A DNA stretch of 30,394 nucleotides from a virus. Shown piece after piece: positions 1 through 30,394 of the stretch. Numbering within the stretch: the stretch's first letter is position 1; each line of letters begins with the position of its first letter. The position numbers were made by a program, and so were the translations under genes. The notes under the pieces were generated by a model. The model was not told the origin of the DNA. It ran no database searches and saw only the letters and a list, made by a program, of their open reading frames with translations. The DNA lies in the IMG/VR virus record IMGVR_UViG_3300009068_000126, positions 1 to 30,394 of that record. One strand, 5' to 3'.

Positions 1-142
1 AGGATTGCGGTGTTTGGTCGGCGTCCCATAACGTCATTCAATGTTTTTGCACAAAACTCGAATAATTACCGAATGTCTTTGCCATCGCGACAGATTGCAA
101 AAGTTTAAAAGATTCCTTAGGCACTTACGCAAGCTGGCCTAC

Positions 143-607
143 CTAGGCCGCCCCCCTTAGGTCATTGTACGCCTTCACGATCGGCTCGGCTTCGGCAAGG
201 AACTGTTCTCTCAGCGTCTTATCTTGGGCGATGAACTTTGCACCACGCGACGCAAGCCACTGCCTTGCTTTCATTATAGGAAATAGGAAGTGCTTGGGTT
301 CGGTTGGCTCGCTCATTGTGATAGGGTCGGGCAATATGCCGATGCGTAGATAAGTCTGACGCATAAGGCTGGGATCTGCATCGCCACTGGTCAATCGCTT
401 CTGAGTGGCTGCGACTTTCTCATATCGTTTGCCAACCTCTTCAGTAATCCCTGCTTCCTCACATATAGCCTGCACGTCTTTGCCTTCAGTGCGTGCAACG
501 GCAATGATCTCGCCAGCATCTGATGCCAGTGAGATTGTCCTGCCTACCAGCTCAATCGCCTTGTCCCGCGTTTCGTTTAGTTTGTTTATTACGGATAGTA
601 GCTTCAT
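143..607 (-). CDS. Hypothetical phage protein (154 aa)
   Basis: I do not recognise this protein. It is predicted to be soluble and largely helical, with an N-terminal helix (residues 1-30), a central acidic/polar segment, and no signal peptide or membrane span. Its ATG overlaps the stop of the preceding HTH gene as ATGA, so the two are probably translated together at the end of the early operon. The stop TAG lies in a 14-nt palindrome-like sequence (GGCCTA-GG-TAGGCC on the minus strand). Positions 1-142 beyond it carry no gene that I can support. The role is unknown; the context suggests replication or regulation. Confidence 0.6.
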   Translation of the reverse strand: MKLLSVINKLNETRDKAIELVGRTISLASDAGEIIAVARTEGKDVQAICEEAGITEEVGKRYEKVAATQKRLTSGDADPSLMRQTYLRIGILPDPITMSEPTEPKHFLFPIMKARQWLASRGAKFIAQDKTLREQFLAEAEPIVKAYNDLRGAA

Positions 608-1077
608 TTCTTAATACCTTTCTTTAGTGCGGCCATGTTGAATTTAGGTGCTTCACGCCGCCGCTTTGCGTGAACACGGTATGCCCGTTTGCGGTAGGAT
701 TCGCGTGCCTTCTCGCTCTTCTGCGATCGTGCTCGTATACCCAACCGATCATAGACTTCTGTGACTTTCTTGCTGATCGCCTGCTTAGTGATGCCGTACC
801 GTTTAGCCACGGCCGTCATAGATTCAGGGGATCGATTCAGCGATATGTTCAGCACCGCATGCCCCAGCGTATCCGTCCGATTAGCCATAGCCGGGTGATC
901 GGCAGACTTATCCATTAAATGTTCTATCACTTTTGTGATAGTCGCAACCGATGACGTGGTTACGGTGATCTTGAGCGCATCGCATGACTCAAAGACCAGA
1001 TCCTGCAAACTATCCATCATCAACGCTGGGTGCGGTATGTTGGCCGGAATACGTTCGATTGCTTCCTGATCTATCAT
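604..1077 (-). CDS. HTH protein, sigma-70 region 4-like
   Basis: About 157 aa. Residues near 85-115 (TAVAKRYGITKQAISKKV) form a clear helix-turn-helix of the sigma-70 region 4 type, followed by a strongly basic Arg/Lys-rich tail. This indicates DNA binding, either as a transcriptional regulator or as an accessory replication factor. I chose the ATG at 1077, because GAGGG sits 8 nt upstream and the ATG overlaps the stop of the preceding small ORF as ATGA; a TTG two codons upstream is less likely. It follows the primase-helicase and a repeat cluster that it could plausibly bind. Small-terminase or DnaA-like roles are not excluded but I see no support for them. Confidence 0.6.
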   Translation of the reverse strand: MIDQEAIERIPANIPHPALMMDSLQDLVFESCDALKITVTTSSVATITKVIEHLMDKSADHPAMANRTDTLGHAVLNISLNRSPESMTAVAKRYGITKQAISKKVTEVYDRLGIRARSQKSEKARESYRKRAYRVHAKRRREAPKFNMAALKKGIKK

Positions 1078-1214
1078 ACGCAACCCTCAAGATCCAAATC
1101 GCCCTCAACCCTCACCCTCAAGATCCCCCTTAAGAGGGGGGATCTTGAAGGTGGTGGTATTAAGTTAATTTGAGTGGCACTCAAGTTAATTTGAGGGTTA
1201 GAAAGGCTGATCAT
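1074..1214 (-). CDS. Possible 46-aa microgene made of repeat DNA
   Basis: A short frame starts at an ATG with a good ribosome-binding sequence (AAAGGGGG, 5 nt upstream), overlaps the last codons of the primase-helicase gene, and ends in an ATGA overlap with the next gene. The product is low-complexity (NPQINLSATQINL is an internal duplication) because most of its DNA is the repeat cluster at 1083-1195. The flanking signals argue for translation. The repeat content argues that the frame is incidental and keeps ribosomes moving to the next gene. No function can be assigned. Confidence 0.3.
   Translation of the reverse strand: MISLSNPQINLSATQINLIPPPSRSPLLRGILRVRVEGDLDLEGCV
1083..1195. repeat. 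Repeat and palindrome cluster, possible origin or operator
   Basis: The 13-mer ACCCTCAAGATCC occurs at 1083-1095 and 1114-1126. A 12-bp perfect hairpin (TCAAGATCCCCC pairing with GGGGGATCTTGA) spans 1118-1148 with a 7-nt loop. A different 13-mer, AAGTTAATTTGAG, occurs at 1162-1174 and 1183-1195, 21 bp apart (two helical turns). The block lies just downstream of the primase-helicase gene. Iterons plus a palindrome next to a replication gene suggest an origin or an operator; this is inference. The hairpin has no T-tract on either side, so it is not an ordinary intrinsic terminator. Confidence 0.55.
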
Positions 1215-3162
1215 TTGAACCCCCTTTGATTTGATACTTTCCGTCAACTTCACATATAAAGTCATCAGCCTTACCGTCAGATACATAGCGCTCGGCAGTT
1301 TGGGTTGATTTTCCAGTATGATCCTTAACCCACCTAACTAGATCAGCCCATGAACACGGCATAATTCCGCACCTCCGCCAATCAACAGTAGGAGCCTTTG
1401 GCCCCGGCTTCTTCTTTTCGGGTGCTTCTGACTCAAGCCACGCCAGGCCCTTGTCGGCGTGCTTAAGGTGGACTAGCGGCTGCGTCTTGCTTGCAATTAA
1501 ATCGCTCGCAGTAAGGCCAGAACGTAGCCCAGACCGCTTTCCGCGCTTGGTCACCTCTAGTTTGTAGGTGTACGTGCCTTGCTCATTCTGGCCACAAGGC
1601 GACAGCATTAAAACGGCTCTCGCCCAATTAGTCAGCTCCGATGAGCCAAACCCGCTGTACGCCTTGTCGTGCCCTTGATAACCACTGCCGTCACGTGTTG
1701 GCTTCGGCGTGTGGTGCATAAGCATCCATGCAAACCCAGCCGACAACGCCAGCGGGTTCAGCATGTTGCGTAGAAAGCCACCGGCCGTCTCCTGGCTGGA
1801 TAAGTCGCCACCGATAAACGCCAGCAACGGATCTACCCACGCAAGATGCGGCTTATGCTTTTCTACAAGGCGACGCATCCGATCGACAAACCGCTCCCCT
1901 GTCGACGTACAGTCACGAACGATCACAATGTTTTCCTTAACTTGTTGCAGCTCGTCTTGAGTGAGGTTCAACGCCTTCAGGATGCCCTGCAACGCCTCTG
2001 CCACGTCGCCTTCATCGTTCTCGGCCTGCACGATCAGCGACTTCAACGGCTTGCCGTGTGGCGATATGCCAAAGAGATCACGGCCACAAGCCCAGGTGAT
2101 AGCTGCCTGTAAGCACAGCACGCTCTTACCAAGCCCGCTACTTCCAACCCACAAGGCGGATCCGCCACGGCAAATCCAGCGCTTGCCTAGCAGTTGCGTC
2201 GGATCTGCGTCCTCTTTGAAATTTACCAAATCCTCCCACTTGTACGGCTCTGGGATATCACCGTAGATCGTGCGCTCTTGCCATTCGATGTAGGTCAGCG
2301 TCGGAGCGCCACACTCGACCAACTCTTGCTGCTGGCCAGTGGCCGTACGCATAGCACCCGGCAACCTAGACAACCGCCCGGCGTCTTTGTTGGCAGGATC
2401 CAGCTTTGTGTGCTCTAGGTGCTTGTAAATAAACGCCACACGTTCGGCAAACTCCTTTGCGTTGGCCGCCCGCACATCGACAAAAGCATGCAGGCTTCGT
2501 GAACCGCTTTTAATGATAGCTGATGTAGGCAGGCCGCTGCGTTTGATGATCGCCCACTGTTCCTGCAGCGTGCTTTCGTCAAACTCGATTAAACAGTGCC
2601 GATATTTTGTGACGTGCTCTGCAGCTCGTCCGTTCCCATTATTAGCGTTAATCGACACATACACTCCGACGGCGGATCCTTGCCATTCTTTCAAACCATC
2701 GCCCTTGAAAATTTCCAGCCACTCCTCCCGGCTTCTCGTTTCACCGCTACCATCCGGCCGCTCACGGTCGCCGTCCTTAACCGATCGGCAAATGTTGATC
2801 TGATCGCCTACGTCAAAACAGGTAGTCAGAAACTTATCTACTGGCCCACTCTCCACGCTGATGGGCATCGGTGGCACTGGCAGATCCTCTCTAACGATCG
2901 CCCCGTTATGATAGCCATACTTGGCTTTTGGCCTCCACGCTTCCCTGGCTGGCTTCGTGTAGGCTGATTTGACGGCCGCCACTGCCTCCTTCTGCGTTAG
3001 GCCAAACTTTGCTCCCCAAATCTCGGCCTCAGTCTCAGCGTCAAACTGCGACAAGCCTTGGTCACGGAATTGCAGCGCCATTTTAAATAGCTCCGTGTTC
3101 CTATGCCCTTCCGGCGCCCCGTTGTGGTAAATCGCTTCCGTAGCTGGCGGGAGTGCGATCAT
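1198..3162 (-). CDS. Replicative primase-helicase (AEP-like + RepA-type ATPase)
   Basis: A 654-aa protein with three parts. Residues about 110-290 resemble a prim-pol/archaeo-eukaryotic primase domain, with an acidic CLIEFDES motif near 190, the SGSRSLH motif near 219-225, and GRLSRLPGAMR near 262-272. Residues about 325-560 form a RecA-fold AAA_25/RepA-like ATPase, with Walker A GSSGLGKS at 340-347 and a Walker B-like strand HLAWVDPLLAF near 438. The C-terminus looks like a winged helix (SWADLVRWVKDHTGKSTQTAERY). It would prime and unwind phage DNA at replication start. The start overlaps the upstream gene stop as ATGA. The family assignment is from motifs only. Confidence 0.85.
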   Translation of the reverse strand: MIALPPATEAIYHNGAPEGHRNTELFKMALQFRDQGLSQFDAETEAEIWGAKFGLTQKEAVAAVKSAYTKPAREAWRPKAKYGYHNGAIVREDLPVPPMPISVESGPVDKFLTTCFDVGDQINICRSVKDGDRERPDGSGETRSREEWLEIFKGDGLKEWQGSAVGVYVSINANNGNGRAAEHVTKYRHCLIEFDESTLQEQWAIIKRSGLPTSAIIKSGSRSLHAFVDVRAANAKEFAERVAFIYKHLEHTKLDPANKDAGRLSRLPGAMRTATGQQQELVECGAPTLTYIEWQERTIYGDIPEPYKWEDLVNFKEDADPTQLLGKRWICRGGSALWVGSSGLGKSVLCLQAAITWACGRDLFGISPHGKPLKSLIVQAENDEGDVAEALQGILKALNLTQDELQQVKENIVIVRDCTSTGERFVDRMRRLVEKHKPHLAWVDPLLAFIGGDLSSQETAGGFLRNMLNPLALSAGFAWMLMHHTPKPTRDGSGYQGHDKAYSGFGSSELTNWARAVLMLSPCGQNEQGTYTYKLEVTKRGKRSGLRSGLTASDLIASKTQPLVHLKHADKGLAWLESEAPEKKKPGPKAPTVDWRRCGIMPCSWADLVRWVKDHTGKSTQTAERYVSDGKADDFICEVDGKYQIKGGSNDQPF

Positions 3163-3350
3163 TTTTTTGAAAACCTTTCCAACGCCTTTGCAATTACGTA
3201 CTGAATCACTGCCTCTTCATCTTTCTTTAGCTGCTTCAGCCCAAATGCGTGCAACGCCTTCGCTGTTTTGGCGTCATAGCTTACGTCGACTAAAACTTGC
3301 TTCGGCGCAAGTCGTAATTTTCCAAAAGTAATTTTGCCTAAATCCTTCAT
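3159..3350 (-). CDS. Small hypothetical protein (63 aa)
   Basis: A basic 63-residue protein, unrecognised. It has a beta-rich start followed by an amphipathic helix (KKDEEAVIQYVIAKALERF). Residues about 18-60 (VSYDAKTAKALHAFGLKQL...) have the look of a small ribbon-helix-helix or helical DNA-associated fold, but this is weak. ATGA overlaps at both ends couple it to the 65-codon gene before it and to the primase-helicase after it, so it may be a replication accessory protein. Confidence 0.6.
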   Translation of the reverse strand: MKDLGKITFGKLRLAPKQVLVDVSYDAKTAKALHAFGLKQLKKDEEAVIQYVIAKALERFSKK

Positions 3351-3526
3351 TTGCCTTTAGCCTCCATCGCCTTCGCCTTATGCTCCTCGGCTCGCTTGAG
3401 CATTTCCTTGCAGATCGTGATCGCCAGATCCAGCCGTGTACGCACGGCCTGATACTGCTCTTTGAGCAGATTCTTTTTCGCACGCTCAAGTATTTCGAGG
3501 TGCCAGGTTAGACGTTTAACGCTCAC
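3347..3526 (-). CDS. Small coiled-coil protein (59 aa)
   Basis: A highly charged, helical protein (MSVKRLTWHLEILERAKKN, then Lys/Glu-rich to the end), probably one long coiled coil. I chose the GTG at 3526 because it overlaps the stop of the preceding 42-codon gene as GTGA. The longer version from 3544 would sit inside that gene. The downstream stop overlaps the next start as ATGA. Function unknown. Confidence 0.55.
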   Translation of the reverse strand: MSVKRLTWHLEILERAKKNLLKEQYQAVRTRLDLAITICKEMLKRAEEHKAKAMEAKGK

Positions 3527-3651
3527 CACTGCCCCATTCCCCACCGCATCCGATTGTTACGGGCGATGATCACTTGTTCTGCGTACTGCTCCGGCGTGTA
3601 GGTGCCGATGATCCTGGCAGAGAACATGGCCAGAAGATCGGCTAGGCTCAC
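3523..3651 (-). CDS. 42-aa microgene
   Basis: A 42-codon frame starting with GTG (VSLADLLAMFSARI...) and ending ...RMRWGMGQW. Both ends fit exactly into GTGA overlaps with the neighbouring genes, which is the arrangement used throughout this operon and the main evidence that it is real. The product has a hydrophobic N-terminal helix and an amphipathic remainder with a conserved-looking YTPEQYAEQVI segment. I do not recognise it. Confidence 0.55.
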   Translation of the reverse strand: MSLADLLAMFSARIIGTYTPEQYAEQVIIARNNRMRWGMGQW

Positions 3652-3929
3652 AGCACCGCCTTCGGTAGCGGCCCCGCCAGTTTGTATTGATACTTGCTGG
3701 CGTCGTATTCCAGCGGATAGCCAAAAAAGTCGCGCAGCAGATCAATGTCCCGCTGGATAGTTTTGTAACTACATTCGAGCTCAACGCCCAACCGTGCACA
3801 GCTAGGCAGCGTCAGATCCCGGCGCAACTTGCCAGCGATCACGCCCAGGCGGCGGAATGTCGGCCGTGTATCGCCCAAGCCCATCGCACGCTGGCTTTTT
3901 GATGCGAACGTGGCGGCCTTTGTGCTCAC
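3648..3929 (-). CDS. Winged-helix DNA-binding protein (DeoR/WYL N-terminal type)
   Basis: A 93-aa protein consisting almost only of a winged HTH. Residues about 26-70 (FRRLGVIAGKL...YKTIQRDIDLLRDFF) match the HTH_11 pattern that opens WYL- and DeoR-type regulators, with the recognition helix at YKTIQRDIDLL, and PLEYDASKYQYKL is the wing. There is no sensor domain, so it is probably a small transcription factor or replication-linked DNA binder. It lies between the secreted 3D protein and the 42-aa microgene, with overlapping start and stop codons. Confidence 0.75.
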   Translation of the reverse strand: MSTKAATFASKSQRAMGLGDTRPTFRRLGVIAGKLRRDLTLPSCARLGVELECSYKTIQRDIDLLRDFFGYPLEYDASKYQYKLAGPLPKAVL

Positions 3930-4354
3930 TTGCTAATCTCCACCATCGCCACTTTCGGCAGGCGCATCGCGTTGAACTGTTTTTCGCTGGCAGCAAACAC
4001 GTCGATCACCGGCAACTTTCCACCGCTCGCCTTCTTGCTCTTAACGGCCGTGCCGGTATCCACAGCCACCCATTCACGCTTGGCACCGATGACGCGAATC
4101 CGTGACCACAGCGGAATGATGTCTGGATCCACGGCGCAGTGACGGCCTGCACGCAACTTGGTGCCAGTGCTCGACTGATATCGGCTCGACCACTCATCCT
4201 CACCCGGCCAATAGCCAGTGATACGCACCTTAATTTTCTTAACGTCGATCTTTTTGGCGTCCGGCCTCATATCAATCATCACGTTGGACGCCTGGGTGGC
4301 TGGGAACCCAAAGAACGCAAGAAACGTCAGCACTACGTTGCAAAGCGCTCTCAT
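3926..4354 (-). CDS. Secreted 3D-domain (MltA/RlpA-like) protein
   Basis: A 142-aa protein with a signal peptide (residues about 1-22, cleavage likely after ATQA). The mature part carries the 3D fold signature: AVDPDIIPLWSRIRV (about 75-89), VAVDTGTAVK (about 97-106) and PVIDVFAAS (about 113-121), with the conserved aspartates that give the fold its name. In MltA and related proteins this double-psi beta-barrel cleaves peptidoglycan by lytic transglycosylation. It would act in the periplasm. Its place among replication genes, far from the lysis genes, is unusual. The start overlaps the upstream microgene stop as ATGA. Catalysis in this protein is inferred. Confidence 0.8.
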   Translation of the reverse strand: MRALCNVVLTFLAFFGFPATQASNVMIDMRPDAKKIDVKKIKVRITGYWPGEDEWSSRYQSSTGTKLRAGRHCAVDPDIIPLWSRIRVIGAKREWVAVDTGTAVKSKKASGGKLPVIDVFAASEKQFNAMRLPKVAMVEISK

Positions 4355-4503
4355 AGTCCCGCCCTTATGCGATCAATCAGATCGTTCTCGCGCCCTTCCG
4401 CAGCAACCAGCGCAGCCTTCGCCTCCGCCAGCTCACGGGCCAACGAGCGCACGCGGTTCAGTAACTGCTCGTGCGTGGATTGTTCAGGCAGTACCTCAAT
4501 CAC
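4351..4503 (-). CDS. 50-aa coiled-coil microgene
   Basis: A 50-codon frame beginning with GTG (MIEVLPEQSTHEQLL...) 6 nt after a strong GGGAGG ribosome-binding sequence, inside the last codons of the exonuclease gene. It ends in an ATGA overlap with the 3D-domain gene. The product is an acidic/basic amphipathic helix (VRSLARELAEAKAALVAAE), a likely short coiled coil. Both the ribosome site and the overlap support expression. No family recognised. Confidence 0.65.
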   Translation of the reverse strand: MIEVLPEQSTHEQLLNRVRSLARELAEAKAALVAAEGRENDLIDRIRAGL

Positions 4504-5281
4504 AGCGCACCTCCCGCGGGTCGTACTTCTTCAGCCAGCGCCAAACCTTGCAGATGGATGTGAACGCCTCAAACGCCTGGGCAACTTGCTCGGCAGTGTA
4601 CTTGATGTCCTGTAGTTGGCCGGTGACTGGATCGATCAGAATGTTTCGGCACGTCATACCTTCGTCCGTAAATGCGTACGCGTAGGCGGACAGTTGGAGC
4701 AGATCGGTTTCATACCCGGTGGCTTTTGAGACGCCTTTTGCATCCGTCTTAAATTTGCGTGTCTTAAAATCCACCACCTCGATCTCGCCGTGAATGTCGC
4801 AAATCAAATCCACTCGCCCTGCGTAGCCTTCGGCCTCATTCACCAAAACGGCCTCATTAACGTGTACTTTTGAGACACAACATTCCCGCCACTCTTTCAG
4901 CCCCGCATAGTGTTCCTCATAGCCTTTGACCAAGTCGCCCGGATCCTCGCGATTGATGATGATTTCAGCCAGGGAATGAATGTGCGTCCCTCGGGCAGCA
5001 GCGGCCTCCACCTCCTTGCGGCTGTCCAACACCACACGCTTGGCAAAGTCATTGTCGGCCTCGCCTTCGTTCCGTGGTAGCGACAAGGCAGACAAGATCG
5101 CCTGCTCCTCTTTCCAATTTATCAGCCCTTGTTTGCTGGGCCCAGCAGCTCCGAGAATTGTGGTCACAGATGGGAACGCACCGACCTTGCGGGCGGATCG
5201 CAGATCACCGTGGCACGAATCCCCGCTTCGCAGATAATAGTGCGACGATTCCGCCTTTGCGGTTGCGATGATCGGGGCCAT
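4496..5281 (-). CDS. RecB/Cas4-like PD-(D/E)XK exonuclease
   Basis: About 261 aa from the ATG at 5281, which has GGAAGG upstream and overlaps the stop of a 31-aa microgene (TGATG). The nuclease core is visible in the second half: an Asp in GRVDLICD, then EVVDFKTRK (the D-x-K pair), followed by the Q-x3-Y motif LLQLSAYAYAF seen in RecB-family and lambda-exonuclease-like nucleases. An upstream HxxxE-like element sits in THIHSLAEI. It likely resects double-stranded ends for recombination or replication, together with the ssDNA-binding candidate encoded just upstream. A Cas4-type 4Fe-4S cysteine cluster is not evident. Confidence 0.8.
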   Translation of the reverse strand: MAPIIATAKAESSHYYLRSGDSCHGDLRSARKVGAFPSVTTILGAAGPSKQGLINWKEEQAILSALSLPRNEGEADNDFAKRVVLDSRKEVEAAAARGTHIHSLAEIIINREDPGDLVKGYEEHYAGLKEWRECCVSKVHVNEAVLVNEAEGYAGRVDLICDIHGEIEVVDFKTRKFKTDAKGVSKATGYETDLLQLSAYAYAFTDEGMTCRNILIDPVTGQLQDIKYTAEQVAQAFEAFTSICKVWRWLKKYDPREVRCD

Positions 5282-5376
5282 CAGTTCCACCTTCCGATCG
5301 CCGGCATGAGTTGAATCGCCAAAGCCACAGCGCACAGCGGAAACATGATTTGAACGACAACAGACAGGATTTCCAT
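5281..5376 (-). CDS. 31-aa single-span membrane microprotein
   Basis: An ATG frame of 31 codons, MEILSVVVQIMFPLCAVALA then IQLMPAIGRWN. Nearly the whole chain (residues 3-26) is hydrophobic, giving one membrane helix with a short basic tail. The stop overlaps the exonuclease start as TGATG, so it may act as a leader peptide coupling exonuclease translation. The ribosome site (AAAGA) is weak. Unrecognised. Confidence 0.5.
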   Translation of the reverse strand: MEILSVVVQIMFPLCAVALAIQLMPAIGRWN

Positions 5377-5424
5377 GGGGTGTCTTTCTGGCCGGAGTGG
5401 GAATTGCCCACCCCGGCCAAGTGA

Positions 5425-5907
5425 TTAGAACGGGACGGGGTTTCCGTCGTGATCCAGTTCAGTTGCGGTTGTAGTTGTGGCTCCGTTGCGGTTGATTTTC
5501 CGAACGAACGCCTTGTCGACCGTCACCTTTTTCGCACCGGCAGGCAGTACCGCCTGCACGTTGGCGTAAGTCGAACCATCACGCTCGACGTGAGTGACGA
5601 GGATCTGGCACGGCTTACCGATCAGCGTTTCCAGATCCAGATTCTGCGGTGGCGCTTTCTTGGCATAGGATTTCAAATCCTTAAACAGAGCTGCCTTTTC
5701 ATGCAGGCTCAGTCCGTAACGCCGGCCGATAGTGAACGGCCGTCCGTCCTCCATCTTGTCGGCCAACTGCCACACCAGGCGAATCTGGTGCTTCTTTCCG
5801 TACATGGTTTCGACGACGCCAAGATCCTCCACGTCGCAGAAAACTGCGTCATGGGAACCTTCGGGAGCTGGCGTGTAGGTGCCCCCTCTGCTTGCTACTA
5901 TTGGCAT
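5425..5907 (-). CDS. Probable single-stranded DNA-binding/recombination accessory protein
   Basis: A 160-aa protein starting at an ATG 10 nt after AAAGGA. The body (residues about 20-135) reads as a beta-rich OB-like fold: DVEDLGVVETMYGKKHQIRLVWQLAD, IGRRYGLSLHEKA, then LIGKPCQILVTHVERDGSTYANVQAVLP. The tail is acidic and ends in hydrophobic residues (HDGNPVPF), like the partner-binding tail of SSB proteins. Similar proteins sit beside phage exonucleases and are often listed as hypothetical or replication proteins. The fold call is inference, supported by the neighbouring nuclease and by the tail. Confidence 0.6.
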   Translation of the reverse strand: MPIVASRGGTYTPAPEGSHDAVFCDVEDLGVVETMYGKKHQIRLVWQLADKMEDGRPFTIGRRYGLSLHEKAALFKDLKSYAKKAPPQNLDLETLIGKPCQILVTHVERDGSTYANVQAVLPAGAKKVTVDKAFVRKINRNGATTTTATELDHDGNPVPF

Positions 5908-5950
5908 TTGCTATTCCTTTCTTGGTTTTGGTTTCTTGGTTTTGCTTGGA

Positions 5951-6166
5951 CTATTCGTCGTCGCAAAAATCGTTATTGGTGTGCGTTGGTTTAAGGTCTT
6001 GGAACTCGCGGTCGGCCATGTGCCAGGCGATCTCATGCTTTCTGGCCAGTTGTTTTGCCTGATCAATCTCCCCGCGGTTCAGCGCCTTCACAACCCGCTC
6101 GGCGGAATTGCGACAAGCCATCACTTCGATGTTTTCAATCAGACGAAACTTGGTCAGGTCGGTCAT
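5951..6166 (-). CDS. Small helical hypothetical protein (71 aa)
   Basis: A 71-residue soluble, helical protein with a repeated amphipathic pattern (NSAERVVKALNRGEIDQAKQLARKH) and an acidic C-terminal tail. It starts at an ATG 2 nt after the stop of the acidic 46-aa gene. I do not recognise it. The operon context suggests an early accessory protein, and the acidic tail recalls proteins that touch DNA-binding partners. Confidence 0.55.
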   Translation of the reverse strand: MTDLTKFRLIENIEVMACRNSAERVVKALNRGEIDQAKQLARKHEIAWHMADREFQDLKPTHTNNDFCDDE

Positions 6167-6168
6167 GG

Positions 6169-6309
6169 TCAGCCCCGGCGGTTGTTGCCGTAGTAATCGG
6201 CGAAACGGTGAAAGTCGTAATCCGAGTCACGTTCCTCGCGCTCGTAAGCCTCGGTTTCGTAGTCCGGTTTGTCGTTGTTAATTGGCGTTTCGTTGGTTGG
6301 TTCGCTCAT
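6169..6309 (-). CDS. Acidic, probably disordered 46-aa protein
   Basis: A 46-codon gene with a strong AAGGAG site 9 nt before its ATG, which overlaps the stop of the endonuclease gene as ATGA. The protein (MSEPTNETPINNDKPDYETE...) is rich in Asp, Glu, Asn and Tyr, has no hydrophobic core and is likely disordered; the last residues GNNRRG are basic. DNA-mimic or anti-defence functions are known for small acidic phage proteins, but nothing here proves such a role. Confidence 0.65.
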   Translation of the reverse strand: MSEPTNETPINNDKPDYETEAYEREERDSDYDFHRFADYYGNNRRG

Positions 6310-6641
6310 TTGGTTTTCTCCTTCATCGAAAGGCGGAATGACTTGGCGGTCATCGCAACTGCTTCGACCGTCAGGCACTTGGTTGTGAAACGCCAGATGC
6401 GCCAGCCTAGGTCGGCTGCTGCTCGGTACTTCTCGCAATCCTTGACCATCCCCATCCCACGTCCGTGACGGCCACCGAACGGCAGGAACGCACCGCCATC
6501 CAGCTCGATTGCACAGCGGGCGGATTTGCAGGCAAAGTCGAAACGCCATTTGCGTGTGGGGTGGAACGTGTGCTCGGCGACCAGCTCCGGGCCATTGGCA
6601 ACTTTCCATAGAACGAGGAACTTGCTGGCCAGTGCGCTCAT
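6306..6641 (-). CDS. Vsr/DUF559-like PD-(D/E)XK endonuclease
   Basis: A 111-aa protein. The core reads KWRFDFACKSARCAIELDGG (D-x-A followed by an E-x-D/E strand), GGRHGRGMGMVKDCEKYRAA (about 57-76) and GWRIWRFT (about 79-86). This matches the short phage nuclease family related to Vsr and DUF559, where the RFDFA...IELDGG strands hold metal-binding acids and D-x-EKYxxA is a signature helix. Likely role: structure-specific cleavage of branched or nicked phage DNA, such as junction resolution, though a homing-type nicking role is possible. Start at ATG 6641, overlapping the previous gene stop. Confidence 0.75.
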   Translation of the reverse strand: MSALASKFLVLWKVANGPELVAEHTFHPTRKWRFDFACKSARCAIELDGGAFLPFGGRHGRGMGMVKDCEKYRAAADLGWRIWRFTTKCLTVEAVAMTAKSFRLSMKEKTK

Positions 6642-6832
6642 TTTGCCTGCCCCTGCTTGGCCATAAGTGCGGCCACAACTTCGTTCAATCGCGCCACGTC
6701 ACTCTCAAGGCGTTTCATGCGACACTGCAAATCGATCATCGCTGTCGCTGTCGACCACTCAGCCATGCCGACAGACTTGGACGGATTGAGATGCTGGATC
6801 ACGCCTTCAGCCTCTAAATCACGCACGCTCAC
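6638..6832 (-). CDS. Small coiled-coil protein (64 aa)
   Basis: I chose the GTG at 6832 (SVRDLEAEGVIQHL...), since AAGGAG lies just upstream and it overlaps the preceding membrane-protein stop as GTGA; longer starts would run into that gene. The second half (LQCRMKRLESDVARLNEVVAALMAKQ) has heptad spacing typical of a coiled coil. No family is recognised. The stop overlaps the endonuclease start. Confidence 0.6.
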   Translation of the reverse strand: MSVRDLEAEGVIQHLNPSKSVGMAEWSTATAMIDLQCRMKRLESDVARLNEVVAALMAKQGQAK

Positions 6833-6981
6833 AGAAACTCCTTGCGAATGAAGTCCCACACCCACAGGAAAACGCACATGGCCAGCGCTAGGCCGTTAAT
6901 TGCAAAACCAATGTAAAAAACCCAGCCAAGTATAAGCAGAGAGAGCTGTCCCAAATCTCTCATCACTTCCCAAGAAATCAT
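6829..6981 (-). CDS. Small membrane protein (50 aa), first secure gene of the early operon
   Basis: A 50-codon ATG frame: MISWEVMRDLGQ, then a long hydrophobic stretch (residues about 13-42) that could form one long or two short membrane helices, and a basic end (WDFIRKEFL). It opens the leftward operon and its stop overlaps the next start as GTGA. Its ATG overlaps the stop of a doubtful frame that runs through attP. An inner-membrane location is likely; exclusion or host-takeover roles are possible but unproven. Confidence 0.55.
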   Translation of the reverse strand: MISWEVMRDLGQLSLLILGWVFYIGFAINGLALAMCVFLWVWDFIRKEFL

Positions 6982-7220
6982 CGCTGGGCGCTCCACATCC
7001 GTGCGACGGACGGGTTAGGGTGATAAGCGGGCTCAGGTTCGTACCCGCCGCGAATTAAAAGCGAATGTTGTTGGTAGTGCTTCTTTTGAGGTTGATTAGT
7101 TACCGCCGTGTTACTATTTCGGCGTAAGTCAGTATAGTGATAAGTGTTGGCAGTGGAGGGATTTGAACCCCCGATTCTATTTCCCTCTACGTTTTGATTG
7201 ATTATGGTTGGAAGTGTCAT
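6978..7220 (-). CDS. Doubtful frame crossing the attP core
   Basis: An open frame of 80 codons from ATG 7220. Its first part (NVEGNRIGGSNPSTA) is simply the translation of the tRNA 3' end. The later part (RGGYEPEPAYHPNPSVARMW) looks more protein-like, and its stop overlaps the next ATG as ATGA, so something may be translated here. There is no clear ribosome site. If real, integration would swap its 5' end for host sequence. Confidence 0.2.
   Translation of the reverse strand: MTLPTIINQNVEGNRIGGSNPSTANTYHYTDLRRNSNTAVTNQPQKKHYQQHSLLIRGGYEPEPAYHPNPSVARMWSAQR
7101..7128. repeat. Inverted repeat beside attP
   Basis: TTACCGCCG at 7101-7109 pairs with CGGCGTAA at 7121-7128, with one bulged base and an 11-nt loop. 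It lies 20 bp outside the tRNA-derived core, on the replication-operon side. It lacks a T-tract. It could be an arm-type or accessory-protein site for recombination, or slow transcription entering from the host tRNA after integration. Confidence 0.4.
7148..7190 (-). other. attP core: 3' end of a tRNA gene
   Basis: Read on the minus strand, 7172-7156 gives a complete TpsiC arm (stem GGGGG / CCCTC with one G-U pair, loop TTCAAAT). It is followed by a 7-nt acceptor 3' strand CACTGCC (7155-7149) and an A discriminator at 7148, with no encoded CCA. No matching GGCAGTG 5' half or anticodon arm lies upstream, so this is only the 3' part of a tRNA, as expected for a phage attachment core that restores the host tRNA on integration. 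The integrase gene begins about 75 bp away. The outer limit near 7190 is a guess; the tRNA identity cannot be read. Confidence 0.8.
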
Positions 7221-7264
7221 TGTGATATCTTGCGTTAAACAGAGGAAATGTTACCCTTAATACC

Positions 7265-8362
7265 TTGGCTTATTCTTACATTAAAAGGGGAAGTCCTTGG
7301 TTTTTTATTCGTTCTAAAGATCCAATGGGTAAGTGGCGCAGTAAAGCCACCCGCTACCGAATCGACAACACGCTTCACCGCGCCAAGGCAACGGCCGAGG
7401 CGGCTCGAATCGGTGTGAACGAAAAGCGCAGAGATTGCGGCCACGAGTGGGTCGATGATTTGATCGAAAATCATCCCGTTTCCGCTCTGACAAAAATTTA
7501 TTACAGGAATTGCTGGCGTCATCTGGCGAGATTTATTAGTGAGAAAAAAATAACCCTGCAAGCGTTTTCTCCATCCGATTGTGAAATTTATTTGAAATGG
7601 CGCCAAAGCCTTACCCGCACGTCGGGCCGTAAGGCTGGACGCAACCAAGCGTGTGCGGATTTGAAGCTGCTCAAGTGGATTCACCGCCAAGGCCGACTGC
7701 TTGGGAAAATGGACTCCGTCGCCCTTCTGGATTACCGAATTAAAAGAAGCCCGATCGCACGCATCAAACCTGTTTTTTCGGATAATGAGATTAAAATCAC
7801 CCGGAAGGCTTTGGCCGTGGAAGGCATGCCCGAATGGATGCGAGTCAGCTTTGAGATCGCCCTGGCCACTGGCTGCCGACTCCGCGAGACCCAGATCCCG
7901 CTCGACTGCGTGGATCTCAAGAACCGAATCCTTACTTTCCCCACACCCAAAGGCGGATCCGGCAAATCGTTTAGCATCCCCATCCCGGCCGCCATCGAAC
8001 CCATGCTGGCCAGAATGAAGGCCGAGGGCCGCAAGATCACTTGCGAAGTCCCCCGCACGCGAGCCTCGCTTTGCTGGCGTCGCTTGCTGGATATATGCGG
8101 TCTTAAACGTCACTGCTTCCACTCCCTTCGGGTAACTCGTGTGACTCGATTGCGGCTTTCAGGCTGTTCTCAATCTGTCGCCATGCGACTCGTGAACCAC
8201 TCTTCGACGTTAGTGCATGAACTTTACCAGCGGCACTGCGTAGACGATCTCCGCGATGCAGTGAACTTAGGCCAGTCTGCATCAGCCTCCACCGATCAAA
8301 ATCAGACGGAATTACCTTTCCCGCGATCAGTGGGAATCCAGGCAACGCCTGCATTTGCTTGA
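7265..8362 (+). CDS. int: Tyrosine recombinase, phage integrase
   Basis: A 365-aa site-specific recombinase. The N-terminus (SYIKRGSPWFFIRSKDPMGKW) is the usual integrase arm-binding opening. A SAM-like core-binding domain spans about 65-155, and the catalytic domain about 165-330. The catalytic set is complete: R205 (ATGCRLRE), K229 in the beta-hairpin, H286-x-x-R289 (HSLR), H312 and nucleophile Y321 (HELYQRH). I kept the TTG start at 7265 because it gives the normal N-terminus; no in-frame ATG exists upstream, although the AGAGGAAA at 7241 is rather far. It acts at the adjacent tRNA-derived attP. Its last 260 bp are overlapped antisense by the excisionase-like gene. Confidence 0.93.
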   Translation: MAYSYIKRGSPWFFIRSKDPMGKWRSKATRYRIDNTLHRAKATAEAARIGVNEKRRDCGHEWVDDLIENHPVSALTKIYYRNCWRHLARFISEKKITLQAFSPSDCEIYLKWRQSLTRTSGRKAGRNQACADLKLLKWIHRQGRLLGKMDSVALLDYRIKRSPIARIKPVFSDNEIKITRKALAVEGMPEWMRVSFEIALATGCRLRETQIPLDCVDLKNRILTFPTPKGGSGKSFSIPIPAAIEPMLARMKAEGRKITCEVPRTRASLCWRRLLDICGLKRHCFHSLRVTRVTRLRLSGCSQSVAMRLVNHSSTLVHELYQRHCVDDLRDAVNLGQSASASTDQNQTELPFPRSVGIQATPAFA

Positions 8363-8468
8363 TACGGACATAACCGAACCCGTAAGCAGCGCCTAGCTGG
8401 CGAAGTGAAAGAGCTTGGTTCTTCTGACGAAGTTTCATGGCAGTATCGTTGAGGCGCCCCAAGCTCAT
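8103..8468 (-). CDS. Excisionase-like HTH protein
   Basis: A 121-aa protein. Residues about 12-60 (LRQKNQALSLRQLGAAYGF, then FPLIAGKVIPSDFDRWR) follow the winged-helix pattern of phage excisionases and AlpA-like regulators: an HTH, then FPx-x-GK, then a D-F-x-x-W closing motif. The basic C-terminal half is less ordered. It starts 7 bp after the stop of the RHH regulator at 8476-8637, so the two form a short operon. It overlaps the integrase 3' end on the opposite strand, including the codons for H286, R289, H312 and Y321. Likely role: bending att DNA and directing excision. A repressor role is possible. Confidence 0.65.
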   Translation of the reverse strand: MSLGRLNDTAMKLRQKNQALSLRQLGAAYGFGYVRIKQMQALPGFPLIAGKVIPSDFDRWRLMQTGLSSLHRGDRLRSAAGKVHALTSKSGSRVAWRQIENSLKAAIESHELPEGSGSSDV

Positions 8469-8475
8469 GGCGTAT

Positions 8476-8637
8476 CTAGCTTGGCTCTCCCGATGCTCTT
8501 GCGAGCAGTTGGGTGACGAGCTGGGAAAGTGAAATCCGACGGGCAGCGGCCAGTTTCTGTGCTGCCTTTTTCAAGGCAACAGGCAGGACTAGATTTGTCT
8601 TTTCTGCTTTGTTACCATTGAGACATCGGCGAGGCAT
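8476..8637 (-). CDS. Ribbon-helix-helix regulator A (53 aa)
   Basis: An ATG frame of 53 codons. The product has the CopG/Arc layout: an N-terminal strand TNLVLPV (residues 15-21) that would lie in the DNA major groove, then helix ALKKAAQKLAAARR, the turn ISLSQ, and helix LVTQLLARA. It diverges from a second RHH gene on the other strand, with inverted TACGCA/TGCGTA repeats between them, and precedes the excisionase-like gene. This places it as one side of a lysogeny switch, binding the intergenic repeats as a dimer. It lies in the position of a repressor or Cro; which one cannot be decided from sequence. Confidence 0.75.
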   Translation of the reverse strand: MPRRCLNGNKAEKTNLVLPVALKKAAQKLAAARRISLSQLVTQLLARASGEPS

Positions 8638-8647
8638 ACGCCTTGAC

Positions 8648-8664
8648 TACGCATAGTCTGCGTA
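8648..8664. promoter_or_regulatory. Operator-like inverted repeat O1
   Basis: TACGCA-N5-TGCGTA, perfect 6-bp half-sites, 11 bp upstream of the start of the leftward RHH gene. A further single half-site (ATACGC) overlaps that start at 8636. Its position suits autoregulation of the leftward RHH-excisionase operon. Confidence 0.6.
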
Positions 8665-8714
8665 TTGTCCACAACTTTCTTTTAGGTTGTTAAAGTTTCT
8701 TTCAATCTTGCGGG

Positions 8715-8729
8715 GCGTATAAATTACGC
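8715..8729. promoter_or_regulatory. Operator-like inverted repeat O2 over a -10 box
   Basis: GCGTA-N5-TACGC, the same half-site in the opposite relative orientation to O1. It brackets a TATAAAT sequence (8718-8724) that is the best -10 candidate for the rightward RHH gene starting at 8745. Binding here would block that promoter. No strong -35 is visible. Confidence 0.55.
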
Positions 8730-8744
8730 ATACAATGTTCCCCT

Positions 8745-8888
8745 ATGAAAAAGGTGAAAACAAACCTTACGATCGACCCAAAGGTAAAACGCAACGGCGA
8801 GCGGCTGGCCAAGAAAGGCGGATTAAGTCTTTCCGCCTTTATCACGACTTTGCTCGTCAAAGAGCTGGCCAACGAAAAGAAACGCTAG
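8745..8888 (+). CDS. Ribbon-helix-helix regulator B (47 aa)
   Basis: A 47-codon gene with product MKKVKTNLTIDPKVKRNGER, then LAKKGGLSLSAFITTLLVKELANEKKR. The strand TNLTIDP, first helix, LSLSA turn and second helix match the RHH fold, and the TNLxxP and SLSxxxTxLL elements are shared with the divergent regulator A, suggesting that the two are distant paralogues. It is the only rightward gene besides the integrase. Its stop overlaps the stop of the convergent winged-helix gene (CTAG). Likely role: the opposing repressor of the switch. The ATG at 8745 is chosen over 8735 because only this frame gives an RHH protein. Confidence 0.75.
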   Translation: MKKVKTNLTIDPKVKRNGERLAKKGGLSLSAFITTLLVKELANEKKR

Positions 8889-9172
8889 GATTTGATCAGT
8901 TTGTAGTACGGCACTTTGCGGCAGTATTGGCCACGCGGGCCGCGGGCGCCGACAGTCTTGGATACTTTAGCCACTGCAAACGTGCGTCGTTCAGCCTTTT
9001 TCAACTTTACTAATTCAGTCAGCACGCGATTGGCATGGCTTTTGGAAAAGTTCCACATTTTTGCCACTTGCAACGCCGACATCCACCCTGGCGGCACTTC
9101 CTCAACACGACGTGTTTTCATGTGCTCATTGAGCACCTCCGCCCAGTCTTTTTCTAAACTGGCAGCCGCCAT
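8885..9172 (-). CDS. Winged-helix DNA-binding protein (95 aa)
   Basis: Starts at the ATG at 9172, directly behind GGAGGAG, within the last codons of the metallophosphoesterase gene. Residues about 28-70 (PPGWMSALQVAKMWNFSKSHANRVLTELVKLKKAERRTF) form a MarR/replication-type winged HTH. The C-terminus is basic (VGARGPRGQYCRKVPYYKLIKS). It is the last gene of the leftward late block, next to the lysogeny switch, so it may regulate late or early transcription. No effector domain is present. Confidence 0.65.
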   Translation of the reverse strand: MAAASLEKDWAEVLNEHMKTRRVEEVPPGWMSALQVAKMWNFSKSHANRVLTELVKLKKAERRTFAVAKVSKTVGARGPRGQYCRKVPYYKLIKS

Positions 9173-9903
9173 ACTCCTCCAACTGGGCTGACCACGTTGA
9201 CCGTGCATCCGTCACCGCCATCCAGATATTCGCCATAAGCAATCCCGTGCGACCAGCGAGTCACAGACCGCATCCGTCTGGCATATCCCATAGAGGCTAT
9301 GTCGGCCAAGCAGCCGATCGACCATCCCACAGGCGCACCGATGCAACGGCCGGGCGATCGATCAACCCGATGCAGATGCCCCATCACCATAGGCCGGCGG
9401 AGCATTTCTACGTGATCACGCACTGCTGATTCTGAAAACATAAAACCATGCCCAAACGCCGTCCCGCCTAGGTCATGCCAGCCTGTCTCGATGTCGTATG
9501 GGATAAACTTTGCCCGCAGATCTTTCGCTAGGTTGTGGATCTCCGACAGCGCAGACGTGCAACAGTGCGCCACAATGGCCGATGGCGAGCGTTGTAGGGC
9601 GGTAAGGCGGTGCTCATGGTTTCCCTCAAAGATGAACTGTGGAGCCAATTCTCGAACGAAATTAAGGCCAGCATCAAAGTCCTCTCTGATGCTGTTCCCA
9701 CGTTCCGGGCTGTCAGGATCCCGGCGGGCGTTGCCCATAAGGCACGACAGATCCACGAAGTCGCCAAGGTGCAGAGTCGTATCCCCTGGGCGGATCCACC
9801 TCCGCTTCATTTCCAGCGCAGCTTTGCAGGCTTCAGCGTTTGCCAGGTGCCCGTGGCTGCATGATACGGCCAGCCACCTTTTCCATTTGCGGATTACTTT
9901 CAC
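9154..9903 (-). CDS. Calcineurin-like metallophosphoesterase
   Basis: A 249-aa enzyme with most of the binuclear metallophosphatase motifs: LHLGDFVD (about 44-51), FEGNHEHR (GNHE, about 91-98), GHGF (about 155-158) and VMGHLHR (GHLH, about 172-178). The first motif, normally D-x-H, reads C15-S-H17, so one metal ligand is altered. Phage members of this family act on nucleic acids or cyclic/phosphorylated nucleotides, and the substrate here is unknown. It starts with GTG, overlapping the MazG-like stop as GTGA. A role against nucleotide-based host defence is possible but speculative. Confidence 0.85.
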   Translation of the reverse strand: MKVIRKWKRWLAVSCSHGHLANAEACKAALEMKRRWIRPGDTTLHLGDFVDLSCLMGNARRDPDSPERGNSIREDFDAGLNFVRELAPQFIFEGNHEHRLTALQRSPSAIVAHCCTSALSEIHNLAKDLRAKFIPYDIETGWHDLGGTAFGHGFMFSESAVRDHVEMLRRPMVMGHLHRVDRSPGRCIGAPVGWSIGCLADIASMGYARRMRSVTRWSHGIAYGEYLDGGDGCTVNVVSPVGGVWRLPV

Positions 9904-10217
9904 TGCTTGTCCTCTGCAGACGGAAATCCTTCCAAAACGGCGAGGATCTGACGGCAGCTCTCCCGCGATTGAGCGGCCGCAACCGTCTCGTCAGACGCAC
10001 CACGCAAAGCAAGGTCGCCGATGACGGATAGCTGCATCTTCAAAGTGTGGACGTAGGTGCACAGATCCAAAATCTCGTCCCACGCATCTTTCCACACTGG
10101 CCGCCGCCACAGCGCACCGCCGTGTTCATCTTGACCTTTGCGATATTTGGCCGACACATCCCGCACCAAGTCGGCAAGGATCCCTTGCAAATGCTTCTCA
10201 TGCTCTGGACTCATCAT
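9900..10217 (-). CDS. MazG-like (all-alpha NTP pyrophosphohydrolase-related) protein
   Basis: A protein of about 105 aa from the ATG at 10217, which overlaps the endolysin stop as ATGA. The segment KYRKGQDEHGGALWRRPVWKDAWDEILDLCTYVHTL has the EHGG...E-x2-D spacing common to short phage MazG-like proteins, in which acidic residues on two helices hold magnesium. Such enzymes hydrolyse nucleoside triphosphates and can affect the dNTP pool or alarmones. The second half is helical and unassigned. Adjacent to the phosphoesterase, which suggests a nucleotide-related pair. Confidence 0.6.
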   Translation of the reverse strand: MMSPEHEKHLQGILADLVRDVSAKYRKGQDEHGGALWRRPVWKDAWDEILDLCTYVHTLKMQLSVIGDLALRGASDETVAAAQSRESCRQILAVLEGFPSAEDKQ

Positions 10218-10738
10218 CTGGAACTCCACGGCCTGCCGCTGACTAGGTTTTTCTTCTTCACCGCAAATCCTTTGACGACTAGAGGTTCGGTTTTTTGTTC
10301 CACACCATCGCGGGGAATGTCACGCCAGCTCTTGTATTCGCTAGCCTGAAGATGGCCAGTCTCCCAAGAGATTGGATCTAGGCCAAAGGTTAGCCCCACG
10401 TGCTCGCCAAGGCGGAAAGCGGTTTCGTCGTCCCAATCGGATGCGTATAGATCCGCATTTTTTGGAGCTGGTTTAATCGGCACCCAATCAAACGCCAGCC
10501 CGTAATTGTGATACGATTGCCCCGATTTGGCCTTGGTCACGATCCGGCCGCCACTCGTCCTGCCTTTAGCAAACAGCGCAGCCTGCTCCTCCATGGTTCG
10601 CCTTCCACAGTAGATCAGCGGGGTGATCCTGCTGGCCACCATTTCATTTAGCCATCCTCTCACCCGCTTTTGAAAGCTGGCGTCTAGCGTATCGATGGCC
10701 CGCAAGGTGCGAGCGCTTGCCTCACTGAGGCTGGTCAC
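10214..10738 (-). CDS. Endolysin, M15 family L-Ala-D-Glu/D-Ala-D-Ala peptidase
   Basis: 174 aa. The zinc-peptidase core spans residues about 35-135: R46/R47 and EEQAALFAKGRT, then IVTKAKSGQSYHNYGLAFD, giving zinc ligands H77 and D84, and SWETGHLQ, giving E126 and H129. This is the layout of the T5/A500 endolysin-like VanY family, which cuts peptide stems in peptidoglycan. No signal peptide is present, so release would depend on the holin-like proteins encoded upstream. It starts at GTG, overlapping the lipoprotein stop. The C-terminal ~35 residues are basic and may bind the wall. Confidence 0.88.
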   Translation of the reverse strand: MTSLSEASARTLRAIDTLDASFQKRVRGWLNEMVASRITPLIYCGRRTMEEQAALFAKGRTSGGRIVTKAKSGQSYHNYGLAFDWVPIKPAPKNADLYASDWDDETAFRLGEHVGLTFGLDPISWETGHLQASEYKSWRDIPRDGVEQKTEPLVVKGFAVKKKNLVSGRPWSSR

Positions 10739-10983
10739 TGATTCCTCGCTCGCTCTCTTTCAGTTTCCGCCAGGCTGTCAGATAACGCCTTGAGCGCCTG
10801 TGCATAGAGATCTCTGTAAGCCTGCGGGCATGGTTTGTTTGCTCGTTCCGCTTTGTCCCAAGCATAGATGAAATAGCTGATGCTGTCCTGCGACGGCGGC
10901 GGGCCGTCCTGCGTTTGCGTCGTGGCACAGCTGCACAGCGCCAGAGCGCTAATCAGTAGGAGGGCGATGCGTCCACCAGGCAT
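10735..10983 (-). CDS. Lipoprotein, outer-membrane spanin candidate
   Basis: 82 aa. A signal sequence (PGGRIALLLISALAL) ends in a lipobox LCSC, so the mature chain would start at Cys19 as a lipoprotein. It continues with a proline-rich stretch (GPPPSQ) and a helical, charged C-terminal part. Its start lies inside the preceding small membrane gene in another frame, the classical nested Rz/Rz1 arrangement. AAAGGGA precedes the ATG. The likely role is joining inner and outer membranes for the last step of lysis. It is longer than most Rz1 proteins, so an unrelated lipoprotein is possible. Confidence 0.6.
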   Translation of the reverse strand: MPGGRIALLLISALALCSCATTQTQDGPPPSQDSISYFIYAWDKAERANKPCPQAYRDLYAQALKALSDSLAETERERARNQ

Positions 10984-11116
10984 TGATGTCCCTTTGTCTT
11001 TTGCGGCGTTCTAGTTCGATTGCCTCAAAGTTGCGTTGGAGTGGCGATTTGCGTTTCAGGATCCAGAGGACAATTCCAAACAACCCGCCTAGCGCCGTCA
11101 GGATGCCGGCGATCAT
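10949..11116 (-). CDS. Inner-membrane spanin candidate (55 aa)
   Basis: A 55-codon ATG gene: one N-terminal membrane helix (MIAGILTALGGLFGIVLWIL), then a strongly charged helical tail (NFEAIELERRKRQRDINAWW). This is the topology of an i-spanin, although very short. The lipoprotein gene begins inside it, out of frame by 133 nt from its start. Together they fit an i-/o-spanin pair directly upstream of the endolysin. Alternative: a small holin-associated protein. Confidence 0.55.
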   Translation of the reverse strand: MIAGILTALGGLFGIVLWILKRKSPLQRNFEAIELERRKRQRDINAWWTHRPPTD

Positions 11117-11122
11117 GGGCGT

Positions 11123-11293
11123 TTATTTGCGAGAAAACTTTGACAAGAAATCGACGATCTTTTGGAGCGTCCGTTCAGGTTCTTCACCTGGGATGAACGC
11201 AGCCACGGCTGCAACGGCTGCCAGTAGTGCGGTAAGTGCGCCAAGGGCGCCAAGCCAGTCAATTTTAAGTAGTTGGGGGATGAGTTGTTCCAT
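11123..11293 (-). CDS. Small membrane protein, holin candidate (56 aa)
   Basis: 56 aa with one hydrophobic segment (residues about 13-34, LGALGALTALLAAVAAVAAFI), preceded by a short polar N-terminus and followed by an acidic/basic amphipathic tail. Its ATG lies 19 nt after a TTGACAC motif and a CCCC-GCTA-GGGG palindrome, and there is no Shine-Dalgarno sequence. It sits between an XhlA-like gene and the spanin candidates, so it is a holin or antiholin candidate by position and topology only. Confidence 0.55.
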   Translation of the reverse strand: MEQLIPQLLKIDWLGALGALTALLAAVAAVAAFIPGEEPERTLQKIVDFLSKFSRK

Positions 11294-11305
11294 GCCCCTA
11301 GCGGG

Positions 11306-11312
11306 GTGTCAA
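11306..11312 (-). promoter_or_regulatory. TTGACAC start-associated motif (copy 1)
   Basis: TTGACAC begins 19 nt before the ATG of the holin candidate. Its TGA is the stop of the XhlA-like gene, and a CCCCGCTAGGGG palindrome follows it. Confidence 0.5.
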
Positions 11313-11569
11313 AGGCTGAATCGACGCTTAATCAATTCCCAGGCAGTGCTGACTACTGCCCCGGATACCAGTGCCAGCAGCCACAGTTTCGTTTTAATCG
11401 TGTGCGCTTCGCGCTCCATGTTAGTGAGGCGGCCGTGATACTCGCCCAGGCTGGCCTGCGACCTTTCTAATAAATCCAGAATTACCGACTGGCGAGTTTC
11501 GATCCGGGCCACAGAGATTCTTACCTCTGACAAACGCTCTGAAAGTTCAGCAACTTGGTCGGTGCTCAT
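11309..11569 (-). CDS. XhlA-like holin-associated membrane protein
   Basis: 86 aa. Residues 1-60 are a predicted coiled coil with heptad spacing (LSERLSEVRISVARIETRQSVILDLLERS...), followed by one membrane helix (LWLLALVSGAVVSTAWELI) and a basic tail RRFSL. This N-in, C-terminal anchor topology is that of XhlA/haemolysin-like proteins, which work with a holin to permeabilise the inner membrane. The start overlaps the upstream 51-aa gene stop as ATGA. Its stop codon is part of a TTGACAC motif. Confidence 0.65.
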   Translation of the reverse strand: MSTDQVAELSERLSEVRISVARIETRQSVILDLLERSQASLGEYHGRLTNMEREAHTIKTKLWLLALVSGAVVSTAWELIKRRFSL

Positions 11570-11721
11570 AAAACTGCGTTCTCGCTTCCTGGGGCAATCC
11601 GAACCATCTCCTCGCCCTTTTCGTTGTAGAACATTTCGATGTATCCCTCGGCCTCAAGCCAGCGCAGGCTGGCAGTAAATTCACGCCAGCCGGGCGTGTT
11701 GCGATCGTCGGGCGCAGTCAT
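11566..11721 (-). CDS. Small hypothetical protein (51 aa)
   Basis: An ATG frame of 51 codons (MTAPDDRNTPGWREFTASLRWL...) with an amphipathic helix and a beta-hairpin-like segment YIEMFYNEKGEEMVRIAP, resembling a tiny winged-helix or MerR-like element. It begins at the base following the upstream lipoprotein stop (TGAATG) and ends in ATGA with the XhlA-like gene. The coupling supports expression; function unknown. Confidence 0.55.
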   Translation of the reverse strand: MTAPDDRNTPGWREFTASLRWLEAEGYIEMFYNEKGEEMVRIAPGSENAVL

Positions 11722-11844
11722 TCATTTCACCTGGCCTGCGTCGGTGGCAGCTCCCATGTCCGAATAACGAGGAAGCTGCGTATCGATTTCCGTGTGCCTT
11801 GGAGAGCAAGAGGAGAACAATAAGGCGATGAGGAGGAGGGGCAT
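11722..11844 (-). CDS. Small lipoprotein (40 aa)
   Basis: MPLLLIALLFSSCSPRHTEI... has a short signal sequence with lipobox FSSC, giving a mature lipoprotein of about 28 residues, the size of a classical Rz1. It starts 1 bp after the LamG gene stop. It competes with the 82-aa lipoprotein as o-spanin, although it lacks a nested i-spanin partner and sits four genes upstream. Alternatively it is a surface lipoprotein that blocks superinfection. Confidence 0.5.
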   Translation of the reverse strand: MPLLLIALLFSSCSPRHTEIDTQLPRYSDMGAATDAGQVK

Positions 11845-11845
11845 T

Positions 11846-12640
11846 TTAGTAGATTGCGTATTTAGCATTTAGATACGCCTCTACTTGCTGACGTTCTTGG
11901 GTTGTAATCGCTCTATTGTATATCACCAATTCAGCAAGATTAAATTTAGCTGGAAGATATACAGATCCATCGCCAAGTTGCCCGCCAATTCCCCATACTC
12001 CATCAGACGCATTAGTTGTAGAATAAGATGATGGGTCTAGCGAACCAACTAAAGTTCCGTTCTTATGGAAATTTACCATTGTTCCAGTGTTTGAAACAGC
12101 TACAACTGCTGTTTCTGTTCCGATAATTTCACTGCTTTGTGATTCTGTTTCACCAGTGAAATTGCTTCCAACCATAGCCGAATAGTTTGGAGATGTATTT
12201 CCATAAGATCCAAATGTAAAACCAATTTCAAATGATCCAGATGCACCGCTTGGGAGAAGCCACCGCTGGGCTGAACCATCTACTACAACTTCTGAGTCAA
12301 CTGCTTTGGCTACTGCAATAATTGAAATTGGAGTGTTATAACTTACTGCCAAGAAACTTGGTGTAACTAATAGGCTGGTGTCTGAATCTAAAAATCTTAT
12401 TGTAGGCAATCCATTTACAGAGCTGGAAACAAATAAAGGCTCGTATCCAACATCAAAAGGAGTTGCATTATTTCCATTCCCACTCTGATCTGCCCAAGCT
12501 ATTACATTTGATGCGGAAAGAGTAACACCAGCATCGGCCTTGAGCCAGAGAGATAGGCCTGACAATGGGATTGAAGAGCCGCCTCCGCCTGCACCTGTTA
12601 TCGATAGGGAACGAAGCCTCAGGCCAAGGCCAAGGTTCAT
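11846..12640 (-). CDS. LamG/concanavalin-A-like tail adhesion protein
   Basis: 264 aa. After a Gly/Ser-rich N-terminal linker (GAGGGGSS), residues about 25-262 read as a LamG jelly roll: GLSLWLKADAG, AWADQSGNGNNA, and the closing AELVIYNRAITTQERQQVEAYLNAKY, which is very typical of LamG_3 domains. Such domains bind sugars, so it is probably a receptor-binding or fibre-tip protein. It ends the tail-fibre block. Codons are AT-richer than in the replication region, consistent with exchange of adhesion modules. Confidence 0.75.
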   Translation of the reverse strand: MNLGLGLRLRSLSITGAGGGGSSIPLSGLSLWLKADAGVTLSASNVIAWADQSGNGNNATPFDVGYEPLFVSSSVNGLPTIRFLDSDTSLLVTPSFLAVSYNTPISIIAVAKAVDSEVVVDGSAQRWLLPSGASGSFEIGFTFGSYGNTSPNYSAMVGSNFTGETESQSSEIIGTETAVVAVSNTGTMVNFHKNGTLVGSLDPSSYSTTNASDGVWGIGGQLGDGSVYLPAKFNLAELVIYNRAITTQERQQVEAYLNAKYAIY

Positions 12641-12643
12641 TGT

Positions 12644-12913
12644 TTAGTATCCCCGCGTGTAAGCGATTGCCCTACCAGTGGCGAGCTGAAAGGCGGTGAC
12701 GGCCGCAAATAGAACAAAGCCAGCCGGGAATGTGATTCCAGTCAACGCAGAGCCAGCAAGAGCGGTTTGACTAACGGACGTAAAGGATGAGTCAGAAATA
12801 AACTGGATGGCCTGAAAGTTGCCTGTGACGGCTGCAGTAGTGGTTGCAACTCTGCCGCCATATTCGCCAACGGTAAGGGATGTGTCTTGATTAATTTGAA
12901 GATCGTATGCCAT
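12644..12913 (-). CDS. Small structural protein of the fibre block (89 aa)
   Basis: 89 aa, Ala/Thr/Ser-rich and beta-like throughout (SLTVGEYGGRVATTTAAVTGNFQAIQFISDSSFTSV...), without charge clusters, signal or membrane span apart from a mild hydrophobic stretch (FPAGFVLFAAVTAFQ). It resembles small virion cap or trimerisation proteins, but I cannot name a family. It lies between the large fibre and the LamG protein, after a TTGACAC motif, with weak GAGAG as ribosome site. Confidence 0.6.
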   Translation of the reverse strand: MAYDLQINQDTSLTVGEYGGRVATTTAAVTGNFQAIQFISDSSFTSVSQTALAGSALTGITFPAGFVLFAAVTAFQLATGRAIAYTRGY

Positions 12914-12928
12914 ATAACTCTCAAACCC

Positions 12929-12935
12929 GTGTCAA
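12929..12935 (-). promoter_or_regulatory. TTGACAC start-associated motif (copy 2)
   Basis: TTGACAC begins 22 nt before the ATG of the 89-aa gene and directly follows the stop region of the large fibre gene. Confidence 0.5.
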
Positions 12936-12938
12936 AGG

Positions 12939-14567
12939 CTAGTAGCCGATGACGGTAATTCGGAAAGTCGCGGCAGATTGAGTTTTGCTTGAACCAGTTG
13001 CGTTGACTGCATCCACGTGAACTTGATCGGCGGCGACTACATGGCCGAAAAATGTTAATCCCTCCGAAATTGCGTTCGGAAGTCCAAGCAATACCAAATC
13101 ATTTAGATTCACCCCAGTCATAGCAACCGTGATAGATGTGCTGGAATTAGCTCCAACCGAGCCAAAGTTTAATGACGTTGTTACGTTAATGGTTTCTGTG
13201 GATTGCGGGAGTACGCCGTAGGTAGTGCCAGATGCGAGTAAGCCTAGATTGATTAACCCAGAGACGACGTTGATATTGGCTGGCTGGGCGGTGACCGTTG
13301 CCCCATAAAATCCCATCATCCCAGAAAGAGCAAGACCAGCACCGTAGCTAATTACGGTTGAGCCAGCACTATTAATTAAGTTGCGAGTGCCATAATTAAA
13401 GGCTGTGATAGAAGTGGAATCGACCAAAGCGCGGCCTGCTGCATTTACATTACTAACCGAATCCTCAACAAACAAAGCGTCAGCCTCGGCTTTTGTATAG
13501 AATGTGGCTTGATCGCCAGGCACTACCGCCCCTGCCGTAATAAGGTCTTTGCGGATTGTTACATTCCCTTGATAAATAGTTTTTGGCGTTCCGTTTTGCG
13601 TGATTTCAATTTCAATCGTGGGCGTGATTGTGTCCTCGCCAGATACGGCAAACGCATCCTCAACGCCAGAAGTGTTGATTGTAAGGGTGGTTTGTTTTAG
13701 TGGCAAAAAGTTAATGCCAGAAGCGTCTAGCTGAAGTGCCGTTGTAATGTTGGTTTGCGCCAAGCGACCTGTGAATTGAATTGTGTAACCGCCCTTGCCG
13801 TTATCTTGAACAGATATGTTACTGGTAATCGTATTGATGCCTGACGATATGGCGGCCTGTACCGTAACAGCCGACGCAAACGGAGCGATGCCAGTAGTGG
13901 AAGTTCCACCCCAATTCAATGAATACAAGCCTCCTACAATCTCTTGCCCAAACGAAAGATCGTAAGTTTCGTTTTGACCCGTGCCCCCGTCTGATATTTT
14001 CGATAAAACAATCTGCCCAGCCGTAGATGTGTTAATGAATGTATCAGCATAGACAATCGGATCACGAACTAGCTTCACAACTTGCTGTGCGTTTATGCCG
14101 GTAGCGGGGTTACGGCGAGTATTGACGATTACTGAACTAGCTGGGAATAGCGTAAAAGAATCCGACCCGAAAGACATCGCCGTGTTTGGCTGAGTGGCAG
14201 TGAGAAGGTATGAGCCGTAAGTAGAAGAGCCATACAAAGAGACGGTGGAGACATTGTTTGAGATAGCGTTATAAACTGAAATTGCCGTGGCGTTGTACGC
14301 GATAGAGCCGGATGTAGTGCCGTTGCAAGTCAGCTTAAACGCACCGTCAGTAGGCAACTCTTCAATGTTCCCAATGCCAACCTTTAGACTCGCCCCGCTA
14401 GTATCAATATCCGTCAATGCCCCAGACGCACTTTTCTCTAGTAGGCGTAGCCGCAAGGTATAGGAATCGTTACGAGTAAGCGTAGGCAAAGCCCCGCCAG
14501 CCACGCTTCCGCCATCGAGCAAAGCCCCTGTGGATGTGTCGATGTATAGGTCTAGCGTAGAGGCCAT
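12939..14567 (-). CDS. Large tail fibre/baseplate protein
   Basis: 542 aa, Thr/Ser/Gly-rich with long beta-strand alternation. The N-terminal 30 residues (STLDLYIDTSTGALLDGG) form an attachment-like module, then come repeated beta domains (two related segments around 70-135 and 190-270, each with a T-x-S-x-Y pattern), and FYTKAEADALFVED near 358, a motif common in phage fibre shafts and just before receptor-binding tips. The C-terminal 170 residues would be the distal part. No enzymatic motif seen. Codons are AT-rich. Starts at ATG 14567 without a Shine-Dalgarno sequence but with an upstream TTGACAC. Confidence 0.7.
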   Translation of the reverse strand: MASTLDLYIDTSTGALLDGGSVAGGALPTLTRNDSYTLRLRLLEKSASGALTDIDTSGASLKVGIGNIEELPTDGAFKLTCNGTTSGSIAYNATAISVYNAISNNVSTVSLYGSSTYGSYLLTATQPNTAMSFGSDSFTLFPASSVIVNTRRNPATGINAQQVVKLVRDPIVYADTFINTSTAGQIVLSKISDGGTGQNETYDLSFGQEIVGGLYSLNWGGTSTTGIAPFASAVTVQAAISSGINTITSNISVQDNGKGGYTIQFTGRLAQTNITTALQLDASGINFLPLKQTTLTINTSGVEDAFAVSGEDTITPTIEIEITQNGTPKTIYQGNVTIRKDLITAGAVVPGDQATFYTKAEADALFVEDSVSNVNAAGRALVDSTSITAFNYGTRNLINSAGSTVISYGAGLALSGMMGFYGATVTAQPANINVVSGLINLGLLASGTTYGVLPQSTETINVTTSLNFGSVGANSSTSITVAMTGVNLNDLVLLGLPNAISEGLTFFGHVVAADQVHVDAVNATGSSKTQSAATFRITVIGY

Positions 14568-14580
14568 TTAGGATGAGTAA

Positions 14581-14587
14581 GTGTCAA
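14581..14587 (-). promoter_or_regulatory. TTGACAC start-associated motif (copy 3)
   Basis: TTGACAC begins 20 nt before the ATG of the large fibre gene, just past the stop of the HAF-repeat gene. Confidence 0.5.
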
Positions 14588-14590
14588 TTA

Positions 14591-15634
14591 CTAGCCGATG
14601 CCGTAGGCTACTGTGGATGAACTGCCGGGCACAAATATATCGGTAAAGGTTGAGCCGTTGTAAAGGAAGCCACGGTTGGTTGCGCCGGTACTTACACCTC
14701 CAACAATGTTTGAACCATTAATTCCATAAGCAATTGTACCAATACTGCTAGGAACAAATATATCCGTAAAGGTTGAGCCGTTGTAAAGGAAGCCACGGTT
14801 GGTGGCCACCCCTCCAACAATGTTTGAACCATTAATTCCATAAGCAGTTGTACCAATACTGCTAGGATTAAATATATCCGTAAATGTTGAGCCATTGTAA
14901 AGGAAACCCCGAGCCACCCCGCCAATTCTTGCCGCACCAACAATGTTTGAACCATTAATTCCATAAGCAATTGTGCTGGTGCTACTGGGCACAGAAAATA
15001 TAGTATATGTTGAACCGTCGTAAAGAAAGCCACACCGAACTCCGTCGATACTTGTAGCTCCAACAATGTTTGAACCATCTATGCCGTAAGCCTGAGTAGA
15101 AGTACTGCCGGGCACGGATAATGTAGTATATGTTGAACCGTTGTAAAAAAAGCCTTTAGACCCGCCTATGTTTGCTGCTCCAACAATGTTTGGGCCATCT
15201 ATGCCGTTCGGATCGGTCGTAGTGCTACCGGGGACGAATATATCTGCATACGTTAAGCCGTCATAAACAAATCCCCGGCGTGTTGTGGGAAGCTCTGCGG
15301 AGCCAACAATTCTGTACGATTGAGTAATTGGCTGTGGCGTGCCAGCTCCACCCGTTCCCGTCCCGGCTCCACCCGTTCCAGTTCCAGCTCCACCGCTACC
15401 CGTGCCCGCACTTCCAGATTCAACTGGATTGCCAGCCCCGCCAGCAAGTGCTGTTAGATATGATACGCCTAGCCCGTTGCCCGCTTGCTCGACAAACATA
15501 TTAGAGCCAGCGACCATCTTATATCTAGAAAGTAAATCTGCCCCATACTCGGTGCGTTGGATTATGTGATTGATTAGGTTTGTGTCGAGGATCTTGCCGT
15601 CACGAATAGGACGGATGGGCGGGACGATTCGCAT
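14591..15634 (-). CDS. HAF-repeat tail adhesion protein with Gly-rich hinge
   Basis: 347 aa in three parts. Residues 1-65 (PPIRPIRDGKIL...LGVSYL) form a virion-attachment module shared with the next gene upstream. Residues about 70-98 are a Gly/Thr/Ala hinge built from a 7-residue repeat (GGAGTGT). The rest is six HAF-type repeats of 38-41 residues with core GFLYNGSTFTDIFVP and YGINGSNIVG. HAF repeats are seen in extracellular bacterial proteins and probably stack as beta blades. A host-binding function is inferred. The frame ends just after AYGIG, mid-repeat. Start TAATG overlaps the upstream stop. Confidence 0.75.
   Translation of the reverse strand: MRIVPPIRPIRDGKILDTNLINHIIQRTEYGADLLSRYKMVAGSNMFVEQAGNGLGVSYLTALAGGAGNPVESGSAGTGSGGAGTGTGGAGTGTGGAGTPQPITQSYRIVGSAELPTTRRGFVYDGLTYADIFVPGSTTTDPNGIDGPNIVGAANIGGSKGFFYNGSTYTTLSVPGSTSTQAYGIDGSNIVGATSIDGVRCGFLYDGSTYTIFSVPSSTSTIAYGINGSNIVGAARIGGVARGFLYNGSTFTDIFNPSSIGTTAYGINGSNIVGGVATNRGFLYNGSTFTDIFVPSSIGTIAYGINGSNIVGGVSTGATNRGFLYNGSTFTDIFVPGSSSTVAYGIG
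14643..15270. repeat. Six tandem DNA repeats of 114-123 bp
   Basis: The repeat core (GTAAAGGTTGAGCCGTTGTA on the plus strand in the closest copies) recurs at 14643, 14766, 14880, 15003, 15126 and 15246, so the spacings are 123, 114, 123, 123 and 120 bp, all multiples of three. The two leftmost copies are nearly identical in DNA; divergence rises to the right. This suggests recent duplication at the 3' end of the gene and possible length variation. Confidence 0.85.
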
Positions 15635-15825
15635 TACTGCACGGCGTTAATCACAGCCCCCGTATTAAGATAAGAAATTTTTACATTGTTCCCCGCTACT
15701 GGCTTCTGTGCGTTGGCCGTTTCGACCAGATCCTCAATTCGATTAATAATCTCGTTCATATATTCGACGCTGATTCCAATCCCGTCGGCGGTGGCCTGAA
15801 TAGGGCGAAGCGGTTTAGTTTTCAT
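15634..15825 (-). CDS. Short paralogue of the HAF-protein N-terminal module (63 aa)
   Basis: 63 aa: MKTKPLRPIQATADGIGISV... It aligns by eye to the first 65 residues of the following HAF-repeat protein: PLRPI/PIRPI, NEIINRIEDL/NHIIQRTEYG, KPVAGNNV/KMVAGSNM, then an SYL sequence. It therefore looks like a stand-alone copy of the virion-attachment module, perhaps capping or competing for the same site. TAATG overlaps at both ends couple it to its neighbours. Confidence 0.65.
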   Translation of the reverse strand: MKTKPLRPIQATADGIGISVEYMNEIINRIEDLVETANAQKPVAGNNVKISYLNTGAVINAVQ

Positions 15826-16652
15826 TAGAAAACGAAGTTCTGATCTGAATAAGCCTCTATCTTTTTAACATTGGGAATGCCGTCGCCGGTATAGAAGGCA
15901 TCTGTCCCACGGAAGTATTCTGTGAACTGCTCCTCGATCTGATTGAATAATCCACGTCGAGTAAATGAAATTGAGCTTTGGACATACCCAGCATAAATCC
16001 ATTCAATCGTCACAGGATAAGGCACAATCGATCCGACGGTTATATTGCCATATCTGCCAGCCCTTGCGTTCGCTTCCGATATAGCGGCCCCTTGTGCTGT
16101 CGCAATCTCGCCCCGTGTTTTATTCCTTCGGTATTCTCGTTGTCTTGGGTTAGGAGGCATTATCGTCCCATTGATTGAAGCGGGCATTAGGCGTTTTGTG
16201 GGTATGATGATTTGGCTGTTGGTAAAGTCTAACGCCAACACCCCACCTTTAAGTAATTCAAAGTAGCTATCGGTTGTTATATACTTGGCCACAATCGAGG
16301 CATCTGCCCCAAACACCCCAGCCCCCGCTTGCCCAACGGCAGTCACATAAGCGGCCGGCAATCCGCTTGCGGTAGTCATCCCTACATAGTTCACTACTAA
16401 AGAAGATAGGTCGCCGTCTAAAGGCTCTACCCTTGTCGTCTCCACCGCCATCCGTGTGTATTTTGGCGTGTAGGAAGAGTCGACAAAGACGCTGTGGAGC
16501 GTGTTGCGGTCTGGCTCAAGCGTCGCCACGTCAGCAGTGCGAATGGTGTAGGTTTCTGAAAGAAGCGTAAGGCCGTCGATCTCGGTGGTCATATTGGTTT
16601 TTCGCAAAACCTTCTGACCGCTAGCTGGCTTGCCAACTAAGACTGCGCTCAC
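15825..16652 (-). CDS. Tail protein downstream of the tape measure (distal tail/baseplate candidate)
   Basis: 275 aa with mixed alpha/beta character, no signal or membrane span. Features visible are a beta-rich N-terminal half (TLLSETYTIRTADVATLEPDRNTLHSVFVD), a basic segment PPNPRQREYRRNKTRGE near 165-180, and a C-terminal WIYAGYVQSSISFTRRGLFNQIEEQFTEYFRG. I recognise no family. Its position immediately after the tape measure is where siphophages encode the distal tail protein. Start overlaps the tape measure stop as GTGA. Confidence 0.5.
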   Translation of the reverse strand: MSAVLVGKPASGQKVLRKTNMTTEIDGLTLLSETYTIRTADVATLEPDRNTLHSVFVDSSYTPKYTRMAVETTRVEPLDGDLSSLVVNYVGMTTASGLPAAYVTAVGQAGAGVFGADASIVAKYITTDSYFELLKGGVLALDFTNSQIIIPTKRLMPASINGTIMPPNPRQREYRRNKTRGEIATAQGAAISEANARAGRYGNITVGSIVPYPVTIEWIYAGYVQSSISFTRRGLFNQIEEQFTEYFRGTDAFYTGDGIPNVKKIEAYSDQNFVF

Positions 16653-17707
16653 GATGCCGACCTCAAGATCGGAACGCCCAGGCGTTTGTCTAATAGATCC
16701 TGCATCTGAAATAATCCGCCCTTAATTGCCCGGACTTCGTTGTAAATGTTGTTAAATACTTCAATCGACATAGAGGAAGGCATGCTGATCGTTTTAGATG
16801 CGGTCTTATCAGACAGGCTGGCAGCAATATCTTCTTCAGCTTCTGAGGCATTCGCTAGGTTTAGCGCTTTCTTTGTTTGTGCGGTTTGGGCTTCTTTTGG
16901 GAGTAAGGATTCTGCGTGAACTTTTCTTATGTCTTGAGCTATCTGATAGGCTCCCTTCATATCGCCGGTCAGCAATGTCTTTGTGGCATAACCAACCATT
17001 GCAAGTTCTTGAGCAAATTGATTAAATGCTTCAATAATTGGATTTATAAACGCGGCCAGAGTTCCGAATGCGATCATGAATGTATTTTGAAATGTTTTAA
17101 GGGAATCGGATGCAGCCGATAGCTGAGCAATCGTTTCGTCAGACCAGATTCCGATCGCATTGCCCTGCTCCAAGATAGCGTTTGATCCTTGGTTCATTAC
17201 TTTAATCAGATCGGTTTGAGCTTTACCAAGAAGTTCATTAACAATAATAAACTGACGACCTTCGTTTGCTCCGCTGGCAAAGCTATCGGATATCCTTAAA
17301 AAGATATCTTCTGCCCCCATTGTCTTTAAATCATCAATCGTGATTCCGACCTCTTTAAATGTATTAATTAGGCCGTCATCCCCGGCGATTGCCTTCTGCT
17401 GTGCGAGGGAAAGTTTGTTCAGTCCGGCCGACACTGCCTCAACTCCGCTGCCAAAGACTGACGCAGCGTTTCCAAGTAGTTGCAATTTGCTGGCTGATAC
17501 GCCGAACTTTTCAGCGATGTCCTGAAGCTGATCGCCTTTCTCAATGGCCATGGAAAACCCAGATATAATCTTATCAAAGGCAAAAGCACCGGCGACCATC
17601 GACCCAGCCGTTTTTGCGAATTGAGCGACAGAGGCTTCCGCCCTTTGCAATCCGCGATCAAACGAGGATGCGTCTAAGGCGAGTTTGGCTGTGGCGACTG
17701 CGTCCAT
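16649..17707 (-). CDS. Tape measure protein (short, 352 aa)
   Basis: The N-terminal part (LALDASSFDRGLQRAEASVAQFAKT) is the usual tape-measure opening, followed by a hydrophobic helix (AGSMVAGAFAFDKIISGF), the GDQLQDIAEKFGVSASKLQ segment, and further long helices. Residues about 200-250 are again hydrophobic (FMIAFGTLAAFINPIIEAF), and the C-terminus is a coiled coil (IYNEVRAIKGGLFQMQDLLDKRL). Tape measures set tail length at roughly 0.15 nm per residue, giving about 50 nm here, short for a siphophage. Start TAATG overlaps the previous stop. Confidence 0.82.
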   Translation of the reverse strand: MDAVATAKLALDASSFDRGLQRAEASVAQFAKTAGSMVAGAFAFDKIISGFSMAIEKGDQLQDIAEKFGVSASKLQLLGNAASVFGSGVEAVSAGLNKLSLAQQKAIAGDDGLINTFKEVGITIDDLKTMGAEDIFLRISDSFASGANEGRQFIIVNELLGKAQTDLIKVMNQGSNAILEQGNAIGIWSDETIAQLSAASDSLKTFQNTFMIAFGTLAAFINPIIEAFNQFAQELAMVGYATKTLLTGDMKGAYQIAQDIRKVHAESLLPKEAQTAQTKKALNLANASEAEEDIAASLSDKTASKTISMPSSMSIEVFNNIYNEVRAIKGGLFQMQDLLDKRLGVPILRSAS

Positions 17708-18561
17708 TATAAGCCCGCTTTCTTTCGCTCGTAATTAGCGATGATGGACAAGCGTTTGATCATTTTTATGACCTGTATGTCAATGGATCTCTGAACGGTG
17801 GATTTACTAATTACATTCGATATCCAAGGGATTGTGTTTGTCATTGAAATGTAGGGCTTTGAAAATACGCCTGCTTTTGTGTGCGACCTGTCCTGCACGC
17901 GGCCGCCGCCAGTATGACGATAGACCCATTTTGGTATTCCTTTAAACCCGCCAAGAATCCCTGCACATACGGCCCAGCCTGACTTTGCGATACCCACGTT
18001 TCCGCGCTTCTCCTTAAAGTATTTAGCAAGATCACTTTCCTTAGTTACCACTTGGCGAACGTACTGATTTTTTGGGACTCGCTTGCTTTTGCCATACCGT
18101 GCGCTGGCATGTTTTGCCCCACGATCAAAGTCTCCGATTTCTGTATAAATATATGGCTTGTGATTAATTCTGCCAAGTAGCTCTCTGGCTTTGCCGTGGG
18201 TTTGCGCTGCCTTCTTGCCCTTACCGAATGTTTTGCCAAGCATTAAAGCAGCCAAAGCAGCGGCTGCTTGTTTTGCGTTTTGCGTTTTTGTTTTACCTCT
18301 TGGCAATGGAAGGCTCGCAATTTCACGCACTGCTGTGGGGCCAGACTTATAAACGCGATCAATATCCGTAGTTACTGCTTTTTCTCCCAACGCTTTTGCC
18401 CTGGCATTAAGCCCAAAAGGTTGCGTGGAATTTGCTAGGCTTACGCAAAGCATCCGAGCCTGAATCCGCATCTCCTTGGCAGCCTCAAGTTTTGTGCTTC
18501 CGACAAAGGCGTTCAGTGCCTTTTGAAGTTTAGCAGGATTAACGGTAAGGCTGGCGCTCAT
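17707..18561 (-). CDS. Basic minor tail protein, unknown family
   Basis: 284 aa, strongly basic (many Lys/Arg, Ala-rich helix KQAAAALAALMLGKTFGKG). Other visible parts are the N-terminal SASLTVNPAKLQKALNAFV, a KSGWAVCAGILGGFKGIPKWVYRHTGGG segment near 200-225, and NTIPWISNVIS near 245, which recalls virion morphogenesis/HK97-gp10-like C-termini. It sits between the frameshifted chaperone and the tape measure, an unusual slot. Its start overlaps the stop of the frameshift extension as ATGA, which fits expression of that extension. Confidence 0.5.
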   Translation of the reverse strand: MSASLTVNPAKLQKALNAFVGSTKLEAAKEMRIQARMLCVSLANSTQPFGLNARAKALGEKAVTTDIDRVYKSGPTAVREIASLPLPRGKTKTQNAKQAAAALAALMLGKTFGKGKKAAQTHGKARELLGRINHKPYIYTEIGDFDRGAKHASARYGKSKRVPKNQYVRQVVTKESDLAKYFKEKRGNVGIAKSGWAVCAGILGGFKGIPKWVYRHTGGGRVQDRSHTKAGVFSKPYISMTNTIPWISNVISKSTVQRSIDIQVIKMIKRLSIIANYERKKAGL

Positions 18562-19144
18562 AGTCCTAACGCTTTCTCCATGTCACGAAGTTCAGATCCA
18601 GAAAGATCCGCTGGGCGCCTCAGCTTTGTGCCGTTCATATACATAAAAACGTGAGCTGCTTGGTTTACAAGAATCAAAGGCACTTCCCACAATATTGTTT
18701 CCAGTGCCCAACCTGTTTCTTTTGCCAGGATAAACACGCTCGAAGCGGTCGCCCCTGGCGTTACTCGTTTCCCGGCGGTTGTGGTACTCCGCTAGGGATT
18801 ACGTTCACTCTGGCCTTATTGGCCTCGTTTAGAATCGATGTGACCAGCAAGCTGGCCTCGTCGCGATCCTGATCTGTGATCTTTTCAGACCATTCCATCA
18901 CACGCTCACGGAATGCGTCTTTATCCCAAGCCAGCTTAATGGCTGACTTCCTGTTTTTCGCCAGCATAATGTGCATGAGAATAAATCCGTAGACGAAAAA
19001 GATTGGACTATCCGCCGCATCTCTAATCTGCAAAACCAGCAAGCGGCTGCCCTCCGTATAAGGCGCCAGCTTTTCTTTTTTGAAATAGCGATCTGGCGCA
19101 ACAAATGCGTCGTCTAATTCCTGCAACAGATTCTCTTCGCTCAT
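18558..19144 (-). CDS. Tail assembly chaperone GT fusion made by -1 frameshifting
   Basis: The short chaperone frame ends at 18761, but a -1 shift at the heptamer G-GGA-AAC (18773-18767) opens 69 further codons without a stop, to TGA at 18558. The extension reads ...TPGATASSVFILAKETGWAL and later WEVPLILVNQAAHVFMYMNG, a typical GpT-like hydrophobic helix that would bind the tail tube, with the fusion about 195 aa long. The site lies four bases before the 0-frame TAA. In lambda and many long-tailed phages the G and GT products in a fixed ratio chaperone the tape measure. The extension stop overlaps the next gene start, as if conserved. Confidence 0.85.
18761..19144 (-). CDS. Tail assembly chaperone G (0-frame product)
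   Basis: 127 aa, acidic and helical at the start (MSEENLLQELDDAFVAPDRYFKKEKLAPY), with the central hydrophobic SPIFFVYGFILMHIMLAKNRKSAIKLAW, ending PQPPGNE. Position between tail tube and tape measure, and the -1 slippery site at its 3' end, identify it as the GpG-like partner. It overlaps the upstream gene as ATGA. Confidence 0.8.
   Translation of the reverse strand: MSEENLLQELDDAFVAPDRYFKKEKLAPYTEGSRLLVLQIRDAADSPIFFVYGFILMHIMLAKNRKSAIKLAWDKDAFRERVMEWSEKITDQDRDEASLLVTSILNEANKARVNVIPSGVPQPPGNE
18767..18773 (-). other. -1 ribosomal frameshift site GGGAAAC
   Basis: A perfect X-XXY-YYZ heptamer (G GGA AAC in the 0 frame). Both tRNAs can re-pair on GGG AAA, after which the frame continues CGA GTA ACG CCA. 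Only the codon GAG lies between the heptamer and the 0-frame stop TAA. GC-rich sequence follows and could fold to stimulate slippage, but I have not computed a structure. Confidence 0.85.
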
Positions 19145-19518
19145 AGTTTTTTTAATAACGCTCGCTTCAATTCTGGGCTGGCCCGCTGACTGACTAGTAA
19201 GGTTTGCCCGCCGCGTTGAATAGAGATTATCGGTTCTGCTCGCTTCATTAGACCCAGAAGCGTCTCGCGATTTTCCAGTGCTGCCCGCACGTAACGAATG
19301 GGTGATTCCTCATCAGATTTCATATCCGCCCAGGTTCGTTCCATTTCAGCCTTTGCCTCTTCCCCGCCCGATATGGTAAACCAGAACGTAAACTGCCTTT
19401 GGCCTGTGTCCTCTTTAATGATGCAAGTGACAGGATCCATTTGCCGTAGCTTTGCGCCAAAGGCGGAAGCGGCCGCTGCTACTTTTATATTTGTCGTTCC
19501 CCAAAAGCTATCAACCAT
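19141..19518 (-). CDS. Tail-region hypothetical protein (125 aa)
   Basis: 125 aa, soluble, alpha/beta (IIKEDTGQRQFTFWFTISG, then helical EEAKAEMERTWADMKSD and PELKRALLKKL). I do not recognise the family. It lies between the tail tube and the chaperone, where some phages place a tail accessory or chaperone-like protein, and a hairpin separates it from the tail tube gene. No clear ribosome site; its stop overlaps the chaperone start as ATGA. Confidence 0.55.
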   Translation of the reverse strand: MVDSFWGTTNIKVAAAASAFGAKLRQMDPVTCIIKEDTGQRQFTFWFTISGGEEAKAEMERTWADMKSDEESPIRYVRAALENRETLLGLMKRAEPIISIQRGGQTLLVSQRASPELKRALLKKL

Positions 19519-19531
19519 TTAGGATCTCATA

Positions 19532-19549
19532 AACCCGCCGGAGCGGGTT
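19532..19549 (-). terminator. Hairpin after the tail tube gene
   Basis: On the minus strand AACCCGC-TCCG-GCGGGTT forms a perfect 7-bp stem with a 4-nt loop beginning at the stop codon of the tail tube gene. It is followed by TATGA rather than a U-run, so it is probably a partial terminator or an mRNA 3' stabiliser that raises tail tube level over downstream genes. Confidence 0.6.
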
Positions 19550-19895
19550 AGCTCATGTTAGGGAATCGAGTCGCCGATACGTCCACTGTTACAAATCCGT
19601 CAGACGCTTTGTTGACGGTAACGCTGTCCACGATGATTTTGCCGCCTGTGCTGGTAGCGTTAGCAAGCGTGGTTAAAACAGCGCCTGCGGTTGTCGCGTA
19701 GGAGCCAGTGATAGTCGTGGAAAATGCGAATGTATCGGTGGGATTATACATAGCTGCACCGACTACTTCGCCGCTTTGATTGCGAACTTCTGCACGCTCT
19801 ACATTGCGTGTCTCTGTGAAGGATTGAACTAGGCCGCCAGTTTCAGCGGTGATACCAAAAACAAGTCCAAAAGTTCCGACGGTTGTGGCTGCCAT
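19548..19895 (-). CDS. Major tail tube protein candidate
   Basis: 115 aa, beta-rich with Thr/Ala/Ser/Val alternation (FGLVFGITAETGGLVQSFTETRNVERAEVRNQSGEVVG...FSTTITGSYATT...), the appearance of short tail tube proteins that stack as hexamer rings. Supporting context: tail terminator candidate just upstream, frameshifted chaperone and tape measure downstream, and its own transcript-end hairpin, all typical for the abundant tail protein. It is shorter than lambda gpV and lacks a C-terminal Ig domain. AAGG 7 nt before ATG; TTGACAC upstream. Confidence 0.7.
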   Translation of the reverse strand: MAATTVGTFGLVFGITAETGGLVQSFTETRNVERAEVRNQSGEVVGAAMYNPTDTFAFSTTITGSYATTAGAVLTTLANATSTGGKIIVDSVTVNKASDGFVTVDVSATRFPNMS

Positions 19896-19910
19896 ATTGC
19901 CTTAAATTTT

Positions 19911-19917
19911 GTGTCAA
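19911..19917 (-). promoter_or_regulatory. TTGACAC start-associated motif (copy 4)
   Basis: TTGACAC begins 22 nt before the ATG of the tail tube gene. Its TGA is the stop codon of the preceding gene. Confidence 0.5.
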
Positions 19918-20360
19918 CTCGCGACTGAGTTGGGGTAGGCAATCACTGCCAGCTTGTAGGTGCGACGCATTGTTCGCTCTTCATCGTCGGCCTCTGGCTC
20001 AACTGATTCTAGTTTTGCGTTGTAACAGCGGGCAGTCCCAATGGCCGTTGTAGCGTTTAATCGTGTAGCCAGCGGGCTGGAATCATAAAAAGCCTGTAGC
20101 ACTTTAGAGCATTTTTGAGTGTGGGCATCCACGGTTGTATCGTCATAAGAATCATCCACCACAATTTCAACCGGCACGCTGAACACGCCAGATCCCTGCA
20201 CCGGCTCTTCCGTTCCTAGCGTGGCTTTAATGACGATCGAGGGCGGCATGTTTTCCGTCTTATCATGAGACAAGTGGTAGGTCGGCCCGGTGACGGTTAC
20301 TGATAGAAGCTCTTTAAAAGCAGCTTCAATCAAACGATCAAGCATGGTGACGGCGGGCAT
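19914..20360 (-). CDS. Tail terminator/minor tail protein candidate
   Basis: 148 aa: N-terminal helix (TMLDRLIEAAFKELLS), then beta strands (PPSIVIKATLGTEEPVQGSGVFSVPVEIVVDDSYDD) and a C-terminal strand pair (RRTYKLAVIAYP), the layout of tail terminator proteins of the gpU/STF type. It directly precedes the tail tube gene, as those do. A good AGAGGAG site stands before its ATG, restarting translation after the metabolic cassette. Confidence 0.6.
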   Translation of the reverse strand: MPAVTMLDRLIEAAFKELLSVTVTGPTYHLSHDKTENMPPSIVIKATLGTEEPVQGSGVFSVPVEIVVDDSYDDTTVDAHTQKCSKVLQAFYDSSPLATRLNATTAIGTARCYNAKLESVEPEADDEERTMRRTYKLAVIAYPNSVAS

Positions 20361-20377
20361 ATTCTAAACTCCTCTTG

Positions 20378-20992
20378 TCACCAGATCGGGCGAATGGACG
20401 GATCAAACGTGACCATGGTTTTACATCCAGCGCCACCATGCGGAAATGTTGGGGTGTAGTGGTATCGCTTGACGCAATCAGGCCAAGTCATCGTGGCCTT
20501 TCCTCTGGCTGCCTTCGGCGTATCCACGGATCGATCGTTATCCTCAATAATAAAGGTGCAGGGTAAATTTGCCCCAGCCACGTAGTTCACGGCCTCATAA
20601 AAATGGCCCTCATCCTCAGCTCCATCGCCCAAGAAGCACCACACTTTTGCCGAGCTTCCCTGCTCTTTTAATGTGTGCGCCACTCCGGCCGCTATCCCGC
20701 AAGTGCCAGCCAACACGCTTGACGTATAGAAATTGAGTTTACGGTCAAAGACAAACATGGAGCGACCCTCTCTAATTATCTGCTCGAGCACGTCAGGATC
20801 TCCGCCGGCGAGCAGATAGTGATAGTGGGATCTATGGCTTGAGAAGATCCAATCGCCTGGCTTAATGTCTTTAAATATCTCGATGAGCTGATCTTCATTC
20901 CCTCCACATAGGTGGATCAGATATGGCAGCTTGCCCTGTTCAAATAGCGCCTTAATGCGCAATTCAAAATCAATCAGATCCTGCTTGTTCAT
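20378..20992 (-). CDS. ThDP-dependent E1-alpha-like subunit (diphosphate-binding domain only)
   Basis: 204 aa. The E1-alpha hallmarks are present: FSSHRSHYHYLLAGGD (about 50-65, cofactor/substrate His region), AGTCGIAAGVAHTLKEQG (about 95-112), and the ThDP-magnesium motif from GDGAEDEGHFYEAVNYVAGA (about 122-141) through N152 (FIIEDND). Canonical E1-alpha proteins are about 320-400 aa; this one ends soon after the cofactor motif. It presumably pairs with the pyrimidine-domain protein encoded two genes upstream, with a radical SAM gene in between. Likely chemistry is decarboxylation or two-carbon transfer from a 2-oxo acid or ketose; the substrate is unknown. ATGA overlap with the radical SAM gene. 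Confidence 0.8.
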   Translation of the reverse strand: MNKQDLIDFELRIKALFEQGKLPYLIHLCGGNEDQLIEIFKDIKPGDWIFSSHRSHYHYLLAGGDPDVLEQIIREGRSMFVFDRKLNFYTSSVLAGTCGIAAGVAHTLKEQGSSAKVWCFLGDGAEDEGHFYEAVNYVAGANLPCTFIIEDNDRSVDTPKAARGKATMTWPDCVKRYHYTPTFPHGGAGCKTMVTFDPSIRPIW

Positions 20993-22080
20993 ACAAAGGC
21001 GTCGTGACTATCGGTGGCCAGCTTTTCAAACAGCGCCACCTTGGCGTGATTGGCACATTCATGCAGGCAACTAACGCCGGGGTTAAAGTTCTTGTGCCAT
21101 GCTTTCGCCTCTTCTCCGAACCATGCTTGGCTAAATGATTGATCCTTTATGGAAGCGATCCGGCCGTGATTGCTGTATGCGGTATTGTGGCATGCGTAGA
21201 CATTAAGATCCGCACCTACCACGCAAACGGCCTGAGCATAGAGACAGCGATGGAATGGCCGAACGGGCGACTTGCTTGGACTATCCAGATCGTAGGTCGT
21301 GTTAATGGTAAAATCTGAGTCGCAAAAGGATTGGCATTCTCCCAGTTGCTTGCGCACCGTGGTTGCAATCGTGTTGTGATATTCTTTAAAGTTCTGAACG
21401 TACACGGGAGAAAAGCGGACATTGCTTACGCCTGAATCTTTTAGCTGTTTAGCGAAAGGAACCAGCCCCTCGTAATTGTAGCGGGTAATTATAAAGTTAA
21501 TCCCAAGATCGCAGCTCTCCGTTTTCGTGTTAGAAAAGTTTTTAATATTCTGCATCACGGAATCAAACGATCTGTCGGGCACGTTACGGCTAGACGCCAT
21601 CTGCTCTGCGCTTGTGTAGTCCATCGAAATCCTGACCCACTTTGCCTTGCCCAATACTTCCGCCCTTTCCCCCGCAAGCAGTTGGCCGTTGGTAATAATG
21701 GATAGATCTAATCCAGACGAGACTGTCTTAGTCATAATCTCGACAATGTCTTTATGCAGCAAAGGCTCTCCGCCACCGCTAAAAGTGACGGCCTTTGTTC
21801 CCATACTTGAAAGATCTTCTATGAGTTCAAGTGCCTTATCTCGCGGCATGACGTCCCTCTCGTTCATGCTGGTGTGCATGCCAGCCTGTAGGTGCAAGTC
21901 AGGCCGATCCTTAGGACGAGTTGTGCCGTCAGAATAGACGCAGAAACGGCAGGCGTGGTTACAGATATTCGTCGGCTTAATTCGTACGTAGATGGGTGCG
22001 GTGATAATATCATCGCGAAAGCTGGCGATCTTATCCGGGAACGAAAAGATTTTGAGGTCGCTGTACTTGTTCTGCTTCAC
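20989..22080 (-). CDS. Radical SAM/SPASM-type enzyme
   Basis: 363 aa from the GTG at 22080 (GTGA overlap; another GTG is one codon earlier). The 4Fe-4S motif is CNHACRFC, C40-x3-C44-x2-C47, then FSGGGEPLLH (about 100-109, the SAM-binding GGE) and LSIITNGQL. The C-terminal part has a cysteine set (CLYAQAVCVVGADLNVYACHN...CLHECANH) and the H-x-R-I-x-S-I turn typical of SPASM/twitch extensions with auxiliary clusters. These enzymes use radical chemistry on sugars, peptides or cofactors. Flanked by the two ThDP enzyme halves, it probably acts on the same product, with glycans as the likely theme given the glycosyltransferases. Confidence 0.88.
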   Translation of the reverse strand: MKQNKYSDLKIFSFPDKIASFRDDIITAPIYVRIKPTNICNHACRFCVYSDGTTRPKDRPDLHLQAGMHTSMNERDVMPRDKALELIEDLSSMGTKAVTFSGGGEPLLHKDIVEIMTKTVSSGLDLSIITNGQLLAGERAEVLGKAKWVRISMDYTSAEQMASSRNVPDRSFDSVMQNIKNFSNTKTESCDLGINFIITRYNYEGLVPFAKQLKDSGVSNVRFSPVYVQNFKEYHNTIATTVRKQLGECQSFCDSDFTINTTYDLDSPSKSPVRPFHRCLYAQAVCVVGADLNVYACHNTAYSNHGRIASIKDQSFSQAWFGEEAKAWHKNFNPGVSCLHECANHAKVALFEKLATDSHDAFV

Positions 22081-22595
22081 CACTTATCCTTTCGCTCGAC
22101 CAGCGTAGTGGATGTCCCAGCGCTCAGTCTGTGCAGTGCGTTTTGATATTCGCTCACTACGCTCTCCTTCTTTAGTTCGACGATTGGGAAATCGATCATC
22201 TTCCTAAGAGCTTCGGTGAAGTCCTGCGTATGGGTTGGCCCCGTGTAGAGGGGTTTGCTTTTATTGCCTATGACTACCCGCAAGATGGCGGCAGGCTTGA
22301 ATTGATTGCAGCTAATATGCTGGGCTGCGCCTAGGTGATTCACGATAGCATCCAGTGCATTGAGAATAAAATCCATCCGCTCAATAAAGACGACGGGTTT
22401 TAGCCCGGCCAAACTCAGGCCCGTGGCTAGTCCTACCATCAGATTTTCAGCGACCGGCGTTTCGATCAGTTGTGAATCCGCAACATTATTAAGCGTGCCT
22501 GCTGCCCGGCCGCCTATCTTTACCCCGTAGCCTATGAACCTAACGGCTGGATCGGCCGCCAATAAATCCATCGCCTGCGTCAGCTCCCTCTTCAC
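22077..22595 (-). CDS. ThDP-dependent E1-beta-like subunit (pyrimidine-binding domain only)
   Basis: 172 aa. The pyrimidine-binding domain of E1-beta/transketolase proteins is clear: IETPVAENLMVGLATGLSLAGLKP (about 45-67) with E50 in the position of the catalytic glutamate that activates the cofactor, then VFIERMDFILNALDAIVNHLG. The C-terminal transketolase domain that usually follows is absent, so it is about half the usual 320 aa. It needs the diphosphate-domain subunit (20378-20992) for a complete active site. The start GTG overlaps the upstream stop as GTGA. Confidence 0.8.
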   Translation of the reverse strand: MKRELTQAMDLLAADPAVRFIGYGVKIGGRAAGTLNNVADSQLIETPVAENLMVGLATGLSLAGLKPVVFIERMDFILNALDAIVNHLGAAQHISCNQFKPAAILRVVIGNKSKPLYTGPTHTQDFTEALRKMIDFPIVELKKESVVSEYQNALHRLSAGTSTTLVERKDKW

Positions 22596-23356
22596 AGCAA
22601 CCCCTCCTCTTCAAGAATATGCAGGGCGTGAAATGCGCTTCTGGCCATCTGACCGCGTTCGGTAAAAATCACTGTCTCGGTATCTGCACACAGCAAGTGG
22701 AAGGCATTTTTGTTATGAACGTTTAGGCACGGCCAGCTCGGCCCGGTGGATGTTCCGATGACGGCTTTGGCCTTTGCAGCCGTCGCCCCGATCCAAGTCA
22801 CATTCTTGTTATCAAATGCCGGGCATAATCCAGTAGCGACTGTGCTAATTACGCGATGACCCTTGCTAACTAGCTTAGATATTAGGTTTCGAAAATCGTC
22901 GGAGTTAAAGTTTGTAAATTGTCCAGAAAGCCCTGGCGAATTTATCACGACAATGTCGCAGTCTGGCGCCATCGGAATAAAAGAATCTAGGGCTGGATAG
23001 TCAAACAGAAGATCGTCGACTTTCCGAATTGGATTCTTTACGCACATCCTGCTGGCCAGTTCCTCAAACCAGCATAGATGAAATTTGGCGAAGTTTAATT
23101 TGTCGGGGTGACGCTCCCAATATCCGCCTGCATTCCGCCATGAATCAATACTATCGGCAGGTGCTTGATCGATTGGCCTAATGTGTAGGCGTAAAGACAT
23201 ATCGCTTCGCAAGGCATCAATTTCCTCAAACCTGCACAGCTCTGGGTTGTGGTAGTGAGTTATCTCAAGATCTGGATTTTGCAGGCATAGCCGACGCAGA
23301 AAATTTAACTGCACTAGGTTGTCTCCTAGACGCAGTGCATTGTGCGTGTGAATCAC
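22592..23356 (-). CDS. GT-B glycosyltransferase, heptosyltransferase (GT9)-like
   Basis: 254 aa. The opening HNALRLGDNLVQLNFLRRLCLQNP matches the G-D-x2 start of ADP-heptose:LPS heptosyltransferases, and the region VIGTSTGPSWPCLNVHNK (about 203-220) corresponds to their nucleotide-sugar-binding loop near the C-terminus. It is shorter than canonical GT9 enzymes (about 320-350 aa). It probably adds a sugar to a lipopolysaccharide or virion glycan. Coupled at both ends by GTGA overlaps. Confidence 0.65.
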   Translation of the reverse strand: MIHTHNALRLGDNLVQLNFLRRLCLQNPDLEITHYHNPELCRFEEIDALRSDMSLRLHIRPIDQAPADSIDSWRNAGGYWERHPDKLNFAKFHLCWFEELASRMCVKNPIRKVDDLLFDYPALDSFIPMAPDCDIVVINSPGLSGQFTNFNSDDFRNLISKLVSKGHRVISTVATGLCPAFDNKNVTWIGATAAKAKAVIGTSTGPSWPCLNVHNKNAFHLLCADTETVIFTERGQMARSAFHALHILEEEGLL

Positions 23357-25038
23357 GGGTTGCGTTCCTTAAATATCTTTTCGCCCAGCTCGTAGTTCTC
23401 CTTGGCGTTGTGGCGCTTAAATTCCGCGTCCTGTGCTGCACCCGTGAAGAGAGGATTGTTGTGCGTAAAAACAACGTCCTTTGCGTCGATGATTACGCCG
23501 TCCCTTGCACCGCGTAAGCTGTACTCGTTATCGCTGAAAATGCCAGAGCATGCGTCGTACTCAGGCGCAAACAGAGTGCCCTGCTGTTTCAGCCTGGCCT
23601 TTGTTAAAATTGCTAGGCAAAGCAGATCGTCTTTGCGATGGCCGTCGGATACGGCAAGGATTGACGGCTTACTTAAATCGCCAAGCCGTTGCGTGATGAT
23701 TGTATCCCAATGCAACGGAGGATCCCAATCATCAGAGCCTTGAATGATAATTTCACCACGAGCTACTTCGGCCGCTCTGTTCCATGCAGCAACGCATCCA
23801 CCCTTGCCTTTAACGATTCCCCAATTTTTCAGCATGTCGGCTTTAGGGTCGTCATCGTCGACTGAGTAGATCCACTCGACTGACGCTGGATCTGCCGCCT
23901 TTTTCATCCACAAGATGCGGGCGTTGATGGCCTCTTGGGGGCGGCCTCGCGTGGCGTGGCAGATGGTAATCTTTACGGGCTTCTGCGCCCGCCACATGTT
24001 CTCAATCTTTTCTGCCTCGGCCGTATCGCCCACGGCTTTGCAGGCCGCTAGGTATAGATCGATGCATTCAAAGTCGTAGACGGTGCGCTGGGCGTTCCAG
24101 ATCTTCACGCCCGGATCGGGCTGAACCATAGCCGATTTTAGCAAGTGATAAGCCTGCAACCAGGCACCCACGCTCGCCTCTTCTCTGGCTAGAAAGTAAA
24201 TCGCCTCTCTGCGCCCGGGGTTCATCTGATGTGCCTTTTGGTATAGGCCGATCCTAACGGTGCGATCCTGCGTAGCCGTGGCCTGATTGCAGGCGGCTTC
24301 GTAAGCCAGCGTTGCCTCTTGTCCCGGCCAGACGGCCGCTACGTGTGACCAAGGCTCTGATTCCGTCCTGCGATTGCCTAAGAAAAGTTCCTGCTGATAG
24401 TAGTACGCATACTTGCCTGCTTCGCTTAACTGGCCCTGAAGGATGCGGAGATTCCGATCGGCGCTGTTTGGTTTATATCCGCCTGGGTGATGCTCTACCC
24501 ATACCGCCTGCTCGCCCACAGATTCTAGCCCAGCATTGGGCAACAGCGCCTCATGCACGGCATAATGCCACCTACCAGACCATGCGCCGTCTATACGCCT
24601 CACCATGCGCTCACGTACTGGCTTTAATTTGGCGTTTATAACGTCATAGACCCCTGCATAGATGCCGAGCTTGGGATTCTGCTCAAACGCTTCCACGCCC
24701 CTTTTAAGAGCGTTTTTGAGGTCTTTATGTGGCAAGTCATCGCAATCCACCCAAACCGCATAGTCTCCGGTGCATGCATCCAGTGCGGTGTTGCGGGCGG
24801 CGGCAAAGTTATCGACGTGGGGCCAGCTCGCCCCTGCGGGTGCATTTTTATATTCAACTATCTTTGCCCCTGACTTTTCAGCGATCGCCCGCGTGCCGTC
24901 ATCGGGTCGGCCGCCTTGGGCAATGCAGACGACCAGCTCGTCGCAGTATGGCTTAAAGGCGGTAAGGCAACGGTCGATAAATTGGGCCTCGTGCCCGGCG
25001 ATTGCGTAGATTGATATTTTAGGATTTCGAGTGGCCAT
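23353..25038 (-). CDS. Two-domain GT-A glycosyltransferase with TPR-like middle
   Basis: 561 aa from ATG 25038 (GAGAGG 8 nt upstream); an upstream in-frame start at 25086 would overlap the previous gene. Domain 1 (about 6-235) is GT2: ISIYAIAGHEAQFIDRCL, ending its Rossmann part in VWVDCDD (DxD-type, 96-101). Residues about 240-350 are helical repeats of TPR type (LAYEAACNQA..., YFLAREEASVGAWLQAYHLLKSA). Domain 2 (about 355-561) is another GT-A fold: ITICHATRGRP, YSVDDDDPK (391-399) and GSDDWDPP (434-441). Both acid motifs look intact, so two sugars could be transferred in turn. First gene of the cassette. Confidence 0.82.
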   Translation of the reverse strand: MATRNPKISIYAIAGHEAQFIDRCLTAFKPYCDELVVCIAQGGRPDDGTRAIAEKSGAKIVEYKNAPAGASWPHVDNFAAARNTALDACTGDYAVWVDCDDLPHKDLKNALKRGVEAFEQNPKLGIYAGVYDVINAKLKPVRERMVRRIDGAWSGRWHYAVHEALLPNAGLESVGEQAVWVEHHPGGYKPNSADRNLRILQGQLSEAGKYAYYYQQELFLGNRRTESEPWSHVAAVWPGQEATLAYEAACNQATATQDRTVRIGLYQKAHQMNPGRREAIYFLAREEASVGAWLQAYHLLKSAMVQPDPGVKIWNAQRTVYDFECIDLYLAACKAVGDTAEAEKIENMWRAQKPVKITICHATRGRPQEAINARILWMKKAADPASVEWIYSVDDDDPKADMLKNWGIVKGKGGCVAAWNRAAEVARGEIIIQGSDDWDPPLHWDTIITQRLGDLSKPSILAVSDGHRKDDLLCLAILTKARLKQQGTLFAPEYDACSGIFSDNEYSLRGARDGVIIDAKDVVFTHNNPLFTGAAQDAEFKRHNAKENYELGEKIFKERNP

Positions 25039-25039
25039 T

Positions 25040-25339
25040 CTAAACCTCTCGCAACCCGAGCACGTAACTGCCGATAGAAGTATCAATCGAGGCCACCCGA
25101 TAGCTGACTGAGTTGGCCAGCAAGATAGATCCGATGGTGGGCGCCGATGAGATGGCGCTCACGTCGATGGTAAAGGTGGAGTTTAGATCCAGATCAAAGC
25201 CGCCCAGCTCCACGCTTTCTTTGCGGGTGATCGTCGAAAGGATACCAGTGACGCCAGTAGAACCAATGGTGGCCGCTGTGCCAGTTTGAGTATAAAGAGC
25301 GGCTAGACTTTCTTTTAACGCTTCTGTGAATTCAGACAT
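25040..25339 (-). CDS. Head-tail completion protein candidate
   Basis: 99 aa. An N-terminal helix (EFTEALKESLAALYTQTG) is followed by beta strands (FDLDLNSTFTIDVSAI, SILLANSVSYRVASIDTS) with the look of lambda FII-like or related small head-completion proteins. It stands right after the coat protein gene and its hairpin, where such proteins are encoded. The next gene starts 1 bp after its stop codon. Confidence 0.55.
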   Translation of the reverse strand: MSEFTEALKESLAALYTQTGTAATIGSTGVTGILSTITRKESVELGGFDLDLNSTFTIDVSAISSAPTIGSILLANSVSYRVASIDTSIGSYVLGLREV

Positions 25340-25362
25340 GAGAGGATTTCTTAAAGTGGAAA

Positions 25363-25390
25363 GGGCGGTGAGCCGATTGGCCCACCGCCC
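25363..25390 (-). terminator. Hairpin after the major capsid gene
   Basis: GGGCGGTG pairs with CACCGCCC (8 bp), extended after one mismatch by GCC/GGC, around a 4-nt loop. On the minus strand it is followed by TTTCC, a poor U-run. It sits 12 bp past the coat stop and likely works as a partial terminator or mRNA stabiliser, increasing coat transcript. Confidence 0.7.
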
Positions 25391-25402
25391 TCCCCGAGTG
25401 AA

Positions 25403-26293
25403 TTAGCTACCGTTGATACGTACGAGGCTGTTCGGCTCTCCCGCTTTTACGCCGTAAATCAAGGCGTAGGTGCGTTGGAGCTGGCCCTTAACAACGTCGT
25501 AGTTCTCACGAACCATGACGGACAGGCCGGTACGGGGTTCCGTTACCACGCTGATGTCTCCGGGGATCGGAACGCCAGTGGGGACTTCAGGAACGCGAGC
25601 CGCAATCAACAAGGCTTCCTGCTGGGCGAAGAATCCGCCGAGCGTGATGCTGTTGGTGGGCACTGCGCTGTACTGGTTAATGTTGAATCCAGCCACGTTG
25701 CCGATCCCAGCCGTGCGAACGAGGTCGCCTGAGATCTGAGGATTGGCCACGACGGTCGTATCATTCAAGAGCGCGCCGTAGAAGCTGGGGTTAAGAACTG
25801 CGTACCGGCCGTTGACCGGGGCGTTGTTGTTGTTGAGGGTGATTCCGGCCGACACTACCGAGCGGTAGGAGAAGGCGCTGGAAGCAACCGTCAACGCGCT
25901 GGTGAAGGTGGAGGAAGTTACGAGAGCCAACAGATCCCCAACCATTTGCAACCCGAGGGCGTGCGCGGCTGCGCCGGCGAAACGCTCAATCAGGTTGATG
26001 TTGGAGCTGGTGCGCTCTTGATCGTCCACAGAGTACGAAACGTGCTTGAACTTGTTGAGGGTGATCTGCACATCCGTCTGGGTTGTTGCAGTCGCTACGT
26101 AGCCGTTCGCCTGCGAGTAGTCCTGGGCGGTCGTCGCAGAGATACGGTGGGTGTAGATCGATGCGTTGTATTTTGCCGCTTCGCTGCTGAAATCCGTGAC
26201 GGAGTTTCTGAGGAAGCTGTAATCTGCCACGAGGATCTCAAGAGCCCTCTGAGCGATTACATTGGCATTCGTTGTTCCGATTGTGTTGGCCAT
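25403..26293 (-). CDS. Major capsid protein
   Basis: 296 aa. It has the appearance of an HK97-fold coat: N-terminal helical arm (NANVIAQRALEILVADYSFLRNSV), a helical spine (NINLIERFAGAAAHALGLQMVGDLLALVTS), beta-rich P- and A-domain segments (GRYAVLNPSFYGALLND, VPEVPTGVPIPGDISVVTEPRTGLSVMVRENYDVVKGQ), resembling P22-type short coats. A strong AGGAG site stands before the ATG, codon use is even, and a hairpin follows, all fitting high expression. The protease-scaffold gene precedes it. Confidence 0.85.
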   Translation of the reverse strand: MANTIGTTNANVIAQRALEILVADYSFLRNSVTDFSSEAAKYNASIYTHRISATTAQDYSQANGYVATATTQTDVQITLNKFKHVSYSVDDQERTSSNINLIERFAGAAAHALGLQMVGDLLALVTSSTFTSALTVASSAFSYRSVVSAGITLNNNNAPVNGRYAVLNPSFYGALLNDTTVVANPQISGDLVRTAGIGNVAGFNINQYSAVPTNSITLGGFFAQQEALLIAARVPEVPTGVPIPGDISVVTEPRTGLSVMVRENYDVVKGQLQRTYALIYGVKAGEPNSLVRINGS

Positions 26294-26318
26294 TGTAGTG
26301 TTCTCCTAGTGGACTGGA

Positions 26319-27242
26319 TTACAGTCCGAGTTTGCGGAGCAGTTCCGACCGACGGGCCGGATTTTTTTCCGCGTTGAATTGATTGAGGATTTCTGCCCGG
26401 CCGAGCGGTTGGCTCGATTCAGCGGGAACCGCCACTGCGCCAGCAGCGTCGGCCTTGGCTTTTTCCAAAGTGGTCACGGCCTTCTCATCGGCCTTTTCTT
26501 CAACCTTTGCGCTCATCTCTTTTTTCGCCATATCTTCAGCGGGCATTTCAGGAGCTTCGGTCACGTCCTGAGTTGCGTCCGCTTTCATTAGAGCGAGCAG
26601 TTCCGCAAGCATCCCAGCGATATCGGTCAAAGTAGGTTCGGCCATTTTTTCCGCAGGCTTGTCGGCAGGCATTTCAGCCAGTTCGGCTTTCGGTGCTTCG
26701 ACAACTGCGGGAGTTTCAACGGCAGGAGTTTCTGGTGCGGTAGCTGTCACAATGGCAGGCTCGCTCAGCTCTTTTTTGACTTCGACAGGTGCTTCGTTCA
26801 TTTGAAGTTTTTTCATGTCAACTGCTGTGAATGCTGAAAACATCCCTGCTGGGTTGGCGGCCGGTGTGCTAACTACGCTGATATCGTAGATTTCAGTTAC
26901 CCTGGCGAAACGATCGCCCGCTACTTGTTCGGGCACTCCGCTAAAAGTAAGAGATAGGCCAAATCCTTCAGGCAATACGTTTGCTAAGTGCTGTACAAAT
27001 TGCGCCTCGTTCGTGTTAAACAGAGTGAGGTCGCCCATAAGTCGATCGCCTTCAATCTTAAATCCGTCAATATACCCTAAGATTCCAGAGACTTCCGCCC
27101 CGTGACCCATGGTCACTTTAATGCGCTTCATGGACAGAGCCACAGCCAGCGCTTGTTCGAGTGAAGTTTGATCGATCAGTAGGTTGTGGCCTTTGGCCTC
27201 GCCTACCGTTAAAATGGATACGTTAGAAAGTTTGTTGGCCAT
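26319..27242 (-). CDS. Prohead protease fused to a scaffold-like domain
   Basis: 307 aa from ATG 27242; a TTG at 27251 is less likely. The N-terminal ~160 residues match an S78/U35-type prohead protease: a histidine in VTMGHGAEV, EGDRLMGDLTLF, the serine region GFGLSLTFSG, and VTEIYDISVVSTPAANPAGMF, a hallmark end of these proteases. Residues about 170-290 are an Ala/Glu/Pro-rich, low-complexity, helical region like a scaffold, ending with a basic helix (PARRSELLRKLGL) that could bind coat protein. Assembly and self-cleavage in the prohead are inferred. Confidence 0.8.
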   Translation of the reverse strand: MANKLSNVSILTVGEAKGHNLLIDQTSLEQALAVALSMKRIKVTMGHGAEVSGILGYIDGFKIEGDRLMGDLTLFNTNEAQFVQHLANVLPEGFGLSLTFSGVPEQVAGDRFARVTEIYDISVVSTPAANPAGMFSAFTAVDMKKLQMNEAPVEVKKELSEPAIVTATAPETPAVETPAVVEAPKAELAEMPADKPAEKMAEPTLTDIAGMLAELLALMKADATQDVTEAPEMPAEDMAKKEMSAKVEEKADEKAVTTLEKAKADAAGAVAVPAESSQPLGRAEILNQFNAEKNPARRSELLRKLGL

Positions 27243-27254
27243 GCTGGCCAACGG

Positions 27255-27261
27255 GTGTCAA
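27255..27261 (-). promoter_or_regulatory. TTGACAC start-associated motif (copy 5)
   Basis: TTGACAC begins 19 nt before the ATG of the protease-scaffold gene, just after the stop of the inserted membrane-protein gene. There is no Shine-Dalgarno sequence between motif and ATG. Confidence 0.5.
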
Positions 27262-27262
27262 A

Positions 27263-27751
27263 TCAGTTTCGCGTAAATACTGGACTTGGAAAAATGGGGG
27301 CGTGTTGGACGGGTTGCCCAGGCTCAGGAGGCGTGTGCATATCGCGGATTGCCATGTTAATCGCTACGGCCAAGCCTTCAGCATCTTCTATTTTTTTCAT
27401 GTATAGCATCTGATTATTTAGGCCACCGAACTTCAGCTCAACGTATGGGCGTTCATATTTTGGCAATGTTTTCCATAAGATTGCAGCAGAAGCCAAAAAG
27501 ATAGTACCGCCAAGAATCGGGCTATTTGTGGAGATGCAAGATATCCCAAACAATAACCCGAACACCGAAAGAATAATCCACATCAAACACGCAAGCCGCC
27601 CGGCCTTATCCTTACCATGTGCAGTTCCTACAATGCCGGCCAAGTTGTATGTTTGATTATATGGCGCACCAACCGAAATCACTCTTCCACTTAAGCTGAT
27701 AATTCCGTCATCATAATAAACCATTGAAGAATCTGACGAATTATTTGCCAC
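27263..27751 (-). CDS. Membrane protein resembling DUF6232, inserted in the head operon
   Basis: 162 aa. The N-terminal part (VYYDDGIISLSGRVISVGAPYNQTYNLAGIVGT) is followed by two membrane helices (LACLMWIILSVFGLLFGISCI and ILGGTIFLASAAILW), and a cytosolic part (YVELKFGG...YMKKIEDAEGLAVAINMAI). This is the layout of DUF6232 proteins, whose function is unknown. It uses a GTG start with no clear ribosome site; ATG 27724 is an alternative. Its location between portal and protease is not part of normal head gene order, so it may be a moron affecting the host membrane. Confidence 0.6.
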   Translation of the reverse strand: MANNSSDSSMVYYDDGIISLSGRVISVGAPYNQTYNLAGIVGTAHGKDKAGRLACLMWIILSVFGLLFGISCISTNSPILGGTIFLASAAILWKTLPKYERPYVELKFGGLNNQMLYMKKIEDAEGLAVAINMAIRDMHTPPEPGQPVQHAPIFPSPVFTRN

Positions 27752-27785
27752 GCCATAAGCGTATGGCTGACCCTACCGCACACAA

Positions 27786-29423
27786 CTATTTTTTCTTAAT
27801 AGTCTTTGGCTTTTTGTCTTTTAATCCGACAGCCTTTGCCACCATATCCAGCTCCTTTGAGGAAAGATTGAAGTCTGGATCGTCCCTCATTGTAAAGGAT
27901 TGCGACAATACTTCCTTAACGATTTCTTTAGGTTTAGCTGACAGCTCCGCATCTGGCCCAGCGTTCGGATCTTTTTCTGGATTAACTGGCGTGGGTTCGT
28001 CGATTGCGGGTGCTTCTTTAACTACTTCTACCGGGGCCGCCACGTCGGTCTGTGGTGCAACTGTTCCAATCGATGCTACAAACTCACGCTCTTTAGCAAT
28101 CTGCCTGACCTGCTCTTCCCAGTCTTGGCCTAACTCACCAAAGTAATCCTGCAAGCTGGATAGGCCCGCCTTATAGTCCTCGCGTGCCTGCATTGCTTCG
28201 CGCCCTGCGTCCACGGTCAGCGACTTCGGAGTCTGCCACGTAACCTTTGCGTAGTCCTCCACGGCCGGTAGGTCGCCGTTGGCGATTGCACCGCCGATGA
28301 AGTAGCGCCATGCCCGATTGCAGAATCTATCGATGAGCAGGCGTTGCCTCTGCTCAAATCTGCGCTGAGCTTTTGCTACAATAAAACGCATCCCTGCCCC
28401 GCCGACGCTGGCTGGGTCGTAAACAAATTCAACGGGCAAGCCGAGTCCCATCGCCACGTCACGAATTAGGAACTTGGCAAACGGCTCAAAGCCTGCGTGG
28501 GGCCGATTAGGCCCAATCATCTCAATTTTTTCGCCAGGTGAAAGGCGCGGGATGGTGGCAGAGCTTGTGATCTCCTCGCGGGCGATGGTGCTTTCGCCGC
28601 TGTCTTGTGCCTGCACGGTTCCAAAAAATCCACCCTGCCCAGCCAGCTCGTCGCCTTCGGCCGTTGTGATAACCGCTGCGATCGATCCCTGCAATTTCAA
28701 TGCGTCCTTTTCAAACTCGCCGAGCATTTTTAAATCACGGACGTGGTTTAATGCGCGAGCTAGTGAAGAGCCGCCACGGATTTGATCTGGCCGTTCCAGC
28801 TCCATCAAATGAATAACGGTATCTGCGCCCAGCTTGCGATATAACTCGCCCGTCTGAACTAAGTATCCAGTAGGCTCGCCGAGCTTGCCGAGAAACACGC
28901 CGTCAGAAGTTCCGTAGTCGTCGCCCTCACAAACGCGGTGACCTTCGACAATTTGTAGCTTTCCCTTTTCCGTCATAATGACAAATACGTCGCCGTCCAC
29001 GTCGATCGATCGCGATAGCGCCAGCAGCATATCCGTCCACGTCATGCGCCCGGTGACTTCGGGCGATGGCACAACCACGTCACGCCAGTATTCCTCGCAC
29101 AGTCTGCCGAAATCTTGATCTGCCCCGCGATACTGCGGCCGGAGTCCTGGGCCGATTGAATAGGTAGCAATGGAATCCACCGCGCCTTTGATCAGCCCGA
29201 CGTTGCGGTACATGTGCCGGGCAAGTTTGAGCAGTTCAACCCGTGTCGCTTCGTTAAGATCCAGCCGTGAATCGCGGGCATGCGCCCCATAGATGACAGG
29301 ACGCTTACGAGAAAAGCCTGCGCCTTCGTAGGGTTGGAACGTACTGATGCCTGCACCGAATCCAGCTCCGAACGCCTTGATGCCTGCGCCCATCCGAGCC
29401 ACGAGTGAAAGTTTTTGTGCCAT
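27786..29423 (-). CDS. Portal protein (lambda gpB-like)
   Basis: 545 aa. Recognisable lambda-portal elements: GAHARDSRLDLNEATRVELLKLARHMYRNVGLIKGAVDSIATYSIGPGLRP (about 45-95), DVDGDVFVIMTEKGKLQIVEGHRV (about 145-170), MELERPDQIRGGSSLARALNHVRDLKMLGEFEKDALKL (about 205-243), and LPVEFVYDP...GAGMRFIVAKAQRRFEQRQ (about 330-360). The C-terminal ~100 residues are acidic and probably flexible. It forms the dodecameric DNA entry ring. Starts 3 bp after the gpW-like gene; its normal position follows terminase. Confidence 0.92.
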   Translation of the reverse strand: MAQKLSLVARMGAGIKAFGAGFGAGISTFQPYEGAGFSRKRPVIYGAHARDSRLDLNEATRVELLKLARHMYRNVGLIKGAVDSIATYSIGPGLRPQYRGADQDFGRLCEEYWRDVVVPSPEVTGRMTWTDMLLALSRSIDVDGDVFVIMTEKGKLQIVEGHRVCEGDDYGTSDGVFLGKLGEPTGYLVQTGELYRKLGADTVIHLMELERPDQIRGGSSLARALNHVRDLKMLGEFEKDALKLQGSIAAVITTAEGDELAGQGGFFGTVQAQDSGESTIAREEITSSATIPRLSPGEKIEMIGPNRPHAGFEPFAKFLIRDVAMGLGLPVEFVYDPASVGGAGMRFIVAKAQRRFEQRQRLLIDRFCNRAWRYFIGGAIANGDLPAVEDYAKVTWQTPKSLTVDAGREAMQAREDYKAGLSSLQDYFGELGQDWEEQVRQIAKEREFVASIGTVAPQTDVAAPVEVVKEAPAIDEPTPVNPEKDPNAGPDAELSAKPKEIVKEVLSQSFTMRDDPDFNLSSKELDMVAKAVGLKDKKPKTIKKK

Positions 29424-29425
29424 AA

Positions 29426-29722
29426 TCAGCTATCCAGAATGTAAGAAAATGAGGCGCTGGTGCGTGTGACTTGTACGCCGTTTAGGTAATCGATTGCGGC
29501 CTGAAATAGTTCAACCCGTTCGGTAGGTTTAAGATCAATCTGGAAGCTGGCCGACTGCCCTCCCGCTGAAGATCCAACCAGTGCACGGCCTGATGCTGCG
29601 CCCGTCATTGCCGCGTTGCGGTCAGTGGCAAGGTTGGTCAGGGCGCTTGCGGTAACCCCAGAGGCTTGTGCCAGGTAGTTCGTCGCAACTGCCCGCGTGA
29701 GTCTGCGGGAAATAGCCATCAC
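29426..29722 (-). CDS. Head-tail joining protein candidate (gpW position)
   Basis: 98 aa, helical: MMAISRRLTRAVATNYLAQA..., an Ala/Gly/Ser-rich centre, then PTERVELFQAAIDYLNGVQVTRTSASFSYI. It lies exactly between terminase and portal, where lambda encodes gpW, the small protein that seals the filled head. The sequence itself does not prove the family. The GTG at 29722 overlaps the terminase stop (GTGA); the ATG at 29719 is the alternative. Confidence 0.55.
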   Translation of the reverse strand: MMAISRRLTRAVATNYLAQASGVTASALTNLATDRNAAMTGAASGRALVGSSAGGQSASFQIDLKPTERVELFQAAIDYLNGVQVTRTSASFSYILDS

Positions 29723-30394
29723 GACGCCACGGGTGTCAACGATTCCTCGTCCAGTGAAGCGGTTGGCCTAATGACTTTTCCGTACACGGCAAAGCCAGCC
29801 AAGTATGTTTCACAATCGTACAAGTGATCCTGCCTGCTTTTAATCCGTATCCATTCGTAATGATCGCGCCCTGTCTTGCGGTTAATCCGATGCACCTTTT
29901 TGTGGCTGCTCATGTGCTCGCGGTAGTCAGGGCTTACGTCATGGGCAATTTCCCAACGCGGCCCCTGCCCTCGTCGTAACCATGCCAGCAGATCCTGACA
30001 GGCTGGCGAACTGAGTAGCAGAAGCATGCAGCCCGCGTCAGTGGGTTGTTCAGCGGAATGCACCGATTTCACCCGACCTCGCGGCGTTTCAATCCAGTAG
30101 GCAGGACGCTCTTCGCCCTTTAATGCAGTCCACTTATAGCGGGCGCAGATTCGGTAGGAGTCCTGAGTCTCGTATCCGCTATCCATTGCCGTGTGCTTTG
30201 GTGGCACACCCAATGCGTGCAAGTGTTGCGCCACGTCCTCGATCGTTCTTGCTCGGCCTTCATCGATTAGCCTGCTCGTTCCATCCCTGGCAAACGCCCT
30301 TACTACAAACCAATACTCGTCGATCTGTCTGTCTATGGCCGCCAGTTTAATATGTTCCGTTTCCCAATCCTGCTTTTTCGCAAATGCGCCGGCG
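29719..30394 (-). CDS. Terminase large subunit, GpA family (C-terminal part, cut by window)
   Basis: The frame is open to the right edge, so only about 224 C-terminal residues are seen. KLAAIDRQIDEYWFVVRAFARDGTSRLIDEGR, followed by VPPKHTAMDSGYET, matches the RNase H-like nuclease domain of lambda GpA-type terminases (acidic residues in AAIDRQ and MDSG). The segment YEWIRIKSRQDHLYDCETYLAGFAVYGKV is the usual conserved C-terminal block. It cuts concatemeric DNA and drives packaging. The N-terminal ATPase lies outside the window. Confidence 0.88.
   Translation of the reverse strand, partial: AGAFAKKQDWETEHIKLAAIDRQIDEYWFVVRAFARDGTSRLIDEGRARTIEDVAQHLHALGVPPKHTAMDSGYETQDSYRICARYKWTALKGEERPAYWIETPRGRVKSVHSAEQPTDAGCMLLLLSSPACQDLLAWLRRGQGPRWEIAHDVSPDYREHMSSHKKVHRINRKTGRDHYEWIRIKSRQDHLYDCETYLAGFAVYGKVIRPTASLDEESLTPVAS
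29733..29739 (-). promoter_or_regulatory. TTGACAC start-associated motif (copy 6)
   Basis: TTGACAC begins 20 nt before the ATG at 29719 (23 before the GTG), within the last codons of the terminase gene (Leu-Thr-Pro). Confidence 0.45.

Follow-up and report, generated by a model that had tools for sequence, protein, structure and literature searches.

A tyrosine integrase gene and a putative excisionase gene with a conserved 260 bp tail-to-tail overlap, apparently selected in both frames, in a virus and its relatives

Long antiparallel overlaps between genes are usually dismissed as annotation errors. In the accessible text of the survey by Palleja et al. (2008), 968 overlaps longer than 60 bp were examined and no co-directional or divergent one was accepted, while 54 of the 178 convergent overlaps were regarded as possibly true, most of them conserved only in very close species (PMC2478687). 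Antisense overlapping genes of the laoB type are as a rule young ORFs that lie within an older gene (PMC7457138). Regarding phage integration modules, the accessible parts of one source describe int and xis of lambda as co-transcribed upon induction, whereas in KplE1/HK620 and P2/186 int and the gene of the recombination directionality factor (RDF) are on separate transcripts, and the int promoter region of KplE1 overlaps the att region (PMC2951348). Two further sources, each accessible in part, state that the C-terminus of lambda Xis serves cooperativity with Int (PMC4880445) and that the Xis of Gifsy-1 likewise has a flexible tail (PMC2603039).

The locus described here, shared by a family of uncultured phages, lies in a virus record of 30,394 bases, the whole of which is referred to as the window. 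It resembles the lambda int/xis, TorI (KplE1) and Apl (186) modules in having a tyrosine integrase, a small predicted winged-HTH factor, an attP-like site flanked by repeats and a C-terminal tail on the putative Xis; no sequence similarity to a lambda-type int/xis module or to Xis was detected. The lambda genes are co-transcribed according to the portions of the literature cited above, whereas here the two genes run towards each other and have 260 bp in common, read in opposite frames. With KplE1/HK620 and P2/186 the locus would share the uncoupling of int and RDF transcription, and with KplE1 an int promoter region that overlaps the att region, but no int/RDF coding overlap is described for those phages in the accessible text (PMC2951348). 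Like the convergent overlaps in the available part of the Palleja survey, this one is tail-to-tail and longer than 60 bp, but it is retained down to integrase identities of ~52-56%, and selection is seen in both frames. As in laoB and other bacterial antisense overlapping genes (PMC7457138), a single DNA stretch encodes two proteins, one per strand; here, however, both partners have conserved cores and their ends alone interpenetrate. A literature search, with most subscription papers beyond its reach, found no published int/xis pair encoded in antiparallel dual frames. The dual-coded pair is deeply conserved.

The sequence-only reading of this DNA had claimed that the two genes share about 260 bp on opposite strands, catalytic codons of the integrase included, and the ORF coordinates bear this out (Table 1). 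Within the overlap are the codons of H286 (8120-8122), R289 (8129-8131), H312 (8198-8200) and Y321 (8225-8227). Position 1 of the int codons is opposite position 1 of the xis codons and int position 3 is opposite xis position 2, so that every third-position change silent in int alters the xis-like protein. Coverage of the H286 and R289 codons applies to the clade of the window; in distant clades the xis-like gene terminates at the R289 equivalent or close to it, and the equivalents of H312 and Y321 are still covered.

Table 1. Coordinates of the overlapping genes, their subdivisions and the neighbouring elements in the window.
Feature	Position	Strand or length	Remarks
GTTAC repeat pair to the left of the core, spacing 11 bp	7099-7114	+	Candidate Int arm-type or Xis sites
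attP-like core (tRNA gene 3' end)	7148-7180	-	tRNA nature judged from sequence
GTTAC repeat, second copy degenerate	7250-7264	+	Abuts the int start codon; candidate arm site
int, tyrosine integrase	7265-8362	+	365 aa, TTG start
xis-like gene	8103-8468	-	121 aa; predicted winged-HTH core (residues ~3-75) and tail antisense to the int catalytic domain
Convergent antiparallel overlap	8103-8362	260 bp	int/xis-like, tail-to-tail; register from coordinates
int-constrained part of the overlap	8103-8272		xis-like tail stop-free, with a few fixed residues
xis-like tail motif W96..I99...L103	8160-8183	-	Residues 96-103; W96 also kept in distant clades
xis-core-constrained part of the overlap	8273-8362		int third positions frozen, first and second variable
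RHH1, small CopG/Arc-like ribbon-helix-helix ORF	8476-8637	-	63/63 relatives
RHH2, divergent Arc-like ribbon-helix-helix ORF	8745-8888	+	63/63 relatives

The int product matched the integrase profile phrog_1 (E 4e-28) and PF00589 (E 4.6e-6; 27.0 bits, slightly below the 27.1 cut-off). Its catalytic residues R205, H286, R289, H312 and Y321, which form the tyrosine recombinase pattern R...HxxR...H...Y, were invariant in 16 of 16 sequences of one alignment (A1) and in 12 of 12 of another (A4). Start codons among the 64 full-length int genes, including that of the window, were ATG (52), TTG (8) and GTG (4). A tRNA 3'-end signature, as in attP sites of the tRNA type, is located 106-107 bp from the int start in all 66 relatives with enough sequence, while ARAGORN detected no whole tRNA at the attP-like core. 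GTTAC repeats are present on both sides of the core and are replaced by TTGCTACG in distant clades; judged from these sequences, they behave as expected of arm-type or Xis sites. Within one integrase clade the core itself (alignment A6) is of two or more tRNA types: among its six most frequent forms, which account for 65 of 66 loci, the GGACGGGGTGGG type is present in 60 loci and the GGCAGTGGAGGG type in 5.

Relatives were collected using short peptide patterns, one of which itself lies inside the overlap; int patterns from outside the overlap gave the same picture. The resulting 72 loci, one per contig and including the window, comprised 67 with both gene ends readable (five were dropped because of contig ends), and they provided 64 full-length int genes, 60 of them distinct, and 62 distinct xis-like sequences. 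The overlap was kept in all 67 measurable loci; it measures 260 bp in 45 of them and 263 bp in the other 22, the longer form having one additional codon in both int and the xis-like gene. In lineages with an integrase only ~52-56% identical (L179-L183, L262, L263, L264 and L260), the small gene is also antisense to int and in the same register, although in L260, a contig of a Verrucomicrobia MAG, the register could be followed only as far as the contig extends. Where mapped, the xis-like stop of the distant clades corresponds to int codons ~288-291 of the window, and these clades are without the last ~10 residues of the tail. The earlier reading had named relatives with a xis frame shortened to end before int as evidence that would count against it; no such relative was found among the close and distant lineages carrying both genes.

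One locus, L174 (77% identity in the best segment), keeps int and the tRNA att site (4001-5074), and both the xis-like gene and RHH1 are absent from it. In the int tree, L174 is sister to the clade of 60 sequences (support 0.62 for the 60 sequences and 0.97 for the 60 plus L174) and xis-bearing clades fall outside, so the loss of the small gene in L174 is the simpler history. Two 34-kb contigs, L191 and L192, match only int residues 62-129, around position 4001-4204. From their sequences, these three loci resemble stages on the way to a loss of lysogeny or excision.

Several lines of evidence bear on whether the antisense frame is itself selected. The xis register is stop-free across the overlap in all 60 distinct int sequences, while each of the remaining two antisense registers is open in none of them, and upstream of the overlap the xis register contains 9-20 stops per sequence in 280 codons. 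When int codons were shuffled silently at their upstream frequencies, the tail stayed open with an average probability of 0.007 per sequence, a value that must not be multiplied across sequences because the relatives are not independent. Considering only stop-risk columns, at which the int amino acids permit an antisense stop, 8 of 8 were stop-free in the overlap versus 11 of 42 upstream (Fisher p = 1.4e-4). The four valine codons that precede an A are exclusively GTA or GTG, never GTT or GTC, in the 60 sequences; L174, which has no small gene, uses GTC at V290, V310 and V333, producing three stops in the xis register. The column test and L174, the latter a single sequence, constitute the sturdier evidence for selection on the antisense frame.

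Codon choice in int points in the same direction. L316 is encoded by TTA or CTA in 59 of 60 sequences, codons used at only 2 of 1434 upstream leucines, and S299 by TCA in 49 of the 50 serines at this position, compared with 4 of 963 upstream serines; other fixed codons are GCC at A306 (59/60), CAA at Q303 (60/60) and TCG at S314 (59/60). The choices at L316, S299, A306, Q303 and S314 set L86, L103, W96, I99 and S88, respectively, of the xis-like protein. In a distant clade (L179-L183 and L262), GCA, CAA and GCC are found at the corresponding int places in 6 of 6 sequences, and L264 has a different int sequence there, yet the antisense strand still reads Trp. The only relative without W96, L103 and L86 of the tail is L002, in which the frame is still open. 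In this relative (L002:506-1603), 17 of the 49 silent differences from the window are clustered in int codons 281-320, a burst that suggests a recombined patch. Across the dataset, both frames are conserved with fixed ends and selection is visible in each, as expected of dual coding, and the comparison indicates that both readings of the overlap are real and held by selection. A protein ending near residue 65, which had also been named as evidence against the earlier reading, is argued against by the stop avoidance and the conserved tail motif.

That the overlap constrains the evolution of both proteins, as had been proposed, is supported by the stop-free columns, the fixed codons and the fourfold-site divergence, and by these measures the constraint is uneven, with int dominating 8103-8272 and the xis-like gene 8273-8362. 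At fourfold sites, int divergence falls from 0.41 upstream to 0.35 in the stretch facing the xis tail and 0.14 in that facing the xis core; at int positions 1 and 2 the corresponding values are 0.078, 0.044 and 0.19. This pattern implies that the xis-like protein governs the second part, where the last ~30 int residues drift, and that int governs the first, where the xis-like tail evolves fast. The open tail of int is only weakly remarkable (0.15). In a synonymous-site check, suggested together with the original claim, int fourfold sites are slow over the xis core, but third-position change over the tail is not reduced (10.4 changes per site in the tail-coding stretch vs 8.4 upstream). Frozen columns are likewise no commoner in this stretch (6 of 54) than upstream (28 of 195, by hand count). 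The amino-acid constraint on the tail is therefore local; a generally frozen tail was rejected, since third-position change is as high there as upstream.

No family match for the small protein was found in Pfam, PHROG, NCBIfam or PDB sequences. RDFs are very diverse in sequence, and a missing family match therefore does not exclude that the protein is one. AlphaFold2 predicts a winged-HTH core consisting of HTH, hairpin and helix (pLDDT ~90 over residues 11-60), followed by a tail that is disordered apart from a helix of low confidence at 94-110. Foldseek gave no confident PDB or BFVD match for the small protein (all E > 0.08). The gene is encoded beside int and the attP-like site (67 measurable loci; att signature in 66/66), but this linkage says little about identity, since the overlap forces it. 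RHH1 shares the strand of the xis-like gene in 63/63 relatives, and a gap of 5-7 nt (16 in one) separates its stop from the xis-like ATG. Between the divergent RHH genes are the palindromes TACGCATAGTCTGCGTA (8648-8664) and GCGTATAAATTACGC (8715-8729), which resemble operators belonging to a small genetic switch. The xis-like core also has a stand-alone relative, in a Verrucomicrobiota genome (L274:1432-1788, minus strand); no int overlap was seen there, and its tail is without the W motif. The small protein is probably a phage recombination directionality factor (Xis).

The explanation we find rather likely is that int and the xis-like gene are two genuine genes with a fixed ~260 bp tail-to-tail overlap, both readings of which are selected, and that the small protein acts as Xis at attP. 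According to the sequence comparison, the xis-like core dictates the last ~30 residues of int, and the final ~55 residues of the xis-like protein, encoded opposite the int catalytic codons, must be free of stops and retain a few hydrophobic positions. Xis would act with Int at the tRNA attP directly upstream of int, and it would be produced from the leftward RHH1-xis operon in the lytic direction, with Int produced from its own rightward promoter inside attP in the lysogenic direction. The antisense-coded tail would most likely help Xis to cooperate on DNA, either with Int or among Xis molecules. A comparable role is reported for lambda, where the C-terminal tail of Xis is reportedly needed for Int cooperativity, to go by the title of Numrych's 1992 paper. 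Leftward transcription, if strong, should also reduce int output, given that the genes run into each other, either as a by-product or as a second layer of control; the built-in antagonism proposed by the sequence-only reading, as mutual interference by colliding transcription, is plausible. A version in which the tail is the Int-contacting segment itself, written on the catalytic codons of int, so that the two proteins are sequence-locked, linked and also switched by colliding transcription, seems to us quite unlikely. If it were true, the enzyme and its controller would be locked in sequence and stay linked as one unit.

Other explanations differ in which part of this account they dispute. 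It is very improbable that the antisense ORF beyond residue ~65 is only a chance open frame. That an antisense frame is open proves nothing by itself: a different antisense register of int lacks stops over 286 codons in 59 of 60 sequences for no other reason than the rarity of TTA, CTA and TCA. The xis register, however, is full of stops upstream, opens only across the overlap and is closed in L174, and for the window clade a chance ORF was rejected on the 0.007 open chance, the 8/8 columns, the rare codons and the L174 stops. Alternatively, genome compression may have merged the genes by stop loss, leaving them inseparable with a tail that is merely harmless, and stop avoidance would then reflect truncation damage or RNA effects. 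This would fit the lower mean pairwise identity of the tail (residues 66-121; 0.61 versus 0.83 in the core), its varying length between clades, the freely drifting int tail (positions 1 and 2) and an int stop codon that the amino acids of the xis-like protein mostly dictate (p 0.90). We nevertheless hold compression to be rather unlikely, considering that W96 is conserved in 7 of 7 aligned distant sequences and 61 of 62 close ones, that rare int codons are fixed to give leucines in the xis-like protein, and that stops are avoided even inside the last 10-14 xis-like residues in 60 of 60 sequences.

The overlap may instead be mainly regulatory, with convergent transcription making int and xis expression mutually exclusive and serving as an integration/excision switch, an idea we consider possible though doubtful. 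The convergent arrangement is fixed in all measurable relatives, the RHH1-xis operon is separate from int's own promoter region, and other phages (KplE1, 186/P2) uncouple int and RDF transcription according to the accessible text of PMC2951348. Interference, however, needs neither stop-free dual coding nor a fixed W/I/L motif, and a shorter overlap would suffice for it. No conserved terminator was found in the overlap (a consensus scan gave 4 sites vs 2.9 expected, near chance) and no conserved RNA structure (RNAalifold covariation term only -1.0), and a promoter consensus scan was at chance (1 site vs 1.7 expected). With a probability that we would also put as low, the small gene may encode another winged-HTH DNA-binding protein, such as a transcription factor or packaging-like adaptor, that abuts int by chance. 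The top VIA-align matches, although weak, are packaging-related winged HTHs (6hn7, Z 7.0; 7lw0, Z 6.2), followed by a Rex repressor (Z 4.8), with MerR regulators also among the matches; there is no family match, and L174 keeps int and attP without the small gene. Against this, the gene is beside int and attP in phages, and its size and predicted fold fit known RDFs; mycobacteriophage Pukovnik Xis (4j2n, Z 4.7, rmsd 2.8, 49 aligned) and TorI (1z4h, Z 3.5) are among the weak matches. Direct repeats spaced 11 bp at the att core resemble the Apl RDF sites in the accessible part of PMC7498355, but these GTTAC / TTGCTACG repeats could equally be Int arm sites.

That both readings are kept by selection is unusual for an overlap of such length. 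Both partners look like standard phage-module genes, and their overlap is deeply conserved. Since annotation pipelines tend to drop such overlaps, they may miss directionality factors beside integrases. The relatives include a natural control for loss (L174) and allow a readout at the codon level, making this a clean case in which to measure the co-evolution of two proteins on one DNA stretch.

Among 50,697 named phage records, no relatives were found for the window int (E 1e-5) or for the xis-like protein (E 1), and a distant int matched only remote integrases (8 records, <60% identity). The host clue consists of one 3.4 kb Verrucomicrobia MAG contig (L260), and the small protein was matched in 2 of 387 genomes of the Verrucomicrobia phylum; this is weak evidence for a Verrucomicrobia host.

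The open antisense register mentioned above corresponds in the window to a 295-aa ORF on the minus strand (7235-8122), open in 59/60 relatives over int codons 1-286. It was rejected as a gene, the near absence of TTA, CTA and TCA codons explaining the open frame, and it serves as a caution for ORF-based claims. Elsewhere in the window, ORFs on the minus strand at 20378-25086, which we take to resemble parts of a TPP-dependent dehydrogenase, a radical-SAM protein and a glycosyltransferase, sit among phage genes. At 14571-15277 there are six diverged copies of a 104-nt repeat with a spacing of 114-123 nt, mostly within a minus-strand ORF (14591-15634).
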